Origin: Candidatus Aminicenantes bacterium
GTDB taxonomy: Bacteria; Acidobacteriota; Aminicenantia; Aminicenantales; UBA4085
Length of the DNA: 49,790 nt
Direction: 5' to 3'
NCBI GenBank assembly: GCA_026393855.1
Contig: JAPKZJ010000109.1
Span: forward strand, 1-49,790
Of the stretch, positions 1-49,790 are shown piece after piece. Both the position numbers and the translations under genes were made by a program. The notes under the pieces were generated by a model. That model saw only the letters and a list, made by a program, of their open reading frames with translations, ran no database searches and had not been told where the DNA came from. How positions within the stretch are numbered: position 1 is the stretch's first letter; each line of letters starts with the position of its first letter.

Positions 1-1
1 C

Positions 2-265
2 AGCAAGCGCGACCCGAGCGAGCTGGAGGAAGGGGAGGATTGGAAGGTCAATCTCAACCCCCGCTCGCTCGAAATCGTCAAGGACGCCAGGGTCGAGCCG
101 TCGCTGGCCCGGGTCGAACCGGGCCGGAAGGTCCAGTTCGAACGGCTGGGCTACTTCTGTGTGGCCGACAAGGACCGCCGGCCGGAGAAGCCCGTCTTCA
201 ACCGTACCGTGACGCTGCGGGACAGTTGGGCCAAGATCATGAAATCGGGAAAAGAGAACGAGTAA
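2..265 (+). CDS. glnS: Glutaminyl-tRNA synthetase, C-terminal end (5' part outside window)
   Basis: Last 87 residues of a class I glutaminyl-tRNA synthetase, which charges tRNA-Gln in the cytosol. The visible part is the anticodon-binding beta-barrel end. Segments such as VNLNPRSLEIVKDARVEPSL, QFERLGYFC and KPVFNRTVTLRDSW match the conserved GlnRS C-terminus (E. coli ends with KPVFNRTVGLRDTWAK). The frame is read from base 2 and ends at TAA 263-265, close to the natural end of the family, so the protein is not truncated at its C-terminus. The left end of an insertion sequence starts at the very next base. The start codon and catalytic domain lie outside the window. Confidence 0.93.
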   Translation, partial: SKRDPSELEEGEDWKVNLNPRSLEIVKDARVEPSLARVEPGRKVQFERLGYFCVADKDRRPEKPVFNRTVTLRDSWAKIMKSGKENE

Positions 266-280
266 CAGGACTTACCCCAA
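266..280 (+). repeat. IS left terminal inverted repeat
   Basis: CAGGACTTACCCCAA, matched at 14 of 15 positions by the inverted right end at 1704-1718. It abuts the glnS stop codon. Confidence 0.85.
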
Positions 281-373
281 TAAACTGGTCTGAAATCGGC
301 TAAGTTCCAAGAAGCGGACAAGTTGCACGGATTTCGATCTGGAATCGGAAAAATGGGGGAACTTTGAAATAGA

Positions 374-438
374 ATGGGGTCTCTCATCTCAAAAACACGA
401 GGAACTCGTTGGCGCGAGTTTCCCTCTGGAGACCCCAT
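374..438 (+). promoter_or_regulatory. Inverted repeat masking the transposase ribosome-binding site
   Basis: ATGGGGTCTC (374-383) is perfectly complementary to GAGACCCCAT (429-438). The right arm ends directly before the ATG at 439 and contains the only Shine-Dalgarno-like stretch (CTGGAG, 425-430). A transcript entering from outside the IS would fold and hide this site, whereas one starting between the arms would not. IS10 and IS50 of the same broad class use this kind of protection. The arms are seen; the role is inferred. Confidence 0.6.
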
Positions 439-1689
439 ATGGATTCTGCCAGAATCGCCTCCAAAATACGAGCCCAGATTTTACAATTTTCGGGGGAACT
501 TTCACGGGGCTTCCCCAAGGTCCTGGCCCGCTTCGTGGCCGAGATGATTTATGGCATCCAGGCCCGGCAATCGGTCCGGCTGACGGAGGTGAGCCGGGCC
601 TTGGCCGAGCCGATTCCCATCAAGAAGACCGTCGAACGGTTATCCCGACAGCTGCGCAACCCCCGCTTGGCCAGGTGGTTGACGAATCGGTTATTGATGC
701 GGGCGGCCGGGCGGGTTCGGGACCTGACCCTGCTCATCCTGGATCTCTCCGACGTGCACAAGAAGTATGCGCAGAAGATGGAACATCTGGCCACCGTCTG
801 GGACGGCAGCGAGAAGACGAAGAATCGGGGTTACTGGACACTGAACATCGTCGGGGCGGAAACGGGTTCGGCTCAGATCCTGCCTCTCTATGGCCGGCTC
901 TTCTCCCATACGGCGCCCGACTTCCAGAGCGAAAACATCGAGCTGCGGGAGGCCATCGGGAAGGTCTCGGCGAAGACCCAGAAGCGTGGGATCTGGGTCA
1001 TCGATCGAGGCGGAGACCGCGGCTATCTTTATCGTTATCTCTTACATGAGGGCTTGCGGTTCATCATCCGCGTAAGAAGCGACCGCACCGTCCTGACGGA
1101 CCGGGAAGAGTCCGTGTTGGAAGCCGCGCAGGACTGTCCGATGCTGTTCCATGAATACATCGCCCGGGAAGACGGTGATGGGGAAAAGCCGCGCCGGTTG
1201 GAAGTCGGTTATCGCCGGGTCCGCTTGCCGGATCATCCAGACGAGTTGGGGCTGGTCGTGGTCAAAGGCTTCGGCCGGGAGCCGATGATGTTGCTGACGA
1301 ATCTGCGGTTGAAGCGAAGTCGAAAGGTCATCTGGCACATCGTTGAGGCCTATCTGACGCGCTGGCGGATCGAGGAGACGATCCGTTTTATGAAGCAGAG
1401 CTATCAGTTGGAGGACATCCGGGTGTTGAAGTACAGCCGGCTGCAGAACATGATGGCTCTCTTGGTGGCGGTCCTGTACTTCACGGCCATTTATCTGGGA
1501 ATCAAAATGAAGCTGAGGGTCTTGTCGAAACATCTGGTCCGAGCGGCTCGTCGAGTGTTCGGCATCCCAGACTTCCGGCTCTACGCGCTGGCCGACGGCA
1601 TCAAGCAGGTCCTCTTCAACCGCACCCGAGGACCAGGCACTTCGCCCAGACAGCCCCCGCCGTCCGTCTTCCAGCGACTACTCTTCTAA
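439..1689 (+). CDS. IS4-family DDE transposase
   Basis: A 416-residue DDE transposase that would cut and join the element's ends. The three acidic positions are visible: Asp in LILDLSDV, Asp in WVIDRGGDRG, and Glu in YLTRWRIEETIRFMK. The last matches the IS4-family Y-(2)-R-(3)-E-(6)-K signature exactly. The ATG at 439 is preferred over an in-frame ATG at 409, because the earlier one lies in the loop of the inverted repeat and lacks a ribosome site. The C-terminus is basic and proline-rich. No frameshift or internal stop is seen, so the gene appears intact. It is the only transposase in the window. Confidence 0.92.
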   Translation: MDSARIASKIRAQILQFSGELSRGFPKVLARFVAEMIYGIQARQSVRLTEVSRALAEPIPIKKTVERLSRQLRNPRLARWLTNRLLMRAAGRVRDLTLLILDLSDVHKKYAQKMEHLATVWDGSEKTKNRGYWTLNIVGAETGSAQILPLYGRLFSHTAPDFQSENIELREAIGKVSAKTQKRGIWVIDRGGDRGYLYRYLLHEGLRFIIRVRSDRTVLTDREESVLEAAQDCPMLFHEYIAREDGDGEKPRRLEVGYRRVRLPDHPDELGLVVVKGFGREPMMLLTNLRLKRSRKVIWHIVEAYLTRWRIEETIRFMKQSYQLEDIRVLKYSRLQNMMALLVAVLYFTAIYLGIKMKLRVLSKHLVRAARRVFGIPDFRLYALADGIKQVLFNRTRGPGTSPRQPPPSVFQRLLF

Positions 1690-1703
1690 AAACTGAAAAT
1701 ATT

Positions 1704-1718
1704 TTGGGGTAACTCCTG
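1704..1718 (-). repeat. IS right terminal inverted repeat
   Basis: Read on the minus strand this is CAGGAGTTACCCCAA, the partner of 266-280. It starts 14 bases after the transposase stop codon. Confidence 0.85.
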
Positions 1719-1731
1719 GCCGAGTGACGGC

Positions 1732-1761
1732 TTGACACTACCCGGCGACTGCTGTTAAGGT
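1732..1761 (+). promoter_or_regulatory. Candidate sigma70-type promoter for accB-accC
   Basis: TTGACA (1732-1737), an 18-base spacer and TAAGGT (1756-1761). It lies just outside the IS right end and about 80 bases before accB. The -35 box is perfect; the -10 box is weak. Confidence 0.5.
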
Positions 1762-1838
1762 AAATAGGCGTTCTAGCCGATCATTCGGGAAAAATGAAGA
1801 AAACAAAGGAGATTCCCATATCTCCCGAGGAGAGTTGC

Positions 1839-2321
1839 ATGACCCCCAAGATCGATTTCGATGAAATCACCAAGGTCATCAAGTTGCTCGAAGACCGCGA
1901 TTTGGCGGAATTCGAGCTTGAAATCGAAGGCTTCAAGATCAAGATCAGCCGAAACGCGCATGTCGTCTACGCCCCCGTCAATCAGCCGACGCCCGCTCAC
2001 CAGGGCGCGGCCCGAACCGATGGGGGAGGCGGGATGGCCAACCCGCTGATGCCGCCGCCCGCCGAGCCCAAGGGCAACGTCCATCACGTGACCTCGCCGA
2101 TCGTCGGCACCTTCTACCGCGCGCCCTCCCCCAGCTCGCCGCCCTTCGTGGACGTCGGCGACCCGGTCAAGAAGAAACAGACGCTCTGCATCGTCGAGGC
2201 CATGAAGCTGATGAACGAGATCGAGTGCGACATCGACGGCACCGTCAAGGAAATCTTCGTCGAGAACGGCAAGCCCGTCGAATTCGGGCAGAAGCTCTTC
2301 GCCATCGTCCCCAACGCGTGA
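1839..2321 (+). CDS. accB: Acetyl-CoA carboxylase biotin carboxyl carrier protein
   Basis: Carries biotin between the biotin carboxylase and the carboxyltransferase of acetyl-CoA carboxylase, the first step of fatty-acid synthesis. The 160-residue length is typical (E. coli 156). An N-terminal region with [19 protein letters not shown] is followed by a Pro/Gly/Ala-rich linker (about 48-80) and a biotinyl domain (about 82-158). Lys123 in [11 protein letters not shown] is the biotin attachment site. The ATG at 1839 is chosen because GAGGAG lies just upstream (1828-1833) and the protein then begins as the family does. An in-frame ATG at 1794 would add 15 atypical residues. accC follows after six bases, so the two are co-transcribed. 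Confidence 0.95.
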
Positions 2322-2327
2322 GGCCCC

Positions 2328-3683
2328 ATGTTTTCGAAGATTCTCATCGCCAACCGTGGTGAGATCGCCCTGCGGGTGATCCGGGCCGCCCGGGAGCTCG
2401 GCATCAAGACCGTGGCGGTCTATTCCGACGTCGACCGGAATTCCCTCCACACCATGCTGGCCGACGAGAAATACTGCATCGGCCCGGCCGCCGCCCGCGA
2501 CAGCTATCTGAACATCCCCAACCTGCTGAGCGTGGCCGAGATCTCCAAGGCCGACGCCATCCACCCCGGTTACGGCTTCCTGGCCGAGAACGCCCGCTTC
2601 GCCGAGATCTGCGAGACCTCGGGCCTGACCTTCATCGGCCCGCCGGCCTCCATCATCCGGATGATGGGCGACAAGAACCGGGCCCGCCAGGAGATGGGCA
2701 AGGCCAAGCTGCCGCTCATCCCGGGCAGCGACAAGATCCTCGAGGACGCGGCCGAAGCCAAGCTGGTGGCCCAGAAGATCGGCTACCCCGTCATCATCAA
2801 GGCCGCGGCCGGCGGCGGCGGCAAAGGCATGCGCATCTGCCGCAATTCGAACCACCTGGAAGAGCAATTCCCCATCGCCCAGAACGAGGCCAAAACGGCC
2901 TTCGGCGACCCCTCGCTGTACATCGAGAAGTACATCACCGGGGCCCACCACATCGAAATCCAAATCATCGGCGGCCAAAAGGGCGAGATCATCGCCTTCG
3001 CCGAGCGCGAGTGCTCGGTCCAGCGCAAGTACCAGAAAGTCATCGAGGAGACGCCCTCCCCCTTCGTCGACGACCGACTCCGCAAGCGGATGATGAAGGC
3101 CGTCGAGGACGCCGCCGAGCACATCGGCTACGAGAGCCTGGGCACCTTCGAGTTCCTGGTCGACGAGGACAAGAAGTTCTACTTCATGGAGGCCAACACC
3201 CGGGTCCAGGTGGAGCATCCCATCACCGAGATGGTCTACGGCATCAACCTGGTCAAGGCTCAGATCCGGGTGGCGGCCGGCGAGAAGATCAACTTCCCCT
3301 TCGACCTGGAGATCCGCGGCCACGCCATCGAATGCCGGATCAACGCCGAGGACCCGACGACCTTCGCCCCCTCGCCCGGCAAACTCGAATTCCTGGTCCT
3401 GCCCGGCGGCGAGGGCATCCGGGTGGACTCGGCCGCCTACGGCGGCTGGGTCATCCCGCCGACCTACGACTCGCTGGTGGCCAAGATCATCGCTTACGCT
3501 CCGACCCGCTATCTGGCCATCAAGAAGATGCAAACCGCCCTGGAGATGACCACTATCGTGGGCATCAAGACGAACATCCCGCTGCACCTGGCCATCCTGG
3601 CCAACTCGGACTTCCAGAACGGCAACTACGACACCCAGTTCCTGGAAAAGTTTCTGGCCAAGAAGGCCAACGGCGGGACGTAA
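2328..3683 (+). CDS. accC: Acetyl-CoA carboxylase, biotin carboxylase subunit
   Basis: Uses ATP and bicarbonate to carboxylate biotin on AccB. It is 451 residues (E. coli 449) with the full domain order: an N-terminal fold (MFSKILIANRGEIALRVIRA), an ATP-grasp domain with the glycine loop AAAGGGGKGM at about 159-168, and a C-terminal domain. Catalytic positions are intact: Lys116, Lys158, His208, Glu275, Glu288, Asn290 and Arg292 in MEANTRVQVEHP. It pairs with accB in a two-gene operon; carboxyltransferase genes are not in the window. Its stop codon abuts repeat copy 1. A pyruvate or propionyl-CoA carboxylase subunit is possible, but adjacency to accB favours acetyl-CoA carboxylase. Confidence 0.95.
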   Translation: MFSKILIANRGEIALRVIRAARELGIKTVAVYSDVDRNSLHTMLADEKYCIGPAAARDSYLNIPNLLSVAEISKADAIHPGYGFLAENARFAEICETSGLTFIGPPASIIRMMGDKNRARQEMGKAKLPLIPGSDKILEDAAEAKLVAQKIGYPVIIKAAAGGGGKGMRICRNSNHLEEQFPIAQNEAKTAFGDPSLYIEKYITGAHHIEIQIIGGQKGEIIAFAERECSVQRKYQKVIEETPSPFVDDRLRKRMMKAVEDAAEHIGYESLGTFEFLVDEDKKFYFMEANTRVQVEHPITEMVYGINLVKAQIRVAAGEKINFPFDLEIRGHAIECRINAEDPTTFAPSPGKLEFLVLPGGEGIRVDSAAYGGWVIPPTYDSLVAKIIAYAPTRYLAIKKMQTALEMTTIVGIKTNIPLHLAILANSDFQNGNYDTQFLEKFLAKKANGGT

Positions 3684-4025
3684 ATCGGTATCGTTCCCCA
3701 TTCTCGGAGCCTGCGGGGCGGTATCCGGCCCGGCGGCTTCGGGCTCTACTCGTCTTTTTCCACAGCTCTCCTCGGCGCCTCGGAACTCCGCATTTAAGAT
3801 CGCCCGGTATCGTTGCCCACCCAATCCGTTTCGATAACGAGAGATGGTCGCGTGCTCAAACAGCCCTCGGCACATGCAGCCGAAGGCGCTAACATATCCC
3901 CGCCTTCGAAGGCGGGGTAGGGGTGGTGATATCAATGAGAATAAAAGTGTTGTGCGCCTTCGGAATAAAAAGCTTTTCCTTCGCCCTGCGCAACGAACCT
4001 CCGAGAATGGGAAACGAAATCGATT
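3684..4025 (+). repeat. Mosaic intergenic repeat, copy 1 (module type B)
   Basis: Fills the whole space between the convergent accC and LecA-like genes. The ends form an inverted repeat of about 26 bases: 3684-3709 against 4000-4025, sharing CCATTCTCGGAG and its complement. Inside are a left module also found in copies 2 and 5 (ending in TTTCCACAGCTCTC), the invariant core CTCAAACAGCCCTCGGC (3855-3871), and a right module shared only with copy 4. That module includes the perfect 20-base palindrome 3898-3917 and the run GGTGGTGATATCAATGAGA. No gene is recognised inside. A MITE-like or REP-like element, possibly forming terminators, is the best description. Confidence 0.85.
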
Positions 4026-4577
4026 TTACCCCCGGGGTGGGGGTTTTCGGTAAATCCGGACGACGAACTCTCCCGTATTGTCGCCGGTGATGTTTTCGTT
4101 GACGCCCAGCATCAGCTTGCCTTCCTCGGGCATCGACGCCAGAACCCCCTTGCCGATGGCGAAGCGCTCGCCGTACCGGCGCTCGGTCTTTTCCTTGGTC
4201 TGCTTGTCCTCGATCACATCGACCCGGAAGACGACCATCCCGATCAGGCTGCCCAGGTTCTTGTCGGGCAGGGGCTGCTGCATCGTCCGCAGGGCCAGGC
4301 CCTCGGGCCCGCAGGTTGCCACGGGATTGTTCTTCTGGATGCAGATCGATCCCTCGGCCTCGAAATAGAACTCGTCGCCCAGCTTGACCTGCAGTCCGGT
4401 GTCGGTCCAGGCTGCGCTGCCGGCCTGGGTGATCGTTTTGATCAGGACGAAGCTTTCGGGGGGACCGGTCTGCGCGGCAGGGGGCGTCGGAGGCGGCTCC
4501 TGCCCCGCCAGGGGCGGGACCAGAACGAGGAGCAGCGCGGCGAGGAGAAAGCTTGCAGCAGGTCCGATGTTCCTCAT
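4026..4577 (-). CDS. Exported protein with LecA (PA-IL)-like sugar-binding domain
   Basis: A 183-residue protein with an N-terminal signal peptide (hydrophobic residues 8-24, then LAGQE) and a Pro-rich linker. One beta-sandwich domain covers about 45-180. LKLGDEF-type and EFYFEAEGSICIQ segments, then NLGSLIGMV and GKLMLGVNENITGDNTGEF, resemble the PA-IL/LecA galactose-binding fold, whose C-terminal N-D-N-x-G pattern binds calcium and sugar. Binding to a sugar is inferred from that resemblance. A strong GGGAGG ribosome site lies before the start. It follows suhB after 53 bases on the same strand. Its stop codon lies at the edge of repeat copy 1. Confidence 0.65.
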   Translation of the reverse strand: MRNIGPAASFLLAALLLVLVPPLAGQEPPPTPPAAQTGPPESFVLIKTITQAGSAAWTDTGLQVKLGDEFYFEAEGSICIQKNNPVATCGPEGLALRTMQQPLPDKNLGSLIGMVVFRVDVIEDKQTKEKTERRYGERFAIGKGVLASMPEEGKLMLGVNENITGDNTGEFVVRIYRKPPPRG

Positions 4578-4630
4578 GGCGAACCTCCCGGATCATCGCT
4601 CGTCCCGGCGGGGGTCGGGCCCGAGCGCGG

Positions 4631-5410
4631 CTATTTCGGCTTCAGAACGGAAAGCATGGCCTCGTGGACGAGGCCGTTGCTGGCGCAGACTTCGGGGCGA
4701 TAGATGTCGACGGGCCGGCCGTCGAAATCCGTGATCCGACCGCCCGCTTCCCGGACGATGACGGCGCCGGCGGCCGTGTCCCAGGGGCTCAGCTTGAGCT
4801 CCCAGAACCCGTCGAAGCGGCCGCAGGCCACGAAGCAGAGGTCCAGGGCGGCCGAGCCGCAGCGCCGGATGCCTTGGCAGCGCATGACCATCCGCTCATG
4901 CTCGTCGATGTTGCAGCGGGTGGTCCAGACGTCGTAGCCGAATCCGGTGGCTAGGAGGGCGTGGCCCAAATCGGCCGTCGGCGAGATGCGGATGGGCGAG
5001 CCGTTGTGGAAAGCCCCGCCGCCTCTCTCGGCCCAGAACAGATCGCCGGTCATGGGATTGTGAACGACGCCCGCGGCCAGGTCGCCCCCTTTCTCCAGCC
5101 CGATCGAGACGCAGAAGACGGGCAGCTTGTGGGCGAAATTGGTCGTTCCGTCAAGGGGATCGATGACCCAGCGGAACTCGGCCCCGGAGAAGGATTTGAC
5201 TCCCTCCTCGGCCAGGAAATCATGCCCGGGGAAGGCCTTGGACAGGCGATCGATAATCAAGGCCTGGGCCAGGGTATCGGCCTCGGTGACGAGGTTGATC
5301 TCGCCTTTGTACCGGATTTCGGTCAAGCGATGGTATCTCTCCCGGAGAAGAGATCCCGCCTCGAGGGCGATCCCCCGCGCGGTCTCCAAATACGCCGTTA
5401 GCTCGCTCAT
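4631..5410 (-). CDS. suhB: Inositol monophosphatase family protein
   Basis: A magnesium-dependent phosphatase of the IMPase/SuhB family (259 residues, typical 260-270) that hydrolyses inositol-1-phosphate or related sugar phosphates in the cytosol. Metal-binding motifs are intact: AEEG (about 67-70), WVIDPLDGTTNFAHKLP (81-97) and SPWDTAAGAVIVREAGG (208-224). The start at 5410 has no Shine-Dalgarno sequence. A -10-like TAAAAT ends only ten bases before the ATG, which suggests a leaderless or near-leaderless message. It lies upstream of the LecA-like gene on the minus strand and is separated from lepB by repeat copy 2. The exact substrate cannot be told from sequence. Confidence 0.88.
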   Translation of the reverse strand: MSELTAYLETARGIALEAGSLLRERYHRLTEIRYKGEINLVTEADTLAQALIIDRLSKAFPGHDFLAEEGVKSFSGAEFRWVIDPLDGTTNFAHKLPVFCVSIGLEKGGDLAAGVVHNPMTGDLFWAERGGGAFHNGSPIRISPTADLGHALLATGFGYDVWTTRCNIDEHERMVMRCQGIRRCGSAALDLCFVACGRFDGFWELKLSPWDTAAGAVIVREAGGRITDFDGRPVDIYRPEVCASNGLVHEAMLSVLKPK

Positions 5411-5420
5411 GGCAGCGGGT

Positions 5421-5426
5421 ATTTTA
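5421..5426 (-). promoter_or_regulatory. Candidate -10 box for leaderless suhB message
   Basis: TAAAAT on the minus strand ends ten bases before the suhB ATG. No good -35 box and no ribosome-binding site are visible. The transcription start would fall within a few bases of the start codon. Confidence 0.4.
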
Positions 5427-5484
5427 CCATAAACACCTCATAGACCATTGGCACACCAATCCTATTTATAGGGTTCTTCGCCTA

Positions 5485-5772
5485 ATTCCGGGAAGGGCGG
5501 TTCGGGATGTCGACCCGGCGGCTTCGGGCTCTTTTCGCCTTTTCCCACAGCTCTCTTCGGCGCCTCGAAACTGCGCATTCCAGATTGTCCGATTTGGGAG
5601 ACCACCCACTCTGTTTCGATTCCGTTTGGTGGTCGCGTGCTCAAACAGCCCTCGGCGCCTGGCCAGAGCCAGGTTCCCTCAGAGAGTTGTGGAAAAAGGC
5701 GCCGCCCTCGCAATTTCGCCGTTGGCCAACACCCCTAACCGCGTTCATTTCCCGGAGATGGGAGATGAGCCT
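5485..5772 (+). repeat. Mosaic intergenic repeat, copy 2 (module type A)
   Basis: Occupies most of the lepB-suhB intergenic space. The left end is ATTCCGGGAAGGGCGG; the right end, inverted, is related (CCGGGAAA...CGCGGTT). Internally it has the left module (CGGCTTCGGGCTCTTTTCGCC, then TTTCCCACAGCTCTCTTCGG), the core CTCAAACAGCCCTCGGC (5640-5656), a short GCCTGGCC/GGCCAGAG-like hairpin and the type A right module (AGAGTTGTGGAAAAAGGCGC, then CAATTTCGCCGTTGGCC). The type A right module is also in copies 3 and 5 but not in copies 1 and 4, where a different block sits at the same place. The nearly continuous open frame across it is not conserved between copies, so it is treated as non-coding. Confidence 0.85.
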
Positions 5773-5801
5773 AATTATTCCGCACCGTGGCAGACTGGCC
5801 T

Positions 5802-6497
5802 CTAATGAACGACCTTGAGAATGCGATTTAAGCGAGCCCGAGTGAAGAAGCCGGCGAATTTCTTGAGCCGATCGGCCAAGCCTGTCTTTAGATATGCTCC
5901 AGATTCGGCAGCGTACGAGAAATAGATGACCCAGGGTCTCCCCTTGAGGTTGGCCTTGGGAACAAAACCCCAATACCGGCTGTCCTCGCTGTTATCTCGA
6001 TTATCCCCCATAGCAAAGATCGAATCGGGAGGGACGGTGATGGGGCCAAAATTGTCGCGTCGTGAGTCCTCGGCCGAGTCATAGATGCGGGGATCGATAT
6101 GGCGTTTATAGAGTTCTTCAATAGGCTTATCGTTGACGAAAACCTGTTTTTTTATGATTTCGATCTTATCGCCCGGGAGGCCGATAACCCTCTTAACATA
6201 ATCCTTGCTTAGCTCATTAGGGTATTTGAAGACGATAATATCTTGTCGCCTAACAGGCCTCTTGGGTAGGACCCATTGGTCAATCCCGTTGCTCACATTG
6301 CGGTATGCCATCTTATTGACAAGAAGAAAATCACCCACAAGCAAGTTCGGTTCCATCGATCCAGTCGGAATCTGGAACGCCTGGACAACGAAGGTCATGA
6401 CGAAGAACACAAAGACCGCTGTCTCGATAATAAGCTCAAAATACTCTCGAAACGGCTTTGGGCTCTTTTTATTTCTTTCTCTTCTCATCTTGTTCAT
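5802..6497 (-). CDS. lepB: Signal peptidase I
   Basis: Removes signal peptides from exported proteins at the outer face of the inner membrane. It is 231 residues with one N-terminal membrane helix (about 22-42) and the catalytic Ser47 in IPTGSMEPNLLVGD. The general base is Lys102 in DYVKRVIGLPGD, and box E is GDNRDNSEDSRYWGF. The start is uncertain among a GTG at 6506 and ATGs at 6497 and 6488, all next to a GGTGGGGGG stretch; 6497 is used. Base composition is unlike its neighbours: 6181-6240 is 37% G+C by count, and the upstream region is lower still. Recent acquisition or relaxed composition is possible, though the protein looks fully functional. Confidence 0.94.
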   Translation of the reverse strand: MNKMRRERNKKSPKPFREYFELIIETAVFVFFVMTFVVQAFQIPTGSMEPNLLVGDFLLVNKMAYRNVSNGIDQWVLPKRPVRRQDIIVFKYPNELSKDYVKRVIGLPGDKIEIIKKQVFVNDKPIEELYKRHIDPRIYDSAEDSRRDNFGPITVPPDSIFAMGDNRDNSEDSRYWGFVPKANLKGRPWVIYFSYAAESGAYLKTGLADRLKKFAGFFTRARLNRILKVVH

Positions 6498-6637
6498 ACC
6501 CCCCACCCGCTCGAACTAAATCTTTTGATATTAAATCAGAATTAAATAGTACTTTCAATTGATCTTACATCAAGTCAACTGAAAGAAAATATCCTAGAGA
6601 TCTGAATGGGGATTGTATTTCAGAAAAGGAATAAAGG
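6498..6637. other. AT-rich spacer between feoB and lepB
   Basis: No gene. The 60 bases 6541-6600 are 27% G+C by count, against a strongly GC-rich window. On the minus strand a TTGATG (16-base spacer) TACTAT pair could be the lepB promoter. No hairpin terminator was found after feoB, so read-through into lepB is possible. Confidence 0.5.
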
Positions 6638-8566
6638 TCAGAGGAACAGGCGCACCAGCAGGCTGATCAGGATCGCGGCCGAGACGCTCAACCCCGCCGA
6701 TAAAAACGCCACCCGCCGCCCCGTCTCCTTCCACAGGATGACGAACGTCGAGAGGCACGGGATGAATAGGCTGACGAAGACGGCAAAGACAGCGATTTGC
6801 TGGTGCGTCATCACGGCGGCCAACCCGGCGTAGCTGACGCCCAGCGCCTGCAGCATCATCAGGAGCGACAGCTCCTTGCGCAGGAATCCGAAGATCAGGG
6901 TGACGCCGAGAGCGCGCGGCAAACCCAAGACCCCGACTACGAGCGGCGCCAAGGCGGCGTTGATCGCCTGGTCCCAATGCAGAGACTGGACCACCCCGAG
7001 GACGAGACTGCCCAGGATGAGCAGCGGCCAGGCGAAGCGAACGAACGCTTTGAGCTGCAGGTAGATCTTGAGCCCCACATTCTTGAGCGAGGGCGCCTTG
7101 AGCGAGGGAATCTCGAGGATCAGCCCCGGCGATTCTGTCTTGATGAAGAGGCTCAAAACTTTTCCCAGGACCGCCACAAGAACGATATTGGCGGCATAAA
7201 AGCCCAGGGCCCACCAGGGGCCGAGGAAGAACGCGACCAAGGCTAGGATGATGGTCGTCCGGGCCGAGCATGGGATGAACGGGATGAGCAGGGAGGTCAG
7301 GACCCTGTCGCGACGGGATTCAAGGATGCGGGTCGAGACGATGGCCGGCACGTTGCAGCCGAACCCGAGGATAAACGGCGCGACGGACTTGCCGTGCAAG
7401 CCGATGCGGTGCATGAAGGCGTCGAGCAGGAAACCGGCCCGAGCCAGATAGCCGACATCCTCCAGCAAGGCCATCAAAGCCAGCAGCGGGACGTAGTAGG
7501 GCAGAACGATGGCCACCCCTCCCCCGACCCCCTGCAGCAGTCCCTCAGCCAAATGGAAAAGAAGCCGGCTGTCCAACCGGGAGGCCAGCAGGCTCCGCAA
7601 GCCCAGAAAAGGCTTGAGGAGAAGGGTTTCGAGGGGCGCCCCGACCTTGAATATAACGAGGAAGAAGGCTAACAGGACGGCGGCCAGGACGGGATATCCG
7701 AGCCATCGATGAAGGAGGATATCATCGAGGCGGTCGGAAAGCGGTCGGCGCATCCGTCGGACCCGGGCCGTCTCTTCGAAGAGCTTCTGGGCCAGATGAT
7801 GGCGCTCCCCCGAGATGACTTCATAGGCCGGGCGGCCGCGGGTCTTCTCCAGCGAGGCCCGGGCCGCATCGAGATCGGCGGCCAGGCCCGGCTCGAGCTC
7901 GGTCAGGAATTCGGCGCAGAACAGGCCGCCGCTTTCGAGCATTCGGATGGCCGTGAAGCGCGGGTTGCCGAGACAGGGAAATCCGGCCGGGAGCCGACGG
8001 ATGACGCCTTCGATCACGGCTTCGACGTCGGCCGACCAGCGCGGCGCGGTTCCGCGGCAGGGCGCGGCGAGGCATTCGCTCGCCGCATCCAGCAGCTCGA
8101 GGACGCCTTTGCCCTGCGGGGCGATGGTCGTGACGACCGGACAGCCGAGCCGGCGGGATAGGGCCGCGGGGTCGACAACGATCCCCCTGCGCGCCGCCAG
8201 ATCGGACATATTCAAGGCGACGATCATGGGCAGGCCCATCTCCAGAAGCTCCAGAGTCAGCTCCAGGCTCCGCCCGAGGATGGAGGCGTCGACGACGTTG
8301 ACGACGAGATCGGGCGGCTCGCCGAACAGATGGGTCAGGGCCGTGCGCTCGGCGGGATCGGAGGGGCTCAGGGAATAAGTCCCCGGCAGGTCAACGATGC
8401 TTAGGATACGGCCGCGGACGAGGACCTGGCTGTGGGTGTGCTGGACGGTCGTACCGGGGAAGTTGGAAGTGTGGGCTTTGGGGCCGGCGATGGCGTTGAA
8501 AAGCGTGCTCTTGCCGCAGTTGGGCTGGCCCAGGAAGACAATGACGGGCTCACTGCGGCCGCTCAT
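6638..8566 (-). CDS. feoB: Ferrous iron transport protein B (GTPase-permease)
   Basis: Inner-membrane Fe(II) importer of 642 residues, slightly short for the family. The N-terminal G domain has G1 GQPNCGKST (13-21), the switch region SNFPGTTV, G3 DLPGTYSL (59-66) and G4 NMSD (119-122). It is followed by a spacer domain and two Gate segments, including GFGCNVPAI and CSARTTIIL, among about eight to ten membrane helices. The start at 8566 is chosen so that the protein begins just before the G1 strand and overlaps the end of feoA by 17 bases. An upstream in-frame ATG would add 44 unrelated residues. No feoC is present. Confidence 0.95.
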   Translation of the reverse strand: MSGRSEPVIVFLGQPNCGKSTLFNAIAGPKAHTSNFPGTTVQHTHSQVLVRGRILSIVDLPGTYSLSPSDPAERTALTHLFGEPPDLVVNVVDASILGRSLELTLELLEMGLPMIVALNMSDLAARRGIVVDPAALSRRLGCPVVTTIAPQGKGVLELLDAASECLAAPCRGTAPRWSADVEAVIEGVIRRLPAGFPCLGNPRFTAIRMLESGGLFCAEFLTELEPGLAADLDAARASLEKTRGRPAYEVISGERHHLAQKLFEETARVRRMRRPLSDRLDDILLHRWLGYPVLAAVLLAFFLVIFKVGAPLETLLLKPFLGLRSLLASRLDSRLLFHLAEGLLQGVGGGVAIVLPYYVPLLALMALLEDVGYLARAGFLLDAFMHRIGLHGKSVAPFILGFGCNVPAIVSTRILESRRDRVLTSLLIPFIPCSARTTIILALVAFFLGPWWALGFYAANIVLVAVLGKVLSLFIKTESPGLILEIPSLKAPSLKNVGLKIYLQLKAFVRFAWPLLILGSLVLGVVQSLHWDQAINAALAPLVVGVLGLPRALGVTLIFGFLRKELSLLMMLQALGVSYAGLAAVMTHQQIAVFAVFVSLFIPCLSTFVILWKETGRRVAFLSAGLSVSAAILISLLVRLFL

Positions 8567-8795
8567 CGATCGCTTCCACCCGGATCTTGGCCGCAATGCC
8601 CCGGCCCACGGCGGCGGTGACGCCGGAGTCCAGATTGCGCAGGAGGACCGGCCCGCCCATGATCCCCCGTCCCGCCGCCTCGATCCGATCGCCTTCATGA
8701 AAGCCCAGGGACATCAGCCGGCGGTGGACGGACTCGCCCCCGGCGATCGCGGCGATGCGGAGGACGACTCCCTTGGGCGCCTGGACGAGTGTCAT
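8550..8795 (-). CDS. feoA: Ferrous iron transport protein A
   Basis: An 81-residue SH3-like cytosolic partner of FeoB. The motifs RIAAIAGGESVHRRLMSLGF, EGDRIEA and GGPVLLR match the FeoA fold (LxxLGFxxGxxI pattern and the ARR-like turn). A ribosome site AGGAA lies ten bases before the ATG. It is the first gene of feoA-feoB with a good promoter upstream. Iron-dependent control is expected for Feo systems, but I could not find a convincing Fur box. Confidence 0.9.
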   Translation of the reverse strand: MTLVQAPKGVVLRIAAIAGGESVHRRLMSLGFHEGDRIEAAGRGIMGGPVLLRNLDSGVTAAVGRGIAAKIRVEAIDERPQ

Positions 8796-8818
8796 GAACA
8801 GCTTATTCCTAGCGAATT

Positions 8819-8847
8819 AGTATATTTTATTTTAATCGATTCAGCAA
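8819..8847 (-). promoter_or_regulatory. feoAB promoter
   Basis: On the minus strand TTGCTG (8842-8847), a 17-base AT-rich spacer and TATACT (8819-8824). It lies about 25 bases before the feoA ATG. The surroundings (8808-8863) are flanked by CCTAGC and GCTAGG, an inverted pair that could bind a regulator; this is inference. Confidence 0.65.
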
Positions 8848-8903
8848 GTAGCGAAAAGCTAGGCTTCGCGAATGCAGATTCCCTTCTCTCGGAATAGCTC
8901 TTT

Positions 8904-9136
8904 AACAAGGCGAGGAGTGTGGGGGTGAGCGCCGATGCGGAAATTTCGCCGCGTGTTCCCGTTTTTCGAAGGAATCCTGCCCGGAAAGAGGCAGGACGGC
9001 GAGGATGTCTGAGCGGACCGTACCAAGACCGTTGAATCGATGCGGGACGCGAGTTCCGAGCCGCCGAGAAAAACGAGACGCCACGGCGCAAAAATTTCCG
9101 CCAGAGCGAACCCCTATACTCCGAGCCCTTCTTGTT
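8904..9136. repeat. Long imperfect inverted repeat (MITE-like or hairpin RNA)
   Basis: The arms 8904-8970 and 9066-9136 are complementary over most of their length. Matching segments include AACAAG, GGAGT, GCGGAAATTT and GTTTTTC on the left with their inverted counterparts on the right. The loop is about 95 bases. It lies between divergent feoA and the M28-M19 gene and is unrelated in sequence core to the five-copy repeat family. The gene's -35 box begins inside the right edge of the second arm. No protein is recognised here. Confidence 0.7.
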
Positions 9137-9160
9137 TTGAGGCCCCGCTTGGACTACATT
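9132..9160 (+). promoter_or_regulatory. Candidate promoter for the M28-M19 peptidase gene
   Basis: TTGTTT (9132-9137), 17-base spacer, TACATT (9155-9160), followed by AAAGGA at 9177-9182 and ATG at 9191. The -35 overlaps the end of the inverted repeat. Confidence 0.55.
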
Positions 9161-9190
9161 ACTTTTCCGTTTCATGAAAGGAACCCGCCG

Positions 9191-11839
9191 ATGAAGCGCG
9201 CCGCCCTTCCCTTGCTCGCCCTGGCCTTTGGCCTTTCGCTCCGCTCCGCCCCGCCGGTCAAGATTCCGATCGACGGCCGCAAAGCCCTCGAACACGTTCG
9301 CGTCCTGGCCGTGGACGGCATGAAGGGCCGCGCCTCGGGATCGCCCGAATACCGGCTGGCCGCCGAATACGTGGCCGCTCGGATGAAGGAATACGGCCTG
9401 ATCCCCGCCGCAGCCGGTGGATCTTACTTCCAAGACGTGCCGTTCAAGAACCAGACCTCCTTCGATCCGCCGCCCCGCCTCGCGATCGTCTCGCCCGCGG
9501 CCAAGGCCTTCACGGCCGGACGCGATCGCGATTTCTTCCCGGCCTATGGGACGGGCTCGGGGACCGCCCGGGGACCAGTCGCCTTCGCCGGCTATGGCGT
9601 CGTCTCGGACTCGCCGGCTTGGGACGATTACGCAGGCCTGGACGCCAAAGGCCGGATCCTGGTGATCCTGCCCGATGCGCCCGCCTCCTTCGGGACCGCG
9701 GTCGTCCAAAGCTGGACGCTGGAGCGAAAGGTCAAGCTGGCGGCTGAACGCGGCGCCGCGGGAATCATCGAAATGAACCTCAACGAGAGGGGCCGCCCGT
9801 CCATCCGGCGCCTAGCCTCGGGGATGATCCCGCCGGGCGCGGCCCCGGCCGGATTCGTCGTCGTCCATGCGGACCGCGACGTCCTTGACGACCTGTTTTA
9901 CGCGGCTAAGTCGAGCTGGCGCGATGCCGTGAGCCGGATCCTGCGCCTGAAGTCGCCCCACTCCTTCGCCCTCGACGCTTCGGTCGAGATGGAAGCCCAT
10001 TTCGCCCGCGAAGACCGGACAGCCCTCAACGTCCTCGGGCTCCTCCCCGGCCGCGATGCCAAGCGCAAAGCCGAGGCCGTCATCATCGGCGGACATCTCG
10101 ACCATCTCGGATCGGATATGAACGGCCTCGTCTATCCCGGCGCCGACGACAACGCCGCCTCTGTCGCGGTCGTGCTGGAGATCGCCCGCGCCATCCAAGC
10201 CTCCGGCTACCGTCCGGCTCGCACGCTTCTCTTCGCCGCCTGGGCGGGTGAAGAGAACGGGACCGTCGGTTCCCGCTTCTACGTCGAGCATCCGGTCATC
10301 CCGTTGGCCGAAACGGTCTGCTACCTGAACATGGACATGGTGGGCACCGGAGACTCCGATCTTTTTATCGGAGGATTGTTCGAGTATGCCCGCTTTTACG
10401 ATCTCATCCGGCCCAAGCTCGATCCCGACATCTCGGCCAAGCTCAAACCCCGGGTCGACTACCGCGGCTCGGACCACTCCACGTTCTGGGACAAGGGGGT
10501 GGCTTCCATCAGCCTGCGGACGGGGGGGCTCCTGACCAACGCACTTGACGACGAGCATCCCGAATACCACCGGCCGGGCGACCGGGTCGACTACATCGAC
10601 CCCGAGCTCCTAGGACTGGCCGGCCGATACCACGCGGAGGTGATCCAAGCCTTGGCCGACAACACGACAGACAACCTCTTCGATCCCCGCTTCCGGGCCG
10701 AGTTCCTACACAAGGACGCCGCGGTCGTCGACCTGCACTGCGACACGATCAGCCGCTTCATGGCCGGCGAGGATTTGCGGCTCGACCTGCCCAAGGGCCA
10801 TATCGACATCCCCAAACTCAAGCGCGGGGCGGTGGACCTGCAGGTGTTCGCCTGCTACGCCCCGCCGCCCGCGACGGACATCGAAAAGGCGACCTCGGCC
10901 AAGGGCGTCTTCGACCAGATCGAAGCCGTCTACCGGCTGGCCGCCCAAAATCCAGGCGACCTCGCCGTCATCCGGACCCTGGCCGACTTTTCCGCCGTCC
11001 GCAACACCGGCCAAACGGCCGCCCTCATCGGCATCGAAGGCGGCTACGCGATCCAGAACGATCTCGACCTGCTGAGGGCCTTCTACCGGATGGGAGTCCG
11101 ATTGATGACCCTGACCCACTGGACGCATACCGACTGGGCCGATGCCTCGGGCGATCCGGCCCCGACATACGGCGGCCTGACGGAATTCGGCGAAAGCGTG
11201 GTCCGCGAGATGAACCGGCTGGGGATGATCATCGACGTTTCCCACTCCCACGACGAGACTTTTTGGGACGTCCTGCGGCTGTCCAAGGCGCCGGTCGTCG
11301 CCTCCCACTCCTGCTGCCGGGCCCTGGCCGACCATCATCGCAACTTGACCGACGACATGCTCAAGGCTCTGGCCAAGGCCGGCGGCATGGTCGGGATCAA
11401 CTTTTCGACCGGCTTCCTGGACGCCGCAACCGACAAGAAGCGGATCGCGCTTAGGGAGTCGACGGCCCGGGAGAACGGTCTGCCGACCGACTACCGCGAA
11501 GCGATCCGTACCGACCCCGACAAGAAGAATCCGGCCTGGGCCCTGGCCGACAAACGAATCGCCGAGCTGGACAAGACCCTGCCCAAGGTCGATGTCCGGA
11601 CTCTGGTCGACCATATCGACCATGTCGTCAAGGTCACCGGGAACGCCGACGCTGTCGGCTTGGGCTCGGATTATGACGGCATCTCCGCCGCCCCGGCCGG
11701 ACTGGAAGACGCCGGGAAGCTCATCGCCGTGACCGAGGAGCTGCTGCGCCGCGGCTACAAAGAAAGCGACGTCCGCAAGATCCTGGGCGGCAATTTCCTC
11801 CGCATTTTCGGCGCCGTGGAACGGGCCGCGGAAAAGTGA
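9191..11839 (+). CDS. Exported two-domain peptidase: M28 aminopeptidase fused to M19 dipeptidase
   Basis: An 882-residue protein with a signal peptide (MKRAALPLLALAFGLSLRSA). Residues 30-490 form an M28 zinc aminopeptidase with a PA-type insert (about 120-230). Zinc and catalytic residues are in GGHLDHLG (His302), PGADDNAAS (Asp319), WAGEENG (Glu354/355), LNMDMVG (Asp382) and EYHRPGD (His460). Residues 505-880 form an M19 membrane-dipeptidase-like domain, shown by VDLHCDT (His516, Asp518), GIEGGYAI, DVSHSHDETF, VASHSCCRAL and GLGSDYDG. The frame is continuous across the junction (about 490-505). The start at 9191 follows AAAGGA; upstream in-frame starts lie in the inverted repeat. It probably degrades peptides to amino acids in the periplasm or outside. 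M28 and M19 are normally separate proteins. Confidence 0.9.
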   Translation: MKRAALPLLALAFGLSLRSAPPVKIPIDGRKALEHVRVLAVDGMKGRASGSPEYRLAAEYVAARMKEYGLIPAAAGGSYFQDVPFKNQTSFDPPPRLAIVSPAAKAFTAGRDRDFFPAYGTGSGTARGPVAFAGYGVVSDSPAWDDYAGLDAKGRILVILPDAPASFGTAVVQSWTLERKVKLAAERGAAGIIEMNLNERGRPSIRRLASGMIPPGAAPAGFVVVHADRDVLDDLFYAAKSSWRDAVSRILRLKSPHSFALDASVEMEAHFAREDRTALNVLGLLPGRDAKRKAEAVIIGGHLDHLGSDMNGLVYPGADDNAASVAVVLEIARAIQASGYRPARTLLFAAWAGEENGTVGSRFYVEHPVIPLAETVCYLNMDMVGTGDSDLFIGGLFEYARFYDLIRPKLDPDISAKLKPRVDYRGSDHSTFWDKGVASISLRTGGLLTNALDDEHPEYHRPGDRVDYIDPELLGLAGRYHAEVIQALADNTTDNLFDPRFRAEFLHKDAAVVDLHCDTISRFMAGEDLRLDLPKGHIDIPKLKRGAVDLQVFACYAPPPATDIEKATSAKGVFDQIEAVYRLAAQNPGDLAVIRTLADFSAVRNTGQTAALIGIEGGYAIQNDLDLLRAFYRMGVRLMTLTHWTHTDWADASGDPAPTYGGLTEFGESVVREMNRLGMIIDVSHSHDETFWDVLRLSKAPVVASHSCCRALADHHRNLTDDMLKALAKAGGMVGINFSTGFLDAATDKKRIALRESTARENGLPTDYREAIRTDPDKKNPAWALADKRIAELDKTLPKVDVRTLVDHIDHVVKVTGNADAVGLGSDYDGISAAPAGLEDAGKLIAVTEELLRRGYKESDVRKILGGNFLRIFGAVERAAEK

Positions 11840-11846
11840 GCGCCTC

Positions 11847-12674
11847 ATGACGAACGCCTATGGATGCCCCCCTTCCGATCTGACCCGCTATGTCTGCCGC
11901 CGGACATCCCGCCCGCCGGCCTTGAACGGCCGCCTCGAATCCGGGCCTTGGCGCCGGGCCGAGCGGTCGCCCCGCTTCGTGGACCTGGTCACAGGCGTGC
12001 CGGGGCCGTTCGACACCCGAATGGCCGCCCTCTGGGACGAGGAATATTTTTATGTCGGCTATTGGGTGGAAGAGCCCCATGTCCAAGCCCGCCTGACCGA
12101 GCGCGATGCCTTCATTTGGACCGAGAACGACGTCGAGCTGTTCATCGCCGGACCCGACGGCTACTACGAATTCCAGGTCAACGCCCGCGGCACGATCTAT
12201 GAAGTCTTCTATATCTGGCAGGATGCCTACCGGAAAGCGGGCTTCGCCGACCGGCCGGAGTTCGATCTCTCGGCCCATCCCGTCGACGTCATCGGCGGCT
12301 TCCAGGATGTTTCCCGGTACGGGAAACACCCGCGGGGCCGTCGCTGGGCCTTCATGGATTGGGATTTCCCGGGCCTGCGCTGGGCCGTTTTCGTGGACGG
12401 AACCCTCAACGACGACCGGGATATCGACCGCGGTTGGAGAGTCGAGCTGGCCTTTCCCTGGAAGGGATTCGCCGCCCTGGCCCAGGGACGGCCTCTTCCC
12501 CCCCGCGACGGCGAGGAATGGCGGATGGACTTCAGCCGCTTCGAGGCCTTCCATGCCGCCGGGATCAGGGTCTCGCCCGATCCGGGCTGGGCCCTGAATC
12601 GGCACGGAGTCTACGATTCGCATATCCCCGAGTGCTTCTCGCGGATCGTCTTTTCGTCCGAGGAAACCGGTTGA
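11847..12674 (+). CDS. CBM9-like (carbohydrate-binding family 9-type) protein
   Basis: A 275-residue protein resembling the family 9 carbohydrate-binding, DOMON-like beta-sandwich fold found in many bacterial proteins of unknown role. Visible features are a start like LNGRLESGPWRRAERSPRFV, then MAALWDEEYFYVGYWVEEP, ENDVELFIAGPDGYYEFQVN and GWRVELAFPWKGF, which follow the usual strand order. No signal peptide is seen. It begins seven bases after the peptidase stop codon, so the two are co-transcribed. Ligand and function are unknown; sugar binding is family inference only. Confidence 0.75.
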   Translation: MTNAYGCPPSDLTRYVCRRTSRPPALNGRLESGPWRRAERSPRFVDLVTGVPGPFDTRMAALWDEEYFYVGYWVEEPHVQARLTERDAFIWTENDVELFIAGPDGYYEFQVNARGTIYEVFYIWQDAYRKAGFADRPEFDLSAHPVDVIGGFQDVSRYGKHPRGRRWAFMDWDFPGLRWAVFVDGTLNDDRDIDRGWRVELAFPWKGFAALAQGRPLPPRDGEEWRMDFSRFEAFHAAGIRVSPDPGWALNRHGVYDSHIPECFSRIVFSSEETG

Positions 12675-12738
12675 TCCCAGGGGACAGGGGCGGCCCGTCG
12701 CGTTCCCTTCTCCCCCCGAATATGGTACCTTTAACGCC

Positions 12739-14112
12739 GTGGCAGTTTCGATGAAGGCCCGCGCGAGGAGAGGTCTGGCCGTCGCCTGCGCTCTCCTGCC
12801 CTGGCTCGGGCTGTCCGGATCGCCGCAAATCCAGCCGGCCGCGCCCGCCGCCTCCCAGCGGGAGGATTTCCCGCTGACCCAATACAAGCTCAAGAACGGG
12901 TTGACGGTCGTCATCTCGGAAGACAACGCCCTGCCCCTCGTTTCGGTGGTCGTAGCCTACAAGGTCGGTTCGCTCTATGAACAGCCGGGTAAGACCGGCC
13001 TGGCCTCGCTCCTGGAAAACCTGATGTTCGCCGGCTCGACCGACGTCCCTCCCCTTCAGCACATCAACTTCATCAACCGCGTCGGAGGGAGCTTGAGCGC
13101 CGCCGGCGCCGAAGATCGGACCGTTTTTTATCAGACCCTGCCGGCCAACAACCTGGCCCTGGCCCTCTGGCTTGAGTCCGACCGGATGCGGTTTTTGGAG
13201 ATCGACGAGGCCCGCTTCGACGCCGCCCGAGGCCAGCTTCTGGACGACCTCCGGGCCCGGCGCAAAACCGAGCCCTACTACGAGGGCCTGGCGGCCTTCG
13301 ACCAGATGATCCATCCGGATTTCGCCTTCGGCCATCCCCCGTTCGGATCGGAGGAGGACATCCGGGGGCTGACCCTGGAGGACGCTCGGGCATTCTATGC
13401 CGCTTATTACGCGCCCAACAACGCCGTCCTCTGCATCACCGGCGACGTCCAGAAGCCGAAGGTCCGGGAGCTGGTGGCCCGTTATTTCGACACTCTGCCC
13501 CGGGGCCGCGACATCGCCCCCGTCTTCGACCCGCCCCCCGCTCCCGGCCGCAGGCCGGCGCAGCGCGATTTTCTCGATCCGGCGGCTCTCTCCCCCGCCT
13601 TCAGCCTGGGCTTCCGCCTCTCGCCCTCGACCTCGGCCGAGTACTACACCCTGGTCCTTCTGGATTACGTGCTTCTGCGGGGCCGGACCTCGCGTCTCTC
13701 CCGCCGGCTTCTGGACCCCGACCGCAAGATCGCCTTCCGGATGGCCGGCGGCATCGAGCGGCGCCGGGAGAGGTCCATCTATAAAATCTTCGTCCAAGCC
13801 AACCCCTCCCAGCTCGAGCCCTGCCAAATCGAGATCTTCGACGAGCTGGCCCGCGTCAAGCAGAGCCTCCTCTCGCCGGCCGAGCTCGATCGGTACAAGG
13901 CCCTTTTCAAGCGGGAATACTACCGGCGCGTCGGTACGGCCATCGAACGGGCCCTGTATCTCGTCGACCTGTGGTTCATCCAGCGGGACCTCGACGCCGC
14001 CCCGGCCGAGCTGGCCAAGTTCCTGGCCGTGACCCCGGCGGACATCGTCGGCCTGGCGGCGCGGTATTTCACCCCGGCCAACTCCTTCCTGGTCAACATG
14101 AGGCTTCGATGA
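12739..14112 (+). CDS. M16 (pitrilysin)-family protein, zinc motif degenerate, subunit A
   Basis: A 457-residue exported M16 homologue with a signal-like N-terminus (about 8-30). The core begins YKLKNGLTVVISEDNALPLVSVVVAYKVGS as the family does. Where an active M16 peptidase has HxxEH, this protein has SLLEN (Ser90 to Asn94): the glutamate remains but both zinc histidines are gone. It continues through EDIRGLTLEDARAFYAAYYA and ends with the usual second M16 domain. It overlaps the next M16 gene by four bases (ATGA). The start is either GTG 12739, with a TACCTT seven bases upstream and no ribosome site, or ATG 12751. It is probably a structural or chaperone-like half of a heterodimer. Confidence 0.88.
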   Translation: MAVSMKARARRGLAVACALLPWLGLSGSPQIQPAAPAASQREDFPLTQYKLKNGLTVVISEDNALPLVSVVVAYKVGSLYEQPGKTGLASLLENLMFAGSTDVPPLQHINFINRVGGSLSAAGAEDRTVFYQTLPANNLALALWLESDRMRFLEIDEARFDAARGQLLDDLRARRKTEPYYEGLAAFDQMIHPDFAFGHPPFGSEEDIRGLTLEDARAFYAAYYAPNNAVLCITGDVQKPKVRELVARYFDTLPRGRDIAPVFDPPPAPGRRPAQRDFLDPAALSPAFSLGFRLSPSTSAEYYTLVLLDYVLLRGRTSRLSRRLLDPDRKIAFRMAGGIERRRERSIYKIFVQANPSQLEPCQIEIFDELARVKQSLLSPAELDRYKALFKREYYRRVGTAIERALYLVDLWFIQRDLDAAPAELAKFLAVTPADIVGLAARYFTPANSFLVNMRLR

Positions 14113-15569
14113 AAGGTCGGCCGAATAGGCTGCCCGCGACCTGGCTCTGCCTGGCGCTATTAGCCGCCGCTCCGCTCACCGCCCAGGAACGATTCCGTCG
14201 GACTCCGCCGGCCGCCGATCCCCTGCCGTCGCTCGGGCTTCCGGCCATCGAGACCGCCGGCCTGACCAACGGCCTCCGGATCACGGTCGTGCCCTGGACG
14301 ACGACGCCGCTGATGAGCCTCCAGCTCGTCCTCGACGCCGGGGAAATCCGGTCGCCCAAGAGCCTGCCCGGGCTGGCGACCTGCGCCGCCAATATGTTCC
14401 TGCGCGGCACGCGCACCCTTTCGGCCGCGGCCATCGAGGAGCTGGTCGAGTCGCTGGGCGGCTCCATGTCGCTCGACATCACCCAGGATCATGTCTTCGT
14501 CACGTTCCAGTTCCTGGAAGAGAACCTCGACGCGATCATCGCCCTTCTGGCCCAGATGCTCCTGCAGCCGTCTTTTTCCGAGCGCGAGCTGATCCAGGTC
14601 AGGACCAACCTGACCTACGAGCTGGCGGAGCGGGAGAAGGACCCGGAGTTCGGGGCCCGGCGCCACCTGATGCGCCTGCTCTTCCAAAACCATCCCTACG
14701 CCAGCTTCGCCTTCGGCCGCGACGTCATCAAGAACTGGAACCTGCGCGACCTGGCCCTGTTCTTCGATCGCTTCTATCGCCCCAACAGCGCCCAGATCAT
14801 CCTGGCCGGCAACATCGGCCTCGACGCCGCGTCTCGCCGGATCAGCCGCCATCTCTACATCTGGCAGCGGCGGGATATACCCGCCCTGCCGCCCCTCGCC
14901 CCGCCTGTCCAGGATCGCGACCGGATCTGCTTCTTGGACGTCCCCGGGGCCAAGGACTGCGCGATCATGGCCGGCGCCATCTACCCGCCGCCCGAGATCC
15001 CCGACCGGTTCGCCCTGTCCGTCCTGAACCAGATTCTGGGCGGAACGCTCAATTCCCGCTTATTCATGAGTCTGCGCGAAAGCAAAAACTATGCCAAGTA
15101 CGCCTTCAGCGAAGTGAACCACTTCCGGGTCGGGGCCTTCTTCCTGGCCCGGGCCTTGGTCGCCCCCCGAACCCTGTTCCCCGCCACGGAACAGCTGTTG
15201 AGCGTGCTCCGCCTACCGGCCCGGGAACCGGTCTCCGTCGATGAGATCCTGCAAGCCAAGACCGTCATCACGGGCAACTTCCCCCTGCGCCTGGCCCGGC
15301 TGGAGGACTTCGCCTCGCGGGCGGCGTTGATCAAAGCCGCCGGTTGGGGGGATGAAGCCTGGAACGGCTATTACGAACAGACCTGGTCCGTGGGCGCCGA
15401 CCGCATCGCCGAGACCGCCCGCCAGCGCATGAATGCCCCGTTTCTAATCGTCATCGCCGGCGATCGGGCGGTCTGCGACGAGCGGCTGATCGAGTTCGAC
15501 CTGGTCGAATACTACGATGCCAAGGGCCAGTTTCTCTACACCAAGAGCCGCGACCGAAAGGAGCCTTGA
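14109..15569 (+). CDS. M16 (pitrilysin)-family protein, zinc motif absent, subunit B
   Basis: A 486-residue exported M16 homologue (signal peptide about 1-26, ending LTAQE). The first M16 domain begins ETAGLTNGLRITVVPWTTTP. The HxxEH position reads TCAAN (91-95), with no zinc ligand or catalytic glutamate. The partner of an active M16 subunit normally lacks the motif, so this is expected here. What is odd is that its neighbour also lacks it. Downstream landmarks RFYRPNSAQIILAGN and LNQILGGTLNSRLFMSLRE are typical. The start overlaps the previous gene's stop by four bases, and the next gene begins at the base after its own stop. The pair likely forms a non-proteolytic heterodimer in the periplasm. 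Confidence 0.88.
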   Translation: MKGRPNRLPATWLCLALLAAAPLTAQERFRRTPPAADPLPSLGLPAIETAGLTNGLRITVVPWTTTPLMSLQLVLDAGEIRSPKSLPGLATCAANMFLRGTRTLSAAAIEELVESLGGSMSLDITQDHVFVTFQFLEENLDAIIALLAQMLLQPSFSERELIQVRTNLTYELAEREKDPEFGARRHLMRLLFQNHPYASFAFGRDVIKNWNLRDLALFFDRFYRPNSAQIILAGNIGLDAASRRISRHLYIWQRRDIPALPPLAPPVQDRDRICFLDVPGAKDCAIMAGAIYPPPEIPDRFALSVLNQILGGTLNSRLFMSLRESKNYAKYAFSEVNHFRVGAFFLARALVAPRTLFPATEQLLSVLRLPAREPVSVDEILQAKTVITGNFPLRLARLEDFASRAALIKAAGWGDEAWNGYYEQTWSVGADRIAETARQRMNAPFLIVIAGDRAVCDERLIEFDLVEYYDAKGQFLYTKSRDRKEP

Positions 15570-17246
15570 ATGAAGATCGTCGAATGCGTCCCCAACTTCA
15601 GCGAGGGACGGGATCAAGACAAGATCCGGGCCATCACCGCCGAGATCGAAGCGGTCGCGGGCGTCAAGCTGTTGGACGTCGATCCCGGCGAATCCACCAA
15701 CCGCACCGTCGTCACCTTCGTCGCCTCCCCCGAGGCGGCGTCCGAAGCCGCCTTCCGGGCCATCCGCAAGGCTGCCGAGGTCATCGATATGGCCTGCCAC
15801 AAAGGCGCCCACAGCCGGATCGGGGCGACCGACGTCTGCCCGTTTGTCCCCGTCTCCGGCGTAACCATGGCTGAATGCGTCGCCCTGGCCCATGCTCTCG
15901 GCCGCCGGGTGGCGGACGAGCTGGGCATCCCGGTCTATTTCTACGAAGAGGCCGCCCTGAAGCCGGAGCGCCGCAATCTAGCCGCGGTCCGCCAGGGCGA
16001 ATACGAAGGCTTGGCCGAAAAGCTCAAGGATCCGGCCTGGGCCCCGGATTGCGGCGAGCCGGTCTTCCGAGCCTGTTCGGGGGCCACCGTCATCGGCGCC
16101 CGCGAGTTCCTGATCGCCTACAACATCAACCTCAACACCCGCGACCGCAAGCTGGCCAACGAGATCGCCCTCACCATCCGGGAAAGCGGCCGGGCCCAGC
16201 GCGACAAGGACGGCGCCATCGTCCGCGACGCAGCCGGGGCGTCGCTCAAGCTGCCGGGCAAGTTCAACCACATCAAGGCCGTCGGTTGGTACATCGAGGA
16301 CTACCAGACGGCTCAGATCTCGATCAACTTCACGAACTACAAGGCGACTCCCATCCATGTCGTCTTCGACGAAGTCTGCGAGCAGGCGGCCCGGATGGGG
16401 ATGCGGGTCACCGGCAGCGAGCTGGTCGGGCTGATCCCCAAGGACGCGCTCCTCGCCTCCGGCCGGCACTACCTGGCCAAGCAGGGCAAGTGCCCCGGGG
16501 TCCCGGAGCCGGAGCTCATTCGAGTCGCTGTCCGCTCCCTCGGGCTCTCGGATGTGGCCCTCTTCGATCCGAAGAAGAAGATCATCGAATACCAGTTCGA
16601 AGAATCGGCCAAGGCCCTGGTCGGGATGACCCTGCGGGCCTTCGTCGACGAGCTGTCGATGGAATCGCCGGCTCCCGGCGGCGGCAGCGTCGCGGCCCTG
16701 TGCGGCGCGCTGTCGGCGGGCCTGTCCTCGATGGTGGCCAACCTGACGGTGGGCAAGAAAGGCTACGAGCGGTTCGCCGAGGAGATGAATCGGACGGCCC
16801 TGAGGGCCCAGGAGCTCAAGGACGAGTACCTGGCCCTGGTCGATCTCGACACCAACGCCTTCAATAAGGTCATGGACGCCTTCCGGCTGCCCAAGGCCAC
16901 CGAGGATCAGGCCCGCGAGCGGGACGCCGCCGTCGAGGCCGCCACCAAAGAGGCGACCCTGGTTCCGTTCCGGACCCTGGAAGCCGCCCTGGACCTGCTC
17001 AAGCTGGCGGCCGTCGCCGCCCGCGACGGCAACCGCAACTCCCTCAGCGACGCCGGAGTGGCCGCCCTGGCGGCCCGGGCCGCGGCGGAGGGGGCCTACT
17101 ACAATGTCCGGATCAACCTGCCGGGGCTCAAAGACGCCGCCTTCAAGGCCCAAACAGCCAATCAGGCGGCCTCCCTGCGCCGTCGCGTTCTGCGGGCCGC
17201 GGCCGTGATCGGCACCCGTGTCGAGAAAGAATTCGCCAAGTCCTAA
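15570..17246 (+). CDS. ftcD: Bifunctional glutamate formimidoyltransferase / formimidoyl-THF cyclodeaminase
   Basis: A 558-residue enzyme with the domain order of mammalian FTCD. The N-terminal formimidoyltransferase (about 1-325) begins MKIVECVPNFSEGRD and carries His81 in CHKGAHSRIGATDVCPF, the catalytic histidine region. The C-terminal cyclodeaminase (about 345-558) contains ESPAPGGGSVAALCGALSAGL. Together they transfer the formimino group of formiminoglutamate to tetrahydrofolate and release ammonia, giving methenyl-THF during histidine breakdown. AAGGAG upstream (15558-15563) lies inside the end of the previous gene. No other histidine-degradation gene is in the window. Confidence 0.95.
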   Translation: MKIVECVPNFSEGRDQDKIRAITAEIEAVAGVKLLDVDPGESTNRTVVTFVASPEAASEAAFRAIRKAAEVIDMACHKGAHSRIGATDVCPFVPVSGVTMAECVALAHALGRRVADELGIPVYFYEEAALKPERRNLAAVRQGEYEGLAEKLKDPAWAPDCGEPVFRACSGATVIGAREFLIAYNINLNTRDRKLANEIALTIRESGRAQRDKDGAIVRDAAGASLKLPGKFNHIKAVGWYIEDYQTAQISINFTNYKATPIHVVFDEVCEQAARMGMRVTGSELVGLIPKDALLASGRHYLAKQGKCPGVPEPELIRVAVRSLGLSDVALFDPKKKIIEYQFEESAKALVGMTLRAFVDELSMESPAPGGGSVAALCGALSAGLSSMVANLTVGKKGYERFAEEMNRTALRAQELKDEYLALVDLDTNAFNKVMDAFRLPKATEDQARERDAAVEAATKEATLVPFRTLEAALDLLKLAAVAARDGNRNSLSDAGVAALAARAAAEGAYYNVRINLPGLKDAAFKAQTANQAASLRRRVLRAAAVIGTRVEKEFAKS

Positions 17247-17271
17247 TAACCCAAGAAAGGCAGACAAGGCC

Positions 17272-18126
17272 ATGCGCAAACTCCCCCTCGTCACCAAAGG
17301 CCTGAATAAGCGGTTGTGGGCCATCATCATTATGGTCGGCGCCTATCTCATCTACATCTCGCTCGGCGATCTCATCCCGCAGTACTGGAACTGGGTCGGC
17401 TTTCGGGCCCTGGAGCGCTCCATCCTGACGCTCGGCTTCGTCCTTATCCTGGTCATCGCCCTGAGCGGGATTGCCTTGAGCGAACGGCTGACGACGCTGG
17501 CGGTCCGGGACGGGCTGACCGGGCTTTACAACCAGACCTACATCAAAGCCCGGCTGCAGGAGGAGATCCAGCGGTCCGAGCGCTATAAGTCGGCCCTCAG
17601 CCTGATGATGATCGACCTGGACGACTTCAAGCCGCTTAACGACCGCTACGGCCATGTCGTCGGGGACCGCGTCCTGTGCGCCTTCGGCGAGCTCCTGCAG
17701 GACGTCGTCCGATCCTCGGACGTCGCCGGGCGGTACGGGGGCGAAGAGTTCCTGGTCATCCTGCCCATGACTTCCTGCTTGGACGCGGCCGCCGCGGCCG
17801 AGCGCATCCGCAAGGAGATCTCCCTTTTCCCCTTCCGAACCGACCATATGGACGACAGGACCTGCCGGATCACGGTCAGCATCGGCGTCTACGCCTCGCC
17901 TTTCCTCAGCCAGAAGACCGAAGAGATCATCGGCCTGGCCGACGCGGCGCTCTATCGGGCCAAGAAGGAAGGGAAGAACAAAGTCGTCGTGTTCATTCAT
18001 CCCCTCCGTTTCGATTCCGTTAAATGGACGCGTGCTCAAACAGCCCTCGGCGGCCGTTGGCTTCCCTCGGAGAGTTGTGGAAAAAGGCGCCGCCCTCGCA
18101 ATTTCGCCGTTGGACGAACACCATGA
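17272..18126 (+). CDS. GGDEF diguanylate cyclase with repeat-derived C-terminal tail
   Basis: A 284-residue inner-membrane protein with two membrane helices (about 15-32 and 52-70) and one GGDEF domain (about 78-242). The domain has DGLTGLYNQ, the active-site GGEEF (156-160) and an inhibitory-site RxxD (RSSD, 147-150) five residues upstream. It should make cyclic di-GMP with product inhibition. The family normally ends after ALYRAKKEGKNKVVV. Here the frame runs on through about 42 residues encoded by repeat copy 3, whose same-frame peptide RAQTALG also occurs in translations of other copies. The start at 17272 follows AAGAAAGG at 17253-17260; an upstream start would overlap the FTCD-type gene. 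Confidence 0.88.
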   Translation: MRKLPLVTKGLNKRLWAIIIMVGAYLIYISLGDLIPQYWNWVGFRALERSILTLGFVLILVIALSGIALSERLTTLAVRDGLTGLYNQTYIKARLQEEIQRSERYKSALSLMMIDLDDFKPLNDRYGHVVGDRVLCAFGELLQDVVRSSDVAGRYGGEEFLVILPMTSCLDAAAAAERIRKEISLFPFRTDHMDDRTCRITVSIGVYASPFLSQKTEEIIGLADAALYRAKKEGKNKVVVFIHPLRFDSVKWTRAQTALGGRWLPSESCGKRRRPRNFAVGRTP

Positions 18127-18157
18127 CGCTTCACCTTCCCCGGAGACGGGAGAAGAT
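18001..18157 (+). repeat. Mosaic intergenic repeat, copy 3 (right half, type A)
   Basis: A partial copy beginning at the CCTCCGTTTCGATTCCG block and running through the core CTCAAACAGCCCTCGGC (18035-18051) and the type A right module AGAGTTGTGGAAAAAGGCGC, CAATTTCGCCGTTGG to a CCCCGGAGACGGGAGA end. The left half, including its terminal repeat, is missing. Its first 126 bases are the 3' end of the GGDEF gene. It ends 21 bases before the broken permease gene. Confidence 0.85.
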
Positions 18158-18178
18158 CATTTTTACTGGAGGTGAATC

Positions 18179-18939
18179 TCAACCTAAGCGACGGCGCCGC
18201 AGGAACAGGATCGCGAAGAGCAGGAACGCCGTCAGGACGATCGTGCCCGAGGCGGGCCAGTCCAGGGCGTAGGCCGCCAGCAAGCCGACCACCACCGAAA
18301 CGGCCGAAACCGCGCAGGAGCCGATGACGGCGCCGCGAAAGCTGCGGGCCGCCTGCAGACCGGCCGCGGCCGGGATGACCAGCAAGGCCGCCACCATCAG
18401 GATGCCGACGATCTTCATGCCCAGCGCACCGGAACACCGGCCACCCGGGCCGCCTCGCGGTCGAAGGTCATGAACAGGAAGCGATGATAGTGGAAAACGA
18501 CCAGGCCGACGACCAGAACCGCTAGCCCGATCGAGAACCAGACTTCGACCGGCTCGATGGCCAGGACGTCGCCGAACAGGAATCCGAACAGGGCCACGTT
18601 GAAGCGGCCCGAAATGGAGGCCAGGGTAACGCCCAAGGCCAAGCCGACCGAACTCAGGATGGCGATGGCCGTATCGCCGTGCAGACCGGCCGTCTCCTTG
18701 AGCTTCATGATGCCCAGGGCCGCCGCCACGGATACGATCAGGGCGGAGAGAAGCGGCATCCAGCCCACCAGCAGGCCGATGGCGACGCCGGCGAAGGCGA
18801 CATGGGACAGGCCGTGTCCGATCATGGCGTCTTTACGCAGCAGCAGGAAGACGCCCAGGACGGCGCAAGCCAGGGCGATGAACAAGCCGGCGACCAAGGC
18901 CCGCTGAAGGAAGGCGTAATGGAGAAGGGCTTCGATCAC
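18179..18939 (-). pseudogene. Metal ABC transporter permease (ZnuB-like), frameshifted by internal deletion
   Basis: The gene is split into two frames: 18415-18939 (174 residues, MIEALLHYAF to GVPVRWA) and 18179-18418 (79 residues, MKIVGILMVAALLVIPAAAG to the end), joined by an ATGA overlap. Both halves match one ABC-3 permease such as E. coli ZnuB. Between GVPVR and MKIVG, ZnuB has 17 residues forming a membrane helix; here only five bases (TGGGC) remain. About 46 bases, not a multiple of three, therefore seem to be missing. It would have formed the channel of the zinc importer with the znuC and znuA products encoded upstream. A split, translationally coupled permease lacking one helix is possible but less likely. 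Confidence 0.72.
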
Positions 18940-18949
18940 GGCGGCGTCC

Positions 18950-19717
18950 TCAATGGCGGTGCGAGACGAGGTGATGCCCGCCGGCCAGCATCGCCTCGAT
19001 TGCGTCGGAGCTGCAGAAGTCCTCGTGGGTCCCGTGGTAGATCAGCCGCTGGTTGAGGCAGGCCACCCGGCTGACGTGTTTATTGACGATCCCGATGTCG
19101 TGGGTCACCAGGACGATGGTGATGCCCTGAGCCGTGTTCAGGCGGCCCAGCAGATCGTAGAAGCGCTCCTGATTCTCGGCGTCCACACCGGCCGTCGGCT
19201 CGTCCAGGAACAAAAGCCCCGGCTCGGTCACGATCGCCCGGGCGATGAAGACGCGCTGCTGCTGGCCTCCCGACAAGCGGCCGATAGGCCGGTCGCGATG
19301 CTCGTCCATCCCGACCAAGTCCAGGGCCCGCCGGATGGCCGCATCCTGCTCCCGCCGCGGCAGGCGGGCCGCCGCGCGCGAGGAGCGCAAGGCCATGGCC
19401 ACGACTTCGCGGGCCGAGGCGGGGAAAGTGGGATCGAAATGGGTCGCCTTCTGGGGCACATAGCCGACCCGCTCCCATTCCTGGAACTCGTCGGCCGGCC
19501 GGCCCAGAAGGCGGACTTCGCCGCGCTCGGGCCGCAGAAGGTTGAGGATGATCTTGACCAGGGTCGTCTTGCCCGAGCCGTTGGGACCGAGCAGGGCAAG
19601 GAAGTCTCCCCGGCCGATATCCAGGGTGACGTCTTCGAGCACCCGGCGGAAGCCGAAGGCGAAGGAAACGTTTGCGACTCGGACCAGGGGGGCCGTGTCA
19701 GCGGCAGGCCAAGCCAT
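18950..19717 (-). CDS. znuC: Metal (zinc) ABC transporter ATP-binding protein
   Basis: A 255-residue ABC ATPase that would power zinc or manganese import. It has Walker A GPNGSGKT (44-51), a Q-loop in VGYVPQKA, signature LSGGQQQR (148-155), Walker B LLFLDEPTAGVD (168-179) and the switch histidine in VTHD. The RVGYVPQK and IVNKHVSRVACLNQRLIYHG segments are typical of the ZnuC/MntB branch. It overlaps the end of znuA by 20 bases and is followed after ten bases by the broken permease gene, the usual order A-C-B. The metal is inferred from znuA and could also be manganese. Confidence 0.9.
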   Translation of the reverse strand: MAWPAADTAPLVRVANVSFAFGFRRVLEDVTLDIGRGDFLALLGPNGSGKTTLVKIILNLLRPERGEVRLLGRPADEFQEWERVGYVPQKATHFDPTFPASAREVVAMALRSSRAAARLPRREQDAAIRRALDLVGMDEHRDRPIGRLSGGQQQRVFIARAIVTEPGLLFLDEPTAGVDAENQERFYDLLGRLNTAQGITIVLVTHDIGIVNKHVSRVACLNQRLIYHGTHEDFCSSDAIEAMLAGGHHLVSHRH

Positions 19718-20636
19718 GGCGGAGAGCCTCCAGGTTGTCTTCCATCAATCGGAAAAACGAAATCCCGGCCGCTTTTTGGGCCGGGCTGATATTATGCCCG
19801 GGATGAAGCAGGCGGATGTCGGCGCCGATCTCAGCCGCGACAAGGCGGGCCATTTTATCGCCGACGTTGGGCTCGTAGAAGATCGTCCGGGCCTTGGTCC
19901 GGCGGGCCCGGGCGACGATGGCGGCCGTCGTCTTCGGCGTAGGCGCGGCATCCGGGCTGGGGCCATAGAGGGATGTTTGGATCAAGCCGTAGCGGCGAGC
20001 CAGGTAAGCAAAGGCGGCATGTCCGCCCAGGATGAACTCGCGCCCGGCGCAGGCGCGCAGGCCCTCCCGGAAAGCCGCGTCCAGGGCGCGCAGGCGCTCT
20101 TTGAGGGCTTCGGCCCGCCGCCCGAAGCCGGGAGCCTCCCCGGGGGCGAGGTCCGTCAAGGCTTTGGCCAAGGAGTCGACGATGGCTTCGTCCAGCCCGA
20201 AATCCAACCAGACGTGAGGGTCGAAAGCTTCCTCGGCGTGATCCGCTGGCTCGGACTCGCCCGCCTCGTGTTGGTGGGCCGGCAGAACGGCCAACCCCGC
20301 CGACGCTTCGAGCCGCCGCAAGCCCGGCTTCGCGGCACCGCGGACAAGCCCGGGCAGCCAGGGTTCCAATCCCCCGCCGACCGAGATCAGCAGGTCGGCC
20401 GAGGCCAAGGCCCGGACGTCGCCGACGCGCGGCTGCCAGGTGTGGACGTCGGCGCCGGGAGGCAGGAGCAGGGAGACGACGGCCGCGTCGCCCGCCACAT
20501 CGCGGGCGAATTCGGCCAACGGAAAGACCGTGGCGACGACGACGAGCTTGGCACCGGCCGGGCCGGAGGACAACGGAGCCGCGGACGGCGCGGCGAGAAG
20601 GCCGAGCATTAATGCGAGGTTGATCAGGGAGCTCAT
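19698..20636 (-). CDS. znuA: Metal (zinc) ABC transporter substrate-binding protein
   Basis: A 312-residue periplasmic binding protein of the cluster 9 (ZnuA/TroA) family, with a signal peptide (about 1-20). Metal ligands are visible: His65 in PPGADVHTWQP, a His in EAFDPHVWLDF, and one in GGHAAFAYLARRYGL. A short His/Glu/Asp-rich loop (HQHEAGESEPADHAEE, about 121-136) before DPHVW favours zinc over manganese, as in ZnuA. It heads the znuA-znuC-permease operon behind a near-consensus promoter. With the permease broken, the system may be inactive or may use another permease. Confidence 0.9.
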   Translation of the reverse strand: MSSLINLALMLGLLAAPSAAPLSSGPAGAKLVVVATVFPLAEFARDVAGDAAVVSLLLPPGADVHTWQPRVGDVRALASADLLISVGGGLEPWLPGLVRGAAKPGLRRLEASAGLAVLPAHQHEAGESEPADHAEEAFDPHVWLDFGLDEAIVDSLAKALTDLAPGEAPGFGRRAEALKERLRALDAAFREGLRACAGREFILGGHAAFAYLARRYGLIQTSLYGPSPDAAPTPKTTAAIVARARRTKARTIFYEPNVGDKMARLVAAEIGADIRLLHPGHNISPAQKAAGISFFRLMEDNLEALRHGLACR

Positions 20637-20662
20637 AGTTCGGGGCCGGCGAAAGCCTCTGC

Positions 20663-20691
20663 ATTGTAGGGTCGGGCGGCCGAAATGTCAA
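20663..20691 (-). promoter_or_regulatory. znuA operon promoter
   Basis: On the minus strand TTGACA (20686-20691), 17-base spacer, TACAAT (20663-20668), about 27 bases before the znuA ATG. One of the best sigma70-type promoters in the window. No clear Zur palindrome was recognised. Confidence 0.75.
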
Positions 20692-20711
20692 CGCGACGGC
20701 GGTTCATCGCA

Positions 20712-20740
20712 TTGACCCGGACCGGGAAAAAAGATAAGAA
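20712..20740 (+). promoter_or_regulatory. Candidate promoter for the radical SAM gene
   Basis: TTGACC (20712-20717), 17-base spacer, TAAGAA (20735-20740). Divergent from the znuA promoter. A GGGAGGAG ribosome site at 20745-20752 precedes ATG 20759. The -10 box is weak and the leader would be short. Confidence 0.35.
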
Positions 20741-20758
20741 GGACGGGAGGAGCGTCGA

Positions 20759-21748
20759 ATGAAACCGCCGACGAAGGGCCAGGGGTTCGAGCCGCGCGAA
20801 GTGCTGTTCTCTCCCCTCTCGGCCTGCAATCTCCGCTGCCGCCATTGTTCGGTGGCGCCGGGATCGGTGAGGCTGCCCGTCACGGCCGCGCTGCGATTTC
20901 TCGATTCCTGCCGCGGGACGCCGGTGGAGCGGATCGGGTTCACGGGCGGCGAACCGTTCCTCTACCCGTCGTTCCTCGAAGCCGTCTCCGCCCGGGCCGT
21001 CCGGCTCGGCCTGCTGTTCGATCGAATCACGACCAACGCGGTCTGGTTCCGGACGATCGGAGAGCTCCGGACGGCGTTGACGCGCCTGCGCGACAAAGGT
21101 TATGACGGCTCATTCGGCGTCAGCCTGGATGCTTTTCACGGCACCGGCGTCGCCAAGCCGGCCGCCTTCATCCGGACGGCGGCCGAAATCTGGAACAGGC
21201 CCGATATCGCCGGCGTCGTCGCCGTCCGCGGAGTGCGCGAAGCCGAGACCGAGGAACGATTGGCCGCGCTGGCATGGAAGCTCGAGGCCCGGCTCAGCGT
21301 ACGACAGGGCCGTCGGATCATCGCCTCGGATGCTTTCTTCATCCCGGTCACAGCGATCGACCTTGTTCCTCTCGGGCGGGCGGCTGACCTCGTCGACCCT
21401 TGGCGCGGCGCCTGGTTCAAGGAGGATTTCTGCCGCGGGCCCGGTCACGTCTTCTACGTCCTGCCCGATGGGGCGGTCAAGCCGTGCTGCGGATACGCCA
21501 CGGATGACGAGCGCCTGACGATCGGGAACATCAAACACCATACGGCCGCCGATCTCATCGCCCGCGCGGCGAAGAACGATTATGTCCGGGCCGTTTTCGA
21601 GCTCGGTCTGACCCGGATTCGTCAAAGACTGCTGGCGGGGGGAACGAAATTCCCCGGGCGGACGGCTAATCACTGCTATTTCTGCCATCACCTCCTGACC
21701 TCCGTCCCCCGCCCCAGGCTCGACGCCAGCCTGGGATCGGCCCGCTGA
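20759..21748 (+). CDS. Radical SAM protein with SPASM-like C-terminus
   Basis: A 329-residue radical SAM enzyme. The 4Fe-4S cluster ligands are Cys23, Cys27 and Cys30 in SACNLRCRHC, followed by the GGEPFLYP SAM-binding motif. The C-terminal third has further cysteines in FCRGPG, VKPCCGYATD (with the VLPDGAVKPCC pattern of SPASM-type domains) and NHCYFCHHLL, which could hold auxiliary clusters. The protein modified and the reaction are unknown; no small precursor peptide or maturation gene is next to it. It stands alone between the divergent zinc operon and repeat copy 4. Other radical SAM subfamilies acting on peptides or cofactors are possible. Confidence 0.8.
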   Translation: MKPPTKGQGFEPREVLFSPLSACNLRCRHCSVAPGSVRLPVTAALRFLDSCRGTPVERIGFTGGEPFLYPSFLEAVSARAVRLGLLFDRITTNAVWFRTIGELRTALTRLRDKGYDGSFGVSLDAFHGTGVAKPAAFIRTAAEIWNRPDIAGVVAVRGVREAETEERLAALAWKLEARLSVRQGRRIIASDAFFIPVTAIDLVPLGRAADLVDPWRGAWFKEDFCRGPGHVFYVLPDGAVKPCCGYATDDERLTIGNIKHHTAADLIARAAKNDYVRAVFELGLTRIRQRLLAGGTKFPGRTANHCYFCHHLLTSVPRPRLDASLGSAR

Positions 21749-21775
21749 TACATTCGCGACGCCAAACCCCGATTA

Positions 21776-22108
21776 CCTCAGCGGTTCGGTGTGTCGGCCA
21801 ACGGCGAAACCGAGAGGAGAAAGCTTTTTATTCCGAAGGCGCACAACACTCTTATTCTCATTGATATCACCACCCCTGCCCCGCCTTCGAAGGCGGGGAT
21901 TGGATAGCACCTTCGGCTGCATGTGCCGAGGGCTGTTTGAGCACGCGACAATCTACCGGAATCGGAACGGAGGGGGTAGTCTCCATAACCGGGTGATCTC
22001 GAATGCGGAGTTCCGAGGCGCCGAGCGGATTTGCGTAAAAAGGAGTGGTGAACCCGCGCCGCCGTGGTGACACTCCGGACCGCGTTTCCCGGAGTTGGGA
22101 GATGAACC
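21776..22108 (-). repeat. Mosaic intergenic repeat, copy 4 (module type B)
   Basis: Inverted relative to copies 1-3. The low-coordinate end has GCGGTTCGGTGTGTCGGCC; the high end, inverted, reads GGTTCATCTCCCAACTCCGG. The core is at 21925-21941. It shares with copy 1 the type B right module, including the perfect 20-base palindrome (21879-21898) and the GATATCA-containing block. Beyond this module its outermost segment (GGCCAACGGCGAAA) matches type A copies 2 and 5, so type B looks like an insertion or replacement inside a common frame. It lies between the radical SAM and SCP2 genes. Confidence 0.85.
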
Positions 22109-22149
22109 AATATATCGGGGTTTGAGCGTCGCTCAGAAAGAGGGTTCAT

Positions 22150-22178
22150 TTGACAGGGGCCAATTCCTGTTTTATAAA
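22150..22178 (+). promoter_or_regulatory. Consensus sigma70-type promoter for the SCP2-ridA operon
   Basis: TTGACA (22150-22155), 17-base spacer, TATAAA (22173-22178), then AAAAGGAGATCCCC before ATG 22202. It starts about 40 bases after repeat copy 4 ends. The boxes and spacing are nearly ideal. Confidence 0.85.
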
Positions 22179-22201
22179 AGATGGACTAAAAGGAGATCCC
22201 C

Positions 22202-22600
22202 ATGACCCCTTTGCCGTATTTAAGCGAGGAGTGGCGGGCCGAGGCGGAACGCCGGCTTAAGGCCGAGCTGACGCCCGAGCAGTTGAACCGCACGAACGCA
22301 TCGATGTCGAACGTCCACTTGGACTGCCCCGGCGGAGGAACGAAATACGTCCTGTTCCGGTTCAAGGACGGAGCTTTGACGACGCTCGCCATCGGTCCCG
22401 GCGAGCCGCCGGAGGCCGAGTTCCACCTCACCGGTTCCTACGAAGTCATGGTCAAGATCTTGCGGGCCGAGCTGGGCGCCAAGAAAGCCCTGATGAGCGG
22501 CCAGATCAAGCTCAAGGGCAACATGTTCAAAGCCATGCAACTGGCCTCCGTCGCCGAGAAGGTGGATAAAATCCTGTCCGGCATTCCGACCGAATATTGA
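22202..22600 (+). CDS. SCP2 sterol-binding domain protein
   Basis: A 132-residue single-domain protein of the SCP2 (sterol carrier protein 2) fold, which binds lipids or acyl-CoA in a hydrophobic tunnel. Matching segments are the early helix, then KYVLFRFKDGALTTLAIG, EAEFHLTGSYEVMVKILRAE, KKALMSGQIKLKGNM and a final helix. There is no signal peptide, so it is cytosolic. It has a strong ribosome site (AAAGGAG) and near-consensus promoter, suggesting high expression. The exported RidA gene begins four bases downstream. The ligand is unknown. Confidence 0.8.
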   Translation: MTPLPYLSEEWRAEAERRLKAELTPEQLNRTNASMSNVHLDCPGGGTKYVLFRFKDGALTTLAIGPGEPPEAEFHLTGSYEVMVKILRAELGAKKALMSGQIKLKGNMFKAMQLASVAEKVDKILSGIPTEY

Positions 22601-22604
22601 GACT

Positions 22605-23075
22605 ATGGCCATGAAGAAATATTTCATCCCGACCCTGGCGATCGCCATGGCCGTCTTCGGCCTCGTCACCTTGACGGCCCAAACCGTCAACGCCCCCAAA
22701 GCCGTCATCCAGACCGACCAGGCGCCCAAGGCGATCGGACCGTATTCCCAGGCCATCACGGCCGGCGGGTTCGTATATTGTTCGGGCCAGCTGGCGATCG
22801 ATCCCGCCACGGGCAAGCTCGTCACGGGCGGCATCGAAGAACAGACCCGTCAGGTCCTCAAGAACCTGCAGGTCATCCTGGAGGCGGCCGGGAGCTCGCT
22901 CGACCGCGTCGTCAAATGCACGGTCATGCTCGCAGATATGGGCGAGTTCGCAGCCATGAACAAAGTCTATGCCGAATTCTTTAAGACCGCCCCTCCGGCC
23001 CGGGCCACCTTCCAAGTGGCCAGGCTGGCCCTCGACGCCAAGATCGAGATCGACTGCATCGCCGTCAAACGGTAG
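22605..23075 (+). CDS. RidA-family protein with N-terminal signal peptide
   Basis: A 156-residue protein: a signal peptide or anchor (about 1-28, MKKYFIPTLAIAMAVFGLVTLTAQ) is followed by a complete RidA domain. Conserved features are QAPKAIGPYSQAI, VYCSGQLAIDPATG, GGIEEQTRQVLKNL and the Arg in PPARATFQVARL that binds the substrate carboxylate. The glutamate usually found in EIEAIA is Asp here (EIDCIA). RidA deaminates reactive enamine/imine intermediates in the cytosol; an exported version is unusual. A second RidA without a signal is at 34248-34628. Its 3' end overlaps the convergent eamA gene by 11 bases. ATG 22611 is an alternative start. Confidence 0.88.
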   Translation: MAMKKYFIPTLAIAMAVFGLVTLTAQTVNAPKAVIQTDQAPKAIGPYSQAITAGGFVYCSGQLAIDPATGKLVTGGIEEQTRQVLKNLQVILEAAGSSLDRVVKCTVMLADMGEFAAMNKVYAEFFKTAPPARATFQVARLALDAKIEIDCIAVKR

Positions 23076-23913
23076 ACCGCCGCGCGTTGATCAGCGAGGC
23101 CGCCGTGACAGCGACGAGGATGACGACGCCGCCGAGGAGAGCCCGCATGCCCGGAGCCTCCCCCAGGACGAGAAAGACCCAGATTGGATTGCAGATCGGC
23201 TCGATCACCGCGACCAAGTTCGCGGACACGGCGGAGATGCGCTTGATGGCGAAGGCGAAGAGGATCGCCGAGAGGCCGACTTGCACGGTCCCCAGAACCG
23301 CCACGGCGCCGATCGCCCCCCAGGTGACCCGCGGCATCGGCAGGAACAGCGAGGCGCCGATCCCGATGGCCGCCGTTAGCCAATGCGACAACAGGATCGA
23401 TTCGAGCGGCGAGCCGTCCTTCTGCATGCGCATGAAGACGAAATAGAAGCTGAAGGTCAGCCCGGATAGAACCGCCAGGATATTGCCGGAGAGCCGGCCG
23501 CCGCCGAGCTTGTCCAGGAACATCGCGACCATCCCACCCACCACGAACAGAAACGCAAGGCCGTGCTCGCGACGGACGCGCTCCTTCAGAAGCACGGCCG
23601 CGATGAACGCGGTGAAGACGGGCCCGACGTATTGCAGCAGGATGGCGTTGGCCGAAGTGGTGGACTTGTTGGCCGAGACAAACAGAAGCATCGTCGCCGC
23701 GTTGGCCAAGGCCGCCGCTATCTGGGGGAATGAAAAATGGAGGTGGGGGCGCTTAAGATAGAGAAGAATGACCAGGGATGCGATCAGGCTGCGGAATCCG
23801 GCGATCGTCAGGGGATGCCAGTCGACGACCTTGATGAACAGGCCGGCGATGCTCCAGAGAAACGCGGTGGCGGCCATCGCCAGTACGCCGAGGGTCGCGG
23901 AGCGATTATTCAT
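23065..23913 (-). CDS. EamA (drug/metabolite) family transporter
   Basis: A 282-residue inner-membrane transporter of the DMT superfamily with ten predicted helices in two EamA repeats (about 8-135 and 150-275). Recognisable parts are FLWSIAGLFIKVV, the SANAILLQYVGPVFTAFIAA helix and, in the second half, ISAVSANLVAVIEPICNPIW with the conserved E-P turn. The substrate is unknown; family members export amino acids, nucleotides or drugs. It overlaps ridA tail to tail. A good promoter lies upstream (23931-23959). Confidence 0.88.
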   Translation of the reverse strand: MNNRSATLGVLAMAATAFLWSIAGLFIKVVDWHPLTIAGFRSLIASLVILLYLKRPHLHFSFPQIAAALANAATMLLFVSANKSTTSANAILLQYVGPVFTAFIAAVLLKERVRREHGLAFLFVVGGMVAMFLDKLGGGRLSGNILAVLSGLTFSFYFVFMRMQKDGSPLESILLSHWLTAAIGIGASLFLPMPRVTWGAIGAVAVLGTVQVGLSAILFAFAIKRISAVSANLVAVIEPICNPIWVFLVLGEAPGMRALLGGVVILVAVTAASLINARRSTV

Positions 23914-23930
23914 GGCAGGGATCGGCGAAG

Positions 23931-23959
23931 ATTATGACCGGATCAACGATGGTTGGCAA
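23931..23959 (-). promoter_or_regulatory. eamA promoter
   Basis: On the minus strand TTGCCA (23954-23959), 17-base spacer, CATAAT (23931-23936), about 17 bases before the ATG. Confidence 0.6.
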
Positions 23960-23988
23960 CCCCCGATCAGGTCGCTGCCAAGCCCGGA

Positions 23989-24375
23989 TCAATAATCCAT
24001 GACGATGTCGTCGGCCGTGCCGAGCTTGCCGTCCCGTCCCATTGAGGTCAACCGGAACGAGGCCTCGGAGCGCTTCTCATAACGGATGTCGCGCCCCCAG
24101 GCGTCTTGGGCACCGGTGGTCAACAAGCCCGCGGACCGCACGGCCTGCAGGTCGGCCGGAGACCCCCCTTCCGTGGCCAGGAAAGAAGCGATGATGTTCT
24201 GGAGGGTTTGCATATTGGTACGGGTCAAATCGATCTGGACTTGGAGATAACGGTCGACATCAGCCTTGATCGGGACCTTATCTCCGATCTTGATGGACAG
24301 GATGCCGACGACGATCGCCGCCGCGGCGAGAGTCACAAGAAGCAGGCCCCGAATCTTCATGACGGCCTTGATCAT
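23989..24375 (-). CDS. GspG-like type II secretion pseudopilin-type protein
   Basis: About 128 residues. One N-terminal hydrophobic helix (IRGLLLVTLAAAAIVVGILSI) is followed by a helix and a C-terminal segment DAWGRDIRYEKRSEASFRLT then SMGRDGKLGTADDIVMDY. This matches the end of GspG pseudopilins, where the Gly/Asp-rich loop binds calcium. The N-terminus lacks the usual prepilin peptidase site (Gly before Phe-Thr-Leu-Ile-Glu), so it is not a canonical pseudopilin and may simply be membrane-anchored. It is an orphan with no other secretion gene nearby. Start codons at 24375 and 24360 are both possible; the upstream ribosome site is weak. Confidence 0.65.
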   Translation of the reverse strand: MIKAVMKIRGLLLVTLAAAAIVVGILSIKIGDKVPIKADVDRYLQVQIDLTRTNMQTLQNIIASFLATEGGSPADLQAVRSAGLLTTGAQDAWGRDIRYEKRSEASFRLTSMGRDGKLGTADDIVMDY

Positions 24376-24454
24376 ATTCCCGCGTCCGTCCCGCGTCAAA
24401 AACGTTCAAGAACATAGCGTTGACGGCTATCGCCTTGGTTTTGCGATACGATGG

Positions 24455-24590
24455 GATTCAATCGCTCCAGGCTCCTTGGAGGGGAGGCAGAGACGGGCCG
24501 GTCGCAGACCGGCACGGAACGTTGGAGGGGAACCCGGCTAAAGGGTTCCCCTCCAAGGGAGTCCAAGGGAGTCCCCACTTGAGTTCGGCC
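24455..24590. repeat. Hairpin-rich non-coding stretch upstream of pepD
   Basis: Between the divergent GspG-like and pepD genes. It holds a perfect hairpin with 14-base arms (24522-24535 and 24543-24556; arm TTGGAGGGGAACCC) and 7-base loop, a smaller one CCGGTC-GCA-GACCGG (24498-24512), and a tandem direct repeat AAGGGAGTCC. The TTGGAGGGG motif occurs again on its left (24475-24483). No riboswitch family was recognised. It could be a structured leader, a REP-like element or a terminator without a T-run. Confidence 0.6.
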
Positions 24591-24647
24591 TCCCGTTGTG
24601 GCATCATTTTTCTTTAAGCATCGACTCACGCTCATCAGGAGGCCCTC

Positions 24648-26105
24648 ATGTCCGCGATATCCGGTCTGAAACCGTCCGCCCTTTGGAAGCACTTCGAAGA
24701 GATCTGCAAGATCCCGCACGGCTCGGACAACGAAAAGGCCGTCGGCGAATATGTCCTGGCCCAGGCCAAGCGGCTCGGGCTGACCGGCAAAAAAGACAAG
24801 ACCGGAAACATCGTCGTCCGGATGCCGGCTACGGCCGGCAAGGAGAAGGCGGTCGGCGCGGTTCTCCAAGGTCACCTGGACATGGTCAATGAAAAGAATT
24901 CCGACGTGAAGCACGACTTCATGAAGGATCCGATCACGCCCATCATTAAGGACGGCTGGGTCCAAGCCGAGGGCACGACTCTCGGCGCGGACAACGGCAT
25001 CGGGGTCGCGGCCGGGTTGGCGGTCATGGAAAGCCCGGAGATCGTCCACGGACCGCTGGAATTCCTTTTCACCGTGGCCGAGGAAACCGGGCTCGACGGG
25101 GCCCGGACGATCGAGCCGAACGCCCTGCTGGGCCGCATCCTGCTCAACCTCGACAGCGAGGAGGAGGGCACCTTCACCATCGGCTGCGCCGGCGGCGCCG
25201 ACTCCGACATCGCCGTCCCCCTGGCCCGCAAAGCCGTCAAGGCCAAGGCCGGCTTCCGGCTGAAAGTCAGCGGCCTGCGGGGCGGCCACTCCGGCGTCAA
25301 CATCCACGAAGGCCGGGGCAACGCCATCAAGCTCCTGGCCCGGGTCCTCTGGCAGGCCCAAGCCAAGTACCCCCTGGCCCTGCTGAAGATGGAGGGCGGG
25401 AACAAGCACAACGCCATCCCGCGCGAAGCCTGGGCCGAATTCCTGTTCGAGCCGGCCAAAGCCAAGGCCTTCTCCGTATTCGTCCAAGCGGCCAGCGACA
25501 AGATCAAGGCCGAATTCAAGGCCGTCGAGCCGGGCCTCCAGTTCGGCCTCGAACCATTCGAGCCCGGGGCCAAGCTCCTGCCGCTGACCCCGAAATCCCA
25601 AAAAGCCCTGCTCGACTTCCTCCTGGCCTGCCCGCACGGCGTGCTGGCCATGCACGCCGAGATCAAGGGCCTGGTCGAGACCTCGACCAACCTGGCCATC
25701 CTGCGCACGCTCAAGGACAAAGCCACGATCCTCTGTTCCAGCCGCAGCTCCGTCGCCTCCGCCCTGGAAGGCGTGCGCAACGGCCTGAAAGCCGTCGCCG
25801 ACTTGGCCGGGGCTCGCATCAAACAGCCCGAGGGCTATCCCGCCTGGACCCCGAACATGGGCTCGGCCCTGCTGCAAACCATGAAGAAGATCCACCAGGA
25901 CGTCTTCGGCAAAGAAGCCGTGATCAGCGCCATCCACGCCGGGCTCGAGTGCGGCATCATCGGCGAGAAGTTCGCCGGCATGGACATGATCTCTTTCGGG
26001 CCCAATCTGCAGAACCCCCATTCCCCCGACGAGCGGGTCGAGATCGCCTCGGTCGAGCGGTTCTGGACTTTAGTCGTCGCCACCCTGAAGGCCCTCGCGG
26101 GCTGA
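24648..26105 (+). CDS. pepD: Cytosolic beta-Ala-His / aminoacyl-histidine dipeptidase (M20 family)
   Basis: A 485-residue zinc dipeptidase (E. coli PepD 485) that cleaves aminoacyl-histidine and other dipeptides. The M20 metal sites are clear: QGHLDMVNEKN (His76), GADNGIGVAA (Asp115) and AEETGLDGA (Glu145, Glu146). The inserted lid domain contains GLRGGHSGVNIHEGRGNAIKL, and further ligands lie in IHAGLECGIIGEKF and near NPHSPDERVEI. A strong ribosome site AGGAGG (24637-24642) precedes the ATG. It is monocistronic, ending at a rho-independent terminator. With FTCD and the M28-M19 enzyme it fits peptide and histidine use. Confidence 0.95.
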   Translation: MSAISGLKPSALWKHFEEICKIPHGSDNEKAVGEYVLAQAKRLGLTGKKDKTGNIVVRMPATAGKEKAVGAVLQGHLDMVNEKNSDVKHDFMKDPITPIIKDGWVQAEGTTLGADNGIGVAAGLAVMESPEIVHGPLEFLFTVAEETGLDGARTIEPNALLGRILLNLDSEEEGTFTIGCAGGADSDIAVPLARKAVKAKAGFRLKVSGLRGGHSGVNIHEGRGNAIKLLARVLWQAQAKYPLALLKMEGGNKHNAIPREAWAEFLFEPAKAKAFSVFVQAASDKIKAEFKAVEPGLQFGLEPFEPGAKLLPLTPKSQKALLDFLLACPHGVLAMHAEIKGLVETSTNLAILRTLKDKATILCSSRSSVASALEGVRNGLKAVADLAGARIKQPEGYPAWTPNMGSALLQTMKKIHQDVFGKEAVISAIHAGLECGIIGEKFAGMDMISFGPNLQNPHSPDERVEIASVERFWTLVVATLKALAG

Positions 26106-26154
26106 AATTCGGCGGGATCCTCGCGGCGTTCGGGCCTCGCCTCTCGCGGCGGGA

Positions 26155-26180
26155 CCCGACTTGTGTCGGCCTTTTTTTTC
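26155..26180 (+). terminator. Rho-independent terminator after pepD
   Basis: Stem CCGAC / GTCGG (26156-26160 and 26165-26169) with loop TTGT, then CC and eight T residues (26172-26179). It lies 50 bases after the pepD stop and just before the alpha-2-macroglobulin gene. Confidence 0.8.
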
Positions 26181-26222
26181 ATGTAGCATAATCCCATCCG
26201 TTCGACTGAAAGAGGAGCGCCC

Positions 26223-29200
26223 ATGGTCAAGAGAATCTCGCTCGGCCTGTTCGTCGCCGCTGTCGCCTTCGCCGTCATCACCCTGCCGGCCTGCCAGCCC
26301 AAGCCCGTTGGACGTCCGACGCCGCCCGCCGGCGAAGCCAAGGGCGATCTTGCCGTCGTCCACGTCAGCCCGCAGGGCGCCGTCGCCGGGGCCCGCGACA
26401 CCGACCAGATCGTCGTCATCTTCGACCACACCATGGCTCCGCTCGAGCCTCTGCCGATCGAGGACAGCGGCCAGCTTCTCAAGATCGAGCCCTCGTTCGC
26501 GGGCAAGTACAGATGGATGGGGACCAAGGCCCTGGCCTTCACGCCCAAGGACCGCTTCCCCTTCGGAACCCAGATCAAGATCACCGTGCCGGCGGGTCTG
26601 CGCTCCCAGGACGGCTTCGAACTGAAGAAAGATTTCGCCTGGTCCTTCGAGACCCAGAAGCCCTATTTGGTCCGCTCCCTGCCCGCCCACGAAGCCAAGC
26701 AGATCAAGCTCGACCAGCCCGTCTATCTCGTCTTCAGCCAGGCCATCGACCGAGCCAAGGCCTCCGGCTTCCTGGCCTTCGCCGGCGCCGGAGCCGAAGG
26801 CAAGACGCACGAGCCGGGCTTCACGCTGCAGGAGCCGACCGCCGCCAAGCTCGATGAGCTGGGCCTCGAGGCCAAGCCCGAGCGGGCCCTCCTGCTCGTG
26901 CCGCGCGAGAAGCTGCGGCCCGATTTCGCCTATTCCGTCGAGATCAAGCCCGGCCTGCCGGGCCGGGAAGGCCCGCTCGGCCTGGAGAAAGCCGCCGCCC
27001 TCCGCTTCGAGACCTTCAAGACTTTTGCCTTCGAGGGGATGGATGCCGATGATCCCCTGCCCCCCGGCGAGCAGCTCGTCTTCCACTTCAGCAATCGCGT
27101 CCCCTATAAGGATTTCGTCAAGGCCGTCACTTTCGAGCCCAAGGTCGAGATACCGGATTACTACCAGGAATGGGATCACGGCAACACCGATCTCTGGCTT
27201 TCGCTCCCCTTCGCGCCGGAGACGGCCTACGCCGTCCGCGTCCCGGCCGACCTGAAGGATGAGTTCGGCAATACTCTCGGCCGCGAAGCCTCCCTGAAAT
27301 TCAAGACGGGCCCGTACAAGAAGGCCGTCAACATGACGACCGGCCAAGGGGTCTTGGAATCCTACCTCGACCCGATCTATCCGATCTCGGCCGTCAACGC
27401 CGACAAGGTCCGGGTCATGGGCGCAGCGCTGTCCAAGGACGAGATCATCCCGCTCCTCAAGGGCGAGAAAGTCTTCTATGCCAACACCCTGCTCCAGCCC
27501 CGGCCGTCTTTCTATGGGCTGGATACGGTCAAGCCGCTCAACCTGCCCCGCAACAAGCGCCAGCTCGTACCGGTATCGCTGGCCGGGCTGCTCGAAGACA
27601 AGCATGGACTGGTCTTCCTCCAGCTCGATACGTTCTCCGAGGAAGAATGGGAGCGCTATCCCAAGGCCATGGTCCAAGTCACCGAAATGGCCGTCACGGG
27701 CAAGTTCTCGCCAGACAACGACCTCATCTGGGTCACCGGGCTCAAGGACGGCCTCCCTGTCGCCGAAGCCGAAGTCGAAATCCGGGACGAGAACAACCAG
27801 GTCCGCTGGCGCGGCCGCACCGACAAGGACGGCAAGGCCCAGGCACCCGGCTGGAAGGCACTGGGCATCAAGCCCACCGGCGAATGGACCAAGCCCGAAC
27901 AGTGGGTCTTCGCCCGCAAGGGCACCGACGTCGCCTTCGCCTCTTCGGAATGGGGCACCGGGATCGATGCCTACCGCTTCAATATCGAATATGACTGGTC
28001 GCCCGAGCCCGAGCGCCTGCGCGGCTACGTCTTCTCCGAGCGGGGTATCTACCGGGCCGGCGAGACAGTCCACTTGAAAGGCCTCATCCGGGCCCGGGAA
28101 AAGGGCCGCTGGATGCTCCCCGGCATGAAGTCCGTGGATTGCGAGATCACCAATCCGTTCCAGGCCTCGATCTTCAAGGGCAAGGCCCAGCTCGACGACT
28201 ACGGTTCTTTCAGTCTGGACCTGGAGACCAAGGCCGATGCGGCGCTGGGGTACTACAACATCTCCGTCAAGCTCCCTCCCTCCGTGACCGGCGGCAAGTC
28301 CGCGGACTTCAGCGGCAGCTTCCGGGTCGAGGCCTTCCGGCCGGCCGAGTTCGAAGTCCATCTGCGGGCCCAGAAGGACGCCTTCGTCTTCGGCGAGCCG
28401 TTCCAGGCCGAGATCCGATCCAATTACCTCTACGGCGGGGCCATGGCCAATCAGCGGGCCGAATGGACGCTGCGCTTGAACCCGACGTCTTTTGATCCGC
28501 CGGGCCGTAAGGGCTACATTTTCGGCACGGACATCGATCTCGGAGAGTCCGACTATTCCGAAAACAGCCGCCTCCTGGCCTCCGGGGCCACCCCCCTCGA
28601 TCTGGACGGCAAGCTGGCCGTGAACGTGCCGCTCGTGGCCGAGAAGGAGACTACCTCGGTCATGGCCGCGCTTGAGGCCACGGTCACGAGTACCAGCCGC
28701 AAGTCCATTTCCAACCGCATCCAGACCGTCATCCATAGGGGCGAATACTATATCGGCGTCAAGCCCAAGTCCGCCTTCCTCAAGAAAGGCGACAACCTCG
28801 CGGCGGAGATCATCAGCGTACAGCCTGACGGCGGGCCGGCCCCGGATAAGAAGCTGACCGTCAAGCTCCTGCGCCGCGAGTGGCGCTCGGCCCGCAAGGC
28901 CGGCGTCGGCGGCCGCTATGAGTGGGTCTCGGAGAAGACGGATACCGAGATCGCTTCGCGCTCGATCCGCACCGCCAATGATCCCGTCGAAGCCGTCATC
29001 CCGGTCGACAAGGCCGGATTCTACGTCCTGACCGCCGAAGGCCAGGACGGCCGCAAGAACAAGATCGTCACAGCCACCTACGTCTACGTCACGGGCTCCG
29101 ACTACGTGGCCTGGGAGCGGCAGGACGACGACGCCCTCGAGCTCGTCCCCGACGCCGACTCCTACAAGCCCGGCGAGACGGCCCGCATCCTGATCAAGTC

Positions 29201-31895
29201 GCCTTACGAAAAGGCCAAGGCCCTGATCACCGTCGAGCGCGAGTCGATCATCGACGCCCGCGTCGTGGACATCGTGGGCAGCGCCGTGCCGGTGGACATC
29301 CCGATCACGGCCGACCACATCCCCAACGTCTTCATCTCCGTCCTGCTGGTGCAGGGCCGGACCGCCGGAGCCGCCGTGACCGAGGATGCCGATGTCGGGA
29401 AGCCTCAGTTTAAGATCGGCTACGCGGCCCTCCATGTCGACCCCTCGCAGAAGAAGCTGGCCGTCGAAGTCGCGACCGACAAGCCGACGTACAAGCCCCG
29501 CGACAAGGTCAAGGTGTCGCTGAAGGTCAGGGACGCGGCCGCGGCCGGCGCCCCCGCCTCGCTCACGGTGGCCGTGGTCGACGTCGGCGTGCTCAACCTG
29601 ATCGGCTATCAGACGCCCGATCCGTTTGCCTGGTACTACGGCGAGAAGCCGCTGTCCGTGCAGACAGCGGACTCGCGCATCCATGTCGTCGGCCAGCGCC
29701 ATTACGGCGAGAAGGGCGAGAGCGCGGGCGGCGGCGGCGATGAGGCGGCAGCCGCGTCCGGCCTGTCCGAGGTCGAGCTGCGCGGCGACTTCAAGACGAC
29801 CGCCTATTGGAATCCCTCGCTGCCGGCCGGGGCCGACGGTAGCGCCGAGTTCGAGTTCACCCTGCCCGACAACCTGACGACCTTCCGGGTCATGGTCGTA
29901 GCCCAGACCAAGGACTCAGCCTTCGGCCGCCAGGACGCCTCCTTCAAGGTCAGCAAGCCGCTGCTGCTGCTGCCCTCCGGCCCGCGCTTCGCCCGGGTCG
30001 GCGACGCCTTCCAGGCCGGTGTGGTCATCAACAACTATTCCGGCCGCAAGGGATCGGTGGTCATGAGCCTGGACGCCCAGGGCCTGGTCCTCAAGGACAA
30101 GCCCGAACGGACTTTCGACCTGGCCGTCGGCGAAAGCCGCGAAATCCTCTTTGCCCTGGAGGCGGAGAAGGAAGGCAAGGCCCGACTGGCCGTCCGGGCC
30201 AAGATGGGCCCCGACGCGGACGGGCTGGAGTACGGCTTCCCGGTCCAGACGACCCGCGGCACCGAGACCGTGGCCACGTTCGACCAAACGACCGGGCCCA
30301 AGGAGGAACGGATCAGCCTGCCCGACACGATCCAGCCTCAAGCCACCAAGCTCGAAGTCACCGCGGCCGCCTCGGCTTTGACCGGCCTCAAAGGCTGCAT
30401 CGACTATCTGACCTACTATCCCTACCTCTGCCTGGAGCAGAAGACATCCTCCATCCTGCCCTATCTCGTCGCCCCCAAGCTGATCGAGGACTTCAACTTG
30501 AGCAGCCTCGAGCCCAAGGCCGTCAAGGAGCTCGTTCGCCGCGTCCTCAAGGACATGGACTCCTGCCAGCGCGAAAACGGAGGCTACTCGCTGTGGCCGG
30601 ACTCGGCCCGCGAATCGCCCTACGCCACGGTTTACGCCGTCTTCGCCCAGATCAAGGCGCGCGAGGCGGGCTACGACATCAACGAGGACCGGCTGAACCA
30701 GGCCGCCAATTACCTGCGGCAGTTGCTCTCGGCCAAGCCCGGGGACTCGCCTTATCCCTATGGCCCGCAGGGCTGGCTGACGACGCAAGCCTACGCCCTC
30801 TACGACCTGGCCCTGCTCAAAAAGTACCAGCCCGCCGCGGCCGAGCTTCTGTTCCGGGCCCGCGGCAACATGTCCCTCTTCGGGCGCAGCCTCCTGACCA
30901 AGGCCATCCACGTCGGCGACGGCTCGGCCCAGGCCCGCGACACGCTGCTGCAGGAGATGCTGAACCTGATCAAGGTCGAGGCCTCCCAGGCCCACTTCGA
31001 AGAGGACCCGGCCTACGACCTGTCCTGGATTTACTCCTCCAACGCCCGGACGACCGGCCTTGTCCTGCAGACCCTGCTCGAGACGGGGCGTCGGCACCCG
31101 TTGTCCCCCGCAATCGCCCGCTGGCTGGTCGGACAGAGGAAAGCCGGCCGCTGGCACTCGACCCAGGAGAACTTCTTCGTCTTCTACTCCCTGAACGAGT
31201 ACTACAAGGCCTTCGAGAGCGAGCGGCCGGACTTCCGGGCCGAGATCGCCTTCGCCGGCAAAACCATTCTAAAGGAATCGTTCCAGGCGATGCAGAAGTC
31301 CGTAACGGCGATACAGAGCCTGGCCGACGTCAAACCGGGCGCCAATCTGCCGGTCAAGATCGACAAGACCGGCCCCGGAACGCTCTATTACGGCCTGCGC
31401 CTGACCTACGCCCCCAAGCGGGCGTTGGAAGCGCGGGACGAAGGCTTCGCGGTCTATAAGACCTTGACGACTTTGGACGGCAAGCCCCTGACCGACATCA
31501 GGGCCGGCCAGATCGTCCTGGTCACCCTGGAAGTGCTGGCCCCCAAGGAAAGCCTCTTCGTCGTCGTCGACGATCCCCTGCCGGCCGGCTTCGAGGCCGT
31601 CAACCCGACTTTCGAGACCGAGAGTGCTGAAAAAACCGGTCAGGTCGAGGCGATCGCCGCGGCGGAGAACGACGGCGGCTGGTGGCGTTGGTGGGGCTTC
31701 AATCACATCGAAATGCGCGATGATCGGGTCCTGCTCTTCGCGGACTCGTTGCCGGCCGGCCTTCACAAGCACCGCTACCTGGCCCGGGCCCTGACGCCGG
31801 GCGTCTTCGCCTTGCCCGGCAGCAAGGCCGAGATGATGTACGCCCCCGAGACCTTCGGCCGCAGCGGCGAGCGGACGGTCAAGATCGTGAAGTGA
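26223..31895 (+). CDS. Bacterial alpha-2-macroglobulin lipoprotein with thioester motif
   Basis: A 1,890-residue protease trap, long for the family (E. coli YfhM 1,653). It has a signal peptide and a lipobox-like site (LPACQ, Cys24 region) for periplasmic lipid anchoring, although Pro at -2 is unusual. The order is early MG domains, a bait-like middle, then PWNPSLPAGADGSAEFEF-type (here AYWNPSLPAGADG) and the thioester CLEQ (Cys1403-Gln1406) in YPYLCLEQKTSS, followed by the alpha-alpha toroid thioester domain and receptor-type end. The intact Cys-Gln indicates covalent protease trapping. The pbpC gene starts in the overlap of its stop codon (GTGA); this pairing is known in many Gram-negative bacteria and links trapping to cell-wall repair. 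Confidence 0.93.
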   Translation: MVKRISLGLFVAAVAFAVITLPACQPKPVGRPTPPAGEAKGDLAVVHVSPQGAVAGARDTDQIVVIFDHTMAPLEPLPIEDSGQLLKIEPSFAGKYRWMGTKALAFTPKDRFPFGTQIKITVPAGLRSQDGFELKKDFAWSFETQKPYLVRSLPAHEAKQIKLDQPVYLVFSQAIDRAKASGFLAFAGAGAEGKTHEPGFTLQEPTAAKLDELGLEAKPERALLLVPREKLRPDFAYSVEIKPGLPGREGPLGLEKAAALRFETFKTFAFEGMDADDPLPPGEQLVFHFSNRVPYKDFVKAVTFEPKVEIPDYYQEWDHGNTDLWLSLPFAPETAYAVRVPADLKDEFGNTLGREASLKFKTGPYKKAVNMTTGQGVLESYLDPIYPISAVNADKVRVMGAALSKDEIIPLLKGEKVFYANTLLQPRPSFYGLDTVKPLNLPRNKRQLVPVSLAGLLEDKHGLVFLQLDTFSEEEWERYPKAMVQVTEMAVTGKFSPDNDLIWVTGLKDGLPVAEAEVEIRDENNQVRWRGRTDKDGKAQAPGWKALGIKPTGEWTKPEQWVFARKGTDVAFASSEWGTGIDAYRFNIEYDWSPEPERLRGYVFSERGIYRAGETVHLKGLIRAREKGRWMLPGMKSVDCEITNPFQASIFKGKAQLDDYGSFSLDLETKADAALGYYNISVKLPPSVTGGKSADFSGSFRVEAFRPAEFEVHLRAQKDAFVFGEPFQAEIRSNYLYGGAMANQRAEWTLRLNPTSFDPPGRKGYIFGTDIDLGESDYSENSRLLASGATPLDLDGKLAVNVPLVAEKETTSVMAALEATVTSTSRKSISNRIQTVIHRGEYYIGVKPKSAFLKKGDNLAAEIISVQPDGGPAPDKKLTVKLLRREWRSARKAGVGGRYEWVSEKTDTEIASRSIRTANDPVEAVIPVDKAGFYVLTAEGQDGRKNKIVTATYVYVTGSDYVAWERQDDDALELVPDADSYKPGETARILIKSPYEKAKALITVERESIIDARVVDIVGSAVPVDIPITADHIPNVFISVLLVQGRTAGAAVTEDADVGKPQFKIGYAALHVDPSQKKLAVEVATDKPTYKPRDKVKVSLKVRDAAAAGAPASLTVAVVDVGVLNLIGYQTPDPFAWYYGEKPLSVQTADSRIHVVGQRHYGEKGESAGGGGDEAAAASGLSEVELRGDFKTTAYWNPSLPAGADGSAEFEFTLPDNLTTFRVMVVAQTKDSAFGRQDASFKVSKPLLLLPSGPRFARVGDAFQAGVVINNYSGRKGSVVMSLDAQGLVLKDKPERTFDLAVGESREILFALEAEKEGKARLAVRAKMGPDADGLEYGFPVQTTRGTETVATFDQTTGPKEERISLPDTIQPQATKLEVTAAASALTGLKGCIDYLTYYPYLCLEQKTSSILPYLVAPKLIEDFNLSSLEPKAVKELVRRVLKDMDSCQRENGGYSLWPDSARESPYATVYAVFAQIKAREAGYDINEDRLNQAANYLRQLLSAKPGDSPYPYGPQGWLTTQAYALYDLALLKKYQPAAAELLFRARGNMSLFGRSLLTKAIHVGDGSAQARDTLLQEMLNLIKVEASQAHFEEDPAYDLSWIYSSNARTTGLVLQTLLETGRRHPLSPAIARWLVGQRKAGRWHSTQENFFVFYSLNEYYKAFESERPDFRAEIAFAGKTILKESFQAMQKSVTAIQSLADVKPGANLPVKIDKTGPGTLYYGLRLTYAPKRALEARDEGFAVYKTLTTLDGKPLTDIRAGQIVLVTLEVLAPKESLFVVVDDPLPAGFEAVNPTFETESAEKTGQVEAIAAAENDGGWWRWWGFNHIEMRDDRVLLFADSLPAGLHKHRYLARALTPGVFALPGSKAEMMYAPETFGRSGERTVKIVK

Positions 31896-34162
31896 GGCGG
31901 CGGCGGCGTTGGCGGACGGCCGCCGGGGCGATCGTCTTCGTCCTGGCGGCCCTGGGATCGTTTTATTGGCCGATCCCAAAGAGCCGGCTCGACCCCGGCC
32001 CTGTTGTCTCGCTCCGAATCACGGACCGGGCCGGGCAGGTGCTCCGGGAAGTCCTCTCGGACGAGGGCGGCCGCTGCCGCTGGGTCGGGTTGGCCGACAT
32101 CTCGCCGTTTCTCCTTCAGGCCACCGTGGCCTCCGAGGACAAGTCGTTCTTCGCCCATCCGGGAATCGATGTCACGGCCGTGGCCCGGGCTTTTCTTCAG
32201 AACCTGCGCAGCCGGCGAGTCGTCTCGGGCGCCTCGACCATCACCCAGCAGGTCGTCCGCAACATCTGGCATTTTCGCAGGACTCTGCCGTCCAAGATCC
32301 GCGAGGCCTGGCTGGCGGTGCGGCTCGACCACTCTCTCTCCAAGGAAGGCATTCTCCTCCAATATCTGAACCGGATCTCTTACGGCAACCAAGCCTTCGG
32401 CGTCGAAGCCGCGGCGCGCCAGTATTTCGACAAGCCTGCGTCCCGCCTCAGCCTGGCCGAGTCCGCTTTCCTGGCCGCGGTGCCCAGGGCCCCAACCGTG
32501 CTCAACCCCTATCGCAATTTCGCCGGCGTCAAACGGCGCCAGGAGGAGATCCTGCGAAGGATGCACGACCTGGGATACGTGGACGCTCCCTCGCTCGAGC
32601 GGGCCCTGCAGGAGCCGGTGGAGCCGCGCCCGGCCGAGGAGAAATTTCGAGCCCCGCATTTCTGCGACTGGATCCTGGCACGCGTGCCCACGGAGGAACG
32701 GCCCGGGATCGCCGAAATCCGGACTACTCTCGACGCCGGCCTCCAAACCAAGGTCGAAGCGCTCATCCGCAACAGCTTGGTTCGGCTGGAAAAGAAAGGC
32801 GTGACCAACGCGGCCGCCATCGTCTTGGATAACCGCAGCGGGGACATCCTGGCCATGGCCGGATCCCGCGACTTTTTCGACGCCGCCCACGACGGCCAAG
32901 TCAATGGGGCCCTGGCGCCCCGCCAGCCGGGCTCGACCCTGAAGCCGATCACTTACGGCCTGGGGCTGGAGAGCGGCCTGACCGCCGCCACCATCCTGGA
33001 GGACGACCCGACTCCGTTCGCCACTCCAGGCGGCGCATTCGCCCCGGATAATTATGACGAATCCTTCCATGGGGCCATCCGGCTAAGAAGCGCCCTGGCC
33101 AGCTCGTATAACGTCCCGGCCGTGGCCGTCCTGCAGGCCTTGGGCCCCGATCGGCTCTACGCCAAGCTCCGCGAACTCGGGTTCACCGGTCTCACCCAAC
33201 CGCCGGGCTTCTATGGCGTAGGATTAACTCTCGGCAACGCCGAGGCCACCCTGCTCGAGCTCGTCAGGGCTTATGCCGCCCTGGCCCGGGAAGGCGTCTA
33301 TCGGGCCGACCGGAGCATTCTACGCCTGGTCGACAAGGATGGGCGGATGCGGGAGGACGCGCCCCCGGAGCCGCCGCGCCGGGTCTTCTCGGCCGTTTCG
33401 GCCTATATCATCACCAGCATCCTGTCCGACCGGGACGCCAGAATCCCTTCCTTCGGCTATTTATCGCCTCTCAACCTGCCCTTTGCCGCCGCCGCCAAGA
33501 CCGGCACGTCCAAGGATTTCCGCGACAACTGGACGATCGGATACACCCCGGCGATTACGGTCGGCGTCTGGGCCGGCGATTTCTCCGGCAAGTCCATGCA
33601 AAACGTTTCGGGGATCACGGGGGCCGGCCCGCTTTTCCGGGACATCATTCAATTGGCCGTCGCCGATCGGCCGTCCGAGCCGTTCGCCGAGCCGTCCGGG
33701 ATTGTCCGGGCGGAGATCTGCCCGCTCTCGGGCCTCAAGCCCGGTCCGCGCTGCACCGGCGTCATCCGGGAGGTGTTCGCCGCAGGCACCGAGCCCTCGA
33801 AGACATGCAGCCTGGCTCATGAACAGGCCGCTCCGGGAAAAGGCGGCCGGGCGGATGCACTCGGGGCGAGAATTCCGGCTTCGGGTCTCGCCGTCCTGAC
33901 GCCGGCCGACGGCGACGTCTTCAAGCTCGACCCCGTTCTGCGCGGCGAGTTCCAATCGATCCGCCTCCGGGTCGCGCTGGCCGAAGGCTTCCGGCCGGAG
34001 ATCGTCGAATGGTGGGTGAACGGGCAGAAGATCGGCGCCGGCGGTTCGCCTTATCATCTGGCCTGGAAACTCAAGCCCGGTTCCTTTACAATTAAGGCCC
34101 GCGCCCGTTCGGGGACCGGGACGGTCGAAAGCCGTCCCATCCGGATCACGGTCTTATCCTGA
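31892..34162 (+). CDS. pbpC: Penicillin-binding protein 1C (glycosyltransferase-transpeptidase)
   Basis: A 756-residue class A PBP. One membrane helix (about 10-27) precedes the GT51 glycosyltransferase domain, with Glu82 in ATVASEDKSFFAHPGID and SGASTITQQ. The transpeptidase domain has Ser348-x-x-Lys351 in PGSTLKPI, SYN in ALASSYNVPA and KTG in AAKTGTSKDFRDNW. The last 90 residues form the beta-rich PBP1C C-terminal domain (from about LAVLTPADGDVF). The GTG at 31892 overlaps the A2M stop codon (GTGA), so the two are translationally coupled. It builds or repairs peptidoglycan in the periplasm, likely in response to the same damage that the A2M counters. Confidence 0.94.
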   Translation: MRRRRRWRTAAGAIVFVLAALGSFYWPIPKSRLDPGPVVSLRITDRAGQVLREVLSDEGGRCRWVGLADISPFLLQATVASEDKSFFAHPGIDVTAVARAFLQNLRSRRVVSGASTITQQVVRNIWHFRRTLPSKIREAWLAVRLDHSLSKEGILLQYLNRISYGNQAFGVEAAARQYFDKPASRLSLAESAFLAAVPRAPTVLNPYRNFAGVKRRQEEILRRMHDLGYVDAPSLERALQEPVEPRPAEEKFRAPHFCDWILARVPTEERPGIAEIRTTLDAGLQTKVEALIRNSLVRLEKKGVTNAAAIVLDNRSGDILAMAGSRDFFDAAHDGQVNGALAPRQPGSTLKPITYGLGLESGLTAATILEDDPTPFATPGGAFAPDNYDESFHGAIRLRSALASSYNVPAVAVLQALGPDRLYAKLRELGFTGLTQPPGFYGVGLTLGNAEATLLELVRAYAALAREGVYRADRSILRLVDKDGRMREDAPPEPPRRVFSAVSAYIITSILSDRDARIPSFGYLSPLNLPFAAAAKTGTSKDFRDNWTIGYTPAITVGVWAGDFSGKSMQNVSGITGAGPLFRDIIQLAVADRPSEPFAEPSGIVRAEICPLSGLKPGPRCTGVIREVFAAGTEPSKTCSLAHEQAAPGKGGRADALGARIPASGLAVLTPADGDVFKLDPVLRGEFQSIRLRVALAEGFRPEIVEWWVNGQKIGAGGSPYHLAWKLKPGSFTIKARARSGTGTVESRPIRITVLS

Positions 34163-34247
34163 TCCCGGCCTTCGGAACGGGAAGGCGGCCGGGCGGATCG
34201 ATCCTTCCGGCCGCGGCGGACGCGCGGCCGCCGAGAGGAGATTCCCG

Positions 34248-34628
34248 ATGAAAGAAGCGATCCATACCGATCATGCGCCCAAGGCTCTCGGCCCCTATTC
34301 GCAGGCCATCCGTCACGGCCAGATGGTCTTCTGTTCCGGCCAGGTGGCCATCGACGCGGCCACGGGCAGCGTCGTCGCCGGCGGCATCGAAGAACAGACC
34401 CATCAGGTCCTTAAGAACCAGGCGGCCGTCCTGGCCGCGGCCGGCTGTTCCTTGGCCGACGTCGTCAAAACGACGGTTTTCCTCACCGACATGAACGAGT
34501 TCGCGGCCATGAACAAGGTCTACGGCGAGTACTTCCCGGCCCCGTTCCCGGGACGATCGACCGTCCAGGTCGTCCGCCTGCCCAAGGACGTCAAGGTCGA
34601 GATCGAAGTCATCGCCGTCAAGCCCTAA
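34248..34628 (+). CDS. ridA: RidA-family enamine/imine deaminase (cytosolic)
   Basis: A 126-residue RidA, the normal family length. Features are DHAPKALGPYSQAI, MVFCSGQVAIDAATG, GGIEEQTHQVLKNQ, FPGRSTVQVVRLPKDVKVEI and the conserved final glutamate in EIEVIAV, so the catalytic Arg and Glu are both present. It hydrolyses 2-aminoacrylate and similar intermediates. GAGAGGAGATT precedes the ATG. It follows pbpC by 85 bases and overlaps the convergent membrane-protein gene by four bases. It is clearly related to the exported RidA at 22605-23075, but has no signal peptide. Confidence 0.93.
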   Translation: MKEAIHTDHAPKALGPYSQAIRHGQMVFCSGQVAIDAATGSVVAGGIEEQTHQVLKNQAAVLAAAGCSLADVVKTTVFLTDMNEFAAMNKVYGEYFPAPFPGRSTVQVVRLPKDVKVEIEVIAVKP

Positions 34629-36421
34629 AGGCCGCCGGCGATTTTAATCACTTTATAGAAACGATCCCGGTATATTTCCGGATCGCGGCAGGGCGTTTCG
34701 GCATACAAGACCGCGTAGCCGACGCCGTAGCGTTCGCGGAGCCGGTGCAGACGATCTTCCCCGATGATCCGATAACCGCGGTCCATCTCGCGGGCGGCGG
34801 CGAAGCCGGACTCCGTCGAAGGACCGTAGGCTTCCTCCAGCCGGCGCCGCCATTCGGCCAAAGCCGCGTCTGTCGTCGGCATGAACTTGAAATCGGCCAG
34901 CAGAGCCCGCCGCGATACGAGCCGGATGCGGCCGAGGAGGGGCGGCACGACGAGCGTCGCGCCCGGCGGCAGCGAATCCCGACAAAACCGCGCCGCCGCG
35001 TCTTCGCGCTGTCGCCCTTGTTCGAGCGTATAGACCGGACGGGTCCGGGCAAGGAGCCGCCCAGCAACCGGAAAACGGCTCCCCTCGGGAAGGACGATCA
35101 GCGCGATGAGGCCGGCCGAAACGGCCACAACGGCGGCCGAAGCCAACCGGCGGAAGCCGGCCTCTCGAAGCCCCAGCCAAGCCGCGGCCACGAGACCAAG
35201 GCCCGCCAACGTCAACCCTTGCTGTCTCGACGGCAGGGAAACCTCGCCCATTCTCCCGAGCGAAGACGCGGCCAGGATGGCAACGCTCCCGAGGGCAAGG
35301 GCGAGTGGAAGCCGGAAGCGGCTCGCAGCATTCGGCTTCCGGGCCAAGCCGGCAACCGCCCCGGCCAGGAGGATGAACCCAAACCACTTGAGGACCGCCA
35401 TCAAACGGAAGAGCTGAAGGATCGCAACCAGGCGGATCGGCACGGCCTGAACAAAGAACCATCCGGCGGCCATAGCGAAAACAACCAGGCCCAGCCCGAC
35501 CATAATCCTCGAAGCGAGAACCGGAGACCCGGGCTCCCGGTGCCGCCAGCGGCGGGCCAGGTAAACCGTCGCCGCCAAGAACGCCGCGGCGACAATCCAA
35601 TCGGCGGGGGGAAAGGCCGCGGGCCAAAGGTGGTGCGGCGCCCGGAAGCGCGCATAGATGCCGATAAACGCCTCGGTCGTCAGCGCCCGCGGCGGTTGAC
35701 CGCGGAACCAGGCCAGGCCGGCAAAGCTCGCCAGGCCGGCCAGCGCCAGGAGAGATCCGGCCGCCTCCCTCGCGGCGGAGCCCGGCCTCTTCCCTCCGGT
35801 TCGGCCGCGGAGTGCCGTCCAGGTGCGCTCGAAGAATGTCGAAGCCAAGCCGAGAGCGGCGATTTCCAATCCGACCAAAGGGTGGATCAACGCGGCCGGG
35901 ATCGCCGCCGCCAGCGCCCGCCCGGGCCGACCCTCCAACCCGAACCAGAGCGAGGCCAGGGCTAGCGGCATCGCCACGGAAAAGGCCACCGCCGTCGGCA
36001 GCCGCAGAAAACCGGCTTCTCCGAGGCGCGGACCTTCCAGGGCCAGCACGGGCAGAACGGCCAGAACCGGCGCGGCCGGGGCTCCCGGGAATATCCGGCG
36101 GGCGGCCAGGGCCGTGATCAGCGCGACCCCGGCGTTCTGGAGGAGAGTCAGGAGGAGGAAGACGGCCGGGAGCGGCAGGACCCCGGCCAAAAGGGCGCAA
36201 AAACGGGCGAAATATTGGCGCGGGCCGCCGGCCGAGGCGTCGACCGAGAAATCCCCCGCCGCAAAGGACGGGTCGAGGATCCGTTCGATATGCGGCAGGA
36301 GCTCAACATGGTTTCCCATGCCGAAGCTGTAGCCGAGGCCGAAGGTGGCGACCGCGCCGGCCAGGATCGCTAAGAGGACGAGATCGGCGATCGAGACGGT
36401 GCGGGTAAGGGAAAGAGGCAT
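34625..36421 (-). CDS. Multi-pass membrane protein, GT-C glycosyltransferase-like (DUF6798-type end)
   Basis: A 598-residue inner-membrane protein with about 12-14 hydrophobic helices in its first 450 residues and a soluble C-terminal part (about 460-598). An early loop HVELLPHIERILDPSFAAGDF resembles the first periplasmic loop of GT-C type enzymes that use lipid-linked sugars. The C-terminal part reads FCRDSLPPGATLVVPPLLGR then RALLADFKFMPTTDAALAEW, a pattern I associate with DUF6798-type proteins. Neither substrate nor catalytic residues can be assigned. It is monocistronic with its own promoter, overlaps ridA at the 3' ends, and is divergent from fmdB. Confidence 0.6.
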   Translation of the reverse strand: MPLSLTRTVSIADLVLLAILAGAVATFGLGYSFGMGNHVELLPHIERILDPSFAAGDFSVDASAGGPRQYFARFCALLAGVLPLPAVFLLLTLLQNAGVALITALAARRIFPGAPAAPVLAVLPVLALEGPRLGEAGFLRLPTAVAFSVAMPLALASLWFGLEGRPGRALAAAIPAALIHPLVGLEIAALGLASTFFERTWTALRGRTGGKRPGSAAREAAGSLLALAGLASFAGLAWFRGQPPRALTTEAFIGIYARFRAPHHLWPAAFPPADWIVAAAFLAATVYLARRWRHREPGSPVLASRIMVGLGLVVFAMAAGWFFVQAVPIRLVAILQLFRLMAVLKWFGFILLAGAVAGLARKPNAASRFRLPLALALGSVAILAASSLGRMGEVSLPSRQQGLTLAGLGLVAAAWLGLREAGFRRLASAAVVAVSAGLIALIVLPEGSRFPVAGRLLARTRPVYTLEQGRQREDAAARFCRDSLPPGATLVVPPLLGRIRLVSRRALLADFKFMPTTDAALAEWRRRLEEAYGPSTESGFAAAREMDRGYRIIGEDRLHRLRERYGVGYAVLYAETPCRDPEIYRDRFYKVIKIAGGL

Positions 36422-36444
36422 GGGGCTTCCGATCGGCGCCCTCT

Positions 36445-36473
36445 AGATTAGGACGAACGACGGCCCCGCGCAA
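36445..36473 (-). promoter_or_regulatory. Promoter for the GT-C-like membrane protein gene
   Basis: On the minus strand TTGCGC (36468-36473), 17-base spacer, TAATCT (36445-36450), about 23 bases before the ATG, with CGGAAG as a ribosome site. Confidence 0.5.
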
Positions 36474-36493
36474 GCGCCGGGACGGACGCGTTC

Positions 36494-36522
36494 TTGCCGC
36501 GCCACGCAAACTCCTTTACAAT
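36494..36522 (+). promoter_or_regulatory. fmdB promoter, nearly leaderless
   Basis: TTGCCG (36494-36499), 17-base spacer, TACAAT (36517-36522). The fmdB ATG follows the -10 box by only nine bases and no ribosome site is present, so the transcript would start at or within a few bases of the start codon. Confidence 0.6.
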
Positions 36523-36531
36523 AGCCTTCCC

Positions 36532-36747
36532 ATGCCACTCTACGAATTCCGCTGCGACGCCTGCCGAAACAAGTTCGAAGTCCTGGTCCGCCTGGGCGGC
36601 GAAGCCGATGTCCGGTGTCCGACCTGCGCCGGCTCGGTGCACAAGCTCCTGTCCGCCTTCGGCATCGGAGGCGGCGGCAGCCGGCTTAAGGCCTCGGGCC
36701 ACTCCTGTACCTCCTGTTCGAGTCATTCGTGCAGCACATGCAAATGA
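36532..36747 (+). CDS. FmdB-family zinc ribbon protein
   Basis: A 71-residue protein beginning MPLYEFRCDACRNKFEVL, the hallmark of the FmdB/CxxC_CxxC_SSSS family. Four cysteines (Cys8, Cys11, Cys29, Cys32) form a zinc ribbon. A low-complexity tail rich in Ser and Cys follows (CTSCSSHSCSTCK). Members are thought to be regulatory, but no function is proven for most. It appears to be expressed from a nearly leaderless message. The beta-barrel gene follows after 43 bases. Confidence 0.9.
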   Translation: MPLYEFRCDACRNKFEVLVRLGGEADVRCPTCAGSVHKLLSAFGIGGGGSRLKASGHSCTSCSSHSCSTCK

Positions 36748-36790
36748 ACAGCCGGTCGGGCCTCCGGGGCGGCATCGGCAAGGAGAACAC

Positions 36791-37420
36791 ATGAAGAAGA
36801 CCCTCATCCTCATGATGATTGCGGCTCTTGCCGCAGCCGTTCCGGCCGCGGCCGCCGGACAATTCACGCTGGTCGGGGGCTATGCCCTGACGACCAACGC
36901 CCATATCGGCGGCGGCGTCGCCTTCGGGCTGTTGTTGAGCTTGCCCATCGCCCGCGGCTTGAGCCTGGAGCTCGGCGCCTCCCGCCTCCAGGTCTCGACC
37001 AGCGACGACCCCGACGGCTTGAGCGCCGGCTCCGTCAGCCTCATCCCGATCGAAGTCGGGCTGCGCGGCCGCATCCCGCTCGGCCAAAAAATGGCTCTCT
37101 TCGCCGCCGCCGGGGCCGGGATCACCTTGCCCCATTTCGCCTTCGACGCAGGGCTCGTTAAAAGCTGGACGGATATCGGGTTCAGCCTGGAGGAGAAGCT
37201 CGATCTCTCCTTCTCGGCTTCGGCCCGCTGCGGCCTCGAGGCCGCGCTCACGCCCCGGCTCGGACTCGTTCTGGAGGCGGGCTATCGGTTCTGCCGGGCT
37301 AAAGGCAGCTGGGCCATCCGGGACGCAGTCGGATCCGAGTCCGTCAGCGGAACCTTCACCGGTTTGAACTTGGACTCGATCGTCCTGGGTTTGGGCCTGG
37401 CCTTCTCCTTCGGAAGATAA
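36791..37420 (+). CDS. Outer-membrane beta-barrel protein
   Basis: A 209-residue protein with a signal peptide (1-22, cleaved after AAAA) and a series of amphipathic strands alternating Gly and aromatic residues. It ends in IVLGLGLAFSFGR, close to the C-terminal strand pattern recognised by BAM, though the last residue is Arg after FG rather than aromatic. Eight strands are likely, as in small OmpX/OmpW-like porins. The start at 36791 follows AAGGAG. The family and substrate are not identified. It lies between fmdB and the subtilase gene on the same strand. Confidence 0.75.
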   Translation: MKKTLILMMIAALAAAVPAAAAGQFTLVGGYALTTNAHIGGGVAFGLLLSLPIARGLSLELGASRLQVSTSDDPDGLSAGSVSLIPIEVGLRGRIPLGQKMALFAAAGAGITLPHFAFDAGLVKSWTDIGFSLEEKLDLSFSASARCGLEAALTPRLGLVLEAGYRFCRAKGSWAIRDAVGSESVSGTFTGLNLDSIVLGLGLAFSFGR

Positions 37421-37433
37421 AGGGAGTTACGTT

Positions 37434-39131
37434 ATGCACGCCACCCGACATGCCCTCCGCTTCCGCCGAGCCTGGATGATCTCGCTGGCGGTCGTCTCGG
37501 CCGCCCTGCTCTTCAAGCCCGGAACGGCCCGCCTCCAGGAACCGCCCCAGCCGCCGGCCATGGATCTTTCGCCGAGCATGCTTCCGGTTCGCGAAAGCCA
37601 CCCCAAGATGCAGACCGCCCTGGCCCGCCTGGCCGCCATCGAGGAGCGGGAAGGCTCGGAGGCGGCCGCCGCCTTTGCCCAACGCCGCCGCATGACTTGG
37701 AGCGACGGCGGCGTCCGGGTCATCACCGAAACGGTGACCGGCGAGATGGCCGGCGCCGCCGGGACGATCGTGCCGCAGGTGAGCGGGCACATTCAAGCCC
37801 TGGGCGGGACCATCCAGACAAGCCACCGCAACCGCATCCAGCACATCCTTCCGGCCGCCGCGCTGAAAGCCCTGGCCGCCGATCCGCAAGTCGCCTATAT
37901 CCGCTTGCCCTTGCGGCCCTTCAAACAGGCCGTGATCAGCGAAGGCGTATCCAAGACCGGCGCCGACAAATGGCGGGACTTGGCCGCGTTCCGCAACGGC
38001 ACGCCCGCCAAGATCGCCATCCTCGACCTCGGATTCATGGGCTACTCCTCCCTCTTGGGCAAGGAGCTGCCCGCCAAGGTAACCACCCGGTCGTTCCGGG
38101 CCGACGGCGATCTCTCGGCCTTCGAAGACCACGGCGCCGCCTGCGCCGAGATCGTCTATGACATGGCCCCCAACGCCGAGCTCTACCTGGTCAACATCGA
38201 CACCGACGTGGAACAGTCCCAGGCCGTCGAATGGCTGAACTCCAAGAAAGTGGACGTCATCTCCTATTCGCTGGGCTGGTTCAACGCCGGGGCCGGCGAC
38301 GGCAGCGGCCCTATCGACGCCGACGTGGCCGCCTCGAACGCCCAGTGGGCGGTCTCGGCCGGCAACGGCGCCCTCGATCACTGGGACGGCCTCTTCAACG
38401 ACCCGGACGCCGACGGCCTTTTAAATTTCAGCGGCAGCGACGAGCTCCTGGATTTCTACGTCCCCGCCTACGAGACGGTCGGAGCCTTCCTGAACTGGAA
38501 GGACTGGGGCGTCTACAACGGCTACGACTACCCCGGCTCGAACCAGGACTACGATCTTTACTTGTATATCTGGAACGGGTCGTCTTATCAATTCGTCGAT
38601 TCCTCGACGAACGACCAGACGGGCAGCCAGTGGCCGACCGAGGAGGTCTACGGCTGGTACTCAACGACTTCGACGTACTGGGCCGTGGCCATCCATAAGC
38701 ACAGCGCCAACCGCAGCCTCAAGCTGGAGCTCTTCATCGTCGGCAACAGCAAGGCCATCGAATACAACGTCCCCGCGCGCAGCATTTCCATCCCGGCCGA
38801 TTCGCCCGACGCCTTGACCGCCGGCGCCACGGATGCGGTCAGTGATCTTTACCACTCCTACAGCGCCCAGGGACCGACCCACGACGGGCGGATGAAGCCG
38901 GACTTGGGCTCTCCCTCGGGCGTTTCCACAAGCACCTACGGCCCGGACAATTTTTACGGAACTTCGGCCTCAGCGCCGCACCTGGCGGGCGCCCTGGGCC
39001 TGATCAAGGGCGGGACGCCCTACACCATGGCCCAGATCATCTCCATCCTCAAGACCCGCGCCGTCGACCTGGGCGATCCAGGGCCCGATTATAAATTCGG
39101 ATACGGCCGGTTGAACGTCAAAAAGCGGTAA
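37434..39131 (+). CDS. Exported subtilisin-like (S8) serine peptidase
   Basis: A 565-residue secreted protease with a signal peptide (about 12-33) and a propeptide-like region (about 45-160). The catalytic triad is visible: Asp198 in AILDLGFMG, His233 in FEDHGAACAEI and Ser511 in GTSASAPHLAG. The SAGNGA segment provides the oxyanion Asn. Between the His and Ser blocks an insertion (about 330-450) containing YDLYLYIWNGSSYQF resembles a pre-peptidase C-terminal type beta domain within the catalytic domain. The start follows GGGAG and is 13 bases after the beta-barrel gene. It ends with a short Lys/Arg tail. It is likely active outside the cell. Confidence 0.9.
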   Translation: MHATRHALRFRRAWMISLAVVSAALLFKPGTARLQEPPQPPAMDLSPSMLPVRESHPKMQTALARLAAIEEREGSEAAAAFAQRRRMTWSDGGVRVITETVTGEMAGAAGTIVPQVSGHIQALGGTIQTSHRNRIQHILPAAALKALAADPQVAYIRLPLRPFKQAVISEGVSKTGADKWRDLAAFRNGTPAKIAILDLGFMGYSSLLGKELPAKVTTRSFRADGDLSAFEDHGAACAEIVYDMAPNAELYLVNIDTDVEQSQAVEWLNSKKVDVISYSLGWFNAGAGDGSGPIDADVAASNAQWAVSAGNGALDHWDGLFNDPDADGLLNFSGSDELLDFYVPAYETVGAFLNWKDWGVYNGYDYPGSNQDYDLYLYIWNGSSYQFVDSSTNDQTGSQWPTEEVYGWYSTTSTYWAVAIHKHSANRSLKLELFIVGNSKAIEYNVPARSISIPADSPDALTAGATDAVSDLYHSYSAQGPTHDGRMKPDLGSPSGVSTSTYGPDNFYGTSASAPHLAGALGLIKGGTPYTMAQIISILKTRAVDLGDPGPDYKFGYGRLNVKKR

Positions 39132-39191
39132 AGCGGCGCCGCCGCGGCCGCCCGCTCGGCCGGAGGAAGGCCGACGACAGGAGGTATAGCC

Positions 39192-40322
39192 GTGCATACG
39201 CAGCCCCGTCTTATCGTTTTCGTCCTGGCCTCGGCCATCGGACTCGCGGCGGTATCGACGCCGTCATCCGCCTGGACCGGCCCCGCGGCGCCCGGGACCG
39301 AAGTCCGGGCCGTTTGGGCCCATCCGGGCCAGTTTGGCCCCGATCCGGTCGAAGCCCGGACCCGGATGCGCGACGCCCTGGAGGCTTGGTCCCAAGCCGG
39401 CATCGATACGGTCATCATGCTGGTCAAGACCACTTCGGGCCATGTCTATTGGCCTTCCAAGATCGGAGAGCGCGATCCGGCCTATACTCGGTACGATCTT
39501 CTTGGGACGCTGATCGAGGAGGCTCGGCCGAAAGGGATCGTCATCCAACCCTGGTTCTGTGTATTCAACGAAGGCGCCATCGTCGGACAAGTCCGCCAGC
39601 ACCCCGAATGGCTGATCCGCTCGCCCGAGGGCGAGCTGGTCGGAGTCGCCAATCCCGCCCTGCCCGAAGTCCGCGACTATGAGCGCAGCCTGATGATGGA
39701 GGTGGCGTCGGCTTATCCCGTGGCTTGGATCCACCTCGACTACATCCGCTACCCGTCCTCGCCGCACGAGGTCTACTTCAGCTGGGACCCCAAGACCCGG
39801 GCCCTGTTCAAGGAATACGCGGGCCTGGATCCCATAGAGATGAAAGCCCGCGACTCGGGCAACATGATGTGGGACGAATGGATCGTCTGGAACCAGAGCC
39901 GGGTCACGGCCTTCCTGCGCGAGCTGCGAGCCGGGCTGGCGGGGCTGGGGCGCCCGATCAAGATCTCGGCCGCCGTCTTCCCGAGCGCCGAAGAGGCCAA
40001 GGTCCTGATCGGCCAGGACTGGGCGGCCTGGTGCCGGGAAGGCCTGATCGACATGCTCTGCCCGATGCTGTACACCAACAACCTGGGATTCTTCGAGAAA
40101 TACGTCCGTCAGGCCATGGAGGCGGCGGGGGGTCGGATGCCCGTCCTGCCCGGGATCGGGATCACGACTTCGCACAACCAGAACACGCCCGCAGGCATGA
40201 TGGCCGAGATCGAAATCGGCCGCCGCCTGGGCGCGGCCGGCCATGTCTTCTTCTCCGGAACGGCCCTGAAGCCCGAGTTTCTGGACGCCCTGCGTGCGGA
40301 CCGAGCCGGCCGGGTCAGGTGA
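39192..40322 (+). CDS. Exported glycosyl-hydrolase-like 10 (GHL10/YngK-type) protein
   Basis: A 376-residue exported protein with signal peptide (about 1-27) and a TIM-barrel domain like GHL10 (DUF187). Recognisable segments are EVRAVWAHP, AWSQAGIDTVIMLVKTTSGHVYW, KGIVIQPWFCVFN, WIHLDYIRYPSSPHEVYF and ISAAVFPSAEEA. The DYIRYP motif with its Asp is characteristic of the family. Activity on polysaccharides or peptidoglycan-related glycans is inferred. It starts with GTG 39192 after AGGAGG (39178-39183), 60 bases after the subtilase. The 3' end overlaps the convergent NusG-like gene by eight bases. Confidence 0.85.
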   Translation: MHTQPRLIVFVLASAIGLAAVSTPSSAWTGPAAPGTEVRAVWAHPGQFGPDPVEARTRMRDALEAWSQAGIDTVIMLVKTTSGHVYWPSKIGERDPAYTRYDLLGTLIEEARPKGIVIQPWFCVFNEGAIVGQVRQHPEWLIRSPEGELVGVANPALPEVRDYERSLMMEVASAYPVAWIHLDYIRYPSSPHEVYFSWDPKTRALFKEYAGLDPIEMKARDSGNMMWDEWIVWNQSRVTAFLRELRAGLAGLGRPIKISAAVFPSAEEAKVLIGQDWAAWCREGLIDMLCPMLYTNNLGFFEKYVRQAMEAAGGRMPVLPGIGITTSHNQNTPAGMMAEIEIGRRLGAAGHVFFSGTALKPEFLDALRADRAGRVR

Positions 40323-40797
40323 CGACTTTCTTAATCTTGTCCTTCTCAATCATCAGGCGGCCCTGGTAGGATACGCAGTTGAGCAAGATCAGGACGCGGT
40401 CCTGGTCCGACAGGCTGGCCTTGAACACGCCGCGCAGCCCCCGGAGAGGGCCGGTGGCGACCTCGATCTCGTCGCCGAGCTCGGGCTCCAAGCCGTATTT
40501 CTGCAGCTCGATAAAGCCGTCCGCTTCGCGCGACCGGATCTCCTCGATCCAGGCCTTGTCGATCGGAATGGGGCCTCGCTCGTCGCCGACGAGCGCCCTC
40601 ACCCCTCGGGCGTATTTGACCAGCTTGTATTGAGCAGGGAAGTCAAAAAACACAAATTGATAGCCCATGAAGAACGGCTTGATGACGGCGCCTTCGCGGG
40701 TCTTGGGGTTGTAGACCCGGAGGCCGGCTTCCTGGAAGATCTTTTCGACGTGGAATTCCTTCTTCGGCTTGATGGAGACGACATACCAGCTTTCCAT
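40315..40797 (-). CDS. NusG-like transcription elongation factor (RfaH/UpxY-type paralogue)
   Basis: A 160-residue NusG-family protein. The N-terminal NGN domain (about 1-95) has WYVVSIKPKKEFHVEKIFQEAGLRVYNPK and MGYQFVFFDFPAQ. The C-terminal KOW domain (about 105-150) contains GDEIEVATGPLRGLRG. It is shorter and more divergent than housekeeping NusG, which in most bacteria sits next to secE and rplK. Neither is here, so this is probably a specialised paralogue. The start at 40797 gives the standard NGN beginning (MESWYVV). It follows the nitrilase gene by eight bases and has no clear ribosome site. Its target operon is unknown. Confidence 0.85.
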   Translation of the reverse strand: MESWYVVSIKPKKEFHVEKIFQEAGLRVYNPKTREGAVIKPFFMGYQFVFFDFPAQYKLVKYARGVRALVGDERGPIPIDKAWIEEIRSREADGFIELQKYGLEPELGDEIEVATGPLRGLRGVFKASLSDQDRVLILLNCVSYQGRLMIEKDKIKKVVT

Positions 40798-40805
40798 TGG
40801 GGGAT

Positions 40806-41636
40806 TCAATCCGTGAGCTTCAGCTCGCGGTAGAGGCCGGGGCGGCGGTCCGGCAGAAAATGCCGCTTGGCGTGACAGGCGGGAATGAGGGCCGGGTCGC
40901 AATCGGCGAACAGGAGATGGTCCCGGTCCCCGGGAGCGCGGGCCAGAACCTCGCCATTCGGACCGACAACGAAGGATTCGCCCGCGAAATGGAGGACGTC
41001 CTCCGCCCCGACACGATTGCACAGGGCGGCGAAATATCCGTTCTGGAAGGCGCTGACGCGGACTTCGCCTTCGTAGAGGCCCTCGCCCCATTCGTTGAGG
41101 ACGCCGGCTTGGGGAATGATCACGATCTCGGCCCCAAGCAGGGCCAAGCCGCGCATGTATTCGGGGAAATGCCGGTCGTAGCAGATGGCGACGCCGATCC
41201 TGCCGGCCGCGGTATCGTAAACGAAGCGCGGCTTGTCGCAGGGAGCATAGTAGCCCCGCTCATGGAAGCCCGGGCCTTCCATGATGTGGACCATCCGGGT
41301 CGTTCCCAGGAGGCGGCCGTCTGCGTCGAGGACGGGCGATGAGTCGTAAGTGCGGTCGCCGTCCCGTTCGAAGAGGTTAAGCACGGCGACCATCCCGTGG
41401 CGGCGGGCCAAGGCTCCGAATTCCTCGGTCAGCGGGCCCGGGACGGTCTGGGCGAAGCGCCGGAAATCGGGCCGGCTCGCGGCCGGGACTTGGGGCAGGA
41501 ACGGCAGGAAGGCCAGCTCGGCGAAGGCAACGAGCCCGGCCCCGGCCCGGGCCGCCTCCTCGAAGGCGACGCGTCCCCGGCGCAGGTTGTCGTCGAGGTC
41601 GGGGCCGGCGTGCTGCTGGACGAGAGCGATCTTCAT
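40806..41636 (-). CDS. Carbon-nitrogen hydrolase (nitrilase superfamily), catalytic Lys replaced
   Basis: A 276-residue nitrilase-superfamily protein. The catalytic Glu40 (FAELAF) and Cys152 (GVAICYDRHFPEYMR) are present. The catalytic lysine, normally in YRKxHIPDxPGY, is Met115 here (LGTTRMVHIMEGPGFHE). Met115 to Cys152 spans 37 residues, the same spacing as Lys121 to Cys158 in plant N-carbamoylputrescine amidase. Without that lysine the protein may have altered or lost amidase activity, or belong to a branch using another residue. The start at 41636 has AAAGGA upstream and a good promoter. It heads a two-gene operon with the NusG-like gene. Confidence 0.85.
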   Translation of the reverse strand: MKIALVQQHAGPDLDDNLRRGRVAFEEAARAGAGLVAFAELAFLPFLPQVPAASRPDFRRFAQTVPGPLTEEFGALARRHGMVAVLNLFERDGDRTYDSSPVLDADGRLLGTTRMVHIMEGPGFHERGYYAPCDKPRFVYDTAAGRIGVAICYDRHFPEYMRGLALLGAEIVIIPQAGVLNEWGEGLYEGEVRVSAFQNGYFAALCNRVGAEDVLHFAGESFVVGPNGEVLARAPGDRDHLLFADCDPALIPACHAKRHFLPDRRPGLYRELKLTD

Positions 41637-41666
41637 GAATCCGGTAAATCCTTTGACTAGCGCGGT

Positions 41667-41695
41667 ATTGTAGCCGATCGGCGTGGTCAGGGCAA
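41667..41695 (-). promoter_or_regulatory. Promoter for the nitrilase-NusG-like operon
   Basis: On the minus strand TTGCCC (41690-41695), 17-base spacer, TACAAT (41667-41672), about 30 bases before the ATG. Confidence 0.6.
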
Positions 41696-41716
41696 GAATG
41701 GCGGGGCGTGCGGGGC

Positions 41717-43105
41717 TCAGATCGTCGCCGCCGCCTCCACCTGGGCCGCCGTCTTGGGGATGAGCCTGCCCAGGACGCGGACGCCGTCGCGGGTGATCAG
41801 GATGTCGTCCTCGATCCGGACGCCGCCAAAGCCGCGGTATTTCTCGAGCTTGTCGAAGGCCACAAAATCCAGGTTGGTCTTCTCCACCTTCCACTTGTCG
41901 ATCAGGGCGGGGATGAAGTAGATCCCGGGCTCAACGGTCATGACGTGGCCCGGCTCAAGGGGCCTGGCCATCCGGAGGTAGGCCAGCCCGAATTGGGGGC
42001 TTCGCTCGACCGAGGGATCGTAGCCGACGTTGTTCTCGCCCAAGTTCTCCATGTCGTGTACGTCCAGCCCCAGCATATGACCCAGACCGTGGGGGAAGAA
42101 CAGGGCGTGGGCGCCTTTGGCCACCGCTTCGGCAGGGTCGCCCTTCATCAATCCCAGATCCTTGAGCCCATCGACGACGATTCTGGCCGCAAGCAGGTGG
42201 ACCTCCTTGTAAGGCAGGCCGGGCTTAGCGAACTTGATGGCCGCCGTATTGGCCGCCAGGACGATCTCATAGATGTCCTTCTGGCGGGGCGTGAACTTCC
42301 CCCCGACGGGGATGGTCCGGGTGATGTCGGCCGCGTAGTGGAGCAAAGACTCGGCGCCCGAATCGACGACCAGAAGGCGACCCTTGGCCAGCTTGTTGGC
42401 ATGGCCGTGGTTGTGCAGGATCTGGCCGTTCACGGTCAGAATGGTCGGAAAGGCGGTGGCCCCGCCGTCGGCCATGGCGATGCCGTCGATCCGCCCGGCG
42501 ATGGCATGCTCATAGACGCCGGGCTGGGCCATGCGCATGGCCGTCTCATACATCTTGTAGGTCGTCTTCAACGCGGCCTCGATCTCGGCCACTTCCTCAT
42601 CGGACTTGATGGAGCGCTGGGCCACGACGGCCTTGACCAAGGCGGCGGAAGCGCGGCCCTTGGCCTCGGCCGGCGGGATGCCCAGAAGGTCCTGCAGCTT
42701 GAGGCGATGCTCGGCCCGGTAGGGAGGCAGGATGTGAACCGTTCGCCCCTTAGCGGCGGCATCCTGGAGATACGCCGCCAGGGCTTTGGCCGGGCGGGTC
42801 TCCTTGACGCCGACTTCAGCCGCCCGTTCCTTGATCGTCGGCAGAAAGCCCATCCAGATAATGTCTTCGATTTCGATGTCGTCGCCGAAAAGGACGTCAT
42901 GGCCCGCTTCGACATCGACGGCCGCCGCCAGGCCGGGCGAATCGAGCCCGAAAAAGTAGAGGAACGAGGAGTCTTGGCGGAAATGGTAGCCGTTGGCCGC
43001 ATAGTTCATCGGACTGTCGTCGTTGCCCAGGAACAGGGCGATCCCGGAACCGAGGGTCCGGCGCAGGGTCTGGCGGCGCTTGGCGTATGTCTTGGAGTCG
43101 AACAT
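41717..43105 (-). CDS. pepP: Xaa-Pro aminopeptidase-type peptidase (M24 family)
   Basis: A 462-residue M24 peptidase with an N-terminal creatinase-like domain (about 1-165) and the pita-bread catalytic domain. Metal ligands are in LLVVDSGAESLLHYAADITRT (Asp pair), FFPHGLGHMLGLDVHD (His), MTVEPGIYF (Glu) and GVRIEDDILI (Glu). It releases N-terminal residues before proline and acts in the cytosol. GGGAGA precedes the ATG and a promoter lies at 43152-43181. It is separate from the nitrilase gene, which has its own promoter. A proline dipeptidase role (PepQ-like) cannot be excluded, but the longer N-terminal domain favours PepP. Confidence 0.92.
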   Translation of the reverse strand: MFDSKTYAKRRQTLRRTLGSGIALFLGNDDSPMNYAANGYHFRQDSSFLYFFGLDSPGLAAAVDVEAGHDVLFGDDIEIEDIIWMGFLPTIKERAAEVGVKETRPAKALAAYLQDAAAKGRTVHILPPYRAEHRLKLQDLLGIPPAEAKGRASAALVKAVVAQRSIKSDEEVAEIEAALKTTYKMYETAMRMAQPGVYEHAIAGRIDGIAMADGGATAFPTILTVNGQILHNHGHANKLAKGRLLVVDSGAESLLHYAADITRTIPVGGKFTPRQKDIYEIVLAANTAAIKFAKPGLPYKEVHLLAARIVVDGLKDLGLMKGDPAEAVAKGAHALFFPHGLGHMLGLDVHDMENLGENNVGYDPSVERSPQFGLAYLRMARPLEPGHVMTVEPGIYFIPALIDKWKVEKTNLDFVAFDKLEKYRGFGGVRIEDDILITRDGVRVLGRLIPKTAAQVEAAATI

Positions 43106-43151
43106 GTGTATTCTCCCGAAGATGGAATCGAACGCGCGGGCGGTCGTAGGG

Positions 43152-43181
43152 AGATTAACAGACTCGGGCGGGGGAAGTCAA
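43152..43181 (-). promoter_or_regulatory. pepP promoter
   Basis: On the minus strand TTGACT (43176-43181), 18-base spacer, TAATCT (43152-43157), about 46 bases before the ATG. Confidence 0.5.
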
Positions 43182-43196
43182 AATTTCCGCGGCCGG

Positions 43197-43216
43197 ACAA
43201 GGCCCGAAGGCCTTGT
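43197..43216 (-). terminator. UUCG-capped hairpin downstream of tRNA-fMet
   Basis: On the minus strand an 8-base perfect stem (ACAAGGCC / GGCCTTGT) closed by TTCG, i.e. the extra-stable C(UUCG)G tetraloop, 25 bases after the tRNA 3' end. There is no T-run directly after it, so it may mark the processing end or be a weak terminator. Confidence 0.55.
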
Positions 43217-43241
43217 CTATTTGGAGGGAGGGGAAATTCGG

Positions 43242-43318
<77 letters not shown>

Positions 43319-43330
43319 GTCACGCGCCGT

Positions 43331-43358
43331 ATTATACATGGAAACGGTCGTTTGTAAA
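43331..43358 (-). promoter_or_regulatory. tRNA-fMet promoter with GC-rich discriminator
   Basis: On the minus strand TTTACA (43353-43358), 16-base spacer, TATAAT (43331-43336), then ACGGCGCG before the mature tRNA. The GC-rich discriminator is typical of stringently controlled stable RNA promoters. Confidence 0.75.
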
Positions 43359-43452
43359 GCCCCCCGTTCGAAATCGCGTCAACCCGGCCGAGGGGGACGA
43401 TCCGGCCCGAACGCCCCCTGCAAGAAATCCGATCAAAAAACTAGGTTTACAA

Positions 43453-43480
43453 TTGACTCCGCCTTGAAATCCCATATAAT
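43453..43480 (+). promoter_or_regulatory. nuoJKLMN promoter, nearly leaderless
   Basis: TTGACT (43453-43458), 16-base spacer, TATAAT (43475-43480). The nuoJ ATG (43492) is only 11 bases after the -10 box and has no ribosome site, so the message would have a leader of about five bases. Confidence 0.75.
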
Positions 43481-43491
43481 TGGGTTCAATC

Positions 43492-43986
43492 ATGGCGGAA
43501 ATTCTTTTCTATCTGTTCTCGACCGTCTCGATCGGCGCCGTCCTGGCCATGATCCTCTCCCGCAACCCGGCCTATGCCGCCCTTTGGCTGGTCCTGGCCT
43601 TTTCCTCCCTGGGCGGGCTCTTCGGCCTTCTCGGGGCGCCGTTCACCGCGGTCGTCCAGATCATCGTTTACGCCGGGGCCATCATGGTCCTGTTCCTGTT
43701 CGTGCTGATGACCATCGACGTCAGGGCCGGACTCCCCCGGGAGAAGCGCCGGCTGGCCCGGGCGGCCGCCGTCGGCCTGGCGCTCCTTCTTTTGGCCGAA
43801 ATCGGCCTGGCCGCGCGCAGCCTGATCGTCTCGCCCGAGGCGGCCAATGCCGCTGCGGTCAAGCCGGCCGCCATCGGCCGCCTCCTGTTCGAACAATATC
43901 TCTACCCTTTCGAGATCACTTCGCTCCTCATCATGGCCGCCCTGGTCGGAGCCGTCGTCCTAGTCAAGAAGAAGGACCCCGCATGA
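43492..43986 (+). CDS. nuoJ: NADH-quinone oxidoreductase subunit J
   Basis: A 164-residue membrane subunit of complex I with five helices. The conserved third helix region VVQIIVYAGAIMVLFLFVLM contains the Tyr and Gly residues around the pi-bulge that links to proton transfer. The C-terminal helix ends in VVLVKKK. It is the first gene of the nuoJKLMN operon. The start at 43492 is chosen because it gives the usual family beginning, although no ribosome site is present and the -10 box lies 11 bases upstream. The last four bases overlap nuoK (ATGA). Confidence 0.93.
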   Translation: MAEILFYLFSTVSIGAVLAMILSRNPAYAALWLVLAFSSLGGLFGLLGAPFTAVVQIIVYAGAIMVLFLFVLMTIDVRAGLPREKRRLARAAAVGLALLLLAEIGLAARSLIVSPEAANAAAVKPAAIGRLLFEQYLYPFEITSLLIMAALVGAVVLVKKKDPA

Positions 43987-44285
43987 TCCCGGCCGGCTCA
44001 TTCTTCGCCGTGGCCGCGATCCTGTTCGGCCTGGGAGTCGTCGCCTTTTTCGTCCGCAAGGACCTGCCGACCCAGTTCCTGGCCGTCGAAGTCATGCTCA
44101 ACGCCGCCAACCTGGCCTTCCTGGCTCTGGCTAAGCCCGCCCGCGCGGCGGACGCCCAGGCTGTAGTCTTCTTCGTCATCACCGTCGCCGCGGCGGAAGC
44201 CGCCGTCGGCCTGGCCGTCATCCTGGTCGTCTTCCGCCGCCGCAAATCGGTGCGCGGCGAGGATCTCCGGACGCTCAAAGGCTGA
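43983..44285 (+). CDS. nuoK: NADH-quinone oxidoreductase subunit K
   Basis: A 100-residue, three-helix subunit of the standard length. The two functional membrane glutamates are in the expected places: Glu36 in FLAVEVMLNAANLAF and Glu72 in VAAAEAAVGLAVILVVF. Both belong to the proton channel next to NuoJ and NuoN. The start overlaps the nuoJ stop codon by four bases, and nuoL begins four bases after its end, so translation is coupled. Confidence 0.96.
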   Translation: MIPAGSFFAVAAILFGLGVVAFFVRKDLPTQFLAVEVMLNAANLAFLALAKPARAADAQAVVFFVITVAAAEAAVGLAVILVVFRRRKSVRGEDLRTLKG

Positions 44286-44289
44286 TCGC

Positions 44290-46188
44290 ATGAACGTCGC
44301 CTGGCTGATCCCTTTCGCGCCCGGGGCGGCAGCCGTGATCCTGATCGTCTTCGGCCGCTCCCTCTCGCGGCGGCTCGTCGTCCGCCTGGCCTGCGGGTCG
44401 GTGGCCGTTTCCTTCCTCCTCTGCGTCTTGTCCGTCCTGGGCCTGCGGGCGGCCCGCGGAAGCGATCCCTACCCGGCCCGGGTTCTTTTCTCCTGGATCA
44501 AGGCCGGTGACTTCCGGGCCGACGTCGCCTTCCGTTTCGACCCGTTGGCTGCGGTCATGGCCCTGGTCATCACGGGCGTCGGCCTACTCATTCACGTCTA
44601 TTCGACGGGCTATCTGGCCCGCGAAAAAAGCTACGCCCGCTATTTCGCCGCCCTCAATCTGTTCACTTTTTCAATGCTCCTCCTGGTGTTGGCCTCGAAC
44701 CTCGTCCTGATGTTCGTCGGCTGGGAGGGCGTCGGGCTATGCTCGTACCTGCTGATCGGCTTCTGGTTCGAGAAGCCGGCCGCCGCCTCGGCCGGCAAAA
44801 AGGCGTTTCTCGTCAACCGGATCGGGGACGCCGGGTTCCTGCTGGGCGTCCTGGTCCTGCTGTTCGCCGTCGGCACCGCGGAGTTCTCGGCCGTCGACCA
44901 AGCCGTGGCGGGCGGGACTCTGGCCAAAGGGACGGCCACCCTGGCCGCCCTGCTCCTCTTCGTCGGGGCGGCGGGAAAATCCGCCCAGATTCCCCTCTTC
45001 GTCTGGCTACCCGACGCCATGGAAGGCCCGACGCCCGTCAGCGCCCTGATCCATGCCGCGACGATGGTCACGGCCGGCGTTTACATGGTGGTCCGGTTGA
45101 ACGCGCTTTATGCCTTCTCGGGCACGGCGGCCCAAGTGGTGGCGATCGTGGGAGCCGTCACCGCGGTCTTCGCCGCCACGATCGCGCTGGTTCAAAACGA
45201 CATCAAACGGGTCCTGGCCTATTCGACGATCTCCCAGCTCGGATATATGTTCCTGGGCTGCGGCGTCGGGGCCTACGCGGCCGGGATCTTTCACCTGGTT
45301 ACCCACGCCTTCTTTAAAAGCCTCCTCTTTCTGGCGGCGGGCAGCGTCATCCACGCTCTATCGGGCGAGCAGGATATGCGGCGGATGGGCGGCCTCAAGC
45401 GGCACCTCCCCCGCACTTACCCCGCATTTCTGATCGGGGCCCTGGCCATCGCCGGCGTCCCTTTCCTCTCAGGATTCTTCTCCAAGGACGCCGTCCTTGC
45501 CGCCGCCTACGCCGGAGGGCACCGGGTCCTTTGGGCCGCAGGCCTTGGAGCCGCCATCCTGACCGCCTTTTATATGTTCCGACTCATCTTCCTGACTTTC
45601 CATGGGAAGGAGCGGACAACCCCCGAGGCCAAAGCCCATCTCCACGAATCGCCCGCTTCCATGACCATCCCCCTGTTTATCCTGGCCGGGCTGGCCGCCG
45701 CAGCCGGGTGGATCGGGCTTCCGGCCGTCTTGGGCGAGAAGGCGGATCTTTTCCGCCGCTTCCTGGCCCCGGTCGTACCGACGATCCGGACGGTCCCTAC
45801 GGAAGCCTCGACGGAGTGGCTTCTCATTCTGGCGTCGACGGCCGCCGCGGGCGTGGGGATCGGACTGGCTTGGCTTTTCTACCTCCGCGCACCATCCCTG
45901 CCCGTCAGGCTGGCGGCCTGGTTTCCCTGGATCCACAGGATTCTGCTGAGAAAGTATTATGTCGATGAGATTTACGACGCCGTCTTCGTCCGGCCTCTCG
46001 TCGGAGCTTCCGGGCTCATCTACCGCCGCTTTGATCTGGCCGTGATCGACGGCGCCGTCAACGGTGCCGGCGCCGCGGCCGGGTTCGCCGGCCGGCTGGC
46101 CGCGTCGCTGCAAACGGGACGGATCAAGGACTACGCCCTGGGCTTCGTTTTGGGCACAGCCGTCTTCCTGGGGTTGATTTTGCTATGA
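44290..46188 (+). CDS. nuoL: NADH-quinone oxidoreductase subunit L (antiporter-like)
   Basis: A 632-residue antiporter-like subunit at the far end of the membrane arm. Key residues are the Glu in FVGWEGVGLCSYLLIGFWF and the Lys in GKSAQIPLFVWLPDAMEGPT, which form its proton path. The sequence also has SALIHAATMVTAGVYMV and LVQNDIKRVLAYSTISQLGYM. The C-terminal extension after about 480 contains the long lateral helix region that braces the membrane arm. The final four bases overlap the nuoM start. Confidence 0.96.
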   Translation: MNVAWLIPFAPGAAAVILIVFGRSLSRRLVVRLACGSVAVSFLLCVLSVLGLRAARGSDPYPARVLFSWIKAGDFRADVAFRFDPLAAVMALVITGVGLLIHVYSTGYLAREKSYARYFAALNLFTFSMLLLVLASNLVLMFVGWEGVGLCSYLLIGFWFEKPAAASAGKKAFLVNRIGDAGFLLGVLVLLFAVGTAEFSAVDQAVAGGTLAKGTATLAALLLFVGAAGKSAQIPLFVWLPDAMEGPTPVSALIHAATMVTAGVYMVVRLNALYAFSGTAAQVVAIVGAVTAVFAATIALVQNDIKRVLAYSTISQLGYMFLGCGVGAYAAGIFHLVTHAFFKSLLFLAAGSVIHALSGEQDMRRMGGLKRHLPRTYPAFLIGALAIAGVPFLSGFFSKDAVLAAAYAGGHRVLWAAGLGAAILTAFYMFRLIFLTFHGKERTTPEAKAHLHESPASMTIPLFILAGLAAAAGWIGLPAVLGEKADLFRRFLAPVVPTIRTVPTEASTEWLLILASTAAAGVGIGLAWLFYLRAPSLPVRLAAWFPWIHRILLRKYYVDEIYDAVFVRPLVGASGLIYRRFDLAVIDGAVNGAGAAAGFAGRLAASLQTGRIKDYALGFVLGTAVFLGLILL

Positions 46189-47738
46189 ACATCCCCGTGC
46201 TGACTTGCCTGATGGCCCTGCCGCTGGCCGGGGCGGCGCTGCTCGTATTCCTGCCCAAGGAACGCAAAGAAGTCCTTTATGGCACGGCCCTGGCGGTCAC
46301 GCTTCTCGTCCTGGTCTTGGCCGTCTGGATGTTCATCCGTTTCGACGGCAGTACGGCCGCCCCCCAGTTCGTCGAGCGGGCGGCCTGGTTGGGCGGCGGG
46401 ATTCAGTATCACCTGGGTGTGGACGGCATCAGCCTGGTCCTGATCCTGCTCACGGCTTTCCTGGTACCGCTGGCCCTCCTCTCGTCCTGGAACGCGATCC
46501 GAGCCAAGCTGAAAGAATATCTGTTCTTCCTGCTTCTGCTCGAAGCCGGCGTCATCGGCGTCTTCGCCGCCCTCAACCTGTTCCTCTTCTATGTCTTTTG
46601 GGAAGCCATGCTCATCCCGATGGTCTTCCTGATCGGCGTCTGGGGCGGCCCGCGCCGGGTCTATGCGGCCACCAAGTTCGTCTTGGTCACCATGTCGGGC
46701 AGCCTCCTGATGCTGGCCGCGATCCTGGTCCTCGGTCATCTCTCCGGCCAAGCGGGCAGCCCAACGACATATGACATCTTCGAGCTTTATCGCCTGGCCA
46801 TCCCGGCGGGGACTCAGACTTGGCTCTTCCTGGCCTTCGCCCTGGCCTTCGCCATCAAGGTGCCGATCGTCCCGCTGCACACCTGGCTTCCGGACGCCCA
46901 TGTCGAGGCGCCCACGGCAGGCTCGGTCCTGCTGGCGGCGGTCCTGTTGAAGATGGGCGCATACGGGTTCCTCAGGCTGGCGATCCCGCTGTTTCCCGAC
47001 GCGGCGGCCCGTTTTCTTCCCGCTCTCGCCGGGCTGGCCATCGCCGGAATCCTGTATGGCGGTTTCATGGCCCTTGTTCAGAAGGACATCAAATCCCTGG
47101 TCGCTTACTCATCCGTCAGCCACATGGGTCTGATCATGCTGGCGCTCTTTTCCCTGAACATTGAATCCGTCCAAGGGGCGGTCTTTCAGATGCTCAATCA
47201 CGGCTTGAGCACCGGGCTGCTCTTCCTTCTGGTCGGCATCCTCTACGAACGGGCCCACACCCGGGCCATCGCGGATTTCGGCGGCGTCGCCCGGGTCATG
47301 CCGGTCTTCGCCGGCTTCTTCCTCATTGCCTCGCTCTCTTCGCTCGGCCTGCCCGGCCTCAACGGGTTCGTCGGCGAGTTCCTCTGCTTCTACGGCATTT
47401 TCGGGGCCAATCCCATCTGGGCCGTCCTGGCCGTGCCGACGGTCATTCTAGCCGCCGCCTATCTATTGGGCCTCGTCCGGCGCGTCATGCACGGCCCTGT
47501 CGCCAACGATCTCGTCCGCAACCTGAAGGATATCAGCGCCCGCGAGATCGTCGTCGTCGTCCCCATCGTCGTCATGATTGTCTGGATGGGCCTCTTTCCC
47601 CGCACCTTCCTGGCCAAGACCGAAGCGTCAGTGGCGGGATACATCCAACTGCTCAAGGGACATGATCGGGTCTTTGTCCGGCAGCCCGCCCCGGCCCGGC
47701 CGGCGGGACCCGGCCAAGCCCGGGAGCGGTCGCTGTGA
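46185..47738 (+). CDS. nuoM: NADH-quinone oxidoreductase subunit M (antiporter-like)
   Basis: A 517-residue antiporter-like subunit, the middle proton pump. Motifs are FYVFWEAMLIPMVFLIGVWGG (conserved Glu), AIKVPIVPLHTWLPDAHVEA (conserved Lys) and QKDIKSLVAYSSVSHMGLI. Fourteen helices are expected. The N-terminus is normal and the C-terminus carries a short Pro/Ala/Arg tail. It overlaps nuoL and nuoN by four bases at each end. Confidence 0.96.
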   Translation: MNIPVLTCLMALPLAGAALLVFLPKERKEVLYGTALAVTLLVLVLAVWMFIRFDGSTAAPQFVERAAWLGGGIQYHLGVDGISLVLILLTAFLVPLALLSSWNAIRAKLKEYLFFLLLLEAGVIGVFAALNLFLFYVFWEAMLIPMVFLIGVWGGPRRVYAATKFVLVTMSGSLLMLAAILVLGHLSGQAGSPTTYDIFELYRLAIPAGTQTWLFLAFALAFAIKVPIVPLHTWLPDAHVEAPTAGSVLLAAVLLKMGAYGFLRLAIPLFPDAAARFLPALAGLAIAGILYGGFMALVQKDIKSLVAYSSVSHMGLIMLALFSLNIESVQGAVFQMLNHGLSTGLLFLLVGILYERAHTRAIADFGGVARVMPVFAGFFLIASLSSLGLPGLNGFVGEFLCFYGIFGANPIWAVLAVPTVILAAAYLLGLVRRVMHGPVANDLVRNLKDISAREIVVVVPIVVMIVWMGLFPRTFLAKTEASVAGYIQLLKGHDRVFVRQPAPARPAGPGQARERSL

Positions 47739-49156
47739 CGACGATGTCCGCCCTCCTGCCGCTAGCCGTCGTCTCGGCGGGGGCCATCTTTGTCCTTCTC
47801 CTCGATGCCTTCTGGAAGCGCGAATCGAAGGCCCATCTGGCCGTCGTCTCGCTCGTCATTCTGGGCGCATCGGCCTTTTTCACGATCGGGCTCTGGGGCC
47901 GCGACGCGTCCTTTTTTTTCGGAAGCAGCCTGCGCCTGGACGACGCGGCCATCCTGACCACCCTCCTCCTCTTGGCCGCAGCTGCGTTCACCGTCCTTCT
48001 CGGATGGGGTTGGATCCAGCGTCTCGACGCCGCCTTCGGCGAATTCTACGGGCTCCTCCTTCTGGCCGCAGCCGGGCTGATGATCATGGCCCAGACCCGC
48101 GACCTCCTGGTCGTCTTTTTGGGACTGGAGGTGTTTTCAGTCTCCGCCTATGGGCTGACCGGATTGAAGCGGAACGACGACAAGGCCTCCGAGGCGGCCG
48201 TCAAGTATTTCCTGACCGGCAGCTTCGCCGGCGCCTTCCTGGTCTTTGGACTGGCGGTCCTTTTCGGTCTGACCGGAAGCTTCGGCATCGCCGAGACAGC
48301 GGCCTCTCTCGGGAGCGGCCCCACGGCTCTGCTGGGGTTCGGCTTCCTCCTTTCCGGGCTCGCCTTCAAGCTGGCTCTGGCGCCCTTCCACATGTGGGCG
48401 CCCGACGTCTATGAAGGCGCCCCGACCCCAATTGCCGGATTCTTTGCGGTCGCCCCCAAGGCGGCCGGTTTTCTGGTTTTGCTTCGGCTCGTGGCGGCGG
48501 TCCCCAAGGCCGTCTGGGTCAGTCTGCCCGTCTTCCCCTTCCTTTACGCTGTGGCCGCCTTAACCCTTGTCGTCGGCAACCTGGGCGCCCTGCGGCAGAA
48601 GAACCTCAAGCGTCTGCTGGCCTATTCGAGCATCGCGCACGCCGGGACGATGGCCATCGCCGTCTTGGCCGGCGATGGGGCCAGCCTCTTCTTCTACCTG
48701 GCCAATTATCTGTTCATGGGCCTGGGCGCCTTCGCCGCCCTGACCGCCATGTCCAGTCATGGTCGGGAATACAACGAGCTGGACGATTTCGCGGGAGCCG
48801 GGTTCAAATATCCCTGGATCGGAGCGATCTTCGCCGTGATCCTGATCTCCATGGCCGGCTTTCCCCCGACGGGCGGTTTCCTGGCCAAGTTCCTGGTCTT
48901 TTCGGCCGGCGTCAAAGCCGGCCTGACCCCCCTCGTCATCCTCGGCGTCGTGACCAGCCTTCTTGCGGTCGCCTACTATCTGCGCGTGGTCGTGGTCATG
49001 TATATGCGGGACCCGGCGCCCGGCGTCGAAATCGAGATCGAGAATCCCTCCGCCCTGCTGGTCCTGTTCCTGGGGCTTGTCGGCGTCATCCAACTCGGCT
49101 TATTCCCGGCCAACATCCTGCATTTCATCCGTCAGGCCGCGGCATCGTTGTTCTAA
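47735..49156 (+). CDS. nuoN: NADH-quinone oxidoreductase subunit N (antiporter-like)
   Basis: A 473-residue antiporter-like subunit next to NuoK. The conserved Glu is in VVFLGLEVFSVSAYGLTGL and the conserved Lys in AFKLALAPFHMWAPDVYEGAPTPIAGFF. LRQKNLKRLLAYSSIAHAG is also typical. The GTG at 47735 overlaps the nuoM stop by four bases (GTGA); an in-frame ATG at 47744 is an alternative start. It is the last gene of the operon. The repeat copy 5 element follows 74 bases downstream and may hold the terminator. Confidence 0.95.
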   Translation: MTTMSALLPLAVVSAGAIFVLLLDAFWKRESKAHLAVVSLVILGASAFFTIGLWGRDASFFFGSSLRLDDAAILTTLLLLAAAAFTVLLGWGWIQRLDAAFGEFYGLLLLAAAGLMIMAQTRDLLVVFLGLEVFSVSAYGLTGLKRNDDKASEAAVKYFLTGSFAGAFLVFGLAVLFGLTGSFGIAETAASLGSGPTALLGFGFLLSGLAFKLALAPFHMWAPDVYEGAPTPIAGFFAVAPKAAGFLVLLRLVAAVPKAVWVSLPVFPFLYAVAALTLVVGNLGALRQKNLKRLLAYSSIAHAGTMAIAVLAGDGASLFFYLANYLFMGLGAFAALTAMSSHGREYNELDDFAGAGFKYPWIGAIFAVILISMAGFPPTGGFLAKFLVFSAGVKAGLTPLVILGVVTSLLAVAYYLRVVVVMYMRDPAPGVEIEIENPSALLVLFLGLVGVIQLGLFPANILHFIRQAAASLF

Positions 49157-49230
49157 GCCCTTCACAACCGCATCCCCGCCTTCGACGCAAGGAGTTGTGT
49201 CATGGATTTCGGGATAAAGATCTTCGCCAA

Positions 49231-49609
49231 ATTCCAGGGAGGTTAGGCGGTTCGGAGTGTCGGCCAACGGCGAAATCGCGAGGGCGGCGCCTTTTTCCAC
49301 AACTCTCCGAGGGAACCTGGCGTTGCCAGGTGCCGAGGGCTGTTTGAGCCTGCAATTATCGATCGGAATCGAAACGGAGTGGATAGTCTCTATAACCGGA
49401 TGATCTGGAAAGCGCAGTTCCGCCCTCGCGGGGACTGCCGAAGCGACGTCCCTACGAGGACTGCGAAGCGCTGGAGGCACCGAAGAGAGCTGTGGGAAAA
49501 GGCGAGAAGAGCCCGAAGCCGCCCTCGCGAGGACTGTTGAAGCAACCGTCCTGGCGAGGACTATCAAAGCTTTGCCGGGACGATACTCCGAACCGCCCCT
49601 CCCGGAACT
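49231..49609 (-). repeat. Mosaic intergenic repeat, copy 5 (type A plus tandem 26-bp units)
   Basis: The longest copy, lying between nuoN and the convergent gene at the window edge, in reverse orientation. The outer ends are matched inverted repeats (GGCGGTTCGGAGTGTCG at 49247-49263; the complement of GGCGGTTCGGAGTATCG at the right). The core is at 49332-49348. It has the type A module. It also carries two insertions that copies 1-4 lack, each a tandem pair of units of about 26 bases related to CCTCGCGAGGACTG..GAAGC: 49421-49472 and 49520-49571. The first lies exactly where copy 2 joins GCCTC to AACTGCGC. No protein is recognised. Confidence 0.85.
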
Positions 49610-49643
49610 GCGCTAAAACTAAAAAAAAGCGGGTATTCGGCCT

Positions 49644-49790
49644 TCAAGATTCTTTGCGGACGGGCCGGCGGGAGCGACGGCGGCGCCGGGGCGGGTCGCC
49701 GAAGCCGCCCCGCGGGAAGGACTGGCGGAACAGCGATTCAAACGTCCGCCCTTCGCCGGGCAGATCGCCTTCCGTGACCAGGAAAAAGAG
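49644..49790 (-). CDS. C-terminal end of an unidentified protein (5' part outside window)
   Basis: The last 48 codons of a minus-strand gene, ending at TGA 49644-49646. The sequence runs from LFFLVTEGDLPGEGRTFESL to a very basic tail (RRRRRSRRPVRKES), with GC-rich, non-random codon use. It is not matched to any family I recognise. A basic Arg-rich C-terminus is seen in nucleic-acid-binding or membrane-anchored proteins; this is only a hint. It is convergent with nuoN across repeat copy 5. Confidence 0.6.
   Translation of the reverse strand, partial: LFFLVTEGDLPGEGRTFESLFRQSFPRGGFGDPPRRRRRSRRPVRKES

Follow-up and report, generated by a model that had tools for sequence, protein, structure and literature searches.

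The locus and its five repeat copies

The window, by which we mean the whole stretch of DNA analysed, is the entire contig C109 (49,790 bases, 64% G+C) of an incomplete MAG assembly from an Acidobacteriota bacterium, the genome amounting to 3.68 Mb in 144 contigs. Genes were called with our own caller (periodic Markov model, start choice and dynamic programming), which returned gene ends in the window identical to those of an earlier sequence-only reading, and Pfam backed the named genes that were tested, i.e., accC and those annotated as GGDEF, ABC-3 permease, EamA and NuoN-like. Five copies of one repeat, a miniature inverted-repeat element (MITE), lie among these genes. Copy 1 (3687–4021, plus strand) is situated between accC and a convergent gene (4026–4577) and fills the 342-bp gap at 3684–4025; as had been claimed, it abuts stop codons on both sides, with the last base of the accC stop at 3683 and the end of the minus-strand gene at 4026. 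It contains an alternative internal module (~3873–3975) with the palindrome CCCCGCCTTCGAAGGCGGGG, and a search of its ends for an 8-bp target duplication revealed none. Copy 2 (5472–5771, plus strand) is complete, lies between the minus-strand genes 4631–5410 and 5802–6356, and is bounded by an imperfect 8-bp duplication (CCTATTTA / CCTAATTA), the A/T-rich target-site sequence on its left occupying 5461–5471 and the right partner starting from ~5770; its predicted fold has an energy of -136.6 kcal/mol (z -4.9). Copy 3 (17998–18165, plus strand) is missing its left half and sits within the 3'-terminal codons of the GGDEF gene (17272–18126), whose reading frame continues to 18126 inside the repeat, such that the final 42 residues are encoded by copy 3 sequence. 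Copy 4 (21782–22108, minus strand), with the alternative internal module and one degraded end, is flanked by the plus-strand genes 20759–21748 and 22202–22600, and copy 5 (49218–49621, minus strand), with extra repeated hairpin segments, lies near the contig end and downstream of a nuoN-like gene (47735–49156).

According to the sequence-only reading, every convergent gene pair of the window either overlaps tail to tail or is separated by exactly one copy. The three overlaps are indeed of 11, 4 and 8 bases (22611–23075/23065–23913, 34248–34628/34625–36421 and 39192–40322/40315–40797, respectively), and a single element does occupy the accC gap. The two other pairs fit in part: copy 3 has its start (~17998) within the GGDEF gene rather than between this gene and the permease gene, and copy 5 is located behind the nuoN-like gene as stated, while the putative "edge gene" facing it is an open fragment of 48–56 codons where the contig ends. 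The remaining two of the five copies (5472–5771 and ~21782–22108) had gone unmentioned, and both are between codirectional genes. Our comparisons also showed that the ridA-like genes at 22698–22997 and 34251–34550, each located where an overlapping convergent pair meets tail to tail, are 74% identical over 300 bases, and that the window holds a second dispersed repeat (24444–24565) of ~115 bp with G+C-rich hairpins (GGAGGGGAACCC...GGGTTCCCCTCC), which reaches a depth of ~11 in a 1.10 Mb sample of the genome and has four copies on contig C36.

A modular repeat family restricted to one lineage

A search of the 3.68 Mb genome with the conserved core block of the repeat (GTGCTCAAACAGCCCTCGGC) identified 91 matches at ≤3 mismatches, 44 in forward and 47 in reverse orientation, and a reversed control pattern gave 0 matches. 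Relatives were represented by 94 genomes of the same order, including the genus-mates G089 and G088; at ≤1 mismatch the core was present in only 2 of the 94, with 87 copies here and 5 in G089, where additional copies of greater divergence were also seen. The core also matched exactly in four unrelated taxa, about as often as chance predicts for a pattern of 18.5 specified bases searched over 257 Gb, and these matches were set aside; a search of viral contigs for the core gave no match. Apart from a tRNA, Rfam 15 returned no family above its gathering threshold in the window, and the weak MIR396 matches below threshold reflect a generic long hairpin; a known Rfam RNA family was thus discarded as the identity of the repeat.

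In a self-comparison of the 1.10 Mb sample the blocks were mostly 290–400 bp, with plain copies having clean ends measuring ~290–350 bp, all short, non-coding and dispersed. The family is modular: there are three arm types, an alternative internal module, and a few copies with extra hairpin segments. The consensus fold is a single long interrupted stem with short inner hairpins, and both the inverted ends and the hairpin described by the sequence-only reading were confirmed. The alternative internal module with its palindrome CCCCGCCTTCGAAGGCGGGG occurs in window copies 1 and 4 and in ~20 others (within the window CCCCGCCTTCGAAGGCGGGG and GGTGGTGATATCAAT are seen at 3873–3975 and 21820–21900). 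As there were also short matches to this internal stretch in G088, although that genome has no core match, the module may have started out as a separate repeat that the MITE picked up. There are also shortened, deleted forms of 120–150 bp with perfect duplications (e.g., TTTTATTT at C9:31356–31482).

Duplications and empty sites mark the repeat as a transposon

The terminal inverted repeats (TIRs) form a helix in which alignment columns 7–22 pair with columns 391–406 in 92.8% of cells. At least 7 of 8 flanking bases were equal in 24 of 42 clean copies, compared with ~10% of mismatched left-right pairs, a good duplication missing from the other 18; none of 2000 permutations (0/2000) reached the observed mean, and identity at a fixed offset peaked at 8. 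The A/T content is ~0.8–0.85 across exactly 8 bases on each side and ~0.42 beyond.

Sites without the element were found directly in the genus-mates. At the junction corresponding to copy 1, G089 has ~30 bp between the stops and no element, and G088 lacks the element as well. At that of copy 3 the G089 gene is intact, ending in ...KVVVFIK* with a few bases between it and the convergent stop, and the element is absent; in our genome the copy thus overwrote the GGDEF gene's own 3' end. The orthologous convergent stops at copies 1 and 3 are only ~5–30 bp apart in the genus-mate. The site of the copy at C71:21816 is likewise empty in G089, and at the position of that at C71:24190 G089 holds a shorter relative. 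With its 8-bp duplications, ISL3-type ends (see below) and empty sites, the repeat is a transposon, specifically a MITE. Another palindrome (CCCCGATTT..AAATCGGGG) is present at G089:C90:7300–7400 and at G089:C115 near 2800, where the studied genome has the MITE, a hint that a different repeat sits at similar sites in orthologous junctions of G089.

Ends shared with ISL3 insertion sequences

The ISL3 transposase family PF01610 was identified in 30 of the 94 genomes of the order, and there was no match to it in the studied assembly or in the two genus-mates; multi-copy insertion sequences (IS) are often lost from fragmented MAG assemblies. The mover is therefore deduced from the ends and duplications. 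ISL3 elements of the order carry the TIR GGTTCTCTTCCATATTGTGTGG. The one at L213 is 1,328 bp long, with GGTTCTCTTCCATATTGTGTGGGTAA as its TIR and a perfect flanking duplication of 8 bp (TTTTAATT); L209 and L214 resemble it, and L212 and L219 have ends of the GGATCATCTCCCATTTAGTTGG type. The best MITE ends agreed with the L213/L214 group at 20–21 of 22 bases and with the L212/L219 group at 16–17 of 22, and in ~1 Mb a search for L213-group ends gave forward matches only, with 0 for the reversed control. Beyond the terminal ~22 bases the resemblance stops, and the repeat is therefore a type II MITE. We examined lone TIRs for an autonomous partner, and the neighbouring genes put to Pfam either were ordinary genes of the host or had no family, none being a transposase. 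The assembly also encodes three Y1_Tnp (IS200-like/RAYT-type) genes (G000:C21:17565, C97:27570 and C36:12941), none of which was linked to this element, and a REP/RAYT origin was rejected, as TIRs with 8-bp duplications point to a DDE transposase.

Copies accumulate behind stop codons

Junction statistics were drawn from the 1.10 Mb sample, which comprises the stretches around all copies and a few extra stretches. Of the 126 convergent junctions 40 contained a copy, as did 45 of the 578 tandem and 12 of the 129 divergent ones; these proportions are inflated by a sample centred on copies, which does not inflate the comparison between junction types. The genome-wide convergent enrichment that had been predicted from the window holds (odds ratio 5.5 against tandem, p ~2e-11), while the rule for every convergent pair proved to be local, 69 non-overlapping convergent junctions in the 1.10 Mb being without a copy. 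Within tandem junctions, copies lay a median of 4 bp behind the upstream stop and 84 bp ahead of the downstream start, and 38 of 45 were nearer the stop (p 3e-6).

A/T octamers number 33 per kb in convergent gaps, 45 in tandem and 40 in divergent ones; because convergent gaps are not richer in them, octamer supply was rejected as accounting by itself for the preference. In intergenic DNA of this genome (64% G+C) these octamers occur at about six to eight times their density within genes, and the 5,318 located in coding sequence have received almost no insertions. The same convergent bias is known for the BOX, RUP and SPRITE repeats and IS elements of the pneumococcus, where it was explained by tolerance of insertion (PMC3049150).

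Alternative explanations for placement and fold

The sequence-only reading had attributed the pattern to a bidirectional transcription terminator or mRNA 3'-end protector, similar to REP/BIME elements and kept at convergent gene ends. Convergent enrichment, a long stable hairpin on both strands and the location directly behind stops all agree with such a role, and MITEs are able to alter mRNA stability or termination (PMC10969869). As the cause of the pattern we nevertheless consider it very improbable, since the 8-bp duplications, ISL3-type ends and empty sites are those of a transposon. An intrinsic terminator would be expected to pair a hairpin with its own T-run and to be conserved at the gene end, whereas here there is no T-run inside the element ends, the adjoining T-runs being duplicated target, and the orthologous junctions of genus-mates at copies 1 and 3 have 5–30 bp between stops and no element. 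Moreover, 57 of the 97 placed copies, i.e., more than half, are in tandem or divergent junctions, the 69 convergent junctions mentioned above are empty, and copy 3 replaced the end of its own gene. A terminator function is not needed for explaining the pattern, and a secondary role as terminator or protector at some sites is conceivable. The bias could also have been set at insertion, were the transposase to target intrinsic terminators (T-runs behind hairpins) in the manner of group IIC introns. A host hairpin with a T-rich duplicated octamer directly behind it does accompany 10 of 48 clean copies, as opposed to 12 of 131 A/T octamers from copy-free convergent gaps (p 0.04) and 2–4% in other gaps; this comparison is marginal and its control octamers overlap each other. 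With ~80% of copies having no such terminator we regard targeting as an unlikely source of the bias, to which a slight preference for host terminators may contribute.

The fold raises a separate question, as its covariation is stronger than a decaying parasite needs, which counts against our preferred explanation of a MITE moved by an ISL3 transposase. Over 40 copies 96.4% of cells were paired, compared with 86.3% in shuffles; 25 of 52 pairs were changed on both sides; and the covariation score was 0.336, as against 0.05–0.11 with slid partners. Double (compensatory) changes were also found inside each of the three arm types, and blocks near the apex (CTCGGCGCCTCGGAACTCCGCA and GCTCAAACA(G/T)CCCTCGG, for example) hardly vary, in contrast to stem positions with identities as low as ~50%. 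On the plus strand G.T pairs outnumber A.C pairs (49 to 21), as expected for a selected RNA of that strand, although the sequences counted are related. These features would fit an element that also encodes a structured RNA (or a protein-bound single-stranded DNA hairpin) whose fold and loops are under selection. Matching arms could, however, also come from hairpin-templated arm-to-arm correction or from a few founding lineages, no Rfam family reached threshold, and a search for a promoter found none. Selection for a structured RNA is thus possible, and we hold it as a tentative, minority reading. We are somewhat more doubtful of the fuller proposal, which would join ISL3-driven spread, pair-by-pair covariation in three arm types and invariant single-stranded blocks into a mobile element with a selected structured RNA as its transcript (or single-stranded form), serving at scattered sites behind genes in regulation or protein binding.

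Discussion

Based on the above, the repeat is very probably a type II MITE that an ISL3-family (DDE) transposase mobilised in trans and inserted into A/T octamers, with selection shaping its distribution afterwards. We infer both the mover and the filter; the ends, duplications, empty sites and position statistics were observed directly. The transposase would recognise ends of the form GG(T/A)TC(A/T)TCTCCCAT... or GGTTCTCTTCCATTCTGTGTGG and would excise or copy the element, which would then insert into A/T-rich octamers that become duplicated. Purifying selection would purge insertions from coding sequence and from promoter and leader regions, and the survivors would be those directly behind stop codons, densest at convergent junctions, next behind the upstream gene of tandem pairs, and least dense at divergent ones. 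The convergent pile-up would accordingly exist mainly because insertions there are the least harmful, rather than because copies were placed there for ending transcripts.

The element has counterparts in IS-mobilised bacterial MITEs such as Nezha, MITEAba12 and QMITE2 of Coxiella (PMC10969869, PMC5896051), which are likewise non-coding and <500 bp, share TIRs with an IS, generate target duplications, form a very stable hairpin, and are mostly intergenic or in 3' UTRs with dozens to hundreds of copies. It differs from these in being G+C-rich, in its ISL3-type ends, in a stem that covaries over the whole length, and in that the assembly lacks an autonomous partner. BOX, RUP and SPRITE of Streptococcus pneumoniae (PMC3049150) are similarly interspersed, folded, lineage-restricted and significantly over-represented at convergent junctions, and BOX is modular as well; their sequences are unrelated, however, and they belong to another transposase family and another phylum. 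The ISL3 IS of the order (L209, L212, L213, L214 and L219) resemble the element in their TIRs (20–21 of 22 bases) and 8-bp A/T-rich duplication, but are ~1.33 kb, encode the PF01610 transposase and have no similarity to it inside the ends. REPs are short sequences with a GTAG/GGAG motif that Y1 RAYT enzymes mobilise, and they have no target duplications. The likeness to REP/BIME suggested by the sequence-only reading stands as to lifestyle, both being palindromic extragenic repeats often behind genes, but does not extend to sequence, and the element, with TIRs and an 8-bp duplication, falls outside the definition of REP/BIME. No account of elements of this sort in Acidobacteriota MAGs turned up in a small literature search.

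What had been a tempting "terminator" pattern thus becomes a quantified example of transposon survivorship for which duplications and empty sites are documented and a transposase family is named; it illustrates that a gene-orientation rule at the scale of a window can arise when selection acts against all other positions. Should the covarying fold truly be under selection, this family would be a good test case for a parasite RNA becoming part of its host.
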